From positions 1 through 64,000 of the forward strand of contig JAHFRD010000011.1 in the NCBI GenBank assembly GCA_023258975.1: DNA of 64,000 nt, written 5' to 3'. Below, one piece after another: positions 1 to 64,000 of this stretch. The position numbers and the translations under genes are program-made. The number at the start of each line of letters is the position of its first letter. The stretch's first letter is position 1. The notes under the pieces are model-generated. The model ran no database searches. It saw only the letters and a list, made by a program, of their open reading frames with translations, and was not told the DNA's origin. Source of the DNA: Hydrogenophilales bacterium (GTDB lineage: Bacteria > Pseudomonadota > Gammaproteobacteria > Burkholderiales > Thiobacillaceae).

Positions 1-2
1 AC

Positions 3-113
3 GCCAAATACCACTGGCGTCGCTTCATCTCTTGGTCGGCGCATCAATTGCAGTCCGAGGTACATGCCTTGCTCGATGGGTTTGGCTCAAAATACAAAAT
101 CAGTTTCACATGA
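3..113 (+). CDS. C-terminal fragment of an unidentified protein
   Basis: An open frame enters from the left edge and ends at TGA 111-113. It encodes about 36 residues that begin AKYHWRRFISW, rich in aromatic and basic residues, and end GSKYKISFT. The composition looks like a real C-terminus, but no family can be assigned from so little sequence. The next gene lies on the opposite strand, so the two converge on the palindrome at 142-161. It could also be noncoding. Confidence 0.35.
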   Translation, partial: AKYHWRRFISWSAHQLQSEVHALLDGFGSKYKISFT

Positions 114-141
114 TTACTTAGCTTTCGGGAACTGCCGAATT

Positions 142-161
142 CCGGGGCCAATTGGCCCCGG
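142..161. repeat. Perfect 20-bp palindrome between convergent gene ends
   Basis: Both arms read CCGGGGCCAA, with no spacer. It lies between the plus-strand stop at 113 and the minus-strand stop at 197, where a bidirectional terminator would be expected. There is no T-run on either side, so a terminator role is only inferred. Confidence 0.4.
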
Positions 162-196
162 CCTCATTGAAGCTCTGATACTACAGAATCATACTT

Positions 197-1438
197 TCAC
201 CCCCACATCCCGCGTGTGAGCCATTTCCGCGCACCCAGTCCCGCCGCGTGGCCGCTGGCGAAGCAGGCGGTGAGCAGGTATCCGCCGGTGGGGGCTTCCC
301 AGTCGAGCATTTCGCCGGCGCAGAAGATGCCGGGGAGGGTGCGCAACATCAGGTGTTCGTCAAGTTCCTCGAAGCGCACGCCGCCGGCGCTGCTGATGGC
401 TTCGTCGAGTGGGCGCGGGGCGATCAGTTTCAGGGGTAGAGACTTGATGGCGGCGGCGAGTCGCGTGGGGTCGGTTTCCACACCCAATACTTCGCGCAAC
501 AGGCCGGCCTTCACGCCGGCAATGCCGACGCGGCTTTGCAGGTGGCTGGAGAGCGAACGCGATCCGCGCGGGTGCGCCACTTCCGCCGCCACCCGTTCCA
601 GCGATTTCCCCGGTGTCAGATCGAGGTGGAGGAGGGCGGAACCTTCCGCTTCTATGCGGTCGCGCAGGGGCGCGGCGAGGGCGTAGATCAGGCTGCCTTC
701 GATGCCGGTTTCGGTGATGACGCACTCACCCTGGCGGTGGATTTCATTGCCTTCGGTATCCAGGCAACTGGCGAGCACGGTTTTCAGCGGTTGGCCGGCG
801 AAGCGGGTGCGGAAGTGTTCGCTCCAGCCAATGTTGAAGCCGCAGTTGGCGGGCTTCAGCGGGGCGATGTCGATGCCGTGTTGTTGCAGGAGTGGCACCC
901 AGGCGCCGTTGGAGCCGAGTTTGGCCCAGCTGCCGCCGCCGAGGGCGAGGATGACGGCGTCGGCCTCCGCTTGTATTTCACCTTCCGGGGTGGCGAAGGA
1001 AAGACGCCGGCGAGTCGCCGGCGCTACATGAGCACTCCAGCCCAGCCAGCGATGCCGGACATGGAAGTTCACGCCCGTCGCGCGCAGGCGGTGCAGCCAG
1101 GCGCGCAGCAGGGGCGCGGCCTTCATTTCGCGCGGAAATACCCGGCCGGAGCTGCCGATGAAGGTTTCGATACCCAGGTTTTCGGCCCAGGCGCGCAGGT
1201 CGCTGGCGGAGAAGGCGTCGAGCAGGGGTTCGATGTCGGCGCGGCGAGTGCCGTAGCGGGAGAGAAAAGCTTCGCGTTCTTCGGAATGGGTGAGGTTGAG
1301 GCCGCCCTTGCCGGCGAGGAGAAACTTGCGGCCGACCGAGGGCATGGCGTCGAACAGGTCGATTTGCATATCCGCGCCGGTCAGCGCCTCCGCCGCCATC
1401 AACCCCGCCGGGCCGCCGCCGATGATCGCGACCTTCAT
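197..1438 (-). CDS. TIGR03862/HI0933-like NAD(P)/FAD-dependent flavoprotein
   Basis: The 413-residue protein starts MKVAIIGGGPAGLMAAEAL, a Rossmann dinucleotide fold (GxGxxG) for FAD. SVGRKFLLAGKGGLNLTH follows near residue 40, typical of the HI0933/BaiN-like family, and the C-terminal FCAGEMLDWEAPTGGY is the second FAD-contacting segment. The start at 1438 is chosen because its ATG overlaps the recJ stop (ATGA), so the two are translationally coupled. The substrate is unknown; family members are treated as flavin-dependent oxidoreductases. A REP-A half-element lies in frame at about residues 137-145 (sequence HVAPATRRR). The protein may therefore carry a small extra loop unless function is impaired. 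Confidence 0.85.
   Translation of the reverse strand: MKVAIIGGGPAGLMAAEALTGADMQIDLFDAMPSVGRKFLLAGKGGLNLTHSEEREAFLSRYGTRRADIEPLLDAFSASDLRAWAENLGIETFIGSSGRVFPREMKAAPLLRAWLHRLRATGVNFHVRHRWLGWSAHVAPATRRRLSFATPEGEIQAEADAVILALGGGSWAKLGSNGAWVPLLQQHGIDIAPLKPANCGFNIGWSEHFRTRFAGQPLKTVLASCLDTEGNEIHRQGECVITETGIEGSLIYALAAPLRDRIEAEGSALLHLDLTPGKSLERVAAEVAHPRGSRSLSSHLQSRVGIAGVKAGLLREVLGVETDPTRLAAAIKSLPLKLIAPRPLDEAISSAGGVRFEELDEHLMLRTLPGIFCAGEMLDWEAPTGGYLLTACFASGHAAGLGARKWLTRGMWG
1005..1028. repeat. REP-A half-element inside the flavoprotein gene
   Basis: Read on the minus strand this is TGTAGCGCCGGCGACTCGCC followed by GGCG, the same sequence as the left arm of the intergenic repeat at 63800. It keeps the reading frame of the flavoprotein and encodes VAPATRRR-like residues. 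Confidence 0.8.
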
Positions 1439-3123
1439 GCCTCGCCCCAGTGCGCCAGGTTGAATTGCAGCGCGCGGTTGCCGTTCCATTCGTTTACTTC
1501 CGGCTTGTACACGGCCTGGATGCGTTCCGGCAGCGGGGTGTCCTGATTGAACAGGATGGCGTCGGCGCTCAGACCATTGCCTGAGAGGCGCAGCTTGAGG
1601 TGTTTCTCGCCGACCAGACGCTGCGACTCGACGGTGAATTCGCCGTGGAAGGCGGGCACCGGGAAGCCCTGGCCCCAGACCGCGTTGCGCAGGGCTTCGG
1701 CGTTTTCCAGGGTGCATTCGGCGGCGCTGAGTTCGCCGTCGGTTTCGATCACCTTTTCCAGGTCGGCGGCGGACAAGTTCGCGCGCGCCACGCGCTCGAA
1801 GGCGGCGGTGAAGGTGGCGAGGTTTTCCCGGCGCAGGGTCAGGCCCGCCGCCATCGCGTGGCCGCCGAATTTCAGGATCAGGCCGGGGTGATGGCGATCC
1901 ACCGCATCCAGGGCGTCGCGCAGATGCAGGCCGGGAATCGAGCGGCCGGAGCCTTTCAGGAGGCCGTCGCCGCCGTCGGCGAAGATGATCGTCGGGCGGT
2001 GATGCCGCTCCTTCAGACGCGAGGCGAGCAGGCCGACCACGCCTTGGTGCCAGGCCGGGTCGAACAGGGTCAGGCTGGCGCCCTCGCTGACCTGGATGCC
2101 GTCGAGCAGGGCGAGGGCCTGATCCTTCATGTCGGCTTCGATTTCCCGGCGCTCGCGGTTGAGGAGGTCGAGTTCTCCGGCCAGCTTCCGCGCGGTGGCG
2201 AGGTCGCCGGCAAGCAGGCATTCGATGCCCACGCTCATGTCGGCGAGGCGGCCGGCGGCGTTGAGACGGGGGCCGATGAGGAAACCGAGGTCTTCCGCGC
2301 TGGCGCGCTCGGATTTGCGTCCCGCCGCCGTGAACAGCGCCTGGATGCCGGGCCGCGCCAGACCTTTGCGCATGCGCGCCAGCCCCTGTTCCACCAGCAG
2401 GCGGTTGTTGGTGTCGAGCTTCACTACATCGGCGACCGTGCCGAGCGCGACCAGATCAAGCAGTTCGGCCAGATTGGGTTGAGGGCAGTTCACGAAGGCG
2501 CCGCGTTTGCGTCTCTCCGCGCGCAGGGCCATGAGCACATAGAACATCACGCCCACCCCGGCCAGATGTTTGCTGGGGAACGCGCAGCCGGGCTGGTTGG
2601 GATTGACGATCAACGCCTCCGGCACGTTGTCGCCGGGCAGGTGGTGATCGGTGACCAGGACTTCCATGCCCAGGCGGCGCGCCTCCTCGATGCCGGCGTG
2701 GGCGGCGATGCCGTTGTCCACCGTAATGAGCAGGTCGGGCCGGTGCTCGAAAGCCAGGCGCGCGATCTCCGGCGACAGGCCGTAGCCGTATTCAAAGCGG
2801 TTGGGCACGATGTATTCGATCTTCGCGCCCAGCGCGGTGAGGCCGGTGACCGCGACGGCGCAGGCGGTGGCGCCGTCGGCGTCGTAATCGGCCACCACCA
2901 GCAGCTTCTCGCCGCGCTCGATGGCGTCCGCCAGCCGCGCCGCCGCCGCCTCGCAATGCTTCATCGCCGCGTAGGGCAGCAATTCCGCCAACTTGTGCTT
3001 CATCTGTTCCGCTGTCTCGACGCCGCGCGCGGCATAGAGCCGCGCCAGCAGCGGCGGAATGCCGGCCTGGTTGAGCGAGCGGGCGGCGGCTTCGGAATAG
3101 GGGCGGGGGGCGAGTTTCAGCAT
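1435..3123 (-). CDS. recJ: Single-stranded-DNA-specific exonuclease RecJ
   Basis: This 562-residue protein is the 5'-to-3' single-strand exonuclease of RecF recombination, mismatch repair and base-excision repair. The phosphoesterase motifs are visible in order: VADYDADGATA near residue 80, LITVDNGIAAH near 130, VTDHHLPG near 155, and in the DHHA1 domain FGGHAMAAGLTL near 420. The length is normal for the family. The start ATG at 3123 (MLKLAPRPYSE) is preferred over an in-frame TTG six bases upstream. The stop overlaps the flavoprotein start. The gene is divergent from the HTH-ferredoxin fusion that starts 60 bp away. Confidence 0.95.
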   Translation of the reverse strand: MLKLAPRPYSEAAARSLNQAGIPPLLARLYAARGVETAEQMKHKLAELLPYAAMKHCEAAAARLADAIERGEKLLVVADYDADGATACAVAVTGLTALGAKIEYIVPNRFEYGYGLSPEIARLAFEHRPDLLITVDNGIAAHAGIEEARRLGMEVLVTDHHLPGDNVPEALIVNPNQPGCAFPSKHLAGVGVMFYVLMALRAERRKRGAFVNCPQPNLAELLDLVALGTVADVVKLDTNNRLLVEQGLARMRKGLARPGIQALFTAAGRKSERASAEDLGFLIGPRLNAAGRLADMSVGIECLLAGDLATARKLAGELDLLNRERREIEADMKDQALALLDGIQVSEGASLTLFDPAWHQGVVGLLASRLKERHHRPTIIFADGGDGLLKGSGRSIPGLHLRDALDAVDRHHPGLILKFGGHAMAAGLTLRRENLATFTAAFERVARANLSAADLEKVIETDGELSAAECTLENAEALRNAVWGQGFPVPAFHGEFTVESQRLVGEKHLKLRLSGNGLSADAILFNQDTPLPERIQAVYKPEVNEWNGNRALQFNLAHWGEA

Positions 3124-3182
3124 GTTCAAATATTCGGCCGCGCTGTTTTGCGGGGGTGAGGTGGCTGGCTATTATGCGGGCC

Positions 3183-4652
3183 ATGTCCCATTTTCTCCCC
3201 CTCTCCCGCGTTGCCCGTCTGGTGGGCCAGCCGCGTTCCGTCATCCAGCGCATGATTCACGACGGCGAACTGGATACCTTCGACGGCATGGTGGACATGA
3301 ACGAACTCCTGCGCGTGTTTCCCGACGTGCAGTGGGAGGACAACGGCGAGTTCAAGCGGGTTGAGGAAATCAAGGCCAAGGCATTTTCCCGTCGTGTCAT
3401 GGAACGCACCCTGCCGGACAAGGAGGTGCTGGCCGAGCGGCTGTTCGAGATGGGCAAGGAGTTCGCCGCCGCCAAGACCCTGCTGCTGCACTACGACGAG
3501 GTACTGCGTTTCCTCGACCACAAACTGGACGACGTGATGGACGTGGGCGACGAACCCGCCCGCCAGGCCGTCGCCAACCTCAAACAATGGCTCAGACAGA
3601 AACTCGACGCGACGCCCACGGAAGCCGCGCGCGCCGAGGCCCTGCTGGCCCAGGAAAATGTGATGCGCATCATGTCCGCTCAAGTCACGATCCTTCCCGC
3701 CGGCCACGAGTTTTTCGTGGAAGGCAACGACACCCTGCTGGAAGCCTCCCTGCGCGCCGGCATCCCGCTCAATTACGGGTGCAGCAACGGCAACTGCGGT
3801 GAGTGCAAGGCGAAGCTGGTTTCCGGCCAGATCAAGAAGGTGCACCCGCACGATTTCGTGCTCAAGGAAGCGGAAAAGGCCGATGGCGCTTTCCTGCTCT
3901 GCTCCTACACGGCGGTCAGCGACGTGGTGGTGGAGGCCGGCGTTTCCGGCGCCGAAGACATTCCGCTCCAGAGCATCCCCACCCGGGTGAAGGCGGTGGA
4001 CATCATCAACGAGCGCGTCGCCGCCCTGCATCTCACCGCGCCGCGCAGCCAGCGCCTGCATTTCCTCGCCGGGCAGCGGGTGACCTTGAGCGCCGGCGAA
4101 GTCAGCGGCGAGTACTACGTGGCGAGTTGCCCCTGCGAGGATCGCCACATCGAATTCCACATCCGCCGCGACAATCGCCCTTTCGCGCGCCATGTCTTCG
4201 AGGATCTGGCCAAGGAGGACATGGTGCGCATCGACGGCCCGCAAGGCCGCTTCGTGATGAAGCTGGATTCACGCCGGCCGGTGATCTTCGTTGCCTGGGA
4301 GGACGGTTTCGCGCCGATCAAGAGCCTGGTGCAACACGCCATGAGCCTGGAAATCGCGGAGTCCATGCACCTCTACTGGGCAGCCGCGAGTGTCGGCGAT
4401 AACGGCGTTGGCCACTATCAGGATAACCACTGTCGTTCCTGGGCCGACGCCCTCGACGATTTCAGCTATCAGGCGCTGGATACCGCCCCCGGCCCGGCCG
4501 CCATCGCCGAAGCCCTCCTCGCCCAGCACCCCGACCTGCGCCGCGCCGACTTCTACGTCGCCGGCCCGCACGCGCTGTTGCAGGCCTTGCGGGCCGGCGC
4601 GCTGGCGCGCGGCTTGTCACCGCTGGGGTGGCATGGGGAAGAGGTGGAGTAA
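3183..4652 (+). CDS. HTH / [2Fe-2S] ferredoxin / FAD-NAD reductase-like fusion
   Basis: The protein has 489 residues. Residues 1-45 (RVARLVGQPRSVIQRMIHDG) resemble a MerR/excisionase-type winged helix. Residues 60-150 are charged and probably helical or coiled. A plant-type [2Fe-2S] domain follows near 165-250, with GCSNGNCGEC and a distal LLCSYT supplying four cysteines. The C-terminal 240 residues match a ferredoxin-NADP reductase fold. The usual flavin motif RxYS is replaced by EYYVAS, and the usual GGTG nucleotide loop before FAPIKS reads AWED. This suggests altered or lost NAD(P)H chemistry. A redox-sensing regulatory role is inference; it may instead be an electron-transfer enzyme. The start at 3183 is chosen because the longer frame adds residues that do not look coding. 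Confidence 0.75.
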   Translation: MSHFLPLSRVARLVGQPRSVIQRMIHDGELDTFDGMVDMNELLRVFPDVQWEDNGEFKRVEEIKAKAFSRRVMERTLPDKEVLAERLFEMGKEFAAAKTLLLHYDEVLRFLDHKLDDVMDVGDEPARQAVANLKQWLRQKLDATPTEAARAEALLAQENVMRIMSAQVTILPAGHEFFVEGNDTLLEASLRAGIPLNYGCSNGNCGECKAKLVSGQIKKVHPHDFVLKEAEKADGAFLLCSYTAVSDVVVEAGVSGAEDIPLQSIPTRVKAVDIINERVAALHLTAPRSQRLHFLAGQRVTLSAGEVSGEYYVASCPCEDRHIEFHIRRDNRPFARHVFEDLAKEDMVRIDGPQGRFVMKLDSRRPVIFVAWEDGFAPIKSLVQHAMSLEIAESMHLYWAAASVGDNGVGHYQDNHCRSWADALDDFSYQALDTAPGPAAIAEALLAQHPDLRRADFYVAGPHALLQALRAGALARGLSPLGWHGEEVE

Positions 4653-4704
4653 CGAGTCAGCCTCGTTGGATGTGGCGCGCGGCATTCACATCCCGGCAAA
4701 AATT

Positions 4705-5031
4705 TCAATCAAGCGCCGCCAGCGCCGCTTCCGGCGCCTTGTCCAATATCTTGAGCAGCGCCTTGGCGGCGCCGGTCGGGCAGCGTTTGCCTTGTTCCCA
4801 GTTGCGGATGGTGTCGAGCGAGACGTCGATACGTTGGGAAAATTCGGATTGGCTCAGACCCAGGCGTTTTCTGACACGGCGCGCGAACTTGGCCGCATCC
4901 AGCATGGCTTCCGCCTCGTCGGCAATTTGCTGCGCGTCGATGTCCCGTTCCGAGGTTGCGTCCACGCGAGCCGGGTCGATGCGGCCGACCGCCGGGGTGG
5001 CGGGATCAATGCTCATGCGTACGGTTTTCAT
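4705..5031 (-). CDS. XRE-type helix-turn-helix antitoxin of a BrnT-like toxin
   Basis: The protein has 108 residues. The N-terminal half is acidic and probably binds the toxin. The C-terminal half holds a helix-turn-helix (GLSQSEFSQRIDVSLDTIRNWEQGKR) of the XRE class. It follows the BrnT-like toxin gene and overlaps its end by 26 bp, so the pair is one transcription unit in toxin-antitoxin order. Classical BrnA antitoxins carry a ribbon-helix-helix domain; here an HTH protein occupies the slot. Confidence 0.75.
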   Translation of the reverse strand: MKTVRMSIDPATPAVGRIDPARVDATSERDIDAQQIADEAEAMLDAAKFARRVRKRLGLSQSEFSQRIDVSLDTIRNWEQGKRCPTGAAKALLKILDKAPEAALAALD

Positions 5032-5287
5032 AGTGTCTGACCTCGCGTTGATTGGCCTTGCGCGCGGAAATGATGCGCAGGGCGCTGGGGCGTGTGGTGT
5101 AGACCACCACGAAGATGCGCTGTTCGATTCTGCCCATCAACTGGTAGCGTTCCTCGCCATAGCTGTGCCGGGTGTCCGCCCGCACGATTCGATCAGGATC
5201 GAAAAACGCCCGCGCGGCGTAGGCGAAATCAAAACCGCGCTGTGCAAAACACGCCTCGCTTTTCACTTCATCCCATTCAAAATTCAT
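5006..5287 (-). CDS. brnT: BrnT family ribonuclease toxin
   Basis: The protein has 93 residues beginning MNFEWDEVKSEACFAQRGFD, the characteristic BrnT opening. RHSYGEERYQLMG and the C-terminal RIISARKANQRE follow. BrnT toxins are small RelE-fold ribonucleases that inhibit translation. The start at 5287 is preferred over longer upstream frames because the family begins here. A perfect palindrome about 57 bp upstream (5344-5359) is a likely autoregulatory operator. Confidence 0.8.
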   Translation of the reverse strand: MNFEWDEVKSEACFAQRGFDFAYAARAFFDPDRIVRADTRHSYGEERYQLMGRIEQRIFVVVYTTRPSALRIISARKANQREVRHYENRTHEH

Positions 5288-5343
5288 GGCGCGAGCGTAG
5301 TCCATTGGACGATGGCGGGCAAGAAGGTCGCGTTGCCGGCTGG

Positions 5344-5359
5344 GGGTCAATTTTGACCC
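5344..5359. promoter_or_regulatory. Palindrome upstream of brnT, candidate operator
   Basis: Perfect 16-bp palindrome GGGTCAATTTTGACCC in the short gap between prpD and brnT. Its position ahead of a toxin-antitoxin pair with an HTH protein suggests the autorepression site. Confidence 0.45.
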
Positions 5360-5380
5360 ACCAGCCCCACGGTAGAGGGG

Positions 5381-6832
5381 TTACACCGCGAACAACCCCA
5401 TGAATTCCTGCACCGGCACCGCCTCGAAGCGGCTCTGATCGGCGCAGAGGTGGTTCAACGTGGCGCATTTCTTTGGCGAGAGTTTGGCGGCGATGGCGGA
5501 CTCGAATTTCTTCACCAGAACCGGGATGCCTTCGCCGCGACGTTGGCGGTGGCCGATGGGGGCGTCGATGCTGACTTTCTCGGCCGAAGACCCGTCCTTG
5601 AAGAACACCTGCACGCTGTTGCCGATGGTGCGCTTCTCGGGTTCCAGGTATTCGCGGGAGAAGCGCGGGTTTTCCTTCACCGTGGTGATTGCGCGCAAGG
5701 CGTCGATGCGCGGGTCGGCGGCGCCGGCGTCGGTGTAGTCGGCGGCGGTGAGGCCGCCTTTGATGAGGGGTACGGCGACCATGTACTGGATGCAGTGGTC
5801 GCGGTCGGCGTAGTTGTTCATCGGGCCGGTCTTGTCGATGATGCGGCAGCCGGCGTCAGTGGTTTCGATCTCGATGCGTTCGATCTCGCCGATGCGATCC
5901 TTCACTTGCGGGTGCAACTGCATGGCGCATTCCACGGCGGTCTGGGCGTGGAATTCGGCGGGGAAGCTGATCTTGAACAGGATGTTCTCCATCACGTAAC
6001 TGCCGAAGCCCTGGCTGAACTTCAGTTCATTGCCACGGAACAGGGCGTCCTGGAAGCCCCAGGTCTTGGCGGACAGCGCCGAGGGGTAGCCCATCTCGCC
6101 GGTGAGCGCGATCAGCGCGAGATGCACGCCGCGCGAACTGGCATCGCCCGCCGCCCAGGATTTGCGCGAGCCGGTGTTGGGGGCGTGGCGGTAGGTTCTG
6201 AGCGAACAGCCATCGACCCAGGCGTGCGAGAGGGCGTTGAGCACTTCCTCGCGGCTGCCGCCGAGCATTTTCGCGGCGACGGCGGTGGAGGCGATGCGCA
6301 CCAGCATGACGTGGTCGAGGCCGACGCGGTTGAAGGCGTTTTCCAGGGCGGTGACGCCCTGTACTTCATGCGCCTGGATCATCGCCGTGAGCACGTCCTT
6401 CATCAGCAGGGGTGCTTTGCCATCCGCCACGCGCTTGCGCGACAGCCAGTCGGCAATGCCGAGGATGGCGCCGAGGTTGTCGGAGGGATGGCCCCATTCG
6501 GCGGCCAGCCAGGTGTCGTTGAAGTCGAGGAAGCGCACCAGGCAGCCGATGTCCCAGGCGGCCTTGACCGGGTCGAGTTCATGGGCGGTGCCGGGCACTC
6601 GGGTACCGCCGGGCAGCGAGGCGCCGGGCACGATGGGGCCGAGCAGCTTGGTGCATTCCGGGTAATCCAGCGCCATCAGGGCGCAGGCGAGCGAGTCCAT
6701 CAGGCAGTAGCGGGCGGTGTCCATCGCCAGGGTGGCGGTGCTGGCGTCGTAGTCCATGACGTAATCGGTCATGGCCCGCAGGATGGTGTCGAAGGGCGGG
6801 CGTTCGGCGGAGCGGATGTCGTGGGCGGACAT
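5381..6832 (-). CDS. prpD: 2-methylcitrate dehydratase PrpD
   Basis: The 483-residue protein has the same length as E. coli PrpD and belongs to the MmgE/PrpD family. It dehydrates 2-methylcitrate to 2-methyl-cis-aconitate in the methylcitrate cycle of propionyl-CoA catabolism. Recognisable segments are FLDFNDTWLAAEWGHPSDN near residue 100 and ISFPAEFHAQTAVECAMQLH near 290. It is the last gene of prpB-prpC-prpD, separated from prpC by a 150-bp gap containing a REP-A pair. No acnD or prpF is present, so this is the PrpD version of the pathway. Confidence 0.95.
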   Translation of the reverse strand: MSAHDIRSAERPPFDTILRAMTDYVMDYDASTATLAMDTARYCLMDSLACALMALDYPECTKLLGPIVPGASLPGGTRVPGTAHELDPVKAAWDIGCLVRFLDFNDTWLAAEWGHPSDNLGAILGIADWLSRKRVADGKAPLLMKDVLTAMIQAHEVQGVTALENAFNRVGLDHVMLVRIASTAVAAKMLGGSREEVLNALSHAWVDGCSLRTYRHAPNTGSRKSWAAGDASSRGVHLALIALTGEMGYPSALSAKTWGFQDALFRGNELKFSQGFGSYVMENILFKISFPAEFHAQTAVECAMQLHPQVKDRIGEIERIEIETTDAGCRIIDKTGPMNNYADRDHCIQYMVAVPLIKGGLTAADYTDAGAADPRIDALRAITTVKENPRFSREYLEPEKRTIGNSVQVFFKDGSSAEKVSIDAPIGHRQRRGEGIPVLVKKFESAIAAKLSPKKCATLNHLCADQSRFEAVPVQEFMGLFAV

Positions 6833-6880
6833 GGGGTTCCTTTTTAGTTAGCCCCCCACCCGCAGGCGGGAGAAGGGGGA

Positions 6881-6981
6881 TGTAGCGCCGGCGTCTCGCC
6901 GGCATGGTTTTCTGATCAGGCCTACCAAGCCGGTGGGCCCTAAAGGATACCGGTCCTGTGGACCATAACGCCGGCGCTACA
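6881..6981. repeat. REP-A inverted pair between prpC and prpD
   Basis: A left copy TGTAGCGCCGGCGTCTCGCC at 6881-6900 and an inverted right copy ending CCGGCGCTACA at 6981 flank about 70 bp of unrelated sequence. It could fold into a long hairpin in the prp transcript between prpC and prpD. Confidence 0.75.
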
Positions 6982-6984
6982 GTT

Positions 6985-8151
6985 TCAGGGGCGTTGGTCG
7001 ATGGGCACGAACTTCAAGTCTTCCGGCCCGGTGTAGTTGGCCGAGGGGCGGATGATCTTGCCGTCGATGCGCTGTTCGATCACGTGCGCGGCCCAGCCGG
7101 TGGTGCGGGAGAGGATGAACAGCGGCGTGAACATGGCGGTGGGCACACCCATCTGGGCGTAGGAGACGGCGGAGAACCAGTCCAGATTGGGGAACAGGTT
7201 CTTGATTTCCTGCATCACCGCTTCCAGGCGGTCGGCCACGTCATAGAGCTTGCGGTTGCCGGTGTGGTCGGCGAGGCGTTTTGCCACCGCCTTGATGACC
7301 CCATTGCGCGGGTCGGAGACGGTGTAGACCGGATGGCCGAAGCCGATGATGACTTCCTTTTTCTCCACCCGCGCGCGGATGTCGGCCTCGGCTTCGTCCG
7401 GGTTGTCGTAGCGCGACTGGATGCCGAGGGCCGCCTCGTTGGCGCCGCCGTGCTTCGGGCCGCGCAGGGCGCCGATGGCGCCGGTGATGGCGGAATACAT
7501 GTCCGAGCCGGTGCCGGCGATGACGCGGCCGGTGAAGGTGGAGGCGTTGAATTCGTGTTCGGCGTAGAGGATCAGCGAGGTGTGCATGGCGCGCACCCAG
7601 ATCTCCGGTGGAGCCTCTCCGTGCAGCAGGTGCAGGAAATGGCCGCCGATGGAGTCGTCATCGCCGCTGTTGCCACCCTCGCATTCGATGCGGCGGCCGT
7701 TGTGGCTGTAGTGATACCAGTAGAGCAGGGCGGAACCCAAGGACGCGATGAGGCGGTCGGCGATGTCGCGCGCCCCCGCGACGGGCTGTTTCTCGTCCTC
7801 GGGCAGGATGCAGCCGAGCACGGAAACGGCGCTGCGCATCACGTCCATCGGGTGGGCGGCGGCGGGCAGTTGTTCCAGCACGCTTTTCAACACCGCCGGC
7901 AGGCCGCGCAGGGCTTTCAGCCTGGTCTTGTAGGCCGCCAGTTCGGCGTGATTGGGGAAATGGCCGTGGATCAGCAGGTGGGCGACTTCCTCGAATTCGC
8001 AGACATCGGCGATGTCGAGGATGTCGTAACCGCGATAGTGCAGGTCGTTGCCGGTGCGGCCGACCGTGCACAGCGCTGAATTGCCGGCGACGACGCCGGA
8101 CAGGGCCACGGATTTCTTCGGTTTGATGCCGGGGGCTTGGGCTTCGCTCAT
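6985..8151 (-). CDS. prpC: 2-methylcitrate synthase PrpC
   Basis: The 388-residue citrate-synthase-fold enzyme condenses propionyl-CoA with oxaloacetate. The catalytic histidine motifs GPKHGGANE near residue 235 and GFGHPVYT near 270 are visible. The short length and the opening [17 protein letters not shown] are typical of methylcitrate synthases rather than of GltA, which is encoded separately at 18042. It lies between prpB and prpD in one operon. Confidence 0.95.
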
Positions 8152-8163
8152 CTCGTCTCCAAT

Positions 8164-8179
8164 GTAGCGCCGGCGCTAC
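8164..8179. repeat. REP-A minimal palindrome between prpB and prpC
   Basis: GTAGCGCCGGCGCTAC is a perfect 16-bp palindrome filling most of the 30-bp gap between prpB and prpC. It is the head-to-head core of the REP-A family. Confidence 0.75.
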
Positions 8180-8181
8180 CG

Positions 8182-9066
8182 CTATTTGCCTTCGGAAAAC
8201 AGGGCGTCCAGATTCTGTTCAAAGCCGTGGTAACCCAGGTGCTCGTACAACTCCATGCGCGTCTGCATGCGGTCGATGACGTTTTTCTGGGTGCCTTCCT
8301 GGCGAATCGCGCCATAGACGTTCAGCGCCGCCTGGCTCATGGCGCGGAAGGCAGAGAGCGGGTAGAGCACCAGGCCGACGCCGACGCCGCGCAGTTCTTC
8401 CACGGTGAACAGCGGGGTGGCGCCGAACTCGGTGATGTTGGCGAGGATGGGCACGTTCACGGCCTGGCTGAACGCCGCGTACTGCGCCAGTTCGGTCATG
8501 GCTTCCGGGAAGATCATGTCGGCGCCGGCCTCGACGCAGGCGCCGGCGCGGTCAATGGCGGCTTGCAGGCCCTCGGCTTGCAGCGCGTCGGTGCGGGCCA
8601 TGACCACGAACCCGGAATCGAGTTTGGCATCCACCGCCGCCTTCACCCGATCCACCATTTCCGCCTGCGTGACGATGGCTTTGCCGGGGCGGTGGCCGCA
8701 ACGCTTCTGCATCACCTGGTCCTCGATATGCACCGCCGCGACACCGGCGCGGGTGAGCGCGCGCACCGCGCGGGCGATGTTGAAGGCGCCGCCCCAGCCG
8801 GTGTCGATGTCCACCAGCAGGGGCAGGGGGGTGACATCGGTGATGCGGCGGGCGTCCACCAGCACGTCCTCCAGCGTGGTGATGCCGAGGTCGGGAATGC
8901 CGCAGGAACTCGCCGCGACGCCGCCACCTGAGAGATACAGCGCCTTGAAGCCGGAATGCTCGGCGAGCAGCGCCGAGTAGGCATTGATGGCGCCGACCAC
9001 CTGCAAGGGCTGTTCGGCGGCGACGGCGGCGCGGAACTTCGCTCCGGGAGAGGTGGGTGTGGTCAT
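8182..9066 (-). CDS. prpB: Methylisocitrate lyase PrpB
   Basis: The 294-residue isocitrate-lyase superfamily enzyme cleaves 2-methylisocitrate to pyruvate and succinate. [12 protein letters not shown] near residue 40, [14 protein letters not shown] near 85 and the active-site loop [10 protein letters not shown] near 120 identify it. Its ATG overlaps the stop of the upstream prpE remnant (ATGA), so translation of the remnant may feed into prpB. Confidence 0.95.
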
Positions 9067-9290
9067 GGTGTTGCCTCAAGGTAGGGGGCCGCCTTGCGGA
9101 TTCCCTCCGGCGCGTTGTGGCGGAGGCTGGTCTCGCCGCCGACGAACCCTTCGCGGAAGGGCGGGGCGGGTGGGTCGAGCACGCGCGCGGGCGGCGTGTG
9201 CCAGTCGATCAACCGGGTCTGTTCGTTCCAGAATCCATCAGGATCGTTGATGGAGCGTTGATTGAACTTAAACGCTTGCGCTTCCCGCAT
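9063..9290 (-). pseudogene. prpE: Remnant of propionyl-CoA synthetase gene prpE (N-terminal codons only)
   Basis: A 75-codon open frame encodes FNQRSINDPDGFWNEQTR, then LIDWHTPPARVLDPPAPPF and FVGGETSLRHNA. This is the distinctive N-terminus of PrpE (propionate-CoA ligase), normally over 600 residues. Homology stops near residue 58; an unrelated tail ([15 protein letters not shown]) leads to a stop that overlaps the prpB start. The ATP/AMP-binding domains are absent, so the product cannot be an acyl-CoA synthetase. It looks like a large internal deletion that kept the start region as a short upstream ORF of prpB. Confidence 0.8.
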
Positions 9291-9436
9291 CGCTGTCTCC
9301 TCGGCGCCCCGCCTGGCCTGTGATGGCAGTGCGTGGGCCGAGGTGGATTAGGGAGCCAGGCGGTGCTTCCGTGTATGAGGAATATCAATTTCGATTATGA
9401 ATAGTCGACCAACGGATTCGACCTTTACCGTCTCAT

Positions 9437-9816
<380 letters not shown>

Positions 9817-11421
9817 CTAGTAGGGTGCGCGGTACTTGCTGGTGATGGGGTAGCGCCGGTCGCGGCCGAAGCCGCGCGCGGTGATGCGGATGCCAGGCGG
9901 GGACTGGCGGCGCTTGTATTCGCTGCGGTCGATCAGGTTCACCACCTGGCGCACGGCGGCTTCCGCGTAGCCTTCGGCGATGATGTCGCGCGGGGCCATG
10001 TCGCGCTCCACGTAGCGTTCCATGATGGCGTCGAGCACCTCGTAGGGCGGCAGGCTGTCCTGGTCGCACTGGTTGGCGCGCAGTTCGGCGCTGGGCGGGC
10101 GGGTGATGATGCGTTCCGGAATGACCGCGCCGAGGCTGTTGCGGTAACGCGAGAGTCGCCACACCAGGGTCTTGGGCACGTCCTTGAGCACCGCGAAGCC
10201 GCCCGCCATGTCGCCGTAGAGGGTGGCGTAACCGCTCGCCATCTCGCTCTTGTTGCCGGTGGTGAGCACCAGTTGCCCGAACTTGTTGGACAGCGCCATG
10301 AGCACCACGCCGCGGATGCGCGCCTGGATGTTTTCCTCGGTCTGGTCGAACGGCAGGTTCTCGAATTCGTCGGAGAGTTCTTCCATGAAGGTGTCGAACA
10401 TGCGCTTGATGGGCTGCACGTCGTAACGCACCTTGAGGTTCTCGGCCAGGGCTTCGGCATCTTCCAGGCTGATGTTGGCGGTGAATGCGGACGGCATCAT
10501 CACCGCCTGCACGTTTTCGGCGCCGATGGCGTCCACCGCCACCACCAAAGTCAGCGCGGAGTCGATGCCGCCGGAGAGGCCCAGCAGCACGCCGGGGAAG
10601 CCGTTTTTCGCCACGTAATCACGTACGCCCAGCACCAGCGCCTGGTAGACCATCGCCTCGGTGTTGGGAAGCGCCTGGACATCCCCCCGTGGCGTGCCCG
10701 CTTCCAGGTTCAGCCAGTAGAGGCCCGCCTCGAAGGCGGGGAACTGGGCGGTCAGGGCGCCGGTGTGGTCCAGGGCGAAAGAGGCGCCGTCGAATACCAG
10801 TTCGTCCTGGCCACCGACCAGATTGGCGTAGATCAGCGGCAGGCCGCATTCGCCGACGCGCTGGCGCGCGACTTCATGGCGCTCTGGTTGTTTGTTCAGG
10901 TGGAACGGCGAGGCGTTGAGCACCAGCAGGACTTCCGCCCCGGCATCGCGCGCCTGCGCGGCCGGGCCGGGTTCCCAGATGTCGGCGCAGATGTTGAGGG
11001 CGAAGCGCGCGCCACCCTGTTCGAACACCACCGCTTCCTTCCCCGGGGTGAAGGTGCGCAGTTCGTCGAAAACCGTGTGATTGGGCAGCTTCTGTTTGCG
11101 ATAGGTGGCGAGGATGCCGCCGTCGCGCAGAACCGACGCCGCGTTGTAGCGCTCCTCGCCTTCCGCCAGGGGGTGTCCCACCACGACCGCCAGTCCGGCC
11201 GGCAGGCCGCGCGCCAGTTCGAGCAGCACGCGGGCACTCTCGCTGTAGAAATCCGCGCGTAGCGCCAGGTCTTCCGGGGGGTAGCCGCATAGCGCCAGTT
11301 CCGGCGCGAGCATGAGGGCGGCGTCGGCTGTGGCGGCCTGGTTGGCCAGGTCGAGAATCCGGGCGGCATTGCCGTCGAGGTCGCCGACGGTGGCATTGAA
11401 TTGGGCGATGGCGATTTTCAT
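9817..11421 (-). CDS. nadE: Glutamine-dependent NAD+ synthetase
   Basis: The 534-residue, two-domain enzyme makes NAD+ from deamido-NAD. An N-terminal nitrilase-like glutaminase domain (MKIAIAQFNATVGDL, ELALCGYPPEDL, catalytic Cys in NICADIWE) is followed by the synthetase domain with the ATP pyrophosphatase P-loop LGLSGGIDSAL near residue 285 and LTTGNKSEMASGYATLYGD near 400. The start at 11421 is chosen at the conserved MKIAIAQ; an ATG three codons upstream also exists. It is co-transcribed with glnB. Confidence 0.95.
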   Translation of the reverse strand: MKIAIAQFNATVGDLDGNAARILDLANQAATADAALMLAPELALCGYPPEDLALRADFYSESARVLLELARGLPAGLAVVVGHPLAEGEERYNAASVLRDGGILATYRKQKLPNHTVFDELRTFTPGKEAVVFEQGGARFALNICADIWEPGPAAQARDAGAEVLLVLNASPFHLNKQPERHEVARQRVGECGLPLIYANLVGGQDELVFDGASFALDHTGALTAQFPAFEAGLYWLNLEAGTPRGDVQALPNTEAMVYQALVLGVRDYVAKNGFPGVLLGLSGGIDSALTLVVAVDAIGAENVQAVMMPSAFTANISLEDAEALAENLKVRYDVQPIKRMFDTFMEELSDEFENLPFDQTEENIQARIRGVVLMALSNKFGQLVLTTGNKSEMASGYATLYGDMAGGFAVLKDVPKTLVWRLSRYRNSLGAVIPERIITRPPSAELRANQCDQDSLPPYEVLDAIMERYVERDMAPRDIIAEGYAEAAVRQVVNLIDRSEYKRRQSPPGIRITARGFGRDRRYPITSKYRAPY

Positions 11422-11490
11422 GGCGCGCATTCTACGGCGCGCGCGAAAAGCGCACCGCCCCGGGGATCGGAAAATTCGACCCGGCGCCCA

Positions 11491-12402
11491 TCAACTCAGC
11501 GGCACTTCCCACGCGCAGACCCGGTTGCGCCCTTTGGCCTTGGCGGCCAGGAGCGCATGGTCGGCGTGTTCCAGGGCATCCTCGATGGCTTCGTGGCTGA
11601 CCAGTTGAGCGACACCGAAAGACGCAGTCAGATGGATCACCGTGCCGTTGCCGCAGGTGATGGGCGTGGCGGCCAGGGTCTCGCGGATGCGGTTGAGCAG
11701 CAGGGCCGCGTTGTCCAGGGTGGTGTTGGGCAGCAGCATGAGGAATTCCTCGCCGCCATAGCGGAACAGGCTGTCGTACTTGCGCAACTCGATGCTGACG
11801 ATGGAGGTGAACGCCTGCAACACCTCGTCGCCGATCTTGTGTCCGTGCTGGTCGTTGACCCGCTTGAAGTGGTCGATGTCCATCATGCACAGGGCGCAAG
11901 TCTGGCCGGAACGTTGCGTGCGCTCGCTTTCCTCTGCGAGTTTCAAGGCCATCGCATGGCGGTTCCAGGCGCCCGTGAGATGGTCCACGGTGCACACCAG
12001 GTTGATGAGGGCGTATTGATAGACCCGCACATCCTGCTTGAACTGGACGGCCAGATCCATGAAGCGTTCGTATTCCGTGATGTCGATGGGCGAGCCGGCA
12101 ACCCGGTGGGTCAGCAGCAGGCGGGCCGCGTCGTGCATGTCGTGATGTGTCTTCTCGATCTCCGCGAAGCCGGCCTCTCCGTGATGCTGCGCCATGCCCT
12201 CGCCGTAATACCACTTGCCGAATTCACAACGATGGTGGGCATCGACGCGCAGATCGTTGGCCGGGCAGGGGGCGTCGGTGATCAGCGCGGCATGCAGTTG
12301 CCGCAGCCAGTTGATGTGATTGGCGATGGCGATGTCCAGCTCGCGGATGGCGGCCAGGGTGTTGCGGGTGAACAGCGATTTGTCCGGCGAAGAGGTGGAC
12401 AT
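11491..12402 (-). CDS. Diguanylate cyclase with N-terminal CZB zinc-sensing domain
   Basis: The 303-residue soluble protein has two domains. Residues 10-125 resemble the chemoreceptor zinc-binding domain, with candidate ligands in ANHINWLRQL, the RCEFGKWYY cysteine and EKTHHDMHDA. Residues 135-300 are a GGDEF domain with intact signature RYGGEEFLML and DIDHFKRVNDQHGH. The architecture is that of E. coli DgcZ (YdeH), in which zinc inhibits c-di-GMP synthesis. The start at 12402 is chosen over a frame 13 codons longer. Confidence 0.85.
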   Translation of the reverse strand: MSTSSPDKSLFTRNTLAAIRELDIAIANHINWLRQLHAALITDAPCPANDLRVDAHHRCEFGKWYYGEGMAQHHGEAGFAEIEKTHHDMHDAARLLLTHRVAGSPIDITEYERFMDLAVQFKQDVRVYQYALINLVCTVDHLTGAWNRHAMALKLAEESERTQRSGQTCALCMMDIDHFKRVNDQHGHKIGDEVLQAFTSIVSIELRKYDSLFRYGGEEFLMLLPNTTLDNAALLLNRIRETLAATPITCGNGTVIHLTASFGVAQLVSHEAIEDALEHADHALLAAKAKGRNRVCAWEVPLS

Positions 12403-12441
12403 GGTTTGTCTCGGGTGAGGTTCGTCGCAAGTTTGACGCAA

Positions 12442-12828
12442 TCAAGGGCAATTGCCATCCAGATACCACCAACGGCCATTTTCAAGCAGGAAACGGCTGT
12501 TTTCGTGCAACCGGTGGGCGCGGCCATGGATCTTGTAGCGCGCCACGAATTCCACCACGGCTCTCCCCTCGCCGCCGTTTTCGTGTCGTTTGACCGCCAG
12601 ACCCAGCCATTTCGTGGCGGGTTCCCGGTCGAGGCCGAGACTGGCTGGCCGGGTATCCGGATGCCAGGTCGCCAGCAGCCAGGCCTCGTCGCGCAACACA
12701 TAGGCGCAATAGCGCGAACGCATCAGCGCTTCGGCATCGGGGGGCGGGGTGGTGCCGGCCAGATAGGGGCCACAGCATTGCGCGAACGGACGGCCGCTTC
12801 CGCAGGGACAATCGGTGGGGTGGGTCAT
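12442..12828 (-). CDS. ychJ: YchJ family SEC-C zinc-motif protein
   Basis: The 128-residue protein begins MTHPTDCPCGSGRPFAQCCG, a SEC-C-type zinc-binding motif. The YchJ/UPF0225 core follows (EALMRSRYCAYVL, then WLGLAVKRHE and VEFVARYK). Function is unknown. The start is set at 12828, next to the zinc motif. Upstream in-frame ATGs would add residues with no family resemblance. Confidence 0.8.
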   Translation of the reverse strand: MTHPTDCPCGSGRPFAQCCGPYLAGTTPPPDAEALMRSRYCAYVLRDEAWLLATWHPDTRPASLGLDREPATKWLGLAVKRHENGGEGRAVVEFVARYKIHGRAHRLHENSRFLLENGRWWYLDGNCP

Positions 12829-12966
12829 GGCTCGCATGCTGGCGGGTATTCGCGTGAGTGGCATGATCTTTGTCAACAAAACGGTAATCAAGCTCAAGGC
12901 CGGGTCGATCCGGCCGTTATCCGGCATTCCAGGTTATTCATGGACAACCCATAAGGAGAAACAACC

Positions 12967-13215
12967 GTGGATCAGTATGTGGACGAGAAAGGGGCGGAAC
13001 AGCCCGATCGGCGCAAACATGCCAATTTGCGCGCCCTGTTCGATGATGTCGTGCGTCGCGTGGAGCCGTTTTTTCAGGAAGGCGGCAAGCTCAATGGGAG
13101 CCGTACCGATTTCTGGGTGGCGCGCACGATCAGCGACGCCTATTCGGAACTGAGCAACGAAGAGGTGCATGTGCTGGCCAAAGCGGCCATACGCTACTAC
13201 CAGGAGCGCAAATAG
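12967..13215 (+). CDS. Small conserved-looking hypothetical protein
   Basis: The 82-residue charged protein has no membrane segment or signal peptide. It starts with GTG at 12967, preceded by a good ribosome-binding site (AAGGAG, 12953-12958). The sequence (RKHANLRALFDDVVRRVEPFF, then VHVLAKAAIRYYQERK) looks alpha-helical. No family was recognised. It is a monocistronic gene between ychJ, which diverges from it, and the HTH gene. Confidence 0.7.
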   Translation: MDQYVDEKGAEQPDRRKHANLRALFDDVVRRVEPFFQEGGKLNGSRTDFWVARTISDAYSELSNEEVHVLAKAAIRYYQERK

Positions 13216-13301
13216 TTCGTCGCCCCAACCCGGTTGGTGTCGCGCCTTGCACCGGATCGTTATCTTGCCATCACACCCGAAGCCGTCAGCAAGGAGGCCG
13301 C

Positions 13302-14156
13302 ATGTCGTTTCTGCAGCAGAAGTGGAATGAGCACCAGTCGAAACCGATGCGGCGCTACAGCAGCCAACGCGAGTTCGAGGCGGACTGGGTGAGCGGCCTG
13401 AGACGGCGTTATCGGCTGTCGCAAGAGCGTCTGGCGGCGCTGGCCAGCGTTTCCGTGACCACGGTGCAGAACTGGGAAAACCCGACCAGCGCCAAGCGCA
13501 TCGCGGAACACAACCAGGACCGTTTGCGTGACATCGAGCGCGAGCTCTGGATCAAGGCCCACGTCACCCTGTTGGAACCTTGTCCGCCCTATATCCGTGC
13601 CCTGCACGAGCTGATGTCGGCGAATCGCGACGGCAGCGCGCAGGGTCTGGCTGATTATCTGGTCACCTGCATGGATGCGCGCGATACCGGGCGCGCCCGC
13701 CTGCTGCACTGGGCCGGCCTGTCCTACAGCATCGCCGATCCGGCCTCGCCCAAGGCTCGCGCCTATGAAGAAGCCGCGTTGCGGTCGCTGGGAACTGGCA
13801 ACGAGGGCAACGACAGCCTGGCCGCAGCCATCGAAAACGAGATTCTCGGCGCCCAGTTCGAGGATCTGCTGGCGTTGCCCGAGGGGGATGCGCGGCGCGA
13901 CAAGGGGCGTCAACTGATGCGGGCTTGCCAGCGCCTGTTCCAGCGCGATCAACAGCCGGCCTATCTGTGGAATGCTCTCGAAGTCGCCTGCCGCGCGCCG
14001 CTGGAGCCGGGCGACCGATTCGGCCTGGTCAACGAACTCCAGGCCCTGCTCGGTGAAGAGAATGTGCGCCGCCGCGTCCAGGCAGAGGCCCCCTACCAGG
14101 CCGCGCGCGAGTTGGTGGCCGACTCGATGCTGGCCGCTCCGGCCACGCTGAATTGA
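13302..14156 (+). CDS. HTH-domain protein of unknown function
   Basis: The protein has 284 residues. Near residues 28-55 lies an XRE-like helix-turn-helix (RYRLSQERLAALASVSVTT, then VQNWENP). The remaining 220 residues are alpha-helical-looking, without recognised motifs, and could be TPR-like. A ribosome-binding site AAGGAG lies just before the ATG. The downstream small exported-protein frame begins at its stop codon, suggesting a two-gene unit. The role could be transcriptional, but the effector domain is unidentified. Confidence 0.7.
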   Translation: MSFLQQKWNEHQSKPMRRYSSQREFEADWVSGLRRRYRLSQERLAALASVSVTTVQNWENPTSAKRIAEHNQDRLRDIERELWIKAHVTLLEPCPPYIRALHELMSANRDGSAQGLADYLVTCMDARDTGRARLLHWAGLSYSIADPASPKARAYEEAALRSLGTGNEGNDSLAAAIENEILGAQFEDLLALPEGDARRDKGRQLMRACQRLFQRDQQPAYLWNALEVACRAPLEPGDRFGLVNELQALLGEENVRRRVQAEAPYQAARELVADSMLAAPATLN

Positions 14157-14182
14157 TGGCGACCAGGGATAGGGGACATATC

Positions 14183-14374
14183 GTGAAAACCGGATTCCTG
14201 CCTCATCGCAAACCGTTTGCTCTGCTGGCGCTGCTCGTTCTGGCGTCGGCCGGCCCGTCCCAGGCCGCGAGCGAATCCTCGGCCGGTATTGCCGACCGCG
14301 CGGCTCCAACCCCACCCGCGCCGATCCAACTGGCCTGGGACCGCGTCGGCTCACCCATCCAGATTCGGGTCTGA
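14183..14374 (+). CDS. Putative small exported protein
   Basis: A 63-residue frame starts with GTG at 14183; an ATG at 14156 would add nine residues and overlap the previous gene. The N-terminus (VKTGFLPHRKPFALLALLVL) looks like a signal peptide, with a likely cleavage after SQA. A short proline-rich mature part (TPPAPIQLAWDRVGSP) follows. No family was recognised. It is likely translated with the HTH gene just upstream. Confidence 0.45.
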   Translation: MKTGFLPHRKPFALLALLVLASAGPSQAASESSAGIADRAAPTPPAPIQLAWDRVGSPIQIRV

Positions 14375-14435
14375 CTTGCGGCCTGCCGGAGGGCGAGGAA
14401 CGGCCATCCGACATTCCCGGAGTGGCTGTTCTCGC

Positions 14436-14465
14436 GATTGATTGTGCACTGCAATAAGCGTTTAA
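14436..14465 (+). promoter_or_regulatory. Candidate promoter of the sdh-gltA operon
   Basis: A -35-like TTGATT and a -10-like TTAATG, 18 bp apart, lie in the AT-richer part of the gap before sdhC. The spacer contains TGCACTGCAA (14445-14454), a motif that recurs inverted just after gltA. The assignment is tentative. Confidence 0.4.
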
Positions 14466-14499
14466 TGCCGTGCAACGAAATCGGCTCGCATCAGCCCGA

Positions 14500-14509
14500 G
14501 AGGATGGAG
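14500..14509 (+). promoter_or_regulatory. sdhC ribosome-binding region, predicted sRNA target
   Basis: GAGGATGGAG lies directly before the sdhC ATG (14511) and includes its Shine-Dalgarno sequence. It is the exact reverse complement of positions 19497-19506 in the candidate small RNA at the end of the same operon. Pairing would block ribosome entry at the first gene of the operon. Confidence 0.5.
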
Positions 14510-14510
14510 A

Positions 14511-14888
14511 ATGAAGCCAGAGCGCCCTTATTTTCTTGATCTCGCCGCCATCCGCTTGCCCATCGGCGGCATGGTTTCCATCCTGCACCGCGCCAGCGGC
14601 GCGGCGCTCTCGCTGGCGATTCCCTGTCTGCTCTATACCCTGATGCTCAGTCTGCGTTCGCCGGAAGATTTTCAGCGGGTGGCGGACTGGTTCGGCGGGC
14701 TCCTCGGCTGGGTACTTTCCACGCTCACGATCTGGGCGCTGCTGCACCACTTCCTGGCCGGCCTGCGCCACCTCGGTTTCGATCTGGGTTGGGGCGAAGG
14801 CAGGGAAATCGCCCGTGTGACCGCCTGGGCCAGCCTGCTCGCGGCGCTCGTGGTGGCCGCGCTGATCGCTTTGTGGAGGTTCCCATGA
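14511..14888 (+). CDS. sdhC: Succinate dehydrogenase cytochrome b556 subunit
   Basis: The 125-residue inner-membrane anchor of complex II has three predicted transmembrane helices. The family signature [11 protein letters not shown] near residue 25 and a haem-ligand histidine region ([13 protein letters not shown]) near residue 85 are visible. It heads sdhCDAB-sdhE-gltA; its last codons overlap sdhD (ATGA). The leader contains the predicted small-RNA target described at 14500-14509. Confidence 0.95.
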
Positions 14889-15238
14889 GGAGAGTCGGCG
14901 GTGCCCGTCGTGGCCTCGATATGTGGCTGGCGCAGCGCGCCGGCGCGATCTACATGGCCTTGTTTCTGCCGCTGTTCCTGCTCCTCGCGCTCGCCGCGCC
15001 CAGTCTGGATTACGCCGGCTGGCGCGCGCTGTTTCTGCCGTTGGGTATGAAAGTGGCGACCCTGTTGTTCTTCGCCGCGCTGCTGGCGCATGCCTGGATC
15101 GGCCTGCGCGAAATCTTCATCGACTACCTGCACTGCGCGCGCTGCGTGATGCTGCGTCTGTCCCTGTACTTTGCCGTCGCCGCGCTCTACCTGGCCTGCC
15201 TGGTGTGGGCGGCGGACATTCTCTGGAGCGTGAGGTGA
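14885..15238 (+). CDS. sdhD: Succinate dehydrogenase membrane anchor subunit
   Basis: The 117-residue protein has three predicted membrane helices. The haem-ligand histidine lies in [16 protein letters not shown] near residue 70. The start at 14885 overlaps the sdhC stop (ATGA), favouring it over a longer upstream frame. With SdhC it anchors SdhAB and forms the quinone site. Confidence 0.93.
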
Positions 15239-15273
15239 CGGAAATGAGGACGGAAATGAGGACGGAAATGAGG
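15238..15273 (+). repeat. Three tandem 12-bp units carrying three sdhA start codons
   Basis: ACGGAAATGAGG is repeated three times. Each unit contains an in-frame ATG, and the GAGG closing one unit lies six bases before the next ATG as a Shine-Dalgarno sequence. The result is three alternative, equally serviced starts encoding a TEMR repeat. Confidence 0.85.
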
Positions 15274-17043
15274 ATCCCAAAGCGCACATTCGATGCGGTC
15301 ATTGTCGGCGGCGGTGGCGCCGGCCTGCGCGCGGCGCTGCAACTGGCCGAGGCCAACCTCAAGGTGGCGCTGATTTCCAAGGTGTTTCCCACCCGCTCGC
15401 ATACCGTGTCCGCTCAGGGCGGTATCACGGCGGCGCTGGCCAACGTGTCGGACGACAACTGGCACTGGCACATGTACGACACGGTGAAGGGCTCGGATTA
15501 CCTGGGCGACCAGGACGCCATCGAATACCTGTGCCGCAACGCCGCCAGCGCCGTCTACGAGCTGGAACACATGGGCCTGCCGTTCTCGCGTCTGGAGGGT
15601 GGCAAAAACGCCGGAAAAATCTACCAGCGGCCGTTCGGCGGCCAGTCGCAGAACTATGGCGGCGAGCAGGCGATCCGCACCTGCGCGGCGGCCGACCGCA
15701 CCGGCCACGCCCTGCTGCATACCCTGTACCAGCGCAACATCGCCGCCCGCACCCAGTTTTTCGACGAGTTCTTCGCCCTCGATCTGATCCGCGACGCGGA
15801 TGGTTACGTGCTCGGCGTCACCGCGCTGGAAATCGAGACCGGCCAGCCTTGGGCTTTCGAGTCTCGCGCCACCCTGTTGGCCACCGGCGGCGCCTGCCGC
15901 GTCTTCCGCCACTCCACCAACGCCCACATCAACACCGGCGATGGCCTCGGCATGGCGCTGCGCGCCGGCCTGCCGCTGGAAGACATGGAGTTCTGGCAGT
16001 TCCACCCGACCGGCATTCCGGAAGTGGGCAGCCTGATTTCCGAGGGCGTGCGAGGGGAGGGCGGTTTCCTGGAGAACAAGGACGGTGAAAAGTTCATGTC
16101 GCGCTACGCGCCCAACGCCCGCGACCTCGCCTCGCGCGACGTGGTGGCGCGCGCCATCGCCCAGGAATTGCGCGCCGGACGCGGCTGCGGCCCGCGCGGT
16201 GATTATGTGCATTTGAAGATCGAGCACCTCGGCGCCGAGAAAATCAAGGCGCGCCTGCCCGGCATCCGCGAGCTGTCGATGCAGTTCGCCGGCGCCGACC
16301 CGATCACCGACCCGATTCCGGTCACCCCGACCGCGCACTACATGATGGGCGGCATCCCCAGCAACATGCACGGCCAGGTGGTGGCGCCAATCCACACCGG
16401 CCCCGAGGAAGCGGTGCCCGGCCTCTACGCGGTGGGTGAGTGCGCCTGCGTCTCGGTGCACGGCGCCAACCGCCTGGGCGGCAATTCGCTGCTCGATCTG
16501 GTGGTGTTCGGCCGCGCCGCCGGAATGCACATGATCGACTACCTGCGCGAGAACCCGATTCCGCGCCCGCTGCCGCAGGCTGAGGTGGAAAAATCCCTGG
16601 GCCGCCTCGCGCGCTGGGATAAACCCAAGGGCACGGAAACCGTGGCCGGCCTGCGCGGCGACATGCAGAAGGTGATGCAGGATCATTGCGGCGTCTATCG
16701 CACCGAGGCGCTGCTCAAGGAAGGCCTCGCGAAACTGGACCAGGTGGAAGCGCGCCTGCCCGACGCGGCGCTGTCCGATCACAGCAGGATGTTCAACACC
16801 GCCCGCCTGGAGGCGCTGGAGCTGGAAAACCTGATGCCCATCGCCCGCGCCACTCTGGTCTCCGCGCTGGCGCGCACGGAAAGCCGCGGCGCCCACACCC
16901 GCGAGGATCACCCCCAACGTGACGATGACCAGTGGCTGCGCCACACCTTGTATTTCAGTGAGAACGATCAGCTCGACTACAAGCCGGTCAAGCTGAAGCC
17001 GCTGACGGTCGAGACCTTCCAGCCGAAGGAACGCACGTATTGA
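15244..17043 (+). CDS. sdhA: Succinate dehydrogenase flavoprotein subunit
   Basis: The 599-residue flavoprotein oxidises succinate to fumarate. It shows the FAD fold ([20 protein letters not shown]), the covalent-FAD histidine in [11 protein letters not shown], the active-site HPTGIPEVG region and a C-terminal HxxR-type segment. Starts at 15244, 15256 and 15268 are all possible because of the tandem repeat; the first is listed since it has a GAGG eight bases upstream. A 48-bp REP-A palindrome separates it from sdhB. Confidence 0.95.
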
Positions 17044-17091
17044 TGTAGCGCCGGCTTCCAGCCGGCATGCCGGCTGGAAGCCGGCGCTACA
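17044..17091. repeat. 48-bp perfect REP-A palindrome between sdhA and sdhB
   Basis: Two 24-base arms, the left beginning TGTAGCGCCGGCTTCCAGCC, meet with no spacer. It begins immediately after the sdhA stop and ends at the sdhB ribosome-binding site (AAGGAG). As RNA it forms a very stable hairpin that could protect the upstream message or modulate sdhB translation. Confidence 0.95.
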
Positions 17092-17101
17092 AGGAGAAAC
17101 C

Positions 17102-17800
17102 ATGCGCTTTCGCATCTATCGCTACGACCCCGAGTCCGGCAACAAGCCCTCGATGCGGGACTATGAGCTCGACATCGACCCGCAAGGCAGGAAGGTGCTG
17201 GACGCCCTCATCGCCATCAAGGACACGCTCGACGAAAGCCTTTCCTTCCGCCGCTCCTGCCGCGAGGGCGTGTGCGGTTCCGATGGCGTCAATGTCAATG
17301 GCGCCAACGTGCTGGCGTGCATCACGCCGCTGGAGGGTTTGAAGGAACCCATCGAAATTCGGCCGCTGCCGCGTCTCGGCGTGATCCGCGACCTCATCGT
17401 CGATATGGCGCAGTTCTATCAGCATTACCGCGCGGTGAAGCCTTATCTCATCAACCTCGACCCGGAACCGGAAAACGAGCGCCTGCAAAGCCCGGAAGAC
17501 CGCGCCGAACTCGATGGCTTGTGGGAGTGCATCCTGTGCGGTTGCTGCACGACTTCGTGCCCGTCTTTCTGGTGGAATCCGGACAAGTTCCTCGGCCCCG
17601 CCGCGCTGCTGCAGGGCTACCGTTTCATCGCCGATACCCGCGATCAGGCCACCGACGAGCGCCTGGATTTTCTGGAAGACCCCTACCGCCTGTTCCGCTG
17701 CCACGGCATCATGAACTGCGTCGAGGTATGCCCGAAAAACTTGAACCCCACCCAGGCCATCGGCAAAATCAAGACCCTCCTCGTGAAACGGGCGCTGTGA
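17102..17800 (+). CDS. sdhB: Succinate dehydrogenase iron-sulfur subunit
   Basis: The 232-residue electron-transfer subunit carries three clusters. Its [2Fe-2S] site is in [12 protein letters not shown] near residue 60; the [4Fe-4S] and [3Fe-4S] sites are in [12 protein letters not shown] near 145 and [13 protein letters not shown] near 200. The ribosome-binding site AAGGAG directly follows the REP-A palindrome. The stop overlaps the GTG start of sdhE. Confidence 0.97.
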
Positions 17801-18045
17801 CCACATCCATCAACCGTCTGCGCTGGCTCTGCCGGCGCGGCATGTTGGAACTGGATGCCTGGCTCACGCTGTTTCTCGACACGCGCCACGCCGACCTCAC
17901 CCCGGAAATGCAAACCGCTTTTGCCCGGTTGCTGGATCAGGACGATATGGCGCTGTTCGACTGGTTCACGGGAGAGAGCGAGCCGCCCGCCGAATTACAG
18001 GCCATAGTGGAAGCCATCAAATCAACCCGGTATCAACAACCATGA
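17797..18045 (+). CDS. sdhE: SdhE FAD assembly factor
   Basis: The 82-residue SdhE/CptB protein promotes covalent flavinylation of SdhA. The family motif RRGMLELD (RGxxE type) lies near residue 11, followed by [14 protein letters not shown]. It begins with GTG at 17797, overlapping the sdhB stop, and its own stop overlaps the gltA start. Confidence 0.92.
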
Positions 18046-19328
18046 CGACGTCCAACGCCAGCCTCCAGATCGGTGGCCAGTCCATCGAACTCCCGACCAT
18101 GCGGGGCAGCCTCGGCCCCGATGTCATCGACACCCGCGCGCTGGGCGGTCAGGGCTATTTCACCTACGACCCCGGCTTTCTTTCCACCGCCAGCTGCTCC
18201 TCCAACATTACCTATATCGACGGTGACGAGGGCTTGCTCTATCACCGCGGCTACCCCATCGAACAGCTCGCGGAAAAATCGGATTTCCTGGAAACCGCCT
18301 ATCTGCTTTGGCACGGCGAGTTGCCCGATGCCGAACGGAAACGGGATTTCGACCACCTGGTCAGCCAGCACTCCATGCTGCACGACCAGATGCTGTCCCT
18401 GTTCAAGGGCTTCCGCCGCGACGCGCACCCGATGGCGGTGATGGTCTCGATCATCGGCGCGATGGCCGCGTTCTATCCGGAAAGCAGCGATGTGGCCGAC
18501 CCGCACCAGCGTGAAATCTCGATGTTCCGCCTGCTCGCCAAGGTGCCGACGGTGGCGGCCTGGTCCTACAAGTACAACAAGGGCGAACCGTTCATCTATC
18601 CGCAGAACCACCTGAGTTATGCGGAAAATTTCCTGCACATGCTGCACGCCAACCCTTGCGAGGCCTATACGCCCAACCCGGTGCTGGCGCGCGCGCTGGA
18701 TCGCATCTTCATCCTGCATGCCGACCACGAGCAGAACGCTTCCACCTCCACCGTGCGCATGGCCGGCTCCAGTTACGCCAACCCGTTCGCCTGCATCGCG
18801 GCGGGAACCGCCTGCCTGTGGGGGCCGCTGCATGGCGGCGCCAACGAGTCGGTGCTGGCGATGCTGGCGGAAATCGGCGACATCTCGCGCATTGGAGAAT
18901 TCATCGCCCGCGCCAAGGATCGCAGCTCCAGCTACCGTCTCATGGGTTTCGGCCACCGCGTCTACAAGAACATGGACCCGCGCGCCGCGATCATGCGCCA
19001 GACCTGCTACGAAGTGCTCGACGAGCTCGGCCTGCACGATGACCCGCTGTTCAAGATGGCCCTGAAAATGGAACAGATCGCCCTGGAAGACGAATACTTC
19101 ATCGCGAAGAAGCTGTATCCCAACGTCGATTTCTACTCGGGTATCGTCCTGCGCGCCCTGGGCATTCCCACCTCCATGTTCACCGCCATCTTCGCCCTGG
19201 CGCGTACCGCCGGCTGGATCGCGCAGTGGAACGAAATGATCACCACCCCCGGGCACAAGATCGCCCGCCCGCGCCAGCTCTACACCGGCCCACAACGCCG
19301 CGATTTCGTCCCGGTCGACCAGCGCTGA
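18042..19328 (+). CDS. gltA: Citrate synthase
   Basis: The 428-residue type II, NADH-regulated-type citrate synthase shows [11 protein letters not shown] near residue 264, [10 protein letters not shown] near 305 and the C-terminal [15 protein letters not shown]. It is the last gene of the succinate dehydrogenase operon and starts with an ATGA overlap with sdhE. It lacks a clear Shine-Dalgarno sequence, so it probably depends on coupling. The paralogue PrpC at 6985 is shorter and belongs to the methylcitrate cycle. Confidence 0.97.
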
Positions 19329-19439
19329 AGGGGGAAAACCCCTTATGTTGCAGTGCAATGTTGCGGCCGGGCGACTCCTCCACGGATAGTTTTTCCCGCT
19401 AGTGAGATGACGATTGTCCGGCGTCAAGGAATATTAGAA

Positions 19440-19551
19440 GATGCTTATGACGCTGGCGCTAACGCTTACCTCCCTGAGCGTTGTCAGTGTCGTCTCCTCC
19501 ATCCTCCTTCCAAGGTGGATTTAGCCCGGTCGCCCGACCGGGCTTTTTTTT
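19440..19551 (+). ncRNA. Candidate small RNA at the 3' end of the sdh-gltA operon
   Basis: The 380-bp gap after gltA has no convincing gene but ends in a strong terminator. Before it lie a stem-loop (arms AACGCT / AGCGTT, loop exposing CCTCC at 19469-19473) and a single-stranded-looking pyrimidine tract with two more CCTCC motifs (19494-19510). Such anti-Shine-Dalgarno loops plus a terminator are typical of Hfq-type regulatory RNAs. Positions 19497-19506 are exactly complementary to the sdhC ribosome-binding region. The 5' end is a guess: it may be transcribed on its own or cut from the operon mRNA. Confidence 0.55.
19524..19551 (+). terminator. Rho-independent terminator of sdh-gltA / candidate sRNA
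   Basis: A 9-bp GC-rich stem (GCCCGGTCG, 2-nt loop, CGACCGGGC) is followed directly by eight T. A weaker hairpin (GGGG-GAAAA-CCCC) lies immediately after the gltA stop. Confidence 0.93.
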
Positions 19552-19660
19552 GGGCGCCGCCAACCGAGGTGAATCGGATGTGGCGCTTTTCGAAAGCGGG
19601 GGGGGCGTTCCATCTTGGATGGGGTCGTAACCAGCTATCCCGTCCGGGGCGCACCAATGC

Positions 19661-19688
19661 AAACGGGCCGGCATGAGCCGGCCCGTTT
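19661..19688 (-). terminator. Likely terminator of hppA
   Basis: A perfect 12-bp inverted repeat (AAACGGGCCGGC, 4-nt loop) lies about 20 bp past the hppA stop. On the minus strand the stem ends in TTT. The T-run is short, so efficiency is uncertain. Sequence between this and the plus-strand terminator at 19551 shows nothing else. Confidence 0.6.
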
Positions 19689-19710
19689 CACTTGCTGGTG
19701 CAGCTCAAAA

Positions 19711-21747
<2,037 letters not shown>

Positions 21748-21897
21748 CGCTTCATCTCCTAGAAAGACACCAAATTACATTTGAGAAAACCGTCGCACCG
21801 CACAGGGCTCCCCCCGCTGTGGGACTTCCGTTTTGCCTGGCTTGAGCCAGGTCTCGATTTAAAAATCGGTTCGCCGCCCCGAAGGCCGGCGAAAAAA

Positions 21898-22116
21898 CTA
21901 CATCTCCTTGCCCAGCGCCAGACCACCCTCGAAGCGCGTACCGCGCTCGAAGCCGAAAATCTGCTCCAGATGCAATTCCTGGATCAGCCCATCCACCGCC
22001 GCCTGGCCATATTCCTTCCGGACTTCGGAAAGAATCAGTTTGGCCGAGTTGGCGTTGTAGAAACCGCCGAAATCGGCTTGCACTTTCAGCAGTTCGCGGG
22101 CGCGGGTGAGGGTCAT
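21898..22116 (-). CDS. Small hypothetical protein downstream of pfp
   Basis: The 72-residue protein begins MTLTRARELLKVQADFGGFY and continues NANSAKLILSEVRKEYG. It looks soluble and mixed alpha-helical, with no recognised motif. It follows pfp by 57 bp on the same strand. Position and plausible codon usage support a real gene, but the function is unknown. A hairpin with arms TTCGCCG / CGGCGAA lies just after its stop and may end transcription. Confidence 0.6.
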   Translation of the reverse strand: MTLTRARELLKVQADFGGFYNANSAKLILSEVRKEYGQAAVDGLIQELHLEQIFGFERGTRFEGGLALGKEM

Positions 22117-22173
22117 GGGAGGGCGAATGTAATCAAGAGCGCGGGTCTGGAAAACCCATGCTCTTGATATTGG

Positions 22174-23427
22174 TTAAAGCTTGAATTCCGGCAGCTTCTT
22201 CGCCACCGCCTGGTTCTTCAGGGTGACGTACTTGGGCAGGCCGTTTTCGTAAGTCGGATAGTCCTCGCCCTGGATCAGGCCGGACAGGTAGTTGCGGCAC
22301 TTGTCGGTGATGCCGTAGCCATCCTCGCTGATGAAGTCACGCGGCATGAATTTCTCGACGTTGGCCACGTCCTTCAGTTCGGCGGCGCCGATTTCCCACT
22401 GGTAGGGGGTGTCGGACAGGCGCACCACGGTGGGCATCACCGAGTTGCGGCCGGCCAGGGCCAGGTTGACGGCGGCTTCGCCCAGGGCATAAGCCTGCTC
22501 GACGTCGGTCTTCGAGGCGACGTGGCGGGCGGCGCGTTGCAGGTAGTCGGCCACGGCCCAATGGAACTTGTAGCCCAGCGCGTCCTTGATCATGTTGGCG
22601 ACCACCGGCGCGGCGCCGCCCAACTGGGCGTGGCCGAAGGCGTCACGGGTGCCCTGTTCGGCGAGGAACTTGCCGTCCGGGTAATGGCAGCCTTCGGAGA
22701 CGACGATGGTGCAGAAGCCGTGCTCTTTCACGTTGGCATCGACCTTGGCGAGGAACTTGGCCTGATCGAACTCGATTTCCGGGAACAGGATCACGACCGG
22801 AATGCCCTGGTCGGCGACCAGACCGCCGGCGGCGGCGATCCAGCCGGCGTGGCGGCCCATCACTTCGACCACGAAGATCTTGGTGGAGGTCTTGGCCATC
22901 GACTTCACGTCGAACGAGGCTTCCAGGGTGGAGACGGCGATGTATTTGGCGACGGAGCCGAAGCCGGGGCAGCAGTCGGTGATGGGCAAGTCGTTGTCCA
23001 CGGTCTTGGGCACGTGGATGGCCTGGATGGGATAGCCCATCGCCTCGGACAGTTGCGAGACCTTGAAGCAGGTGTCGGCGGAGTCGCCGCCGCCGTTGTA
23101 GAAGAAGTAGCCGATGTCGTGGGCCTTGAAGATCTCGATCAGGCGCTCGTATTCGCGCTTGTTGGCTTCCAGGCTTTTCAGCTTGAAGCGGCAGGAGCCG
23201 AAGGCGCCGGAGGGGGTGGAACGCAGCGCGGCGATGTCGGCGTCGGATTCGGCGGCGGTGTCGATCAGGTCCTCGGTCAGGGCGCCGATGATGCCGTTGC
23301 GGCCGGCGTAGACGGTGCCGATCTGGTCGGCGTGCTTGCGCGCGGTTTCGATGACGCCGCAGGCGGAGGCGTTGATGACGGCGGTGACACCACCGGATTG
23401 TGCGTAAAAGGCGTTTTTCTTGGTCAT
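22174..23427 (-). CDS. pfp: Pyrophosphate-dependent 6-phosphofructokinase
   Basis: The 417-residue enzyme phosphorylates fructose-6-phosphate with PPi, reversibly. The phosphate-donor loop GGGDSADTC near residue 100 and the PKTVDNDLP motif near 130 carry the aspartate and lysine that distinguish PPi-PFK from ATP-PFK, which has PGTIDND. MGRHAGW near 180 is the fructose-phosphate site. The start at 23427 is chosen because GGAG lies four bases upstream; an in-frame ATG 12 bases earlier lacks this. Confidence 0.95.
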   Translation of the reverse strand: MTKKNAFYAQSGGVTAVINASACGVIETARKHADQIGTVYAGRNGIIGALTEDLIDTAAESDADIAALRSTPSGAFGSCRFKLKSLEANKREYERLIEIFKAHDIGYFFYNGGGDSADTCFKVSQLSEAMGYPIQAIHVPKTVDNDLPITDCCPGFGSVAKYIAVSTLEASFDVKSMAKTSTKIFVVEVMGRHAGWIAAAGGLVADQGIPVVILFPEIEFDQAKFLAKVDANVKEHGFCTIVVSEGCHYPDGKFLAEQGTRDAFGHAQLGGAAPVVANMIKDALGYKFHWAVADYLQRAARHVASKTDVEQAYALGEAAVNLALAGRNSVMPTVVRLSDTPYQWEIGAAELKDVANVEKFMPRDFISEDGYGITDKCRNYLSGLIQGEDYPTYENGLPKYVTLKNQAVAKKLPEFKL

Positions 23428-23470
23428 GGAACTCTCCATTTTCGTAGGGTGCGCGCGGCGCGGCGTTGAT

Positions 23471-23833
23471 TTAGCGGGGGCCCGATTCCGCAGCGCGCCT
23501 GGCGTGGGCGTCTTCCTGCACCTTGAGCAAGGTAATCAGGCAATCACCGAGGTTGTCGTACTCTTCCTGGCCGGTGCCGAAACGGTCTTTCACGGAATAG
23601 AAGAACATGGCCCGGTAAGTCGCCAGCCCGGTTCTGGACAGCACGAACGCGCAGCCATCCTCTTTCCAGTACAGCGCCGGGCAAAGCGCGAGTTCCCGGT
23701 CTCCCTGCGAGAGACGGACTTCCGTCTCCACTTCCTGAACCTCGATCTCCTTGCCGAAACGTTCCTTCAGATAGGCATGCGTCAGCGCCAGATCGGATTC
23801 GGAGAAGCCGGGAATACTCGCGGGAATGCTCAT
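23471..23833 (-). CDS. Hypothetical protein between adk and pfp
   Basis: The 120-residue soluble protein has an alternating charged and hydrophobic pattern (ERFGKEIEVQEVETEVRLSQ), two cysteines in its central and distal parts, and a helical C-terminus. It lies 6 bp after adk and about 40 bp before pfp, so it is probably part of an adk-pfp operon. No family was recognised. Confidence 0.65.
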   Translation of the reverse strand: MSIPASIPGFSESDLALTHAYLKERFGKEIEVQEVETEVRLSQGDRELALCPALYWKEDGCAFVLSRTGLATYRAMFFYSVKDRFGTGQEEYDNLGDCLITLLKVQEDAHARRAAESGPR

Positions 23834-23839
23834 GCCTGC

Positions 23840-24808
<969 letters not shown>

Positions 24809-25585
24809 TCAGAAGTGGTTTTCGGCGTGGAACAGCGCGCGCACTTTCTCCAGATCCTCCGGCGTATCCACTCCCGGCGGCAACGCCTGGCCGGCCTTGA
24901 TCACCATGATGCGGTGGCCGTGCCAGAGCGCGCGCAGTTGCTCCAGGGATTCAAATTCCTCGATCGCCGGCCGGGGCAGGGCGGGATAAGCCTTGAGGAA
25001 ACCGACGCGGTAGGCGTAGAGGCCGATGTGGCGGGCGACGGGAAGGCGATCCGGGAGCGAGGGAGTGGGGTTTCCGGCCCAGGCATCCCTGGCCCAGGGG
25101 ATGGGCGCGCGCGAAAAGTAGAGGGCGTAGCCATCCTTGTCGGTGACCACTTTCACCACGTTGGGGTTGAACACCTCGGCCGCGTCGTGGATGCGGTGGC
25201 AGACGGTGGACATGGCGGCGTCCGGGTGGGCGAACAGGGCCATCGCCACGGCATGAATCAGCGTCGGGTCGATCAGCGGTTCGTCGCCCTGCACGTTGAC
25301 CACCACGGCATCGTCCGGCCAGCCCAGCCGTTCCGCCACTTCCGCCAGGCGGTCGCTGCCGGAGGCGCAATCGGGCGAGGTCATCACGGCCGGGAAGCCG
25401 TGCGCCACCACCGCCTCGGCGACGTCCTCGTGATCCGTCGCCACCCATACCCCGGCCGCGCCGCTGGCGGCCGCGCGTTCGGCCACTCGCGCCACCATCG
25501 GTTTGCCGTGGATGTCGGCGAGGGGTTTGCCGGGCAGGCGGGTGGAGGCGTAACGGGCGGGAATGACGGCGAAGAAGGCGGACAT
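24809..25585 (-). CDS. kdsB: 3-deoxy-manno-octulosonate cytidylyltransferase
   Basis: The 258-residue enzyme activates KDO as CMP-KDO for lipopolysaccharide inner core, which implies a Gram-negative envelope. [16 protein letters not shown] at the N-terminus, [11 protein letters not shown] near residue 95 and HIGLYAYR near 180 are diagnostic. The start at 25585 ([11 protein letters not shown]) is used; the frame extends upstream without family resemblance. Confidence 0.95.
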
Positions 25586-25686
25586 GGCTGACGGGCGGGA
25601 AAAGCGACGGGTCATTGTACGGGCAGCATTCACCGCGCTTAACCATTGAATCGGCTCAAGTTTTGCCGGCGGCGGCCGATAAGGCG

Positions 25687-26919
25687 ATGACTCGTTACCC
25701 CGACCGGCCTTCCATTGCCATGAATTCTCAGTTGCCACGCCGCATGACCCGCCAATTGCTGGCCGGGTTCGCGCTGCTCATCGTGCTGATGGGCGGCCTG
25801 ATCGGCCACGCGGTGTGGCAGATCGGCGATCTCAAGGAACGCATGGGCGACATCGTCGAACTGCGCAACCGCAAGATTCAACTCGCCACCGATTTGCAGG
25901 AAGCCTCCTACAACCGCCATAACGCCCTGGTCTATCAGGCCGTGTCGCGCGACGCTTTCGAGCGTGACGACAATTTCCAGCAATACATCAAGTGGGGCTA
26001 CCAGGTGGGCCTGGCGCGCAGCACCTTGAAGACCCTGCCGCTGGACGATTTCGAGCGCGCCAACCTGCTGCGGCAGGATCGCCTGGTGGCCCATATCATT
26101 GATGAGCAGGAGATCATCAGCGATCTGGCTGCGCGCGGGGTGATGGAAGAAGCCCTGGCCAGGCTGGCGGCGGATCTTCGCCCGCTCAACCTGGCCTACA
26201 CCGAGATCGTCGAAGCCTTGCGCCGGCATGAACGCGACCTCATCCGCGTCGCGCTGGAGGAGACGCAACAGGCGACCCAGCATGCCATCAGCCTGCATCT
26301 CGTCCTGGGTGGCGTCCTGATCCTGCTGGCACTGCTGATCTCCGAAACCACTCGGCGCCTGCTGCGGCGCCATGCCCTGACCATCTTCGACCAGATGCAC
26401 CAACTGGAACAGGCGGGAACCTGGCTCGAACACGAGGCCACGCATGACCCGCTGACCGGCCTGGCGAACCGTGCGCTGTTCTATCGCCGCATGGAGGAGG
26501 CCATCGCGCACGCGGCGGAAGAGCAATTCTCGCTGGCCGTGATGTATATCGACCTGGACGATTTCAAACAGGTCAACGACGTGCATGGCCACGCCGCCGG
26601 CGACGCCCTGCTGCGCGCGGTGGCGGATCGTTTGCACCATGTGGTACGGATTGCCGACACGGCGGCGCGCCTGGGGGGCGATGAATTCGCCCTGTTGTTC
26701 GTCGGCGTTCAGGAAACCGGAGAATGCCCGCCTCTTTGCGCCAAGGTGGAAAAAGCGGTCGGCCAGCCGGTGGAGGTCGATGGCCTGAAACTGCTGCCCG
26801 CGTGCAGCATCGGCTACGCCATCTATCCACGCGACGGCGACACCCTGGATAGCCTGCTCACTGCGGCGGATGCCCGGATGTATCAGGTCAAGCGGGCGAG
26901 GAAGGAAAAGCGCGCGTAG
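25687..26919 (+). CDS. Membrane-anchored diguanylate cyclase
   Basis: The 410-residue protein has one membrane helix near residues 25-45 ([17 protein letters not shown]) and a periplasmic four-helix-bundle-like sensor. A second helix lies near 210-230 ([16 protein letters not shown]), and a cytoplasmic GGDEF domain has the intact signature [11 protein letters not shown] and [14 protein letters not shown]. It should make c-di-GMP in response to an external signal. An alternative ATG at 25720 is possible; neither start has a strong ribosome-binding site. The TAG stop lies within a REP-B element. Confidence 0.88.
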
Positions 26920-26970
26920 GAGCGGGCTTGCCCGCGATAGCCAGCGTGAATCGCGGGCAAGCCCGCTCCC
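26916..26970. repeat. REP-B inverted pair overlapping a diguanylate cyclase stop
   Basis: GTAGGAGCGGGCTTGCCC and its inverted partner flank a 14-bp spacer. The first bases of the element form the TAG stop (26917-26919) of the diguanylate cyclase. The REP-B core matches the repeat type widespread in Pseudomonas. Confidence 0.9.
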
Positions 26971-26976
26971 GCCTCG

Positions 26977-27693
26977 TTACGCCGCGCTACCCAGCACCAG
27001 CGCCAGCAGCAACCCGGTTTCCACCCATTCCACTCCAGCGCCCAGAGCGTCGCCGGTCATGCCACCCAGGCGCGCCAGCAGCCAGGCGCGCCAGCCGAGG
27101 ATCAACAGCGGCGCGGCGAGCAGGGCGGGGGCCGGGAGACTCGCGGCGGCCAGCGGCGCGACCCACAACCACACGCCGCTTATCCCGACCCGCCAGGCAA
27201 AACGTTCCCCCAGCCCCGGCTTGAGGGAAGGCAGCCGCGCCCAGAGCAGGGTGCCCAGGCGCGCCCAGGCGGGAATCAGGATCAGCGGCCAGATCGTGCC
27301 GGACTTGGCGAGCAGCATCAGCAACACCAGCTTGCTCAGGAGTTGCACCCCCAGCGCGGTGACGCCGAACACGCCCAGATGCGGGTCGGCCAGTACCGCC
27401 AGCAGGCGATCCTTGTCGCCATGCGAAGCACCCAGGGCATCGGCCAGATCGGCCAGGCCATCCAGATGTAGGGCGCCAGTCAGGCCGATCCAGGCGAGCA
27501 GGCCGAACAGGGCGCCCAGCCAGGGATCGACCCGCGTGCCCAACCACACCGCCGCCGCGATCAGCACGCCCAGCAACAGCCCCACCAGGGGAAACCAGAT
27601 CGCCGCGCGCGCCAGTGCTTCCGGCTGGTAATCCGGCAGCGCGGGTGTCGGCAGCCGGGTGAGAAATTGAACGGCGAGAATCAGGCCGCGCAT
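26977..27693 (-). CDS. cobS: Adenosylcobinamide-GDP ribazoletransferase
   Basis: The 238-residue polytopic membrane enzyme joins alpha-ribazole to adenosylcobinamide-GDP. The metal-binding segment GALHLDGLADLADALG near residue 60 is characteristic. It is the last gene of the cobU-cobT-cobC-cobS block and overlaps cobC by 13 bp. Confidence 0.93.
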   Translation of the reverse strand: MRGLILAVQFLTRLPTPALPDYQPEALARAAIWFPLVGLLLGVLIAAAVWLGTRVDPWLGALFGLLAWIGLTGALHLDGLADLADALGASHGDKDRLLAVLADPHLGVFGVTALGVQLLSKLVLLMLLAKSGTIWPLILIPAWARLGTLLWARLPSLKPGLGERFAWRVGISGVWLWVAPLAAASLPAPALLAAPLLILGWRAWLLARLGGMTGDALGAGVEWVETGLLLALVLGSAA

Positions 27694-28349
27694 GAATTCA
27701 GCGACAACAGGATGGGCGCCTCGCCGGCCAGAATCGAAACCCGGAAATGCGCGGCCTCCGGCAGGGCCACGCGGTAAATGTGGGAGGCGGGCAGGCCGAG
27801 CAGTTCGATCAGCAACGCGCGCATTACCCCGGCATGGGTCACCAGCAGGCGGTGGCCGCCACCTGCTCCGTTCAGCCATTCCTCCCAGCCGGCGCGCGCG
27901 CGCCGGCGCACCTGGGTCAGCGTCTCGCCGCCGGGCGCGGCCACCGTGCCGGCGGAGGCGCGGAACAGCGGGTGTTCGAGCGGGTCGCGGCTGGCCGCTT
28001 CTTCCGGCGTGAGGCCCTCCCATTCACCGAAGGCCATTTCCTGAAAAGCCGGGAAGACCTGGAGGAGCGCGCCTTGCCGCTCCGCCAGTCGTTGCGCGAA
28101 CGCCCGGCAGCGCCGCAAGGGCGAGGTGGCGATGTGGGAGGGGGTAATGTGGGAGAGGGCGATGTGGGAGCGGGCTTGCCCGCGATTGCCGGCATAAATC
28201 GCGGGCAAGCCCGCTCCCACAACAGCCTCCATCTGCCGCCAGCCGAGTTCCGATAGTGGATCATCCTGGCGGCCGCGATAGACGAACGGGCGCCCCTCGA
28301 CGGCGCCGTGGCGCAGCACGGTGACGAGGGTGGCGCCTTCAATTTCCAT
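27681..28349 (-). CDS. cobC: Alpha-ribazole-phosphatase / histidine phosphatase, with in-frame REP-B insert
   Basis: The 222-residue histidine phosphatase has the catalytic VLRHGAVEG near residue 12, SPLRRC near 78, a FGEWEG motif and a late LLVTHAGV histidine. It dephosphorylates alpha-ribazole-5'-phosphate or adenosylcobalamin phosphate in nucleotide-loop assembly. Residues 44-76 ([19 protein letters not shown], then repeated SHI units) come from a REP-B pair and three 15-bp repeats, placed between the first helix and the SPLRRC strand. The frame is open throughout, so the product carries a foreign loop of about 30 residues. The start at 28349 is used; a GTG at 28364 is possible. Confidence 0.88.
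28132..28220. repeat. REP-B pair plus 15-bp tandem repeats inside cobC
   Basis: A complete REP-B inverted pair (28164-28220) abuts head-to-tail ATGTGGGAG-containing 15-bp units (28132-28161). All of it is in frame with cobC. The tandem units look like repeated copies of the REP edge. Confidence 0.9.
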
Positions 28350-29409
28350 CGCTTTTTCCACCACTCACCCCCGCTTCCGCGAAGGTGGCCATGCCGCCGT
28401 GCAATTCGCAGGCCAGACGCAGCAGCGGCAGCGCCATCGCCGCGCCGCTGCCCTCGCCCAGGCGCATTTCCAGCCGCAGCAGCGGCTCGGCGTCCAGAGC
28501 GGCGAGCAGGAGGGCGTGGCCGGGTTCCGCCGAGGCGTGGGCGAACAGCAACCAGTCGCGCGCGCCGGGGTTCATGCGGCAGGCCGCCAGAGCGGCGGCG
28601 GTGGTGATGAAACCATCCACCAGTACCGGCAGACCCTGTTGCGCGCAGGCGATGTAAGCGCCCGCCAGCGCGGCGATCTCGAAGCCGCCAAGACAGCGCA
28701 GGGCCTCGCTTCCAGGGGGGGAGGGGAGAAAGCCGTGCAGCGCCAGCGCCCGGTCGATCACTTCCGCCTTGTGGCTCACTCCGCCGGCGTCCAGACCGGT
28801 TCCCGGCCCCGCCAGGTCGCGTCCCGGCAGGCCGAGCAGGGCGCAGGACAGGGCCGCCGCCGCCGTGGTGTTGCCGATGCCCATCTCGCCGCCGATGAAC
28901 AGGTCGCCGCCGCTGGCCAGGGCGCGTTCCACCGCGTCGCGGCCCAGCGCCAGGCAATGCGCCAGTTGCGCCTCGCTCATCGCCGGTTCCTGGCAGAAAT
29001 TGGCGCTGCCGTCACCAGCCTTGGCCCACAACACGCCGGGCAGGGGCGCCGGCGCCAGGGTGCCGACGTCGATCACTTCCAGCGGGACGCCGGCCGCGCG
29101 CGCCAGCACGGAAATCGCCGCGCCGCCGTTGACGAAGTTGGCCAGCATCTGTTGCGTGACGGCCTGGGGAAAGGCCGAAACGCCTTCCGCCACAATGCCG
29201 TGGTCGCCCGCGAAGATGGAAATCCAGGGCCGCTCGATGCGCGGCTTTTCCCGTCCCCGCATGGCCGCCAGTTCGATCACGACCTGTTCCAGGCGGCCGA
29301 GGCTGCCGGGTGGCTTGGTCAGGCTGTCCTGGCGCAGGCGGGCGGCGGCGCGGGCGGTTTCGTTCAACGGCAGGGTCGGGTTTTGAGTATTGAAGTTGGA
29401 GTGGGGCAT
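28339..29409 (-). CDS. cobT: Nicotinate-nucleotide--dimethylbenzimidazole phosphoribosyltransferase
   Basis: The 356-residue enzyme makes alpha-ribazole-phosphate from dimethylbenzimidazole, the product of BluB (41555). [10 protein letters not shown] near residue 33, [13 protein letters not shown] near 65, [13 protein letters not shown] near 170 and the catalytic-glutamate tail [14 protein letters not shown] near 318 are intact. The start at 29409 is used; the upstream frame only translates REP sequence. Confidence 0.95.
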
Positions 29410-29436
29410 GGTTTCTTTAGGTGGCGGAATTGTGTC

Positions 29437-29499
29437 GTGGGAGCGGGCTTGCCCGCGAAATGGCGGTGCGCTGCTTATCGCGGGCAAGCCCGCTCCTAC
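29437..29499. repeat. REP-B inverted pair between cobU and cobT
   Basis: Two arms with core GAGCGGGCTTGCCCGC in opposite orientation, about 20 bp apart, occupy the gap between cobU and cobT. Confidence 0.9.
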
Positions 29500-29519
29500 G
29501 TTGAGGTCAACAGGGGTGG

Positions 29520-30026
29520 TCATTTCAGTTTCAGCGGCAGGCCGGCGGCGACAAAGGTAACGGATTCGGCCAGGCGGGCGATGTCCTGGTTCAGCCAGCC
29601 GGCCTCGTCCACGAAGCGGCGGCTGAGTTCGCCCAGCGGAATCACGCCGAGGCCGACTTCGTTGGCGACCAGCAGGATTTCGCCGGGCAGGGCCGGCAGG
29701 GTTTCCAGCAGGGCGGCGCGCTCGCGGGTGAACGTCTCCTCGCCGGCTTCCAGCAGGTTCATCAGCCATAACGTCAGACAATCCACCAAAACGAAACGCC
29801 CTTCGCCCGAGGCCGCTTGCAAGGCCGTCGTCAGATACAAGGGCTGTTCCACGGTGCGCCAGTGGCTGGGGCGTTCCGCCCGATGCCGGGCGATGCGCGC
29901 CGCCATCTCGGCGTCGCGCGCCTCGCCGGTGGCGATCACGGTCACCGCCAGGCCGCCGGCCAAAGCCAACTCCTGCGCGTGGCGGCTCTTGCCGGAACGG
30001 GCACCGCCGAGGATCAGGGTGAGCAT
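29520..30026 (-). CDS. cobU: Adenosylcobinamide kinase / cobinamide-phosphate guanylyltransferase
   Basis: The 168-residue bifunctional enzyme activates adenosylcobinamide to its GDP form. [15 protein letters not shown] is the P-loop. The [11 protein letters not shown] segment contains the guanylylated histidine, and [12 protein letters not shown] and [11 protein letters not shown] are family motifs. It is flanked on both sides by REP-B pairs. Confidence 0.95.
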
Positions 30027-30050
30027 GGGGCTTTATGGACGCGAGTTGTC

Positions 30051-30156
30051 GTAGGAGCGGGCTTGCCCGCGATAGGGCGGTGCCGTGCTTATCGCGGGCA
30101 AGCCCGCTCCTACGGCACAGAGGCAAGTACAGGCCGGCGAGGACGCCGGCGCTACA
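30051..30156. repeat. REP-B pair followed by a REP-A copy between the helicase gene and cobU
   Basis: A REP-B inverted pair spans 30051-30113. A REP-A half (GCCGGCGAGGACGCCGGCGC and on to TACA) spans 30133-30156. Together they fill the 140-bp gap, a composite of two repeat families. Confidence 0.88.
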
Positions 30157-30166
30157 TTTTTCATCC

Positions 30167-33100
30167 TCATTTCCCCGGCAATGGCGCCAGCAGCGCGCGG
30201 ATGTCCGCTTCGCCGAATTTGGCCAGGGCCGCCGCGTCTTCGGAGAGCACGCCGGCCGCCAGAGCGGCTTTCTTTTCCTGCAGGGCGACGATGCGTTCCT
30301 CGATGCTGCCCGCCGCCACCAGTTTGTAGACGAACACCTTCTTCGTCTGGCCGATGCGGTGGGCGCGGTCGGTGGCCTGATTTTCCGCCGCCGGGTTCCA
30401 CCAGGGGTCGAAGTGGATGACGGTATCCGCCGTGGTCAGGTTGAGGCCGACGCCGCCGGCTTTCAGGCTGATGAGGAACACCGGCACCCGGCCGTCCTGG
30501 AAGCGCGTGATGACTTCCTCGCGGTTGCTCGTGTCGCCGGTGAGGCTGACGTGGCCGATGCCGGCGCGGTCCAGCGCCTCGGCGATCAGGGCGAGCATGG
30601 AGGTGAACTGCGAAAACACCAGGACGCGGCGGCCCTCGTCCACCAGTTCCGGCAGCATGTCCATGAGCAGGTCGAGCTTGGCGCGCTCCTTCACCTTGGC
30701 CGCCGCCTGCACGGTCTTGAGCAGGCGCGGGTCGCAACAGACCTGCCTGAGCTTCAGCAGGGCGTCGAGGATGATGATCTGGCTGCGGTTGAAGCCCTTG
30801 GTGGCGATTTCCTGTTGCACCCGTGCGTCCATCGCCGCGCGCACGGTTTCGTACAGGTCGCGCTGGCCACCCTCCAGTTCCACGCTGCGCACGATGATGG
30901 TCTTCGCCGGCAGTTCGCGGGCGACGTCCTCCTTCTTGCGGCGCAGGATGAAGGGGGCGATGCGGCGCGCCAGGAGGTCGCGGCGGAGTGCGTCGCCGCG
31001 TTTCTCGATCGGTGTGCGCCAGGTGCTGGTGAACTGTTTGGTATCGCCGAGGAAGCCGGGCAGGAGGAAGTCGAACTGCGCCCACAGTTCGCCCAGATGG
31101 TTTTCCAATGGCGTGCCGGTGAGGCAGAGGCGGTGCCGCGCCTTGAGCCGGCGCACCACCCCGGCGGCGCGCGCCTTGGCGTTCTTCACCGTCTGCGCCT
31201 CGTCCAGAATCAGGAAGGCATATTCATGGCGCGCCAGTGCCTCCTCGTCACGCCAGAGCAGGGGGTAGGTGGTGAGGCAGACGTCGTGTTGTGGAATCAG
31301 CGGGAAGGCGTCGGCGCGGGCCGGGCCGTGCAGGCTCAACACGCGCAGGTCCGGGGCGCAGCGCAGCGCCTCGCGTTTCCAGTTGAACACCAGGGAAGTG
31401 GGCAGCACCACCAGGGCCGGGCGATCCAGGCGGCCGGCCTGTTTCTCGGCCAGCAGATGGGCCAGGGCCTGCGCGGTCTTGCCCAGGCCCATGTCGTCGG
31501 CCAGGATGCCGGCCAGATTCTGTTCGCGCAGGAATTGCAGCCAGGCCAGGCCTTCGCGCTGGTAGGGACGCAGGTCGAGGTTGAAGCCCGCGGGCACCGC
31601 CACGGCCTTGACGCCTTGCGCCTGTTTCAAGCGCCGCGCCAGATTGAATACTTCGTCGTCGCCCTTGAACTGCCAGCGCGCCTTGTCCGCCAGAAAATCC
31701 AGGCGCGGGGCGTCCAGCCCGGAAACCCGCAGTTCGCCGCCGGCGGGCAGGGTGTCGAACAGGTCGATCAAGGTGCCGGCCAGCGGTTTGATCCGTTCCG
31801 CCATCACCCGCACGCGGTCGCCGGCCGGGGTGTACAGGATCACCGCATCATCGTTCTTGATGGCATTCAACTGCGCAGAATCCAGCCAGCGCGGCTCGCG
31901 CTGGAACAACTCGGCCAGCAGCGGCGCCAGGGACAGGCGTTGGCCGTCAACCAGAATGCCCAGGTTCAGGTTGAACCAACCGTTGCCTTCCTCCTCAAGG
32001 TTCGCCTCCCAGCCTTCGGCTTCCAGAATGTGGTGGCGGAAGTCGCGCGGGAATTCCAGCCGCCAGCCCAAGGCGGCCAGGCGCGGGGCGAGGTCGGCGA
32101 AGAAGCGTTGCCAGTGCAACTCGCTCTCCAGTCCCAGCTTGCCGGCCACTGACACGCCGGAATACATGAAAGTGAAAACCCGGCTCGGCACGGGCGCGAA
32201 GCCCAGGGCGCGCAGTTCCTCCTGGCGCGCCGCTTCCGCCGCTGGATCGCGCGCGATGCGGGCGGCCCGGCCATCGGCCAGGGTGGTGTATTGACGGGTA
32301 TCGTCCGGCGCGATTTCCACCTGCTGTTCGCCCGCGCCGTAGCGGAAGGCGAGGCTGGCGGAATCGTAGGGGCGGCGCTGATAGTCATGGTGCGCGGGAT
32401 AGCCGCGATGCGCGTTCCAGTTTATGAAAGTGTCCGTGGCCAGCTTCAGCACCGGCAGCGGTGGGCCTTCGATCACGGTGATTTCCGCGCCGCTCGCGGG
32501 CCGGGGCAATTCCGGCGCCGCTTCCGCCAGCAGTTCCGCCACCACCGGCAGATCGCCTCGGCCGAGGGCGGGTAGTTCCAGCAAGCGGCGCAGCAGCGCG
32601 GCGTGGGCGCCGCAGTCCAGCGGCCCGGCTTCGCCTTGGTCTTTGTCCACATACCAGGGCGGATCGGTGGGCAGCAGATGGCTGGCGGCGGGCTCGGCCT
32701 TGAGTGTGGCGCGGGTGTGGCCCTGCTGATCTATGTTCCAGTCGAGGCGGGCGGGGCGTGTGTCGCCCGGCCGCAAGGGTAGGCAATGCCAATCCGACGG
32801 CGCGTAATCACGCCCCTTGCTCTCCACCAGCCAGGCGCGGCCGCTGGCGGCGATGGCCGCCAATAGTTCGGCCCCGGCGGCGCCCGCCACGACCTGGTCG
32901 TCGGCGTAATGATGTTTGCCGAGCAGACGGCGCAACTGGCGCAGGATGTCGAGATCGTCGTGTTCCACGAACAGTGGCGGCTCGATCAGGGCGCGTTCGA
33001 TGTTGTCCCAGCGTTTGCCCGAGGGCATGCCACCGTTGATCCGTCCCTTGAACAGCACCAGTTGGGGGCCGCCTTCCCGCGTTGGCGGCACGATGAGGTA

Positions 33101-33526
33101 GTGCAGGGCGTCCTTCGATTTGCCGGGTTTTCGGGTGACGGCGGCGGTGGCCGGGCGCAGCGCCGTCCGGGTAGCCTCGGCCCAGGCGAGGATCGCCTTG
33201 CTCGGCGGTGCCGGCGCCGCGTCGGCCTGGCCGCTATCGCCGCGCCGGGCCAGCGCCGCCACCAGCACCGCGACGCAATGCTTGCAGGCATCTTCAACCG
33301 GGCAGGTGCAATGGGCGTCGATCTGGATGCGGCCGTTGCCCTGGAAAAACGCCACCCGCACCTGATAGGGCAGGCGCGCCGTGCCCCGCACCCGAGCGGT
33401 GATCTCCGCCGCATGAACCACCAGGTCGTGTACCGCGTGGCCATAGGATTGCGCCCTGCGGATGTAGGTGGGGTCGAACCAGCGGGCGATGTCGGCGGGG
33501 CCGTAGCTTTGCGTGAGTGCGGTCAT
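30167..33526 (-). CDS. SNF2-family DEAD/DEAH helicase with SWIM zinc finger
   Basis: The protein has 1119 residues. An N-terminal SWIM-type zinc motif ([12 protein letters not shown]) near residue 65 is followed by a long middle region. The two-lobe SNF2 ATPase has [12 protein letters not shown] near 660, LILDEAQ near 765, [14 protein letters not shown] near 800 and helicase motif VI region [14 protein letters not shown] near 1060. It is related to HepA/RapA-like and archaeal/bacterial SWIM-SNF2 proteins that remodel nucleic-acid-protein complexes. Its ATG overlaps the cobQ stop (ATGA). It therefore lies inside the cobalamin operon despite having no known cobalamin role. Confidence 0.9.
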
Positions 33527-34989
33527 GACAGCAAATGGAGCAGGGTTGAGGTGTCGAGATGATTTTCCACGGCGTCGGCCAGGCGGTCGATGGCGGCTTC
33601 GTGGAGAGCGTGGATGTCCGGCGCGCGGGATTCCCACAAACCCGCCCAGGCCAGCAGCGCGTCGGCGGCGGCGGGGGTGTCGAAGAGGCCGTGTAGATAG
33701 GTGCCGGCGACCTGGCCATCAGCGGCGAGCGCGCCGTCGGGGCTGCCGTTCAACCAGGCCAGCGGCCGTTGCAGCGCCGCGCCGGTGCTGACACCGGCAT
33801 GGATTTCGTAGCCGGAGATCAGCGCGTCGTCGAACGCCAGCCGCCCCGTCACATTGCGCAACTGCTTGTCTGCCGCCAGCGTGGTTTCCATATCCAGCCA
33901 GCCCAAGCCCGCGCTGGAACCGGGCGCGCCTTCGATGCCCAGCGGGTCGTGGATCGCACGGCCCAACATCTGGAAACCGCCGCAGATGCCCAGCAGCTTG
34001 CCGCCATAGCGTAGATGTTTGTTCAGGTGCGCGGCCCAACCCCGCTCGCGCAGGGCGTCCAGATCGGCGCGCACCGATTTCGAGCCGGGCAGGACGATCA
34101 GGTCGGCCGGTGGCGGCGCCTCGTCCAGACCGATAAAACGGAAATCCACACCGGGATGCAGGCGCAGGGCGTCGAAATCGGTGTGGTTGGAAATGCGCGG
34201 CAGGACGGGGACGAGGATGCGAAACCGTCTCTGTAGCGCCGGCGTCCCGCCGGCCATCGCTGCCACGGCCGGTAACGCATCTTCCGCCTCCAGATGCAGC
34301 CCGTGCAGATACGGCAACACCCCCAACACCGGCTTGCCGGTTTCCCGTTCCAGCCAGTCCAGGCCGTCTTGCAGCAGGCCGAGGTCGCCGCGAAAGCGGT
34401 TGATGACGAAACCTTTCACCCGCGTCCGTTCCGATTCCGACAACAGCGCCAGGGTGCCGACGATGTGAGCGAAGACGCCGCCCCGGTCGATGTCGGCGAT
34501 CAGGATCACCGGGCAATCCACCGCCTCGGCGAAGCCCATGTTGGCGATGTCGCCGGCGCGCAGATTGATCTCCGCCGGGCTGCCGGCGCCCTCGACGATG
34601 AGGACGTCGTATTGCCCGGACAGGCGCGCGAAGGAGTCCAGCACCGCCGCCTTCGCCACCTGCTTGTAGTCGTGATAAGCCGCCGCCTCCATATTCGTCA
34701 CCGCGCGGCCTTGCAGGATGACCTGGCAACCGGTGTCGGAATTGGGTTTGAGCAACACCGGGTTCATGTCGCTGTGCGGCGCCAGGCCGCAGGCTTGCGC
34801 CTGCACCGCCTGGGCGCGGCCGATCTCTCCTCCATTCGCCGTCACCGCGCTGTTCAACGCCATGTTCTGCGGCTTGAACGGCGCCACCTTTACGCCGCGC
34901 CGCTTCAGCCAGCGGCACAACGCCGTCACCAGCGCGCTCTTGCCGGCGTCCGAGGTGCAGCCCTGGATCATGAGCACGCGAGCGCTCAT
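33523..34989 (-). CDS. cobQ: Cobyric acid synthase, with in-frame REP-A insert
   Basis: The 488-residue glutamine amidotransferase amidates four side chains of the corrin. The N-terminal dethiobiotin-synthetase-like domain ([20 protein letters not shown], then [11 protein letters not shown]) precedes the amidotransferase domain with nucleophile [12 protein letters not shown] near residue 335. At residues 245-252 (AGGTPALQ), just before [19 protein letters not shown], a REP-A half-element is inserted in frame in the interdomain region. The start overlaps the stop of vapC (ATGA). Confidence 0.93.
34232..34256. repeat. REP-A half-element inside cobQ
   Basis: TGTAGCGCCGGCGTCCCGCC followed by GGCCA. 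It differs from the copy at 6881 by one base and is in frame with cobQ. Confidence 0.8.
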
Positions 34990-35402
34990 GTCGCGGGATG
35001 CACCCAGTTTTCGACTTTCAAGCCCGAGAAATCCTTGAAATCGCCTTCGTTGTTGGTGATCAGGGTGGCATCCAGGCTGATGCAATGCGCGGCGATCAGG
35101 CGGTCAAGCGCATCGCGGCGGCGGTCGCGGACGGCGGCGGCGAGGATGCCGTACTTCTCCGCCGCGACCTGATCGAAGGGCAGCGAAGGTACGCGCGTCA
35201 GCAAGCGGCGCAACGAGTGTTCCGCCGCGAGACGATCCGGGTCATGCGTCGGGTAGCGTTCGATGCCGTGGCGCAACTCCGCGAAAGTGACGACCGACAT
35301 CGCCAGGTCGCCAGCGGACGTATTGCGAAAGCGTTCGATCAGGTGCGGTGGATGCACTTCCATCAGGTGGATGCAGATATTGGTGTCGAGCAGGTAGTGC
35401 AC
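34986..35402 (-). CDS. vapC: VapC family PIN-domain ribonuclease toxin
   Basis: The 138-residue PIN-domain endoribonuclease has its acidic metal site in [11 protein letters not shown] (Asp6) near the start, then FAELRHGIE (Glu near 43) and [10 protein letters not shown] (Asp near 98). Family members cleave tRNA or rRNA when unopposed by VapB. The gene follows vapB by three bases, and its TGA overlaps the cobQ ATG, so toxin and cobyric acid synthase are translationally coupled. Confidence 0.93.
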
Positions 35403-35405
35403 CGA

Positions 35406-35669
35406 TCATTCCTCCTTATCGACCTGCCCGAACCCGCTCCAGTCGCGTTCTTTCTGTTCGTGGAATTCACGTCCTTCGGCCATGAATCCTTTCGGGAAGG
35501 AGGCAAAAATCTCCATCAAATCCTCCAGTGTTTCCTTCTGCACCGGCCGCACCACCAGCGTGTTACCAACTTGTTCGATCTCGATTTCCTGCCCGGCCTT
35601 GATGATGGCCAGTTCTTTGGGAATACGCACGGCAAGTGAATTGCCGCTCTTGAATGCACGGGTCAGCAT
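35406..35669 (-). CDS. vapB: VapB family AbrB-type antitoxin
   Basis: The 87-residue protein has an N-terminal SpoVT/AbrB swapped-hairpin DNA-binding domain (MLTRAFKSGNSLAVRIPKEL) and a C-terminal toxin-binding tail. It neutralises VapC and represses its own promoter. The start at 35669 is chosen at the family N-terminus; the frame extends upstream without similarity. A clear AT-rich operator lies 19 bp upstream. Confidence 0.92.
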   Translation of the reverse strand: MLTRAFKSGNSLAVRIPKELAIIKAGQEIEIEQVGNTLVVRPVQKETLEDLMEIFASFPKGFMAEGREFHEQKERDWSGFGQVDKEE

Positions 35670-35687
35670 GAGGTTCTCCAGGGAGTG

Positions 35688-35706
35688 TGTATATACGGGA
35701 TATACA
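35688..35706. promoter_or_regulatory. vapBC operator
   Basis: Perfect inverted repeat TGTATAT-N5-ATATACA in otherwise GC-rich sequence, 19 bp upstream of vapB. Its position and AT content fit a VapB/VapBC autorepression site overlapping a promoter. Confidence 0.7.
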
Positions 35707-35724
35707 TGATCGGGCCGGGTAGGG

Positions 35725-36702
35725 TCAAGGCCTGAGGTGGGCCAGCGCGGCATCCAGCCGCGCCCACTCCGACGCATTTTTCGGCAGGCCGAAACGCAGG
35801 CTGGCGGGGTGCTCGAACCGGCGGGTGAGGATGCCGCGCCGTGCCAGGGCGGCGTGAATCTCGCCGGCGCGCGCGGTTTCCACGCGCTGGAACAAAGCGC
35901 AGCCGCCGTCAGGCGGCAGGCCGTGATGCGCCAGAACATCGGCCAGGCGCGCGCCGGCCGCGATCAGCTTCGGCCGGGCGGCGGCTTGCCAGGCGGCATC
36001 GCGCAGCGCCAGGGTGGCGACGTGGCGCGCGGGGCCGCACACGGCCCACGGCCCGAGCAGGTCGCGCAGGCGTTCCAGCAAGGCGGCTTCCGCCAGCACG
36101 AAGCCGACCCGCGCGCCGGCCAGGCCGAAGAACTTGCCCAGGGAGCGCAGCACGATGAGGCCGGGTTGATGGCTGTGCGCCGCCAGGCTGGATTCCGGCG
36201 TTGCGTCCATGAACGCCTCGTCCACCACCAGCCATCCGCCGAGTCGCGCGCGCCATTCAAGCAGGATCGCCGGCGCATAGGTTCGGCCGCTGGGGTTGTT
36301 GGGGTGGATGAGGACGAGGACGTCGAGGCCATCGAGGAGATCGCGGTCATCGAGCGCCGCGCCGACCGCCACCACTTCATGCCCCGCCTGTCGCCAGGCA
36401 TGGGCGTGCTCCGCGTAGCCCGGCGCCACCACACCCACCCGGCAGGGTGGGCGCAGACGCGGCAGCACCTGGATGGCCGCCTGCGAGCCGGCCACCGGGA
36501 GCAGGTGTCGCGCGCCGTAGCAGGCGCGCGCCGCCTCCATCAGTCCGTCGTCATCTTCCGGCAGGCGCGTCCAGGTTTCGGCTGGAATGGAGGGAACCGG
36601 CCAGCCATCGGGGTTGATGCCGGTGGACAGGTCGAGCCAGTCGGCGAGCGGAATGCCGTATTGCCTTGCCGCCGCGCGCAGGCGTCCGCCGTGTTCAAGC
36701 AA
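35725..36702 (-). CDS. cobD: Threonine-phosphate decarboxylase (aminopropanol arm)
   Basis: The 325-residue PLP-dependent fold type I enzyme makes (R)-1-amino-2-propanol phosphate for the corrinoid. DLSTGINPDGWP near residue 25, HPNNPSGRTY near 153, VVDEAFMD and the PLP-lysine segment LRSLGKFFGLAGAR near 205 are intact. The start overlaps the end of cbiB by 8 bp. Naming differs between organisms (cobD in Salmonella, cobC in Pseudomonas). Confidence 0.92.
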   Translation of the reverse strand: MLEHGGRLRAAARQYGIPLADWLDLSTGINPDGWPVPSIPAETWTRLPEDDDGLMEAARACYGARHLLPVAGSQAAIQVLPRLRPPCRVGVVAPGYAEHAHAWRQAGHEVVAVGAALDDRDLLDGLDVLVLIHPNNPSGRTYAPAILLEWRARLGGWLVVDEAFMDATPESSLAAHSHQPGLIVLRSLGKFFGLAGARVGFVLAEAALLERLRDLLGPWAVCGPARHVATLALRDAAWQAAARPKLIAAGARLADVLAHHGLPPDGGCALFQRVETARAGEIHAALARRGILTRRFEHPASLRFGLPKNASEWARLDAALAHLRP

Positions 36703-37651
36703 GGAGGTTTTCCCACAAGAAATCCAGGATGGTGGGTAGGAGCGGGCTTGCCCGCGATAGCCCCCACCAGACCGCCGCGCCTGCTCCGATCAGTGCAAGC
36801 CAGAGCAGCACGCCGTGGCGCACCAGGGCCAGCGCGCGTTCGATGTCCTGCGTCGCGGGTGGCTCCCCCGTGCCCAGCGGCGGTCGTTCGTGCCATTCGC
36901 CCTGATAACGGGCGGCCCCGCCCAGGCGGATGCCCAGCGCGCCGGCGCCGGCCGCCATCACCGGCCCGGCATTGGGGCTGTCCCAGGCGGGCGCCTGCTC
37001 GCGCCAGCAATCCAGTGCCTGCCGGGTATGGCCGAGGAGGGCGTAGGTGAGCGCGGTCAGGCGCGCCGGGACGATGCCCAGCATGTCGTCCAGCTTCGCG
37101 GCCGCCCAGCCGAATTCGAGATAGCGCGGGGTTTTGTAGCCCCAGGTGGCATCCAGCGTGTTGGCCAGGCGGTAGAGAATGGCCCCCGGCGCGCCGGCGA
37201 CGAGAAACCAGAACAGCGCGCCGAAAACGCCATCGCTGCCGTTTTCCAGCGTGCTTTCGCAAGCCGCCGGCGCAATTTCCAGGCTCCCGGCATCGCGACT
37301 GACGATGCGCGCGGTAGCCAGACGCGCCGCCGCCTCGTCGCCGCTGCGCAAGGCGGCGATGATGGGACGGACATGGTCGTGCAGGCTGCGGTGGCCGATG
37401 GCGAAAACCAGCGCGAGGAGAGAAAACCCCGCGCCCCAATGATCCGGCAGCGTGGCCAATTCGGCGGCGATCCAGGTTGGCGGCAACAGCAACAGGGCCG
37501 TCAGCAACACGCCGCGCGGGCGATCCGGCGCATACAGCCGCCGCTCCAGCCAGGCCGCCATCCGGCCGAAACCCGCCAGCGGATGCCAGCGGCGCGGCTC
37601 GCCCAGCAGCCAGTCGAGGAGGATGGCCAGAGCCATCAGGAACGCCGTCAT
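36695..37651 (-). CDS. cbiB: Adenosylcobinamide-phosphate synthase
   Basis: The 318-residue membrane enzyme attaches aminopropanol phosphate to adenosylcobyric acid. DWLLGEPRRWHPLAGFGRM near residue 13 and ESTLENGSDGVFGALFW near 132 are family hallmarks. Residues 298-305 of the C-terminal tail (GLSRASPLL) are encoded by a REP-B half-element. The protein therefore ends with repeat-derived residues. Confidence 0.93.
   Translation of the reverse strand: MTAFLMALAILLDWLLGEPRRWHPLAGFGRMAAWLERRLYAPDRPRGVLLTALLLLPPTWIAAELATLPDHWGAGFSLLALVFAIGHRSLHDHVRPIIAALRSGDEAAARLATARIVSRDAGSLEIAPAACESTLENGSDGVFGALFWFLVAGAPGAILYRLANTLDATWGYKTPRYLEFGWAAAKLDDMLGIVPARLTALTYALLGHTRQALDCWREQAPAWDSPNAGPVMAAGAGALGIRLGGAARYQGEWHERPPLGTGEPPATQDIERALALVRHGVLLWLALIGAGAAVWWGLSRASPLLPTILDFLWENLLA
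36736..36760. repeat. REP-B half-element in the 3' end of cbiB
   Basis: GTAGGAGCGGGCTTGCCCGC and four more family bases, in frame within the last 20 codons of cbiB. No inverted partner is present. Confidence 0.85.
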
Positions 37652-37660
37652 GGCCGGCGG

Positions 37661-37792
37661 TTACCCCTTCAGGCCGGGAAACAAGGTGCGCGGGCCGTCC
37701 GGATCGGAAATCGCGCGAGCGCGGCGGGCGTGAAAACGAAAGAACAGTGCGAGGCCCGTCGCGGCGAGGAGGGCAAAAATGGCGATCAACAT
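37661..37792 (-). CDS. Small single-span membrane protein ahead of cbiB
   Basis: A 43-residue frame begins MLIAIFALLAATGLALFF, a single predicted membrane helix, followed by a basic stretch (RFHARRARA) and a short polar tail ending FPGLKG. A good Shine-Dalgarno sequence (AAGGAG, six bases before the ATG) and a 9-bp gap to cbiB indicate a real first gene of the cobalamin operon. The function is unknown. Confidence 0.65.
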   Translation of the reverse strand: MLIAIFALLAATGLALFFRFHARRARAISDPDGPRTLFPGLKG

Positions 37793-37832
37793 GGTCAACT
37801 CCTTTGGGAAAAAAACGATTCAAAAAAATGCG

Positions 37833-37865
37833 CGGTGCGGCATCCCATAGAATGCCGCACCGCGT
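37833..37865. promoter_or_regulatory. Inverted repeat in the cbiB/btuF divergent promoter region
   Basis: Arms GCGGTGCGGCAT and ATGCCGCACCGC flank 8 bp between the divergent 43-aa ORF/cbiB operon and btuF. It could be an operator or a transcript hairpin. It does not match a cobalamin riboswitch. Confidence 0.5.
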
Positions 37866-37881
37866 TCATGACGAGACCCGC

Positions 37882-38844
37882 ATGTACCCTTTTCGCGTTC
37901 TCCCGCTTGCATTGGGGCTGATCTGCCTGATCGCCACAGCCAGGGCCGAAGTCTCCCTCCAGGACGACACCGGCGCCACGATCCGCTTGCCCGCAGCCGC
38001 CCGGCGCATCGTCAGCCTGGCGCCGCACATCACGGAAAACCTGTACGCCGCTGGGGCCGGGGCGCGGCTGGTCGGGGCGGTGGACTACAGCGATTATCCC
38101 GACGCGGCGAATCGCATTCCCCGCGTCGGCGGCTACTCGCGCCCCGATCTGGAGGCCATCGTCGCGCTCAAGCCCGACCTGGTGCTGACCTGGCAAAGCG
38201 GCAATGCCGACGCCGTTGTGTCCAGGCTGAAATCGCTGGGCCTCACCGTCTATCAATCGCAACCCGACCGTCTGGAAGACATTCCGGCCGGCATCGAAAA
38301 AATGGGGCGTCTGGCCGGCACGGAAGCCGTCGCGAACAAGGTGGCGGCGGATTTTCGCCTGCGTCTGGCGAACTTGCGCAAGCAATACGCCGCTCGCGCC
38401 AGCGTGCCGGTGTTCTACCAAGTCTGGCATCGCCCGCTGTTGACCGTGGGTGGCGACCAGATCATCAGCGACGTGATCCGTCTGTGCGGCGGCGCGAATG
38501 TGTTCGCGGCACTTCCGGACAAGGCGCCGGGCGTCAGCGTCGAGGCAGTGCTCGCCGCCAACCCGGAGGCCATCGTCGCCAGCGGCATGGGCCGGCCTTC
38601 CGCCGAGCCGCCTCAAGGAAAGCCCGCGCCCCCTCGGGGGGCAGCGAACGCAGTGAGCGTGGGGGCTCAACAAGCCACGCCGGTCGGTCTGGAGGATTGG
38701 CACAAATGGAAACAGATGCGGGCGGTGTCGCGCGGCAATCTGTTCTTCGTGCCGTCCGACCTCATGCAGCGCCCCACCCCGCGCCTGCTCGACGGCGCCG
38801 AACAACTCTGCCGGCATCTGGAGACGGCGCGCGGGCGACGCTGA
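37882..38844 (+). CDS. btuF: Cobalamin periplasmic binding protein, with in-frame 40-nt repeat
   Basis: The 320-residue periplasmic protein has a signal peptide (MYPFRVLPLALGLICLIATA, cleavage after ARA) and the BtuF/FecB fold: RRIVSLAPHITENLYAAG near residue 35, VDYSDYP, and LKPDLVLTWQSGN near 93. It delivers cobalamin to BtuCD (39503-41555). Residues about 249-262 (PPRGAANAVSVG) are encoded by a 40-nt repeat that also occurs inside btuD, so a lobe-2 loop is extended. Confidence 0.9.
   Translation: MYPFRVLPLALGLICLIATARAEVSLQDDTGATIRLPAAARRIVSLAPHITENLYAAGAGARLVGAVDYSDYPDAANRIPRVGGYSRPDLEAIVALKPDLVLTWQSGNADAVVSRLKSLGLTVYQSQPDRLEDIPAGIEKMGRLAGTEAVANKVAADFRLRLANLRKQYAARASVPVFYQVWHRPLLTVGGDQIISDVIRLCGGANVFAALPDKAPGVSVEAVLAANPEAIVASGMGRPSAEPPQGKPAPPRGAANAVSVGAQQATPVGLEDWHKWKQMRAVSRGNLFFVPSDLMQRPTPRLLDGAEQLCRHLETARGRR
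38626..38665. repeat. 40-nt repeat, copy 1, inside btuF
   Basis: Identical over 40 nt to the inverse strand of 39930-39969 in btuD. It contains a CCCCCTCGGGGGG core palindrome. In btuF it is read as APPRGAANAVSVG. Confidence 0.93.
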
Positions 38845-38888
38845 GGCGTGGCTGCGCCGCGTTGTTTTGTCGTCTGCCGCCGCACTCC

Positions 38889-39209
38889 TCACGCCTTGCC
38901 CTCATACGTTTCCGGCCAGTTTTCCACGGCACCGGCATCCCGCGCGTGGTGCAGTACCCGCGCAATGGTGATTCCCGCCGTGTCGGCGAAGTAAAACAGG
39001 ATATAGCGGGTGCTGGTAGGCCAACTCCGCAGGCCAGCCGCAAGCTCGGGCCGCTTCCGTCCCATGCCCGGATGAATCAGCAGAAGACGTGCTTCGCGGT
39101 CTATGGCTTCGATGATTCGATCCGCTGCTTCGGGGTTGTCGGGTGCGATATAGAGCCAGGCATCGAGAAGATCGTTTTCGGCGCTGTCGGCATAGCGCAG
39201 GGTACTCAT
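38889..39209 (-). CDS. parE: RelE/ParE family toxin
   Basis: The 106-residue ParE/RelE-fold protein has LRYADSAENDLLDAWLYI at the N-terminus and IARVLHHARDAG near the C-terminus. ParE proteins target DNA gyrase, while RelE homologues cut mRNA; this sequence fits the ParE side better. Its ATG overlaps the parD stop (TGATG). Confidence 0.88.
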   Translation of the reverse strand: MSTLRYADSAENDLLDAWLYIAPDNPEAADRIIEAIDREARLLLIHPGMGRKRPELAAGLRSWPTSTRYILFYFADTAGITIARVLHHARDAGAVENWPETYEGKA

Positions 39210-39484
39210 CAGCTGGCTTCCGCCCGCTTGGCGAGCGCCGCCCGGCCGCGTTGTTTGATTGACTCGATGTCGATTTCCCTGGCCTTTCCCGCTTTGATGT
39301 CGGCGACACCCTGGTCGATGTCTGCCTGGAGGGCCACCAGGGATGCCGAACGAACCTGCTGGTAGGCCTCGAACAAGCGCAGCGCTTCGCGTATGACTTC
39401 GCTGGCGGAGCCATAAAGGCCGGATTCGACATGGCGGCGTACCCGATTTTCGAGTTCGGGCGGGAGAGAAACATTGAGGGACAT
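39209..39484 (-). CDS. parD: ParD-like ribbon-helix-helix antitoxin
   Basis: The 91-residue protein has an N-terminal ribbon-helix-helix (MSLNVSLPPELENRVRRHVE, then SASEVIREALRLFE) and a C-terminal toxin-binding tail. The start at 39484 is preferred because GGAG lies six bases upstream; an ATG four codons earlier is weaker. It begins 18 bp after the btuD stop, so the module may be co-transcribed with btuCD. Confidence 0.88.
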   Translation of the reverse strand: MSLNVSLPPELENRVRRHVESGLYGSASEVIREALRLFEAYQQVRSASLVALQADIDQGVADIKAGKAREIDIESIKQRGRAALAKRAEAS

Positions 39485-39502
39485 GGCGGGCTCCATGAAA
39501 TG

Positions 39503-40402
39503 TCAGACTTTGCCATTGTAGTTGGACGGCGGCAGGGTGCCGAGGCCGACCGCCGGCACAAACCAGCGCCGCTCGCCATCTTCGATCAGCCGCAACGGGT
39601 GGCCGTACAGCCGGGACAGTCTGGCCGCGTCCAGCACCGCCGCGCTGTCGCCCAGTTCGTGCTCGCCCTCGCCGTACAGCAACAGCGCTCGGTCGCTGAA
39701 GTGCGCCGCCAGGTTGATGTCGTGCAGCACCATCACCAGCGCGGCGGCCTCTTCTCGAACGCGGCGGCTGACCAGTTCCAGTACGGCGATCTGGTGGTTG
39801 AGGTCGAGATGTGCCAGGGGTTCGTCGAGCAGATACACCCTGGGTTGCTGCGCCAGCAGCGTGGCCAGCGCCACGCGCTGGCGTTCGCCACCGGAGAGGG
39901 TGTGAATCGAGCGCGCGGCGAGTGAACGACCCCCACGCTCACTGCGTTCGCTGCCCCCCGAGGGGGCGCCATGACTGCCTTGGGACGGCCCGGCGGCAGC
40001 CAGGTCGCCCAGCCCCACCGCCGCCAGGGCTTCGCGCGCGATCTGTTCATCCGCCGCGCTTTCCCAGTCCCAACGGGAAAGATGCGGGTGCCGCCCGATC
40101 AGCACGGTTTCCAGCACACTGGCGGCAAAAGCGTCGCCCTGGTGCTGCGGCAACAACCCGCGCAGCCGCGCCGCACCGCGCGGGCCGAGGGCGGCGTAGG
40201 TCTGGCCGGCGAGCAGGATTTCGCCGGAGTCGGGGGCGCGCAGCCCGGCCAGGGTGTGCAGCAGAGTGGTCTTGCCGACGCCGTTGCGGCCGAGGAGGAC
40301 GAGGCGCTCGCCGGGGTGGAGGGTGAGGTTCAGATCGCGCGCGACCGCTTTGCCGGCGATGGAGACGGCGAGGTCGTGGGTGGCGAGCAGGGGCGAATTC
40401 AT
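39503..40402 (-). CDS. btuD: Cobalamin ABC transporter ATPase, with in-frame 40-nt repeat
   Basis: The 299-residue ATPase has Walker A GRNGVGKTTL near residue 39, signature LSGGERQRV near 168, Walker B VYLLDEPLAHLD near 187 and the switch histidine in MVLHDINLA. Residues 145-158 (GAPSGGSERSERGG) are encoded by the 40-nt repeat shared with btuF and lie just before the signature motif, in the helical domain. The start is set at 40402; the long upstream frame only reads through a REP-B element. Confidence 0.9.
   Translation of the reverse strand: MNSPLLATHDLAVSIAGKAVARDLNLTLHPGERLVLLGRNGVGKTTLLHTLAGLRAPDSGEILLAGQTYAALGPRGAARLRGLLPQHQGDAFAASVLETVLIGRHPHLSRWDWESAADEQIAREALAAVGLGDLAAAGPSQGSHGAPSGGSERSERGGRSLAARSIHTLSGGERQRVALATLLAQQPRVYLLDEPLAHLDLNHQIAVLELVSRRVREEAAALVMVLHDINLAAHFSDRALLLYGEGEHELGDSAAVLDAARLSRLYGHPLRLIEDGERRWFVPAVGLGTLPPSNYNGKV
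39930..39969. repeat. 40-nt repeat, copy 2, inside btuD
   Basis: Reverse-strand copy of 38626-38665, identical over 40 nt but translated in a different frame (APSGGSERSERGG). The two copies lie 1.3 kb apart. Confidence 0.93.
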
Positions 40403-40427
40403 TTCGGAGCGCCTGGTCAAGCGTGAG

Positions 40428-40545
40428 GTAGGAGCGGGCTTGCCCGCGATAAACGCCACGATAAGCACCACGATAAGCACCACGATAAGCACCACGATAA
40501 GCACCACGATAAGCACCGCGATTTCGCGGGCAAGCCCGCTCCTAC
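40428..40545. repeat. REP-B pair with five tandem 12-bp units between its arms
   Basis: REP-B arms at 40428-40450 and about 40522-40545 enclose five perfect copies of CCACGATAAGCA (40456-40515). It lies between btuC and btuD and lengthens their spacing. The expanded 12-mers look like repeated copies of the spacer of an ordinary REP-B pair. Confidence 0.95.
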
Positions 40546-40553
40546 GTTCGGGC

Positions 40554-41555
40554 TCATGCCTGCTCCCCCCTCGGCGCCCGCGCCAGCAGGAACAGGAACG
40601 CCGGCACGCCGATGAGCGCGGTAAGCACACCCACCGGCAGTTGTTGCGGGGCGATGACCGAGCGCGCCAGAGTATCGGCCAGGGTGAGCAGGGCGCCGCC
40701 CGCGAGCGCCGCCGCCGGCAACAGCAGGCGCTGATCGTTGCCCAGGGCGAGGCGCACCAGATGCGGCACCACCAGTCCGATGAAGCCGACGCTGCCCACC
40801 GTGGTGACGGCGGCGGCGGTGAGCAGCGAGGCGAGGAAATACAACACCAGGCGCAGGCGCGCCACGTCGGCGCCGAGGGTGGCGGCGAGCAGGGGGCCCT
40901 TGCCAAGCAGGTTGAGTTCACGCGCGAAATACAGGGCGGCGGACAAGCCCAGCGCCAGGGTCAGCAGCGCCGGCCACGGGTCGCCGGCCTGGGAAGCATC
41001 GCCCATCAGCCAGAACAACATGCCGCGCAACTGGTGATCCGGCGCCAGCGAAAGCATCAGGGCCACCGCCGCGCCGCAGCCGGCGGCGACGATGACGCCG
41101 GTGAGCAGCAGCCGCGTCTGCGTCCAACTGCCATCCCCTCTGGATAAACCGAATACCAGTCCCATCGCGGCCAGCGCCCCGGTGAAGGCGGCGGCTTCCA
41201 GGCCGAAGTGGGCGCCGACGCCCAGCATCATCGCCGCCAGCGCCCCCACCGCCGCGCCCCCGGAAATACCCAGCACGTAGGGGTCGGCGAGCGGATTGCG
41301 CAGCAACACCTGCATCAGCGCCCCGGCCAGGGCGAGCAGGCCGCCTGCGGCTGCGGCCGCCAGCGCGCGCGGCAGGCGCAGGCCATGCACGATTTCAGCC
41401 GCCAGGCCTTCGCCACGCCCGAACAACGCCGCCCACACCTCGCCCGCGTCCAGCGTCACGCTGCCGACAACCAGCGCCAGCAATATGCTGGACAGCGCCG
41501 CGAGGGCGAGCAGGACGAGGGCGAAAAAAGCGCGGGAACGGTTCATGGTGATCAT
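40554..41555 (-). CDS. btuC: Cobalamin ABC transporter permease
   Basis: The 333-residue FecCD/BtuC-family permease has about ten predicted membrane helices. LRLPRALAAAAAGGLLALAG near residue 60, LRNPLADPYVLGISGGA near 87 and the coupling-region GFIGLVVPHLVRLALG near 250 are characteristic. The start at 41555 is chosen because its ATG overlaps the bluB stop (TGATG). Cobalamin specificity is inferred from the neighbours. Confidence 0.9.
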   Translation of the reverse strand: MITMNRSRAFFALVLLALAALSSILLALVVGSVTLDAGEVWAALFGRGEGLAAEIVHGLRLPRALAAAAAGGLLALAGALMQVLLRNPLADPYVLGISGGAAVGALAAMMLGVGAHFGLEAAAFTGALAAMGLVFGLSRGDGSWTQTRLLLTGVIVAAGCGAAVALMLSLAPDHQLRGMLFWLMGDASQAGDPWPALLTLALGLSAALYFARELNLLGKGPLLAATLGADVARLRLVLYFLASLLTAAAVTTVGSVGFIGLVVPHLVRLALGNDQRLLLPAAALAGGALLTLADTLARSVIAPQQLPVGVLTALIGVPAFLFLLARAPRGEQA

Positions 41556-42229
41556 CAATAAGCCGTCGGCGTTCCGCCCGCGCCATCCGGCCAGCGGTTC
41601 TCGAACAGGATTTCAGCCAGCGGCAGGCGCGCGCCCCAGCCCGCGTCCTCGAACATGGGGCGCGGGTAGAAGGCGGGCACCGGGCCGACGCAAAGCAGCG
41701 CGACGGTTCGCGCGCCTTCCGGCAGCTTGAGCAGATGGCCCAATGCGGCGGGATCAAAGAAGGAGACCCAGCCCAGCCCGATGCCTTCCGCGCGGGCGGC
41801 CAGCCACATGTTCTGGATGGCGCAGCCCACCGAGGCCAGATCCATGTCCGGCAGGGTGCGGCGGCCGATCAGGTGTTTCTCCCGTTGCGGCATCAGCGCC
41901 ACCGCGAGCAATTCGGCGCATTCCCGGATGCCCTCGATCTTGACCCGGAGAAACGCCTCGTTGCGCGATGGCAGCGCCGCCGCCGTGGCGAGGCGCTCCT
42001 CCTCCACCAGGCCGTGGATGCGCTCACGCAGGGCGGGGTCGGTGATGCGGAGGAAGCGCCAGGGCTGCATGTAGCCGACGGAAGGCGCTCGATGCGCGGC
42101 CTCGATCAGACGTTCGAGCTGGCCGGTTGGCAGGGGGCCGGGCAGGAAGTGGCGCATGTCGCGCCGCTCGGCGATGGCGCGGTAGACGGCGGCGATTTCA
42201 TCCGGGGGGTAGGCGTGTGAGTGGCTCAT
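41555..42229 (-). CDS. bluB: 5,6-dimethylbenzimidazole synthase
   Basis: The 224-residue nitroreductase-fold enzyme fragments reduced FMN to dimethylbenzimidazole, the lower ligand of B12. RRDMRHFLPGPL near residue 23, RAPSVGYMQPWRFL near 48 and GLGWVSFFDP near 158 match BluB. Its ATG overlaps the cobB stop. Its presence implies that the cell makes true cobalamin aerobically. Confidence 0.93.
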   Translation of the reverse strand: MSHSHAYPPDEIAAVYRAIAERRDMRHFLPGPLPTGQLERLIEAAHRAPSVGYMQPWRFLRITDPALRERIHGLVEEERLATAAALPSRNEAFLRVKIEGIRECAELLAVALMPQREKHLIGRRTLPDMDLASVGCAIQNMWLAARAEGIGLGWVSFFDPAALGHLLKLPEGARTVALLCVGPVPAFYPRPMFEDAGWGARLPLAEILFENRWPDGAGGTPTAY

Positions 42230-43515
42230 GGCAGGAACAGGCGCGCGGCGGCCTCCGGGTTGGACGGGAAATGGAAATGCATATAACTGGCGGTGAGCCG
42301 GCCCAGGCGATACACCGCCTCGCCCGCGCCGCCATTGGGGTTGTCGGCGCGCGCCAGCGGCGGCAGGTCGGTTTCCAGGCGGGAATGGTGGAAGGTGTGG
42401 CCGCGCAAACGGCCTTCCGGGAGTGCGATGTCTTGCAGTCCCAGCCCGGCCAGGCGTTTTTGCATGACGGCGTGGGCGGGCAGCAGGCCGACCATGTTCG
42501 CCTGTTCGCCCTGGGTGTTGGTGATGGATTCGGCCAGATACAACATGCCGCCGCATTCGGCCAATAGGGGTTTGCCCGCCGCCTGGTGTTCGCGTAGCGC
42601 GGTGGGCAGGGCGGTGTTGGTGGCCAGGGCTTGCAGGTGCAGTTCCGGGTAGCCGCCAGGCAACCAGACGGCGTCGCAGATTGGCAGGGTGTCGCCGGCC
42701 AGCGGCGAGAAAAACACGAGTTCCGCGCCCAGCGCGGCGAGCAGGTCGAGATTGGCGGGGTAGAGAAAGGAAAACGCGGCATCGCGGGCGAGGGCGATGC
42801 GCTTTCCTTGCAGCGCGCGCGGCACCAGCACGGCATCCGGCGCAGCGAAGACGACCGGCTCGGGCAGGCGGCAGGCTTCCGGCGGCAAGGCGTCGGCGGC
42901 ATGTTGGATGCGCGCCTCCAGATCGGCCACTTCGGCCGCCTGCACCAGGCCCAGATGGCGTTCCGGCAGGGCCTGGGCGGCATCGCGCGGTAGCGCGCCA
43001 TACCAGGCGATCTCCGGCGGCAGGCTGGCTTTCAGCATGTCGGCATGGCGCGCGCCGCCGACCCGGTTGGCCAGCACGCCGGCGAGCCGCACCTCCGCCC
43101 GGTAAGTCGCCAGCCCATGCGCGACGGCACCGAAGGTTTGCGCCATCGCCGAGGCGTCGATCACCGCGAGAACGGGAATGCCGAACAGCGCGGCGAGATC
43201 GGCGCTGGAGGGCGTGCCGTCGAACAGGCCCATGACGCCTTCGATCAGGATCAGGTCGGCCTCTCCGGCCGCGTCGAACAGCAGTTGGCGGCTATGCGTC
43301 TCGCCACCCATGAACAGGTCGAGCTGATAAACGGGATGTCCGCAGGCGCGTTCCAGAATCATCGGGTCGAGAAAATCCGGCCCGGTCTTGAATACGCGCA
43401 CGCGCCTGCCCAATTCCCGGTGCCGCCACGCCAGCGCCGCAGTGACGGTGGTTTTGCCCTGGCCGGAGGCGGGAGCGGCAACCAGCAGCGCGGGGCAATG
43501 CCGGGCGGCGCTCAC
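42226..43515 (-). CDS. cobB: Cobyrinate a,c-diamide synthase
   Basis: The 429-residue ATP- and glutamine-dependent amidase has an N-terminal P-loop (VAAPASGQGKTTVTAALAW), GVMGLFDG near residue 95 and the C-terminal amidotransferase nucleophile ECGGMLYLAE near 325. It starts with GTG at 43515, overlapping the cobO stop (GTGA); the longer upstream frame is only the antisense of cobO. Confidence 0.92.
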   Translation of the reverse strand: MSAARHCPALLVAAPASGQGKTTVTAALAWRHRELGRRVRVFKTGPDFLDPMILERACGHPVYQLDLFMGGETHSRQLLFDAAGEADLILIEGVMGLFDGTPSSADLAALFGIPVLAVIDASAMAQTFGAVAHGLATYRAEVRLAGVLANRVGGARHADMLKASLPPEIAWYGALPRDAAQALPERHLGLVQAAEVADLEARIQHAADALPPEACRLPEPVVFAAPDAVLVPRALQGKRIALARDAAFSFLYPANLDLLAALGAELVFFSPLAGDTLPICDAVWLPGGYPELHLQALATNTALPTALREHQAAGKPLLAECGGMLYLAESITNTQGEQANMVGLLPAHAVMQKRLAGLGLQDIALPEGRLRGHTFHHSRLETDLPPLARADNPNGGAGEAVYRLGRLTASYMHFHFPSNPEAAARLFLP

Positions 43516-44111
43516 AAGTCCACCCCCGCCTGCGCCTTCACTCCGGCGCGCCAGGCGTGCTTGACGTCGGCGATCTCGCTTACCGTGTCGGCGGCGTCGC
43601 GCAAGGCTTGCGCGGCGGCGCGGCCGGTGACGACGACATGCTGCATGGGTGGCCGCGCGGTGAGGTCGGCCAGCACGGTTTCTGTATCCAGCCAGCCGTA
43701 ACTGAGCAGGTAGGTGAGCTCGTCCAGCACCACGAGCTGGATGCCGGGATCGCGCAGCATGCGCCGCGCCACCTCCCAGCCCTGTTTCGCGGTGGCGATG
43801 TCGCGTTCCAGGTTTTGCGTGTCCCAGGTAAAGCCTTCGCCCAGGACATGCCATTCGACGCCGGGTTGTTGGCTGAAAAAGGCTTCCTCGCCGGTATCGG
43901 TACGCGCCTTGATGAACTGCGCCACGCCCACTTTCATGCCGTGGCCGAGGGCGCGCGCGACCATGCCGAAGGCGGAGGAGGACTTGCCCTTGCCGTTGCC
44001 GGTAAGCACCAGGAGCAGGCCTTTCTCCTGGTCGGCACGCGCGATGGCGGCGTCGATCACTTCCTTCTTTTTCGCCATGCGGGTGGCGTGGCGGGTGGAT
44101 TGGTCGGTCAT
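43512..44111 (-). CDS. cobO: Corrinoid adenosyltransferase (CobA/CobO type)
   Basis: The 199-residue enzyme adds the adenosyl ligand to corrinoids. The P-loop LTGNGKGKSSSAFG near residue 42, VAQFIKAR near 66, and LVVLDELTYLLSYGWLD near 120 identify the CobO/CobA/BtuR family. The start at 44111 has GAGGGA upstream. It is the first gene of the cobO-cobB-bluB-btuC-btuD block. Confidence 0.94.
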   Translation of the reverse strand: MTDQSTRHATRMAKKKEVIDAAIARADQEKGLLLVLTGNGKGKSSSAFGMVARALGHGMKVGVAQFIKARTDTGEEAFFSQQPGVEWHVLGEGFTWDTQNLERDIATAKQGWEVARRMLRDPGIQLVVLDELTYLLSYGWLDTETVLADLTARPPMQHVVVTGRAAAQALRDAADTVSEIADVKHAWRAGVKAQAGVDL

Positions 44112-44125
44112 TGGAGTTCCCTCTC

Positions 44126-44150
44126 GTAGGGTGCGCATGGCGCACCCTAC
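44126..44150. repeat. Palindrome between btuB and cobO
   Basis: Perfect 11-bp arms GTAGGGTGCGC / GCGCACCCTAC with a 3-base loop lie between the btuB end and the cobO start. Similar half-sites occur at about 9827 and 23444. Possibly an attenuating hairpin; there is no T-run. Confidence 0.85.
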
Positions 44151-44154
44151 CGGA

Positions 44155-46074
44155 TCAGAAGGCGGCTTTCATGCCCAGCCGCCAGTTACGGGTGAAATTG
44201 ACCGGGTAGATGGCGTCGTTTTGTATCCACAAGCCGTTTTTGTGCGCGAACAGATTTTCCACGCTGGCGAACCATTCGACCTTGTCGCGGCGGTAGCGGT
44301 AGGCGACATCGGTGGACTGGTATGCGGCCTGCTTCTGGCTGAGGGTGTTGGCGAAATCATCGGCGGCGTAGGCACTTCCGCGCCAGGTGTGGCTGAGATT
44401 CACCCTGGATGCTGGACTCAACTGGTAAGCGAGGCCCAGAGTGGCGCCATGCCGTGGCACACCCGGCAGATTCTTGCCGTTGTAGGCGCCGGCGCCTTCG
44501 TTCTCCTGGTCGATGAGGGCGCGGGTGTAGGTGTAGTTCAGGTTGACGGAGAAAGGCTCGTTGACGCGCCAGGTGTCTTGCAGCTCCAGGCCGTATTTAT
44601 GGGTCTTGTCGAGGTTGGTGTTTCTGCTGGGAAGCGGCCAGGTCTGTTTGTAGTAGTAAATCTCGTTGTCCAGGTTCGTGTGGAAGAGTGAGATTTTCAG
44701 CCGGTTGGAAGGCGTGACATGGTTGAGGCCAAGATTGAGCGTGCGGCTGATGGCCGGCTCGATGAAGCTGTTGAAGGTGCCGCCCCAGTTGAAGAAGCGG
44801 TCGATATCCGGTGCCTGGAAGGCGCGGTTGTAGTTGGCGAACAGGCTCAGGCGCTCATCAATGCGATGGTTCATGCCGATGTCCCAGGCGTTGAGATCGT
44901 GATTCGCCTTGAGCGTGGCGCCGGTATTGGGGGCGTAGGTGTATTCGACGTTCTCGGCGCGCGCACCGACGGACAGCGTGGTGGCGCCGAAGCGGTACTG
45001 GCCCTGTGCGTACCTGCCCGTGTTGTCCTTGCTGGTGCGGTTGGTGGAACCGATGCGCGTACCGCTGAAGGTTTGCGCGCCCATCGTGAGATCGAAATCG
45101 CGGCCCCGGTATTGCAAGGCCAGATCGTCGGCGCGGTAGTCGTAATTCGACGCGCCCCACCCATTCAGATACTCGGACAACTTGTCTTCCTGGCTGTGGC
45201 TGGCGAGGAGGCTCCAGTTCCGGTCGAGATCCAGCCCGGCATGAACGCGCCACAAATCGGATTCAAAAACCTGTGGCGTATAGGTATTGCCGCTGTTCTG
45301 CGCGGGGTTGGCGTTGAACTCGGCCTGGGTGAGCGCGCCGATGTAGCGGGTGTTGATCCGGGTGCTGGCCAGGTCGAGACCCAGATTCAGACGTTCCATC
45401 GGGTGTAGTTCCAGGCCGCCGCGCCAGGTACGGTTGCTGGAGGCATCCTTGTGGCCGGTGATGTCGGCATCACCGTGGCCATCCGTATGGGTGGTGTCTG
45501 CGCTGAGGCTGAGGCTGACTTTTTCGTTCTTCAGGCCGGCCGTGACCGTGGCGTTGCGTTCACCGGAATTTCCCAGCGCGGCCTGAACGGATACGCCGCT
45601 ATGGGCGCGCGTGATGATCTGGATGGAGCCGGCGGTGGCCCCGTCGCCGAATAGTACCGAGCCGCTGCCCTTGGTGATTTCGATGCGTTCGATGTCGCCC
45701 AGGGGGATCGAACCGATGAGCTGGCCGACCATGTCGATGTTGTTCATGCGCCGCCCATCCACGGTAACGACGATGTTCTGGTAGCCGTCGCCGATGCCGT
45801 AGCCGCGCATGTCGAGCTTGGGCGTGAATTTGTTGCCGTAGCTGGGCAGCACCTGAACGGAGCTGTATTGCGCCAGATAGTCATACAGCGTGGCGGCGCC
45901 GGATTGCTCGATCCTGCGCCGGGTGTGAACCTCGGAGGCGTAGGGCGCGACGACATCCGCTGTCGGAATCCGCGTGGCCGTGACCACGATTTCGTCGAGA
46001 GTGGGGACTTCCTGCGCCTGGACAGGCAGGGTGAACAGGCCGGCAATGAGCGCGGCCAGAGGGGTGCGTTGCAT
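44155..46074 (-). CDS. btuB: TonB-dependent cobalamin receptor
   Basis: The 639-residue outer-membrane protein has a signal peptide (MQRTPLAALIAGLFTLPVQA), a TonB box region TLDEIVVTATR directly after it, a plug domain (VTVDGRRMNNIDMVGQLIG, then IERIEITKGSGSVLFG) and a beta-barrel ending in NFTRNWRLGMKAAF with the terminal Phe. Specificity for cobalamin is inferred from the riboswitch in its leader and the downstream cobalamin genes. Confidence 0.93.
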   Translation of the reverse strand: MQRTPLAALIAGLFTLPVQAQEVPTLDEIVVTATRIPTADVVAPYASEVHTRRRIEQSGAATLYDYLAQYSSVQVLPSYGNKFTPKLDMRGYGIGDGYQNIVVTVDGRRMNNIDMVGQLIGSIPLGDIERIEITKGSGSVLFGDGATAGSIQIITRAHSGVSVQAALGNSGERNATVTAGLKNEKVSLSLSADTTHTDGHGDADITGHKDASSNRTWRGGLELHPMERLNLGLDLASTRINTRYIGALTQAEFNANPAQNSGNTYTPQVFESDLWRVHAGLDLDRNWSLLASHSQEDKLSEYLNGWGASNYDYRADDLALQYRGRDFDLTMGAQTFSGTRIGSTNRTSKDNTGRYAQGQYRFGATTLSVGARAENVEYTYAPNTGATLKANHDLNAWDIGMNHRIDERLSLFANYNRAFQAPDIDRFFNWGGTFNSFIEPAISRTLNLGLNHVTPSNRLKISLFHTNLDNEIYYYKQTWPLPSRNTNLDKTHKYGLELQDTWRVNEPFSVNLNYTYTRALIDQENEGAGAYNGKNLPGVPRHGATLGLAYQLSPASRVNLSHTWRGSAYAADDFANTLSQKQAAYQSTDVAYRYRRDKVEWFASVENLFAHKNGLWIQNDAIYPVNFTRNWRLGMKAAF

Positions 46075-46125
46075 GGAGAAACTTCCTTTTTCGTTCCCGG
46101 CGTCCCCGCCGGAAAAAGCAAAAAA

Positions 46126-46245
46126 CGCGGGCCGAAAAAGGCTGTGGGGTGAGTTGGAATGTGTGCGATGGATTCGCCGCTGCTCCCTCACCCCGGCCCT
46201 CTCCCTGGGGGAGAGGGGGGGAAGTGCCGCCCGCCGCGGCCCGCG
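46126..46245 (-). promoter_or_regulatory. Possible expression platform of the btuB riboswitch
   Basis: After the aptamer the minus strand reads CGCGGGCC (46238-46245). About 110 nt later it reads GGCCCGCG directly followed by six T (46126-46133 and below). Pairing would make a terminator stem closing over an inserted hairpin repeat (46185-46217). The mechanism is inferred. Confidence 0.35.
46185..46217. repeat. CCCTCACCCC / CCCTCTCCC hairpin repeat in the btuB leader
   Basis: CCCTCACCCCGGCCCTCTCC followed by a 3-base loop and GGGAGAGGG. Its 9-bp arms form a strong hairpin inside the btuB 5' leader. Sequences of this kind are common dispersed repeats in proteobacterial genomes. Confidence 0.75.
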
Positions 46246-46249
46246 TACC

Positions 46250-46400
46250 TTGCTTCGGGCCGGTCTCCGGGCTCGCGCTTGAAGTGTTCCGCCTTCCCGT
46301 CGCGTGGACAGTGGCTGTTGGAAAACCGTTGAGCGCTTACCGTTGCGGGGGCAGCACAGGTCTTTCACCTGTTTCCCGTTTCACTCACCTTGCGGCGAGC
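46250..46400 (-). promoter_or_regulatory. Cobalamin riboswitch in the btuB leader
   Basis: The minus strand carries the conserved elements in order: GGGAAACAGGTGAAAG, the B12 box core GCTGCCCCCGCAACGGTAAG, AGCCACTGT, GGGAAGGC, and the 3' element GAGCCCGGAGACCGGCC. This is a complete class-I cobalamin aptamer. It lies about 180 nt upstream of the btuB start and should repress btuB when adenosylcobalamin is abundant. Confidence 0.93.
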
Positions 46401-46480
46401 ACCAGAAGCGGGCGGCAGTCTAGGGGAGGATGCGGGTAAATGCCATCCCTCCGAGGAGGTAAGCTCGGTTGACCGTGCTT

Positions 46481-46546
46481 GTAGGAGCGGGCTTGCCCGC
46501 GAAATCGCGGTGGTTGGAGGGTTATCGCGGGCAAGCCCGCTCCTAC
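46481..46546. repeat. REP-B inverted pair downstream of the CNP1-like gene
   Basis: Arms with GAGCGGGCTTGCCCGC in opposite orientation, about 20 bp apart, lie between the CNP1-like stop and the btuB riboswitch. Confidence 0.9.
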
Positions 46547-46555
46547 GGGCCGAGG

Positions 46556-47104
46556 TCAATTCTGTTGGTAGAAACCGCCGGTTTTCAGGTTGTGCTGGAT
46601 GGCAGGGAGCTTGACCGCGCCTTCCACGGTGCAGAAGTAGTGATAGAACAGTTCGCGGCGGAAGTCGTTGAGGCTGCGGCCCTGGATCGGTTCCCATTTG
46701 GCGTAACGGTTGCGCGACCATTCGCCGTCCTTGTCATGGGCGCGGCCGAAGGCGTAGATCTTGCGCTCGCCGCTGGTGCAACGCATGCCTTCAAAGCTGA
46801 CGGTTTCGGCGCCGGAGGGGCTTTGCACCACCATGACGTAGCGCACCACGCCGTCTTCGCTGGCGGTGACCGAGGCGTAGTCGACGAAGAACTGGTTGCT
46901 GGAACGCGCGCCGAGGGGGATGGGGATGAAGTTTTCCGCTTTGGGGTAGGGCGGTAGCTGGTGTTGCAGTTCCTGCCATTTGGCGTTGTCGTCGAAAGCG
47001 TATTCAAATTGATCCCATTTGTTGCTTTCGCCCCAGACCAGAGGATCGGCGGCGTGGGCGGCGACGGTGAGGAGGGCGAAAAGCAGGGTATAGAGGTGGC
47101 GCAT
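46556..47104 (-). CDS. CNP1-like family exported protein
   Basis: The 182-residue protein has a signal peptide (MRHLYTLLFALLTVAAHA, then AD). The mature part contains PPYPKAENFIPIPLG, DYASVTASEDGVVRYVMVVQ and YHYFCTVEGAV, a pattern of the CNP1-like domain found in betaproteobacteria and Neisseria. It is probably periplasmic; the function is unknown. Codon usage resembles its neighbours. It follows the ferritin/DUF3501 operon across a REP-C element. Confidence 0.75.
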   Translation of the reverse strand: MRHLYTLLFALLTVAAHAADPLVWGESNKWDQFEYAFDDNAKWQELQHQLPPYPKAENFIPIPLGARSSNQFFVDYASVTASEDGVVRYVMVVQSPSGAETVSFEGMRCTSGERKIYAFGRAHDKDGEWSRNRYAKWEPIQGRSLNDFRRELFYHYFCTVEGAVKLPAIQHNLKTGGFYQQN

Positions 47105-47154
47105 GGCGGGCTCCGGAACGAGGGCCGCATGATAACGCGGCCCCGTCCCGTGTC

Positions 47155-47239
47155 GTAGGAGGCCCGCTCGCGGCGGTTGCGGGAACGCTATCGGGGAACT
47201 TCGTGGGGGCGTTATTCGGCCCGCGAGCGGGCCTCCCAC
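47155..47239. repeat. REP-C inverted pair overlapping the 3' end of the DUF3501 gene
   Basis: GTAGGAGGCCCGCTCGCGG and its inverse CCGCGAGCGGGCCTCCCAC are separated by about 45 bp. The right arm encodes the last residues of the DUF3501 protein (SWEARSRAE), and the stop codon lies inside the pair. Confidence 0.88.
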
Positions 47240-47820
47240 GACAGATCGGCGGCCAGGGCGGCGCGCAGGGCGTCCGGCAGGGGGGAGAGGTGGACGTTCA
47301 GATTGGGGTGGTCGATACCGGCGGCGATGGCGGCGCCGTTCTTCGCCGCCGCAACCATCTCCGGCGTCAATTCAAAACGCATGAAGTGAACCGACGCGGT
47401 CTTGTCGTCGCTGGAACGGTCGAGGTCTTCGTTGGTGATGGGGTGAACCGCGTCGAAGCCTTCCACCCGCATCCAGATGGCGTTTTCGACACCGACCAGT
47501 TTCGCCAGAGCGTCGCGCCGCTCGGTTTCGTCGGCGTATTCGACCATGAAGGTGGCTTTCCAATTGTGGCCGTCGGGAATCAGCGGGTTATAGACGTCGA
47601 GTTCCTCCTGGATGCCCTTGGCCTCGAAGATGCGTTCGATGCGCAGCATTTCCTGAATCTGGTATTGCATGGTGAGCGCGTCCTCGAAATACAAGGCCGC
47701 GTGTTCGCCCAGCGGCACGCGGCGATTCTTCTTGTGGACGATCACTCTGGCGCGGAAGGCCGGGCGGATTTCCGCGTACTTTTCCAGGCTGTAGAGGTCT
47801 TCCCGGGTCAGGTGGGTCAT
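47212..47820 (-). CDS. DUF3501 family protein
   Basis: The 202-residue protein begins MTHLTREDLYSLEKYAEIRP, typical of DUF3501, with FRARVIVHKKNRRVPLGEH and LYFEDALTMQYQIQEMLRIE following. The function is unknown; the family is repeatedly found beside rubrerythrin and CCG-domain Fe-S proteins, which fits iron or peroxide metabolism. It lies 17 bp after the ferritin-like gene. The extreme C-terminus is derived from a REP-C repeat. Confidence 0.85.
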   Translation of the reverse strand: MTHLTREDLYSLEKYAEIRPAFRARVIVHKKNRRVPLGEHAALYFEDALTMQYQIQEMLRIERIFEAKGIQEELDVYNPLIPDGHNWKATFMVEYADETERRDALAKLVGVENAIWMRVEGFDAVHPITNEDLDRSSDDKTASVHFMRFELTPEMVAAAKNGAAIAAGIDHPNLNVHLSPLPDALRAALAADLSWEARSRAE

Positions 47821-47837
47821 GGGGCGAGTCCGTCGGG

Positions 47838-48119
47838 TTACTCGTGGGCGATGGGTTTGTCGGTGAACAGGGTGTCGCGCAGTTCATGGTCGAAACGGGG
47901 ATCCTTGCGGCGGATCCATTCCAGCACCATGGCCGCATGCTCTTTTTCCTCGTCGCGGTTGTGGGCCAGGATGGCTTTCAGTTCCCGGTCGGCGCAGACA
48001 TCGACGCGCTGGTTGTACCAGTCCACCGCTTCCAGTTCCTCCACCAGGGAGCTGATGGCGCGGTGCATGTCGCGTGCCTCGTCGCTGAGTTGTTCGATGG
48101 ATTCCTGATAAGCGGACAT
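47838..48119 (-). CDS. Encapsulated-ferritin-like (EncFtn) protein without targeting peptide
   Basis: The 93-residue two-helix protein closely resembles EncFtn: EELSDEARDMH-like N-terminus, EELEAVDWYNQRVD (metal-site glutamates, Trp and Tyr) and HNRDEEKEHAAMVLEW (E-x2-H metal ligands). EncFtn dimers and decamers form a ferroxidase centre at the subunit interface. Classical members end with an encapsulin-docking peptide; this one stops at LFTDKPIAHE, and no encapsulin gene is in the window. It is co-transcribed with rubrerythrin, the Fe-S protein and DUF3501. Confidence 0.82.
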   Translation of the reverse strand: MSAYQESIEQLSDEARDMHRAISSLVEELEAVDWYNQRVDVCADRELKAILAHNRDEEKEHAAMVLEWIRRKDPRFDHELRDTLFTDKPIAHE

Positions 48120-48143
48120 GGTGTTCTCCTGGGTTGGGTCGGT

Positions 48144-49478
48144 TCAGAGGCCGTAGGCGCGGCGCAGCAGGGTCATCGGGTGTTCCGGGCCGCGACCGTC
48201 CTTCATGGCGTTTTCGATGTGGTGGCCGGCCATCGCGCAGTCGCTGCCGTAGTGGTCGGCCTGGGCCTGGGTGACGCGGCCGACCACGGGTTTGACGATT
48301 TTCATCGCCGCTGCGTGCGATTCCTTCTTTACCGCGTAGGTGCCGTCATGGCCGGAGCAGCGCTCGATGATTTCCACTTCGGTACCCGGCACCAGGGCGA
48401 GCGCTTCGCGGGTCTTCTGGCCGATGTTCTGCACCCGCTGGTGACAGGCTGCGTGGTAGGCGACCTTGCCCAGGCTTTGTTTGAAGTCGGTTTTCAGCTT
48501 GCCGTGCCGGTGCCGCAGCATGAGGTATTCGAACGGGTCGAAGAAGGCGGCCTTCACTTTTTGCACGTCGGGGTCGTCCGGGAACATCAAGGGCAGTTCC
48601 TGCTTGAACATGAGCACGCAGGAGGGAATCAGCGCGGTGAGATCCCAGCCGGCATCGACCAGCCTCGCCAGTTGCGGAATGTTGGCCTCCTTGGCGGCGA
48701 TCACGGCGTCGAGGTCACCCAGTTCCAGTTTCGGCATGCCGCAACAACGCTCCTTCTCGGCCAGGGTGACCGGGATGCCGTTGTGTTCGTACACCGCCAC
48801 AAAATCTTCGCCGATGCCGGGTTCGTTGCGGTTCATGTAGCAGGTGGCGAACAGGGCGACCTTGCCGCGCGTCTTGCCAGCGGCTTCGCCCGGGGTGGCG
48901 TCGGGCAGCCGGCGCAATCTGGAATGCAGTGGCTTGCTGTGGAATTCCGGCAGCCAGGCCTCCGCGTGGATTTCCGCGACGGCCTGCATCGCCTTGCGCG
49001 CGGGGGCGAATTTGTTCACCGCGTTGACCAGCGGCGCCACTACCGGAAGGCCAGCCAGACGGCCGATGGCGTCGGTGCTGGTGAGGACGCGGTCGCGCGG
49101 CTTGATGTCGTTTTTCTCGAACTTCACCACCTTGGCGCGCAACATCAGGTGCGGGAAGTCCAGGTTCCATGCGTGTGGCGGCACGTAGGGGCACTTGGTC
49201 ATGTAGCAGAGGTCGCAGAGGTAGCAGTGGTCGACCACCTTCCTGTAATCGGACTTGTTCACCCCGTTCACTTCCATCGACTCGGAATCGTCCACCAGAT
49301 CGAACAGGGTGGGGAAGGACTGGCACAGGCTGACGCAGCGGCGGCAGCCGTGGCAGATGTCGAATACCCGCTCCATTTCCTGGTGCAGGGAGGCCTCGTC
49401 GTGGAAATCGGGATTGCGCCAGTCGAGAGGATGGCGCGTGGGCGCTTCGAGATTGCCTTCACGGATGGGGGTGGCCAT
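48144..49478 (-). CDS. (Fe-S)-binding CCG-domain oxidoreductase (GlpC/HdrD-like)
   Basis: The 444-residue protein has two [4Fe-4S] ferredoxin-type motifs near the N-terminus (CHGCRRCVSLCQSFP near residue 42 and CYLCDLCYMTKCP near 85). Two cysteine-rich CCG domains follow (KERCCGMPKLE near 245, and HAACHQRVQNIG with a later ERCSGHDGTY). This is the architecture of GlpC and heterodisulfide-reductase-like subunits. It could pass electrons to rubrerythrin, but the partner is inferred from gene order. The start at 49478 is used. Confidence 0.88.
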   Translation of the reverse strand: MATPIREGNLEAPTRHPLDWRNPDFHDEASLHQEMERVFDICHGCRRCVSLCQSFPTLFDLVDDSESMEVNGVNKSDYRKVVDHCYLCDLCYMTKCPYVPPHAWNLDFPHLMLRAKVVKFEKNDIKPRDRVLTSTDAIGRLAGLPVVAPLVNAVNKFAPARKAMQAVAEIHAEAWLPEFHSKPLHSRLRRLPDATPGEAAGKTRGKVALFATCYMNRNEPGIGEDFVAVYEHNGIPVTLAEKERCCGMPKLELGDLDAVIAAKEANIPQLARLVDAGWDLTALIPSCVLMFKQELPLMFPDDPDVQKVKAAFFDPFEYLMLRHRHGKLKTDFKQSLGKVAYHAACHQRVQNIGQKTREALALVPGTEVEIIERCSGHDGTYAVKKESHAAAMKIVKPVVGRVTQAQADHYGSDCAMAGHHIENAMKDGRGPEHPMTLLRRAYGL

Positions 49479-49527
49479 TGCGCGGCTCCTCGTCTGAACC
49501 CGGCCTGCGCCGGGCGCAAACAACAGG

Positions 49528-49947
49528 TCAGGCGTCGAGTTCGTTCAACGCCTTCTGGTAGCGGTTGGCATGGGAGCGCTCTGCCTTGGCCAGGGTTTCG
49601 AACCAGTCGGCGATTTCGTCGAAGCCTTCCTCGCGCGCGGCCTTGGCCATGCCGGGATACATGTCGGTGTACTCGTGGGTCTCGCCATGCACGGCGGTCT
49701 TCAGGTTGTCGGGAGTCGGGCCGAAAGGCATGCCGGTGGCCGGGTCGCCACAGGCTTCAAGGTATTCCAGGTGGCCGTGGGCATGGCCGGTTTCACCTTC
49801 GGCGGTGGAACGGAACAGGGCGGCGACATCGTTGTAGCCTTCCACGTCGGCCTTGGCCGCGAAATAGAGATAGCGGCGATTGGCCTGGGATTCGCCAGCA
49901 AAGGCGTCCTTCAGGTTCTGCTCGGTTTTTGATCCTTTCAGTTGCAT
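49528..49947 (-). CDS. Rubrerythrin (ferritin-like domain only)
   Basis: The 139-residue diiron protein has [40 protein letters not shown] and [18 protein letters not shown], supplying the paired ExxH metal ligands. It reduces hydrogen peroxide in related proteins. The usual C-terminal rubredoxin domain is missing, so electrons must come from another protein, plausibly the Fe-S protein encoded next. It is the first gene of the operon, with a clear promoter. Confidence 0.92.
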
Positions 49948-50002
49948 GGCGCTCTCCTGATTGAAATACCCGGCAGATACCCGTGCCAGGTGGACGGTGG
50001 AG

Positions 50003-50034
50003 TTTAGAGTTAATCTAAAAACGTTATTAACTCT
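50003..50034. promoter_or_regulatory. Operator of the rubrerythrin operon
   Basis: Two overlapping AT-rich dyads: AGAGTTAAT-N11-ATTAACTCT (50006-50034) and TTTAGA-N5-TCTAAA (50003-50019). They overlap the -10 element and the predicted transcription start, the position of a repressor site. The cognate regulator is not recognised. Confidence 0.7.
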
Positions 50035-50058
50035 ATGTTGCGCATTGAGTAATGTCAA
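50030..50058 (-). promoter_or_regulatory. Sigma-70-type promoter of the rubrerythrin operon
   Basis: Read on the minus strand: a consensus -35 TTGACA (50053-50058), a 17-bp spacer and a -10 TAGAGT (50030-50035), about 83 bp upstream of the rubrerythrin ATG. Confidence 0.75.
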
Positions 50059-50116
50059 ACAGACTGGAAGTACAAGGTGGTAAATCCCTCCTCCCGTCAG
50101 GATAGACCATGAGGTT

Positions 50117-50809
50117 TCAGTAGCGTTGCAGCAGGGTGAGGCTGTCGCCTTCGCGGTGCATGTCCATGCGGTTGAGGAAACTCATGCCGAGCAGGGCGAA
50201 GGGAAGTTTGGCGTCCTCGACCACGATGGCTTCCACCAGATTGGCGCCGAGGACGCCCAGTTTGACCGTGTTGAGCACCACCCGATAGGCCCGCGCGCGG
50301 CCATTGGCGGTGGAGATGGTGATGGCGGTGGCGCGCTCCAGATCAATGTTGGCGCGTTTGGCCAGGCTGCTGGGCAGGGTGACGACGCTGGCCCCGGTAT
50401 CCACCAGAAACGGCGCGCCGACGCCGTTGATTTCGACCTGCGCGGAAAACTGGCCGCGCGCGTCGGCGGTGAGCACCAGACTGCCGCGTCCTTCCGCCTT
50501 TTTGCCGCCATCCGGAGGGGAGGGCCGCGTGGCGAACGCGGCGCCCGGGCCCACGGACAGGGTACGGCGCTGGCCTTCGACTTCCACCGTGACGTGATCG
50601 CCCCGCACGTCGATTACGCGCACACCGTCGATTTGCCCGCCCACGGAAACCACTTTGGCGGGGGCGCCATTGACCGAGATCAAGGCTTTGTCACCCAGTG
50701 TGCCGCCGACGCCGACCATCGTTGCCGCATGCGCCCACGCCAGCCAGCCGGAAAGGCATAATGCGGCGGCTATCACTTTTACCGCCTGGATATTTGTCGT
50801 GAAACCCAT
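50117..50809 (-). CDS. TIGR02281-type retropepsin-like aspartic protease
   Basis: The 230-residue protein has an N-terminal signal or anchor (VKVIAAALCLSGWLAWAHA). A beta-rich middle region precedes a retropepsin domain with active-site LVDTGASVVTLPSSLAKR near residue 132 and the family tail LLGMSFLNRMDMHREGD. The single-domain form should dimerise. It is probably periplasmic. The start at 50809 overlaps the start of the divergent amidotransferase gene by 11 bp; a longer frame upstream is unlikely. Confidence 0.85.
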   Translation of the reverse strand: MGFTTNIQAVKVIAAALCLSGWLAWAHAATMVGVGGTLGDKALISVNGAPAKVVSVGGQIDGVRVIDVRGDHVTVEVEGQRRTLSVGPGAAFATRPSPPDGGKKAEGRGSLVLTADARGQFSAQVEINGVGAPFLVDTGASVVTLPSSLAKRANIDLERATAITISTANGRARAYRVVLNTVKLGVLGANLVEAIVVEDAKLPFALLGMSFLNRMDMHREGDSLTLLQRY

Positions 50810-51506
50810 TGCCATTTTTCGCCACGCCGCCCATGAAGGTCCGGGCCATTTTGCCACTTTCTGCGATGCTCACGGCTTGCCCTGGAAATTGCTGCGCATC
50901 GACGCAGGTGAGCCGATTCCCGCCACCCCGAATGATTTTTCCGGTCTGGTGTTCATGGGCGGCCCGATGAGCGTGAACGACGATCTGCCCTGGATCGCGC
51001 CGGCGCTGGCCCTGATCCGCGCGGCGGCGGCGGCGGATCTTCCGGTGCTCGGCCATTGCCTCGGCGGCCAGTTGATGGCCCGTGCGCTGGGCGGCTCGGT
51101 GGGGCGCAATCCGATCAAGGAAATCGGTTGGGGAGCCGTGCGGGTACTGGAGTCGCCGGTTGCCCGGGATTGGTTCGCCGCCGTGAATACGTTCGAGTCA
51201 TTCCATTGGCACGGTGAAACCTTCGCTCCGCCTCCCGGCGCCGAACGCATTCTGGAGAGCGCTTATTGCGCCAACCAGGCCTTTGCCCTGGGCCCGCATC
51301 TGGCCCTGCAATGCCATGTGGAAATGACCGAGGCCATGATCCAGTCCTGGTGCGAGGTGGGCGCCGAGGAAATCGCGGCGGCGGCCGCCAGCCCGGCGGT
51401 GCAGACGGCGCAACAGATGCGGGAGCTGAACGCGGCCAACCTGCCGGTCATGCGCGCGGTTGCGGAACAGCTTTATGGGCGCTGGACGCGGGGACTGCAA
51501 GGGTGA
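50799..51506 (+). CDS. Class I glutamine amidotransferase (GMP synthase-like)
   Basis: The 235-residue protein starts with GTG at 50799 (VKPIAIFRHAAHEGPGHF). The nucleophile elbow VLGHCLGGQLMARA is near residue 87; the catalytic histidine and glutamate are in QCHVEMTE near 170. It resembles stand-alone GATase1 proteins related to gamma-glutamyl hydrolases; the substrate is unknown. The stop overlaps the next GTG start. Confidence 0.85.
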   Translation: MKPIAIFRHAAHEGPGHFATFCDAHGLPWKLLRIDAGEPIPATPNDFSGLVFMGGPMSVNDDLPWIAPALALIRAAAAADLPVLGHCLGGQLMARALGGSVGRNPIKEIGWGAVRVLESPVARDWFAAVNTFESFHWHGETFAPPPGAERILESAYCANQAFALGPHLALQCHVEMTEAMIQSWCEVGAEEIAAAAASPAVQTAQQMRELNAANLPVMRAVAEQLYGRWTRGLQG

Positions 51507-51763
51507 GCGAGGTCATCACGCTGCCGCACCTGCGCACCCTGATCGGTTTGAAGGTGCGTCATCAGGGCGAGATTTGCGTGGTGGTGGAAGTGCTGGAATC
51601 GCCCTGTGCCCTGGTGCTGGAGCCGCAAACGCCCTCCACCATGATGGCCGACATGCATGGCCGCCCCTGGGAATACGGACGGGAACACCGGATCGTTCCG
51701 GTTTTGACCGAAGATCGCGCCGCCCTGCACGACGCGCTGCTGGAATTGGAACTTCTCGATTGA
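51503..51763 (+). CDS. Hypothetical protein coupled to the amidotransferase
   Basis: The 86-residue protein begins with GTG at 51503, overlapping the amidotransferase stop (GTGA). The sequence (LIGLKVRHQGEICVVVEVLE, then GREHRIVPVL) looks like a small beta-barrel fold. No family was recognised. Tight coupling suggests it acts with the amidotransferase. Confidence 0.65.
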   Translation: MSEVITLPHLRTLIGLKVRHQGEICVVVEVLESPCALVLEPQTPSTMMADMHGRPWEYGREHRIVPVLTEDRAALHDALLELELLD

Positions 51764-51882
51764 CGCCATGCGAGGCTGACGGCAGGATGCGGCAACAAGA
51801 AAAATTGAGGAAAACGAGATGCGGGCTGATGACTTCGAACGGTTCGACGCAGGCGCAAGCCTGATATTCAAACATTAGCGCC

Positions 51883-53508
51883 ATGCCAAATTATCCCGTC
51901 GAAAACGGCAGCCGCTGCCTGCACTCGGCACAGATGCCGGTCATCGCCGGTTTCGGCATCATGATTCTGCTGCTGATTGGCGTCGCGGCCATCGGCGTCT
52001 CGCATATCCGTACCCTCAGCGGCCAGCTCACGGCCATCGTCGCCGAGCGCAATCTGAAATCGGAACTGGCAACCTCGATGAAGGGGCTGCACGACTCACG
52101 CTATCAGTCCATCCTGCTGGCCAGCAACCTGGACGACCCTTTCGAGCGCGACGAACAGAGGATGCGTTTCTCCGAGATGGCGCGCGAATTCATCGTTCTG
52201 CGCGACCGCTTTCTGGCGCTCTCGCTCGATGACACGGAACTGGCGGCCTGGGGCGCGGTACGCAAGGGAGTGGGAATCGTCGAGAACATGACGAACGAGG
52301 CTTTCGACCTGATGGAGAGCGGTCAGCGAGATCAGGCCAAACGGATGATCCGGTTGAATCTCAAGCCGCATCAACTGAACATGATGAGCCAGTGGGATCA
52401 TCTGGTGGACATGCAGCGGGTGAAGAATGCCGCCGCCGTCAACGAGGCGACCGAAGCCAGCAAGCGGGCGCGTGGCCTGGTGCTGGGGCTTTCCACCCTG
52501 GCGTTGCTGGTGGCGGTCGGCGTGGCGGTATTCGTGATTCGCGTGAGCCGCCGCATGGAGGCCGATCTGTTCCAGGAACGCGAGCGCGCCGTGGTGACCC
52601 TGCGTTCACTCGGCGATGCCGTCATCCGCTTCAATGAGGAACGCCGTATCAGCTATATGAACCCGGTCGCGGAGACCCTGCTGGGCAAGGATGAGGAGAC
52701 CTCCGCCTCCACGCCGGCCGTTGAGGTTCTTCATCTGTATGAGCGCGAGAGCCGCGCCGACCTGACCGCGACCTTGCTGGACGAGGTGCTGGAGGGCAAG
52801 GCGGTCGTTCTGCCTCCTTCCGCCTGCCTGCTGTCCGCGCAGGGCATGGAGTATGAGGTGGAAGGCAAGTGCTCATGTATCCATGCGCCCGACGGCGCGA
52901 TCATCGGCGGTGTGCTGGTCATGAGCGATGTCACCGAGGCGCGCGAGTTGCAACGCAAGCTGCTCTGGCACTCCGACCATGACGTGTTGACCGGCCTGGC
53001 CAACCGTTACGCTTTCGAGGAACGCCTGGCTCAATCGCTGGATGGCAAACGGGCGTCGGAATTGCGCTCTTCCCTGCTGCTCATCAACCTGGACAACCTC
53101 AAGCGGGTGCGCGATCAGGCGGGCCATGCCTGCAGCGATGAATTGGTGCGCCAGGTGACGCACCTGTTGAATCTCCGGGTGCGGGAATCCGACTTTCTGG
53201 CGCGCATGGGGGAAGACGAATTCGGTATTTTGTTGCAGTCCTGCCCGGATGAAATGGCCGCGCACATCGCCGAACAGATTCGTGACAGCGTGATCGGCCT
53301 GCGCCAGTCCTGGCAGGGCAAAACCTATCAGGTCGGCGTGCATATCGGCGTGGTGCACTTGTCCGAGCAAACCCATGAGGAATGCCTGGCGGCGTGCTAT
53401 TCCGCCCTGCATGAAGCCGAGACCAAAGGGCCGGGCAGCGTGGTTGTGCGCCACCATGCCGACTCCGCAAGCGCCGCCCGATCACCCGGCGCCGACCATC
53501 CCGCATAA
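51883..53508 (+). CDS. Membrane sensor with PAS and degenerate GGDEF domain
   Basis: The 541-residue protein has a membrane helix near 20-40 (VIAGFGIMILLLIGVAAIG), a four-helix-bundle periplasmic sensor, and a second helix near 200-220 (LVLGLSTLALLVAVGVAVFV). A PAS domain (LRSLGDAVIRFNEERRISYM) and a GGDEF-type domain beginning DHDVLTGLANRYAF follow. The catalytic signature reads MGEDEFGIL rather than GGDEF, and the upstream metal region is LINLDNLKRVRDQAGH. Synthesis may therefore be weak or absent; it could act as a c-di-GMP or GTP sensor. Confidence 0.83.
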   Translation: MPNYPVENGSRCLHSAQMPVIAGFGIMILLLIGVAAIGVSHIRTLSGQLTAIVAERNLKSELATSMKGLHDSRYQSILLASNLDDPFERDEQRMRFSEMAREFIVLRDRFLALSLDDTELAAWGAVRKGVGIVENMTNEAFDLMESGQRDQAKRMIRLNLKPHQLNMMSQWDHLVDMQRVKNAAAVNEATEASKRARGLVLGLSTLALLVAVGVAVFVIRVSRRMEADLFQERERAVVTLRSLGDAVIRFNEERRISYMNPVAETLLGKDEETSASTPAVEVLHLYERESRADLTATLLDEVLEGKAVVLPPSACLLSAQGMEYEVEGKCSCIHAPDGAIIGGVLVMSDVTEARELQRKLLWHSDHDVLTGLANRYAFEERLAQSLDGKRASELRSSLLLINLDNLKRVRDQAGHACSDELVRQVTHLLNLRVRESDFLARMGEDEFGILLQSCPDEMAAHIAEQIRDSVIGLRQSWQGKTYQVGVHIGVVHLSEQTHEECLAACYSALHEAETKGPGSVVVRHHADSASAARSPGADHPA

Positions 53509-53571
53509 CCCGTCGGGCGGCGTGTTCACGGAGGTTCGTGAAGCGCCCACTCTTGAGCACCATCCCCATCC

Positions 53572-54549
53572 ATGAAAATTCTTGCCGGCGATATCGGGGG
53601 CACCCACAGCCGCCTCGCGCTCACGCGACTCGATGGCGCCCGCGTGCATATCGAAAAAGTGGAACGCGTCCTCAATGCCGGGCGCGCCGGCGTGGACGCG
53701 CTGCTGGCGGACTTTCTTGCCGCGCTGGCCGACCGGGGGGATCGGGTCGATGCCTGCTGCCTCGCCGTGGCGGGGCCGACCGATGGACTCAGCGCGCAAT
53801 TCACCAACCTGCCCTGGCGGATCGAGGCCGCCGCCCTGTCTGAACGTTTCGGCCTGCCGTTTCGTCTGGTCAACGACTTCGCCGCCGTGGGCTGGGGCCT
53901 CAACGCATTGCGGGAGGACGTCGGCGCCGGCGAACTCGCCACACTCCAGCCGGGCATGCCCCTGGCGAGCGCTCCCCGCGTCGCGCTGGGCGCGGGCACC
54001 GGCCTGGGCGTCTCGCTTTGTGTGGCGCGGGGGGCGTTGCATCAGCCGCTCGATTCGGAGGGGGGGCACATCGGCTTCGCGCCGACCGACGCCGCGCAGG
54101 ATCGTCTGCTGGCGTTCCTGCGCGAGGAGCATGGCCGGGTGTCCGTCGAACGCCTGCTCTCAGGCCCCGGGCTGGTCAGCCTGTATCGCTTTTGCCTGCG
54201 CGAGGCGGGCCGGCCGGAAGTCGGCCTCGACGCGCCGGATGCGGCGGCCGCCATCAGCGCGGCCGGTCTGGCGGCGAGCAATGCCGAGGCGGTACGCGCC
54301 TTGCGTCTGTTCGCGCGGATTTACGGCCAGGTCGCCGGCGACCTGGCGCTGCTGGCACGCGCTGCGGGTGGCGTTTTCCTCGCCGGTGGCATCGCGCCGC
54401 AATTGCCGGGTTTGCTCCGGAGCGGTGAATTCATCGCCGGCTTTCGCGCCAAGGGGCGTTTTTCCGAGTGGATGGAAAGCGTGCCGGTCAAGGTCGTACT
54501 CGATCCCGATGTCGGACTCAAGGGCGCGGCGCTGGCCGCGACCGTGTAG
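53572..54549 (+). CDS. glk: Glucokinase
   Basis: The 325-residue ROK-unrelated Glk-family enzyme phosphorylates glucose with ATP. ILAGDIGGTHSRLAL at the N-terminus binds phosphate. VNDFAAVGWGL near residue 98 carries the catalytic Asp, and LGAGTGLGVSL near 138 and SEGGHIGFAP near 162 bind substrate. The TAG stop (54547-54549) is formed by the first bases of a REP-A element. Confidence 0.95.
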   Translation: MKILAGDIGGTHSRLALTRLDGARVHIEKVERVLNAGRAGVDALLADFLAALADRGDRVDACCLAVAGPTDGLSAQFTNLPWRIEAAALSERFGLPFRLVNDFAAVGWGLNALREDVGAGELATLQPGMPLASAPRVALGAGTGLGVSLCVARGALHQPLDSEGGHIGFAPTDAAQDRLLAFLREEHGRVSVERLLSGPGLVSLYRFCLREAGRPEVGLDAPDAAAAISAAGLAASNAEAVRALRLFARIYGQVAGDLALLARAAGGVFLAGGIAPQLPGLLRSGEFIAGFRAKGRFSEWMESVPVKVVLDPDVGLKGAALAATV

Positions 54550-54574
54550 CGCCGGCTTCCAGCCGGCGTTTTTT
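54545..54574 (+). terminator. REP-A half acting as probable terminator of glk
   Basis: The REP-A arm gives a stem GCCGGC-TTCCA-GCCGGC followed after one G by six T (54569-54574). It begins inside the glk stop codon, so a repeat supplies both stop and terminator. Confidence 0.7.
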
Positions 54575-54604
54575 GCATCCGCCGAATGGTTGCCGGCCCG
54601 CTGA

Positions 54605-55456
54605 TCAGTACCGTTTCAAGGCCGCTTCCAACGTGTTGCGCAGCAGCGTGGCCACCGTCATCGGTCCGACACCGCCCGGCACCGGGGTGATCCAGCCGGC
54701 ATGTTCGCGCGCCACCGCGAATTCCACATCGCCGACGATGCGGCCGTCTTCCAGGCGGTTGATGCCGACGTCGATCACCGTGGCGCCGGGCTTGATCCAT
54801 TCCCCCTTGACCATTTCCGGTCGCCCGACCGCAGCCACCACGATGTCCGCCTGCCCCACCTGGGCCGCCAGGTCGCGCGTGGCGGAATGGCATACCGTCA
54901 CCGTGCAGCCGGCCAACAGCAGTTCCAGCGCCATCGGCCTGCCCACATGGTTGGACGCGCCCACCACCACGGCGTGCTTGCCGCGCAAGGCCTCGCCCGT
55001 GGCTTCCAGCAGGCGCATCACGCCATAGGGTGTGCAGGAGCGCAGCGTGGGCTTCTTCACCGCCAGGCGGCCGATGTTGTAGGGATGGAAACCATCCACA
55101 TCCTTGTCCGGGCGAATCCGCTCGATCACCGTCTCGTCTTCGATGTGCTCCGGCAGGGGCGCCTGCACCAGAATGCCATCCACGGTTTGGTCGTCGTTCA
55201 ACTGGTCGATCAGCGCCAGCAGGTCGGCCTGGCTGGTGGATGCGGGCAGGTCGTGGGAAATCGACAGCACCCCCGCCTTCTGGCAAGCCAGGCGCTTGTT
55301 GCGCACGTAGATGCCGGAGGCGGGGTCGCCGCCCAGCAGAATCACCGCCAGCCCCGGAACTCGCCGCCCGGCGGCGAGGCGTGCGTCGACCTCGCGTTTG
55401 ATGTCCTGGATCAGGGCGTCGGCGATGGCTTTGCCATCGAGGAGTCGAGCGGTCAT
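54605..55456 (-). CDS. folD: Methylenetetrahydrofolate dehydrogenase / cyclohydrolase
   Basis: The 283-residue bifunctional one-carbon enzyme has [19 protein letters not shown] with the catalytic Lys near residue 54, [12 protein letters not shown] near 94, [17 protein letters not shown] near 164 and the C-terminal [16 protein letters not shown]. It converges with glk. Family members usually read GRSNIVGKP in the nucleotide loop; this one reads GASNHVGRP. Confidence 0.95.
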
Positions 55457-55557
55457 GGCGAGGAAGGAGGCTGGATTGAAACCAGCGCAATTTTACTGGA
55501 GCGGCCGCTGTATCGGCATTGCTTTTCCCGGGATCGGCGGGTATATTTCCGCGCCTT

Positions 55558-55634
<77 letters not shown>

Positions 55635-55673
55635 ATCGTTCCCGGTCTGGAAACTCCGAAAGCCCGCGGGATT

Positions 55674-55750
55674 CTGCCCGTAGCTCAATTGGATAGAGCA
55701 CCAGCCTTCTAAGCTGGGGGTTACAGGTTCGATCCCTGTCGGGCAGGCCA
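55674..55750 (+). tRNA. tRNA-Arg (UCU)
   Basis: A 77-nt cloverleaf with acceptor CTGCCCG / CGGGCAG, anticodon stem CCAGC / GCTGG with loop CTTCTAA (anticodon TCT), T-arm ACAGG-TTCGATC-CCTGT and encoded CCA. Confidence 0.97.
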
Positions 55751-55849
55751 GACTTCAATGGCGGTGGTCGTTCCTATGCCGGGGGCCGAGTTCCCGTCGT
55801 GGAATGCTGTAAATGGTTGTCACGTTGTTTGCTGTAGCGGTTTGCCACT

Positions 55850-55926
55850 GGTGGTGGTAGCTCAATTGGTAGAGTCCCAGATTGTGATTCTGGCTGTTGT
55901 GGGTTCGAGTCCCATCCATCACCCCA
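55850..55926 (+). tRNA. tRNA-His (GUG)
   Basis: A cloverleaf with the extra G(-1) opposite discriminator C typical of tRNA-His, acceptor GTGGTGG / CCATCAC, anticodon stem CCAGA / TCTGG with loop TTGTGAT (anticodon GTG) and encoded CCA. Confidence 0.97.
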
Positions 55927-56026
55927 ATAATTCCCTCGTCGGTGCCGATTTTCGCGACCGACGACCCAGGTTCGACAGGCGACCGGCGCGGCGCTCCCGA
56001 TGACGCGCCGGGCCTGTGTGGCCCCA

Positions 56027-56932
56027 TCACCCCTCATCGCGTGGAAACACACCCGCTCGCGCGCTCTCGCTCACCGCGCGCACGGCGGGGTGGACGATTT
56101 TTCGTTCCACGGAGATGGCGAAATACTGTTCCCTGATCTCCTTCGTTTCACCCAGCATGACCACGCCATACTGGCCTTCCACTTCCTGGCGGGTGACGCC
56201 GGGCGCGGGAAAGACCCCCGCCCCGCCTTTGCCGAAAGCCTTCATCAGCGCGCTGTCGTCGAATTCGCCGACGATGCGTGGCCGCACGTCGCGGCGCTCC
56301 AGCCAGCGCGTGAGCGGCGCGCGCAGGGCGCTGTCTTCGCCGGGAATGAGCAGGGGCGCGCCATCGAGCATTTCGGGAAAACCGCCGGAGAGGCGCGCGG
56401 CCAGATCGGGCGCGGCGAAAAAAGTGACGCCGCACTCGCCCAGAGGGTGGCTGTAGCCTTTCACGTCCATGCCGGGTGGCATGGGTCGGTCGGCCAGCAC
56501 CATATCCAGGCGATGTACCGCCAATTCCCCCAGCAGGCGGTCGAGTCGATCCTCCCGGCATAACAGGCGCACCGGTTCGGGCAGGGCCAGCGCCGGCGCC
56601 AGCAGCCGATGGGCGATGGATTTCGGCACCACGTCGGCGATGCCCACCCGGAACGGGAACGCTTTCTCCTCCTGGCGGCCGTGCAGGGCTTCCTCCAGTT
56701 CCGCCCCCACCTGAAACAGTTCCTCGGCATAGGACAGAACCAGGCGCCCGGTTTCGGTCAGTTCCAGTCTCCGCCCGGTACGGCGGAACAGCGCCACACC
56801 CAGTCTTTGCTCGAATAGCGTCAATTGGCCGGACAAGGTCTGCGGCGTGAGGTGGAGTTTTTCCGCCGCGCGGTTGACCGCGCCGGCCTTTGCCACGGCG
56901 AGAAAATAATGGAGGTGCTTGAAATTGAGCAT
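56027..56932 (-). CDS. nhaR: NhaR-like LysR family transcriptional activator
   Basis: The 301-residue LysR regulator has an N-terminal winged HTH (MLNFKHLHYFLAVAKAGAVN, then LHLTPQTLSGQLTLFEQRLG) closely resembling NhaR, the sodium-responsive activator, including the GRRLELTETGRLVL turn. The effector domain follows. No nhaA is adjacent, but an Mrp-type Na+/H+ antiporter operon begins 4 kb downstream. It is divergent from the raiA-like gene across a 110-bp AT-rich gap. Confidence 0.85.
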   Translation of the reverse strand: MLNFKHLHYFLAVAKAGAVNRAAEKLHLTPQTLSGQLTLFEQRLGVALFRRTGRRLELTETGRLVLSYAEELFQVGAELEEALHGRQEEKAFPFRVGIADVVPKSIAHRLLAPALALPEPVRLLCREDRLDRLLGELAVHRLDMVLADRPMPPGMDVKGYSHPLGECGVTFFAAPDLAARLSGGFPEMLDGAPLLIPGEDSALRAPLTRWLERRDVRPRIVGEFDDSALMKAFGKGGAGVFPAPGVTRQEVEGQYGVVMLGETKEIREQYFAISVERKIVHPAVRAVSESARAGVFPRDEG

Positions 56933-57042
56933 GTCGTTTTGTGATCGAAAAATACGAACTAATCATCATGATAATTCGAATATTTCTTATTAACCAATGC
57001 CCGTAGGATGCCACCGTATTCAGCCGAATAAAGGAAGCAGCC

Positions 57043-57408
57043 GTGCATGTGGATATTCAAAGCCAGGGATTTCCCCTCACGGAGGGGCTGCGCGACTACC
57101 TCATGAAGCGTCTGGCTTATGGCTTGAATCATGGTGACGACGCCATCGCCCGCGTCACCGTGCGCTTGTCCGACATCAACGGCCCGCGCGGCGGCGCCGA
57201 CAAACGCTGCTTCATTGAGGTGCGGCTCAAGGCTGCGGCGGCGGTCGTGATCGAAGACACCGAATCCGACCTTTACGTCGCCATCGACCGCGCCGCCGAG
57301 CGCGCTGGCCGTGCCCTGGCACGGCAGTTGGCGCGGCGGCGGGAATTCGCGCCCGGCATGCCGGTGGAACCTGATGGCGCGGCACAAGCGGGCGTGACGT
57401 ACCCATGA
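57043..57408 (+). CDS. HPF/RaiA family ribosome-associated protein
   Basis: The 121-residue protein has an N-terminal S30AE-like fold (MHVDIQSQGFPLTEGLRDYL, then VTVRLSDINGPRGG and CFIEVRLK) and a basic C-terminus (RALARQLARRREF). Such proteins bind the small ribosomal subunit during stress. It starts with GTG at 57043 after a good AAGGAAG site. Its stop overlaps the sua5 start. Confidence 0.85.
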   Translation: MHVDIQSQGFPLTEGLRDYLMKRLAYGLNHGDDAIARVTVRLSDINGPRGGADKRCFIEVRLKAAAAVVIEDTESDLYVAIDRAAERAGRALARQLARRREFAPGMPVEPDGAAQAGVTYP

Positions 57409-58427
57409 CCCGGAAAGCGAAACGCGGCCTGTCCGCGCCCTTCCTCATCAACCAGGCGGTGGATCGGTTGCGCGCGGGCGGCGTGGTGGCGTTTCCCACC
57501 GAGACCGTCTACGGCCTGGGGGCCGACGCGCGCAACGAGACGGCGATCAAGCGCGTATTCGAGGTCAAGCGGCGCCCCGCCGACCACCCCTTGATCGTGC
57601 ATGTGGCGGATGAGGCGCAAGCGGAGGATTGGGCAGCCGAGATTTCGGAGACCGCGCGGCGCTTGATGGCGCACTTCTGGCCCGGGCCGCTTACCCTGGT
57701 ATTGCCCGCGCGTGGCGATGTGCCGCGCGCGATTACCGGCGGTCAGGACAGCGTGGCGCTGCGCGTGCCCAGCCATCCCGTGGCTCTGGCTTTGCTGAAC
57801 GCGTTCGATGGTGGCCTGGCGGCGCCGTCGGCCAACCGTTTCGGCGCCGTCAGCCCCACCGAGGCATGGCATGTGCGCGCCTCCCTTGGCGGGCAGGTGG
57901 ATCTGGTGCTGGACGGCGGCCCCTGCCGCTATGGCCTGGAATCCACCATCGTCTCTTTGCTCGACGAGCGCCCGCGGGTATTGCGGCCCGGCGCATTGCC
58001 GCTGGCCGCGCTGCGTCAGGTGCTGGGCGAGGAGGGCGTCGAGTATGGCGACCCATCCGCGCCGTCGCCACGAGTGCCTGGCACCTTGCCCGGACATTAC
58101 GCGCCCGTGACGCCGCTGGAGGTTCACGCCCTGGAAAATCTGATTCCTCGCGCCGAGGCGTTATTGGCCCAAGGGTTGCGGGTGGCGGTGTTGCGCGGCA
58201 ATCGCAGTTTGCGTGGCAAACCGACGCTGCCGCCGCTGCCGCAATTTCTCCTGCCGACGCGGCCGGAGGAGTACGCGCGCTGCCTGTATGGCCGTTTGCG
58301 TGAACTCGATCGTTTCGCCTTCGACCGTTTGCTGGTGGAAGCGCCGCCTGACGAAGACGTCTGGTGGGCGGTCAACGACCGGCTGACGCGCGCGTCAGCC
58401 GGTTCCCGGCGGGAAGCGCGGCCGTGA
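57405..58427 (+). CDS. sua5: L-threonylcarbamoyladenylate synthase (Sua5 type)
   Basis: The 340-residue enzyme makes the threonylcarbamoyl-AMP precursor of the universal tRNA t6A modification. VAFPTETVYGLGADARN near residue 27, KRRPADHPLIVHV near 55 and APSANRFGAVSPT near 143 identify the YrdC domain. The additional C-terminal domain after PGTLPGHYAPVTPLE near 225 makes it the long Sua5 rather than the short TsaC type. The start overlaps the raiA-like stop (ATGA). Confidence 0.94.
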   Translation: MTRKAKRGLSAPFLINQAVDRLRAGGVVAFPTETVYGLGADARNETAIKRVFEVKRRPADHPLIVHVADEAQAEDWAAEISETARRLMAHFWPGPLTLVLPARGDVPRAITGGQDSVALRVPSHPVALALLNAFDGGLAAPSANRFGAVSPTEAWHVRASLGGQVDLVLDGGPCRYGLESTIVSLLDERPRVLRPGALPLAALRQVLGEEGVEYGDPSAPSPRVPGTLPGHYAPVTPLEVHALENLIPRAEALLAQGLRVAVLRGNRSLRGKPTLPPLPQFLLPTRPEEYARCLYGRLRELDRFAFDRLLVEAPPDEDVWWAVNDRLTRASAGSRREARP

Positions 58428-58502
58428 GCGATCACTGGATCGGCTCACGAAATCCGCCGGCCACTGAGCCAGGCTTTCAATAGCGTCAAAGGGAATCAAA
58501 TC

Positions 58503-59378
58503 ATGAAACGCATCCTGCTTTTCCTCGCCACAAACCTGGCCATCGTGCTGGTGCTGTCCGTCACCATGCGCCTTCTGGGCGTGGAGCCCTATCTCAACGA
58601 ACAGGGGCTGAACCTGCAAGCGCTGCTGATCTTCGCGGCGGTGATGGGTTTCGGCGGCTCGTTCCTCTCGCTGGCCATTTCCAAGTGGATGGTGAAGAAG
58701 TCGATGGGCGTGCGGGTGATCGAGGCGCCGGCGAACTCGACCGAATTCTGGCTGGTGGACACCATCGCCAGGTATTCGGAACGCGCCGGCATCAAGATGC
58801 CGGAAGTCGGCATCTACGAGTCGCCCGAGGTCAACGCCTTCGCCACCGGCATGAGCAAGAACAGCTCGCTCATCGCCGTCTCCACCGGGTTGCTCAACCA
58901 GATGACGCGCGAGGAGGCCGAGGCGGTGCTGGGGCATGAGGTCTCGCACGCCGCCAACGGCGACATGGTGACCCTGGCGCTGATCCAGGGCGTGGTGAAC
59001 ACCTTCGTCATGTTCTTCTCCCGCGTCATCGGCTACGTGGTGGACAAGGTGGTGTTCAAGACCGAGAGGGGCACCGGCCCGGCGTATTTCGTCACCATGA
59101 TCGTCGCCGAACTGGTACTGGGCGTGCTGGCCTCGATCATCGTCATGTGGTTCTCGCGCCGACGCGAGTTCATCGCCGACAGCGGCGGCGCCACCCTGGC
59201 CGGGCGGCGCAACATGATCGCCGCGCTGCAACGGCTCAACGCGCTGCATCCCGCCCCCCTGCCGGACAAGATGGCGGCCTTCGGCATCAGTGGCGGCGGC
59301 GGTGGCGGCCTCAAGCGCCTGTTCATGACCCACCCGCCGCTGGAAGAACGCATCGCCGCGCTTGAGGCGGGGCAATGA
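58503..59378 (+). CDS. htpX: Membrane zinc metalloprotease HtpX
   Basis: The 291-residue inner-membrane protease participates in quality control of membrane proteins. Two N-terminal membrane helices precede the zinc site [15 protein letters not shown] (HExxH) near residue 140. A second membrane pair follows, and the third ligand glutamate is in [11 protein letters not shown] near 222. The length matches the family. Confidence 0.96.
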
Positions 59379-59397
59379 ATCCGGGATTGCACCCGAG

Positions 59398-59454
59398 TAG
59401 CGCCGACGAGTTCATCCAAACAGACGAACAAGCCGGTGGGACGCCGGTGCTACA
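59398..59454. repeat. Diverged REP-A pair between htpX and terC
   Basis: GTAGCGCCGACG at the left and an imperfect inverse ending GCCGGTGCTACA at the right, about 30 bp apart. Several mismatches from the family core suggest an old copy. Confidence 0.65.
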
Positions 59455-59478
59455 ACGCGTTCAACCGAAGAATCCAGG

Positions 59479-60441
59479 ATGAATGACGCGGTTTCCATCG
59501 GCGAACCCTGGATGTGGGCCGCCTTCATCGGCTTCGTGCTGGCCATGCTGGCGCTGGATCTGTTCGTGTTCGGCGGCCGCCGCGCGCATAAGGTCGGGGT
59601 CGCGGAGGCGGCCACCTGGTCGCTGGTCTGGGTGAGCCTGGCGCTGCTGTTCAACGCCGGCCTCTGGTGGCATCTCAACGGCACTTTCGGCGCCGAAATC
59701 GCCGACCGCAAGGCGCTGGAGTTCCTCACCGGCTACCTGATCGAGAAGTCGCTGTCGGTGGACAACGTGTTCGTCTTTCTGTTGATCTTCTCCGCCTTCC
59801 ACGTCGCCCCGGAGCATCAGCGCCGGGTGCTGATCTACGGCGTGCTTGGCGCCATCGTCCTGCGCGCGGCCATGATCCTGGCCGGTGCCTGGGTGGTGCG
59901 CGAATTCAACTGGGTGCTCTATCTGTTCGGCCTCTTCCTGGCCATCACCGGCATGCGCATGCTGGTCATGGCGGAGAAGGCGCCGGAGCTGGAGAAGAAC
60001 CCGGTACTGAAATTCGCGCGGCGGCATTTGCGCATCTCGGATGACCACCACGGCGAGCGCTTCAGCGTGATGAAGGACGGCGCGCGCTGGTTCACGCCAT
60101 TGTTCCTGGTGCTGATCCTGATCGAAACCTCCGACGTGGTATTCGCGGTGGATTCCATCCCGGCCATCTTCGCCATCACCACCGATCCCTTCATCGTCTT
60201 CACCTCCAACATCTTCGCCATCATGGGCCTGCGCACGCTGTACTTCCTGCTCGCCGACGTGGCCGACCGCTTCCACCTGCTGAAATACGGCCTCGCCCTG
60301 GTGCTCACCTTCATCGGCGCCAAGATGCTCATCGCGCCCTGGTACCACGTGCCGGTGGCGGCTTCGCTGGCCATCGTCGCGGTGCTGATCGGCGCCAGCG
60401 TGGCCGCCAGCCTGATCGCCACGCGCAAGACCTCCACATGA
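59479..60441 (+). CDS. TerC/Alx family integral membrane protein
   Basis: The 320-residue protein has about nine predicted membrane helices. The family motif ALEFLTGYLIEKSLSVDNVF near residue 77 carries acidic residues within the membrane, as does IETSDVVFAVDSIPAI near 212. Homologues export manganese or protect against tellurite or alkaline stress. No yybP-ykoY-type leader was seen upstream. The 180-bp gap downstream shows no other feature. Confidence 0.9.
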   Translation: MNDAVSIGEPWMWAAFIGFVLAMLALDLFVFGGRRAHKVGVAEAATWSLVWVSLALLFNAGLWWHLNGTFGAEIADRKALEFLTGYLIEKSLSVDNVFVFLLIFSAFHVAPEHQRRVLIYGVLGAIVLRAAMILAGAWVVREFNWVLYLFGLFLAITGMRMLVMAEKAPELEKNPVLKFARRHLRISDDHHGERFSVMKDGARWFTPLFLVLILIETSDVVFAVDSIPAIFAITTDPFIVFTSNIFAIMGLRTLYFLLADVADRFHLLKYGLALVLTFIGAKMLIAPWYHVPVAASLAIVAVLIGASVAASLIATRKTST

Positions 60442-60620
60442 TGCCGGCGCGCCGCGCGCCGCGTGATCGCTTCGTCTGAGGCGCGGGGGAAGGCGCCCGC
60501 GCCGATGGCGACAGGCTGGTTTGGAAAGGGAGGAGCGAGGCCCGCCATGCGGTATCCCGGTAACTTGAGGTATCGGGAAACGCCGACCGCATGTCACATG
60601 TCCAGTAAAGTCGGCCTCTC

Positions 60621-63455
60621 ATGAATCTGCTTTTCACCATCCTCACTCCGTTCCTGGGCGCCATCCTGGTGGCCTGGATATCCCGCTGCGGCCGCTCCCA
60701 CGCCGCCTGGGCGGCGGGGGGAGTGGGTCTGGCCGCGCTGGCCTGGCTGTCGCCGCTGGCATCCGGGCCGTTTTCCGGCATGACTCATATCCAGCGGATT
60801 GCCTGGATGCCGGCGGTGGGGCTTGATCTGGCGTTCCGCCTGGATGGGTTGGGGCTGTTGTTCGCCGGCCTGATTCTGGGCATCGGCCTGCTGGTGATCC
60901 TCTACGCCCGCTATTACCTGTCCGAGCGCGACAGCCTGGGCCGTCTGTACGCCTATCTGCTGTTGTTCATGGGCGCCATGCTGGGCGTGGTGCTGTCCGA
61001 GAACCTGATTCAGTTGCTGATGTTCTGGGAACTGACCAGCCTTTCCTCGTTTCTCCTGATCGGTTACTGGCGCGAGCGTGAACAGGCGCGCCAGGGCGCG
61101 CGCATGGCGTTGGCGGTGACCGGCGCCGGCGGCCTGGCCCTGCTCGGCGGCATCCTGCTGCTGGGCGAAATCACCGGCAGTTACGAGTTGTCGGTGATCC
61201 TGGCCTCGGGCGACCTCATCCGCGCGCATCCGCTCTACCTGCCGGCCCTGGTTCTGGTGTTGCTCGGGGCGTTCACCAAATCGGCGCAGTTCCCGTTCCA
61301 TTTCTGGTTGCCGCACGCGATGGCGGCGCCGACTCCGGTTTCGGCCTACCTGCATTCGGCCACCCTGGTGAAGGCCGGGGTGTTCCTCCTGGCGCGCCTG
61401 TTCCCGGCCCTCTCGGGAACCTGGGAATGGTCGCATCTGGTGGGCGGCGTCGGCCTGCTGACCTTGTCGATCGGCGCCTTCACCGCCTTGTTCAAGCATG
61501 ACCTGAAGGGTTTGCTGGCCTATTCCACCCTCAGCCACCTGGGGCTGATTACCCTGCTGTTCGGCATCGGCACCCCCCTGGCGGCGGTGGCGGGGGTGTT
61601 TCACATCATCAATCACGCCATTTTCAAGGCCTCCTTGTTCATGGCCGCCGGCATCATCGACCACGAAACCGGCAGCCGCGACATGCGCCGCATCAATGGC
61701 CTCTGGCGCTTCATGCCGCATACCGCCACCCTGGCGATGGTGGCGGCGGCGGCGATGGCGGGGGTGCCGTTGTTCAACGGCTTCCTGTCGAAGGAAATGC
61801 TTTTCGCCGAGTCGGCCAGCCTGGCCACCCAGATGCGCTTCGGCTGGATCCTGCCGCTGGGCGTGACCGTGGCGGGCATCTTCGCCGTGGCTTATTCCCT
61901 GCGCTTCGTGCATGACGTGTTTTTCAATGGCGATCCCATCGACCTGCCCCGGACGCCGCGCGAACCGCCGCACTGGATGAAGGTGCCCGTGGAGGTGCTG
62001 GTGCTGCTATGCCTGCTGGTGGGGATATTTCCCGGCCAGACCGTCGAGCCCATCCTGGCCGTGGCGGCCGCCGGCGTGCTGGGGCGGCCGCCGCCCGCGC
62101 ATGATCTGGCGATCTGGCATGGCTTCTCGCCGGCGTTGTGGATGAGCGTGATCGCCCTGGTCGGCGGCGCCTTGCTCTACGGCGCGCGGCGGCCGCTGTT
62201 CGCCTGGCATGAGCGCCATGAGGGGCGCCTGGATGCCCGTCGGGTTTATGAAGCGTTGCAGCGGGCGCTGTTCGCTTTCGCGCGGAAAGTGACCCGCCTG
62301 CTCGATGTCGGCTCCCTGCAACGCATGCTGGCCCTGTTCCTGTCCTTCACCCTGCTGCTGGGCTGGGCCGGTGGTGAAATGAGTGGCGCGGTGGGCAACG
62401 ACACCGCGCTGACCGGCCCGCGCGCTCTGTTGCCGGTGGATGGCGTGAGCGGGTTGGTTGCCGTCGCCCTGGTCGTGGTGTCCCTCGCGGTCGTGGCCTT
62501 GCATCGGCGGCGGTTCACCGCCCTGGTGCTGATCGGCGTGGTGGGGCTGCTGGTGTCGCTGATCTTCGTGAAGTTTTCCGCGCCGGATCTCGCCCTGACC
62601 CAGTTGTCGGTGGAAGTGGTGACCGTGGTGCTGCTGCTCCTGGCCCTGTATTTCCTGCCCCAGCACACCCCCCGCGAGTCGCGCCCGTCGCGCCGCGCGC
62701 GCGATGCCGCGCTCGCCCTGGCGGCCGGTGGCGGCATGGGCACCCTGGCCTGGGCGGTGCTGACCCGGCCCTACAGCGGCATCGGGGACTGGTTCCTTGC
62801 CAACAGTGTTCCCGGTGGCGGTGGCCGTAACGTGGTGAACGTGATCCTGGTGGATTTTCGCGGCTTCGACACCCTCGGCGAAATCACCGTGCTGGCCCTG
62901 GCCGGCCTCGCCATCCACGCCATGCTGGAATCGACGCGCCTGGAGGGGCCGCGCCAGGACGCCGACGGGCGCGCCTGGAACCGGGACGCGCACCCGGCCA
63001 TCATGGCCTCGTTCGCCCGCCTGCTGTTGCCGCTGGCATTGCTGGTTTCGGCGTTCATCCTGCTGCGCGGCCACAACTTGCCCGGCGGCGGTTTCATCGC
63101 CGGGCTGGTCACGGCGGCGGCGCTAATCATGCAGTACCTCGCCAATGGCGTGGAGTGGACCCATTCCCGCCTGCCGGGAAACCTGCATCCGGTCATCGGC
63201 GCGGGTCTGGCCATCGCCACGCTCACCGGCCTGGGCAGCCTGTTTCTCGGTCATCCCTTCCTCACCTCCACCTTCGGCCATGTGGCCTGGCTGGGCGATG
63301 TCGAACTGGCCTCGGCCATGATCTTCGACCTGGGCGTCTATCTGGTGGTCGTGGGCGCCACCCTGCTGATCCTGATCCATCTGGGGTTGATGCACCGCAA
63401 GGACTCCGGGAGCGAAACTGCCGCCGTTCCGGAGGCGCGCCGATGGAAGCCCTGA
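60621..63455 (+). CDS. mrpA: Mrp-type Na+/H+ antiporter subunit A with fused MrpB domain
   Basis: The 944-residue multispan protein is homologous to complex I Nuo[21 protein letters not shown] near residue 130 holds the essential glutamate, and [20 protein letters not shown] near 230 and [18 protein letters not shown] near 290 are antiporter motifs. The MrpA-specific C-terminal extension is followed by an MrpB-like domain ([20 protein letters not shown] near 815). Subunits A and B are therefore one polypeptide. Confidence 0.93.
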
Positions 63456-63775
63456 TCGCCCTGTCGATCGGCGTGCTCACCGCCTGCGGCGTCTATCTCG
63501 CCTTGCGCGGGCGCACCTTCCCGGTGGTGCTGGGGCTGACCTTCCTGTCCTACGCGGTCAACCTGTTCCTGTTCGCGATGGGCCGGCTCGCCATCGGCCG
63601 GCCGCCGGTGATTCGCGCCGCCGCCGTCGCCGAATTGGCCTACGCCGACCCGTTGCCGCAGGCCCTGGTGCTCACCGCCATCGTCATCGGCTTCGCCATG
63701 ACCGCCTTCGTCATCGTCCTGGCGTTGAAAGCGCGGGCGGAACTGGGCAACGACCATGTCGATGGGGTGGATTGA
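63443..63775 (+). CDS. mrpC: Mrp-type Na+/H+ antiporter subunit C
   Basis: The 110-residue three-helix membrane protein is homologous to Nuo[19 protein letters not shown] near residue 30 and [20 protein letters not shown] near 70 are typical. The ATG overlaps the end of mrpA by 13 bp. Confidence 0.92.
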
Positions 63776-63799
63776 TACATGAACCCGGACACGCGCCCT

Positions 63800-63869
63800 T
63801 GTAGCGCCGGCGACTCGCCGGCTCGTTCGCCTGATTGGAAGAACTCGCCGGCGAGGCGCCGGCGCTACA
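63800..63869. repeat. REP-A inverted pair between mrpC and mrpD
   Basis: The left arm TGTAGCGCCGGCGACTCGCC is the same sequence found inside the flavoprotein at 1005-1028. The right arm ends GGCGCCGGCGCTACA. The spacer is about 25 bp. Confidence 0.9.
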
Positions 63870-63882
63870 GGGCCATTGCGCC

Positions 63883-64000
63883 ATGAACCACCTCGCCATC
63901 GCGCCCCTGTTGCTGCCCCTGCTGGCCGGCATCCTGCTGTTGCTGTTCCGGCATACCGGCATCGGCCCGCGCCGGGTGTTCAGCCTGGCCGCCGTGCTCG
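63883..64000 (+). CDS. mrpD: Mrp-type Na+/H+ antiporter subunit D, N-terminal part
   Basis: The gene runs off the right edge. Visible residues MNHLAIAPLLLPLLAGILLL and LFRHTGIGPRRVFSLAAVL form the first membrane helices of an NuoN/MrpD-like protein. The assignment rests mainly on position after mrpC. Confidence 0.8.
   Translation, partial: MNHLAIAPLLLPLLAGILLLLFRHTGIGPRRVFSLAAVL

What the first reader, a model, noticed from the sequence alone, without database searches (positions are those of the whole stretch)
19440..19551. Candidate regulatory sRNA at the end of sdhCDAB-sdhE-gltA, perfectly complementary to the sdhC ribosome-binding site
The gene-free 3' region of the operon ends in a strong terminator. 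It carries a hairpin whose loop exposes CCTCC, plus a pyrimidine tract with two further CCTCC motifs. Positions 19497-19506 (CTCCATCCTC) pair over 10 consecutive bases with 14500-14509 (GAGGATGGAG), which covers the sdhC Shine-Dalgarno sequence. This would be a feedback loop: an RNA made with or from the operon end silences its first gene. Known analogues are the SdhX/RybD 3'-UTR sRNA of E. coli and the Neisseria NmsR/RcoF sRNAs, which repress sdh, gltA and prp genes through anti-Shine-Dalgarno loops. Caution: purine-rich ribosome-binding sites and C-rich tracts match by chance more often than random 10-mers.
Basis: partly seen in the sequence, partly recalled or inferred. Interest (0 to 1): 0.8.

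Follow-up and report, generated by a model that had tools for sequence, protein, structure and literature searches.

The report
Known anti-ribosome-binding-site small RNA, relocated
The stretch after the citrate synthase gene is a copy of a known small-RNA family thought to block ribosome-binding sites; it was moved there recently, the evidence speaks against a private feedback switch for the succinate dehydrogenase operon, and promoters of its relatives carry what looks like the binding site of a carbon-storage regulator.

Summary
The element is a member of the known Rfam family RF02278 (Betaproteobacteria toxic / "double-hairpin" sRNA; 59.9 bits, cut-off 50), like Burkholderia ncS27 and Bordetella S17. 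It is a predicted ~103-nt three-hairpin RNA; its first hairpin is supported by compensatory changes, and it has its own conserved promoter layout.

The proposed sdh feedback loop is not supported. Of 62 family loci read, 53 lie near dnaE, metG or a pentapeptide-repeat, methylase or EF-G-like gene; 7, all in the window's clade, lie behind gltA (one move). Of those seven only the window keeps the exact sdhC match; three lose it at one base, three have no complement. Allowing for folding, 36 of 317 sampled genes pair at least as well.

New: upstream of RF02278 genes across Betaproteobacteria lies a site like that of PhaR, the polyhydroxybutyrate-sensing regulator: in 44 of 52 loci from genomes with phaR, 1 of 15 without. 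The window has one at 19343-19363. This would make RF02278 a betaproteobacterial counterpart of Sinorhizobium MmgR.

The parts
19447..19551 (+). RF02278 small RNA gene (predicted start near 19449, end in the T-run)
   Evidence: Rfam RF02278 19491-19551, 59.9 bits, cut-off 50; the same block, with ATTAGA box, in 41 of 42 family loci first read, 40 of them aligned
19447..19493 (+). hairpin 1; loop CCUCCC at 19469-19474 is a third possible anti-SD site
   Evidence: fold; 10 of 19 pairs with changes on both sides; for the whole structure 0 of 500 shuffles reach the covariation score
19492..19500 (+). conserved linker GUCUCCUCC, the most accessible anti-SD seed (unpaired part 19494-19500)
   Evidence: this stretch was a selection criterion, so its identity is not an independent result
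19501..19520 (+). hairpin 2 (weak); its 5' arm holds the second CCUCC
   Evidence: pairs almost invariant, so no covariation test possible
19523..19551 (+). intrinsic terminator
   Evidence: 9 pairs, then T's; helix 4
19414..19419 (+). -35 box TTGTCC
   Evidence: TTG exactly 17 nt before the -10 in 40 of 40 family loci; 16 of 20 further loci by script; not found by the strict consensus scan
19437..19442 (+). -10 box GAAGAT (GANNAT in 39 of 40 loci; GATAAT, GAAAAT, GAGAAT or GACAAT in 30)
19433..19448 (+). operator-like inverted repeat ATTAG-N6-CTNAT over the -10
   Evidence: letters C, T, A, T of the second arm identical in 40 of 40 loci; ATTAGA itself was the anchor, and 4 of 20 further loci lack it
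19343..19363 (+). PhaR-type site TTATGTTGCAGTGCAATGTTG (palindrome TTGCAGTGCAA at 19348-19358), about 96 bp before the predicted start
   Evidence: 16.4 bits with a matrix made from published S. meliloti PhaR sites; the palindrome TTGCANTGCAA occurs at 4 places in the genome
   Evidence: match exact here, not conserved in the clade
14511..19328 (+). sdhC-sdhD-sdhA-sdhB-sdhE-gltA
   Evidence: NCBIfam; sdhE below its curated cut-off

Best explanation
19447-19551 is the genome's one strong copy of the known RF02278 small RNA. It is transcribed from its own sigma-70-type promoter (about 19414-19442), perhaps topped up by read-through from gltA, and ends at the terminator. The unpaired linker GUCUCCUCC, helped by the CU-rich loops, acts with Hfq and pairs with Shine-Dalgarno sequences of many mRNAs (AGGAGAC type), lowering their translation. 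It is a general brake on uptake and catabolism, not an sdhC-specific feedback. It reached its present place by one relocation, from between an EF-G-like gene or dnaE and a pentapeptide-repeat gene. In the window's subclade it is probably under PhaR, the regulator that reads polyhydroxybutyrate stores. Shown here: family membership, structure, promoter conservation, relocation, the motif and its co-occurrence with phaR. Inferred: transcription, Hfq use, targets, PhaR binding.
For: RF02278 above its cut-off, the only such hit in the genome. Above cut-off in 101 of 117 genomes of the GTDB family. Hairpin 1: 10 of 19 pairs with double changes; whole structure 0 of 500 shuffles. Promoter TTG-17 in 40 of 40 loci and, by script, 16 of 20 more; the other 4 lack the ATTAGA anchor but show TTG at 17 by eye. 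Relocation: of 62 loci read, 7 lie behind gltA, 53 near dnaE, metG or the pentapeptide, SpoU-methylase or EF-G-like genes, 2 near none of these. In all 8 clade members the pentapeptide gene has no sRNA in the upstream stretch I read (up to 420 bases; about 310 in G025). The clade is monophyletic (support 0.982). Seed: 9 of the 11 pairings below -6 kcal/mol use the linker. Two Hfq matches. Published relatives act this way: ncS27 (PMC5688073, PMC10987360 passages) and S17, Hfq-dependent with RBS pairing and a direct target (PMC11722255 passages).
Against: No transcript data. The window's promoter is weak by consensus (-10 GAAGAT, 3 of 6) and the strict scan finds none. The linker was part of my patterns for finding relatives. 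PhaR: the window's site is about 96 bp upstream, not on the -35; three phaR-bearing genus members (G014, G019, G030) have no such site before their sRNA and G045 has one without phaR; genome-wide motif counts do not clearly separate genomes with and without phaR.
Confidence: 0.85

Rival explanations
1. One reading: a 3'-UTR-derived RNA of sdhCDAB-sdhE-gltA that pairs with the sdhC ribosome-binding site and closes a feedback loop.
For: Exact 10-base match, top 1% by bare duplex energy; no terminator found between gltA and the sRNA; Neisseria NmsRA represses an sdhC-gfp fusion in E. coli, though sdhC regulation was not confirmed in meningococci (PMC5362039 passages).
Against: Match exact in 1 of 7 clade members with the sRNA; GAGGACGGAG in G021, G024, G025 (also G023, where no strong sRNA hit was found and the contig ends after gltA) and at most 4 complementary bases in G012, G027, G028 (starts there inferred from alignment). 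Location behind gltA is confined to one clade. With folding charged, 36 of 317 genes pair as well. gltA itself has no pairing.
Confidence: 0.12
2. Dual biogenesis: after the move the sRNA is made both from its own, decaying promoter and by RNase E processing of gltA read-through, so its level now follows the TCA operon.
For: -10 changed to GAAGAT in 7 of 7 gltA-linked copies and in none of the 33 other loci aligned; only one terminator found, after the sRNA; S17 is processed by RNase E to a form that begins near the CU-rich stretch (PMC11722255 passages).
Against: No expression data; the TTG of the -35, the spacing and the inverted repeat are all kept in the clade.
Confidence: 0.35
3. The conserved block is a small protein gene (27 codons, ATG 19441 to TAG 19524), with the RNA incidental.
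For: An open frame exists (read by eye); a 32-residue frame is also noted in S17L (PMC11722255 passages).
Against: Frame shifted by a one-base deletion in L124 and L125; changes follow base pairing. No codon test was run.
Confidence: 0.03

Closest known systems
RF02278, Betaproteobacteria toxic sRNA / double-hairpin RNAs (ncS03, ncS05, ncS27, ncS62 of Burkholderia cenocepacia; S17 of Bordetella pertussis; four in Herbaspirillum)
   Same: Sequence and structure above the curated cut-off; linker GUCUCCUCCA; second hairpin; terminator; -35/-10 spacing of 17 as mapped for S17
   Different: Behind gltA; has a third, covarying 5' hairpin whose loop carries another CCUCC; one strong copy instead of the three to five reported for Burkholderia
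NmsRA/NmsRB (RcoF1/NgncR163 in the Rfam title of NmsRb) of Neisseria
   Same: Anti-SD CU-rich stretches, three helices in the Rfam model, GATAAT-type -10; TCA mRNAs among its targets
   Different: Rfam NmsRb only 29.9 bits (cut-off 52); tandem copies; targets here not shown
anti-hemB (RF02837, ncS04) of Burkholderia
   Same: Hairpin with loop CCUCCCUGAGCG closely resembles hairpin 1 here
   Different: 40.2 bits, below cut-off 49.5; its genomic place was not compared
MmgR / alpha-r8 sRNA (RF00519) of Sinorhizobium
   Same: Short Hfq-dependent RNA; its promoter is bound and repressed by PhaR/AniA; tied to carbon storage
   Different: Only 23.6 bits here (cut-off 41); control by PhaR is inferred here, shown there
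SdhX/RybD of Escherichia coli (recalled, no call)
   Same: Lies at the end of a TCA operon
   Different: SdhX is cut from the 3' end of its operon mRNA; this RNA has its own promoter layout and a movable location

Membership tests
RF02278 Betaproteobacteria toxic sRNA | covariance-model score above the curated cut-off over the whole model | tested here: met
   59.9 bits vs 50, model 1-64 of 64
RF02278 Betaproteobacteria toxic sRNA | hairpin plus terminator with an unpaired CU-rich anti-SD stretch | tested here: met
RF02278 Betaproteobacteria toxic sRNA | inhibits growth of E. coli when cloned | not testable with these tools
   property reported for the family in PMC5688073; [quoted passage not shown] coli (PMC11722255)
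SdhX/RybD-type 3'-UTR sRNA | no promoter of its own, released from the operon mRNA (recalled) | tested here: not met
   promoter layout conserved in 40 of 40 family loci, whatever the neighbour; sequence evidence only, a read-through contribution remains possible
SdhX/RybD-type 3'-UTR sRNA | operon linkage conserved | tested here: not met
   7 of 62 loci behind gltA, one clade
NmsR (RF02877) | covariance-model score above cut-off | tested here: not met
   29.9 vs 52 bits
anti-hemB (RF02837) | covariance-model score above cut-off | tested here: not met
   40.2 vs 49.5 bits
MmgR (RF00519) | covariance-model score above cut-off | tested here: not met
   23.6 vs 41 bits
PhaR-regulated gene | PhaR-type operator upstream | tested here: met
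   16.4 bits with a matrix from published sites, but about 96 bp before the predicted start; phaR present
PhaR-regulated gene | PhaR binds and controls the promoter | not testable with these tools
   needs a gel shift and a phaR deletion

The most novel reading that the evidence does not exclude
RF02278 sRNAs of Betaproteobacteria are members of the PhaR regulon. PhaR, which is titrated away by polyhydroxybutyrate granules, sits on or near their -35 box; when storage polymer accumulates the sRNA is released and its anti-Shine-Dalgarno seed slows uptake and catabolism. This would be a carbon-storage brake parallel to Sinorhizobium MmgR. It might also supply the repressor implied by the Bordetella S17 authors, and explain why three Burkholderia copies rise in glucose medium (three unrelated sRNAs rise there too).
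Probability: 0.6. Interest if true: 0.66.

Novelty: new member of a known kind. Interest (0 to 1): 0.5.

Why it matters
The sRNA family is known, and the sdh feedback idea should be dropped as stated. Two things are useful beyond that. First, one sRNA gene can be followed as it moves to a new operon while keeping promoter layout, fold and terminator. Second, the papers I could search do not say what controls these widely conserved 'toxic' sRNAs at their promoters; a PhaR-type operator that is mostly there when the genome has phaR and nearly always missing when it does not gives a direct, cheap test, and would tie the family to carbon storage.

Tried and rejected
sdhC as conserved target: rejected after reading its RBS in 18 genomes of the genus including the window (G016 and G026 not readable) and after charging accessibility. 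gltA: no useful pairing. sdhB and sdhA score slightly better than sdhC with folding charged; not followed.

A search for the sRNA behind gltA in 80 named loci from other groups with my model R1: 12 matches up to E = 1, best 18.9 bits (E 0.014); most are short stretches just behind gltA in Rhizobiales-type loci, some found on both strands, which I take for terminators. RF02278 itself was not run on them.

Small-protein reading: rejected (frame shifted in L124 and L125).

Genome-wide counts of TTGCANYGCANMA as proof that the motif is PhaR's: inconclusive; e.g. G144 has 33 and no phaR, G000 has 12 and has phaR. The GAGGATGGAGN{2,10}ATG search in 21 genomes (its gap range leaves out sdhC, whose gap is 1): hits not annotated, not followed. 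No whole-genome target prediction was possible.

Selection and drops: of the 62 family loci, 42 were read first (window, L087-L126, L136; the highest scores plus the genus, no genome of genera g4, g8 and g10; L118 of G012 is just under the cut-off at 49.4 bits) and 20 more from g4, g8 and g10 were added while checking this report. In one search, 40 of 42 were aligned (L096 did not fit my pattern, L108 was a duplicate); the pattern fixed GTCTCCTCCA(C/T)CCTCCT and TATTAGA. In one search, 40 of 42 (L096 unmatched, L104 too short). In one search, 18 of these 40, chosen for similar hairpin-1 length. In one search, 60 of 67 order-level loci and 41 of 42 family loci; all 67 by coordinate. Those 67 loci come from 65 of the 101 genomes outside the window's family that had a match, roughly best scores first. 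In one search the gene caller did not call sdhC, so sdhC was scored separately.

Full report
WHAT IS THERE. Behind gltA stands a block with a long hairpin (19447-19493, loop CCUCCC), an unpaired CUCCUCC linker (19494-19500), a weak second hairpin (19501-19520) and a terminator (19523-19551). It folds far better than shuffles (z -5.72, 0 of 200). Rfam names it: RF02278, Betaproteobacteria toxic small RNA, 59.9 bits against a cut-off of 50, over the whole model; it is the only hit above cut-off in the genome. Below their cut-offs it also resembles anti-hemB (40.2), NmsRb (29.9) and MmgR (23.6). Gene names in the operon and of hppA were checked with NCBIfam (sdhE falls below its curated cut-off).

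THE FAMILY IN PRINT. From passages of PMC5688073, PMC4603805, PMC7011215, PMC11722255 and PMC10987360: the four Burkholderia cenocepacia members are 57-92 nt RNAs, CU-rich in unpaired parts, with 55-80% of predicted interactions at start regions; ncS27 overexpression slows growth; ncS03, ncS05 and ncS27 rise 8.0-, 6.9- and 4.3-fold in glucose medium (ncS06, ncS25 and ncS35, not of this family, rise 2.1- to 3.6-fold). Bordetella S17 depends on Hfq, is cut by RNase E to a 67-nt form and represses a target directly. A search for 'gltA' and 'citrate synthase' in the main text of PMC11722255, PMC7011215 and PMC4603805, and for 'gltA' in PMC5688073, found no occurrence.

WHERE IT SITS. RF02278 is above cut-off in 101 of 117 genomes of the same GTDB family. 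I read 62 loci: 42 at first (window, L087-L126, L136) and 20 from genera I had missed. 53 lie near dnaE, metG or a pentapeptide-repeat, SpoU-methylase or EF-G-like gene, 7 lie behind gltA, and 2 (L096, L136) near none of these (names from Pfam). The seven are G000, G012, G021, G024, G025, G027, G028; in G023 the contig ends 102 bases after the gltA match. These eight form one clade (support 0.982; some inner nodes weak). In all eight the pentapeptide gene, the old neighbour, has no sRNA in the upstream stretch read (up to 420 bases, about 310 in G025). Of the 12 other genus members whose gltA end I read, 11 have a sucA-like reading frame behind gltA instead (read by eye from the start it shares with L262, which NCBIfam matches to 2-oxoglutarate dehydrogenase E1). 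So the sRNA moved once.

STRUCTURE AND PROMOTER. On 18 sequences, hairpin 1 (helices 1 and 2) has 10 of 19 pairs with changes on both sides. For the whole structure the covariation score is 0.214 against 0.133 in shuffles (0 of 500), and sliding the partners drops pairing from 95.8% to at most 45.5%. Hairpin 2 hardly varies and is untested by this. Upstream, all 40 alignable loci have TTG exactly 17 bases before the -10 (GANNAT in 39, GACACT in one) and an inverted repeat ATTAG-N6-CTNAT over it (ATTAGA was the anchor, the rest was not). Of the 20 later loci, 16 show the same TTG spacing by script; L313, L322, L328 and L329 lack ATTAGA but show TTG at 17 by eye. The promoter layout travels with the gene. 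In the gltA clade the -10 is GAAGAT in 7 of 7, a weaker box, and the strict consensus scan finds no promoter. Only one terminator was found in the region, after the sRNA, so gltA read-through could reach it.

THE sdhC CLAIM. Of 319 sampled gene starts, 3 have a bare duplex energy as good as sdhC's -19.6 kcal/mol. But six of the ten bases lie in the arm of hairpin 2, and the sdhC site is itself folded; with both costs charged, 36 of 317 genes do at least as well (my own simplified scoring of ungapped helices, genes called crudely). The favoured seed is the linker, which fits AGGAGAC-type sites: 9 of the 11 pairings below -6 kcal/mol use it. Across the genus sdhC could be read in 18 genomes. The exact match is in G000, G014 and G019. 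G014 and G019 carry the sRNA elsewhere. In the gltA clade it is exact in G000 only; G021, G023, G024 and G025 have GAGGACGGAG, and G012, G027 and G028 have at most 4 complementary bases.

A POSSIBLE MASTER SWITCH. Looking for what controls the family, I read 27 RF02278 loci from other families of the order. TTGCANNGCA occurs within 170 bases upstream in 19 of 27, against 0 of 27 in each of two control stretches. A text search for such strings gave 395 papers, mostly primers among the 40 listed, with a study of PhaR (AniA), the regulator that senses polyhydroxybutyrate, at the top; its consensus contains YGCRNYGCR, and it lists the promoter of the sRNA MmgR among the bound sites (PMC12542648 passages). 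A matrix built only from 14 of that paper's sites scores at least 12 bits in 41 of 60 order-level loci, against 2.8 expected from shuffles and 2 of 81 far-upstream windows.

CO-OCCURRENCE WITH phaR. I then looked for phaR itself (TIGR01848). The core TGCRNYGCR lies upstream in 44 of 52 loci from genomes with phaR and in 1 of 15 without (p = 4e-8); by genome 43 of 50 against 1 of 15; by family 11 of 13 mostly-phaR families against 0 of 5 without, one split family set aside (p = 0.0025); far windows 5 of 106. The locus and genome p-values ignore relatedness; the family one is the fairer. With the matrix at 12 bits instead of the core the table is 43 of 52 against 3 of 15. The single exception by core, G237, is an 85%-complete genome whose congener G196 has phaR. 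Where the TTGCRN half coincides with a -35 box, a -10 follows at exactly 17 bases: 23 of 40 sites have 4 or more matches to TATAAT there, 0 to 5 at other spacings from 10 to 25. S17's mapped promoter has -35 TTGCAT and spacer 17, and its authors postulate that it is repressed in the Bvg-minus mode; whether PhaR does this is my guess.

BACK TO THE WINDOW. In the gltA clade G000, G021, G024 and G025 have phaR and a site of 15.0-16.4 bits; G012 and G027 have neither (G023 and G028 were not tested for phaR). The palindrome TTGCANTGCAA stands at 4 places in the 3.63-Mb genome (the reversed control matches once on each strand): before this sRNA, before a 2-oxoglutarate dehydrogenase gene, before the likely start of an acetate-CoA ligase gene, and inside what looks like a coding sequence. 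Against: the window's site is about 96 bp before the start, not on the -35. G014, G019 and G030 have phaR but no site before their sRNA, and G045 has a 15.1-bit site without phaR. In the window's own family only 8 of 41 loci reach 12 bits (1.4 expected). Motif counts per genome do not clearly follow phaR. So PhaR control is well supported as a pattern for the wider order and only plausible for the window.

IS THIS IN PRINT? Searches of the held open-access library listed no paper that, by title and abstract start, joins PhaR to RF02278. 'PhaR' does not occur in the main text of PMC11722255, PMC5688073, PMC4603805 or PMC7011215. Two reviews on polyhydroxyalkanoate control describe MmgR and no betaproteobacterial RF02278 sRNA in the passages seen (PMC8401924; PMC9049629). 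Subscription papers, including the 2019 NcS27 study, were not read.

VERDICT. An ordinary member of a known sRNA family in an unusual, recently acquired place. The feedback story fails its conservation test. The family-wide PhaR link is the part worth following.

Noticed in passing
L135 (G000:C32:3117-3175), also L129, L130, L131, L133, L134: A second, weak RF02278-like element (about 30 bits, 40 in G020): GGTCTCCTCTC... plus terminator directly after the end of a frame reading ...GFVLLAWDL.TIGKRETRP, in six genus members; could be a 3'-UTR sRNA with an anti-SD stretch.
   Followed up: no
L262 around 1501 and L263 around 1501 (G000 C14 and C35): The palindrome TTGCAGTGCAA also stands shortly before a 2-oxoglutarate dehydrogenase E1 gene and before an acetate-CoA ligase gene, suggesting one regulator over TCA/acetate genes and the sRNA.
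   Followed up: partly
window 19433-19448 and 40 family loci: Inverted repeat ATTAG-N6-CTNAT centred on the -10, in a family where 6 of 7 genera tested (one genome each outside the window's genus) lack phaR; looks like the operator of another, unknown regulator.
   Followed up: partly
L299, L304 (genomes G177, G130): In a family without phaR the sRNA promoter carries TTGCAAAGCAAA, similar but not the PhaR core; perhaps another regulator has taken over.
   Followed up: no
L310-L323 (genus g10): In all 14 loci read of one genus the conserved stretch is GTCTCCTCCAATCC, one base longer than elsewhere in the family.
   Followed up: no
window 137-173 and 46241-46421: A CRISPR direct repeat match (RF01330) and a cobalamin riboswitch (minus strand) in the same window.
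   Followed up: no
genomes G123, G171, G290, G349: Some members of the order carry four to eight RF02278 matches while the other matching genomes listed carry one to three (E up to 1e-7).
   Followed up: no
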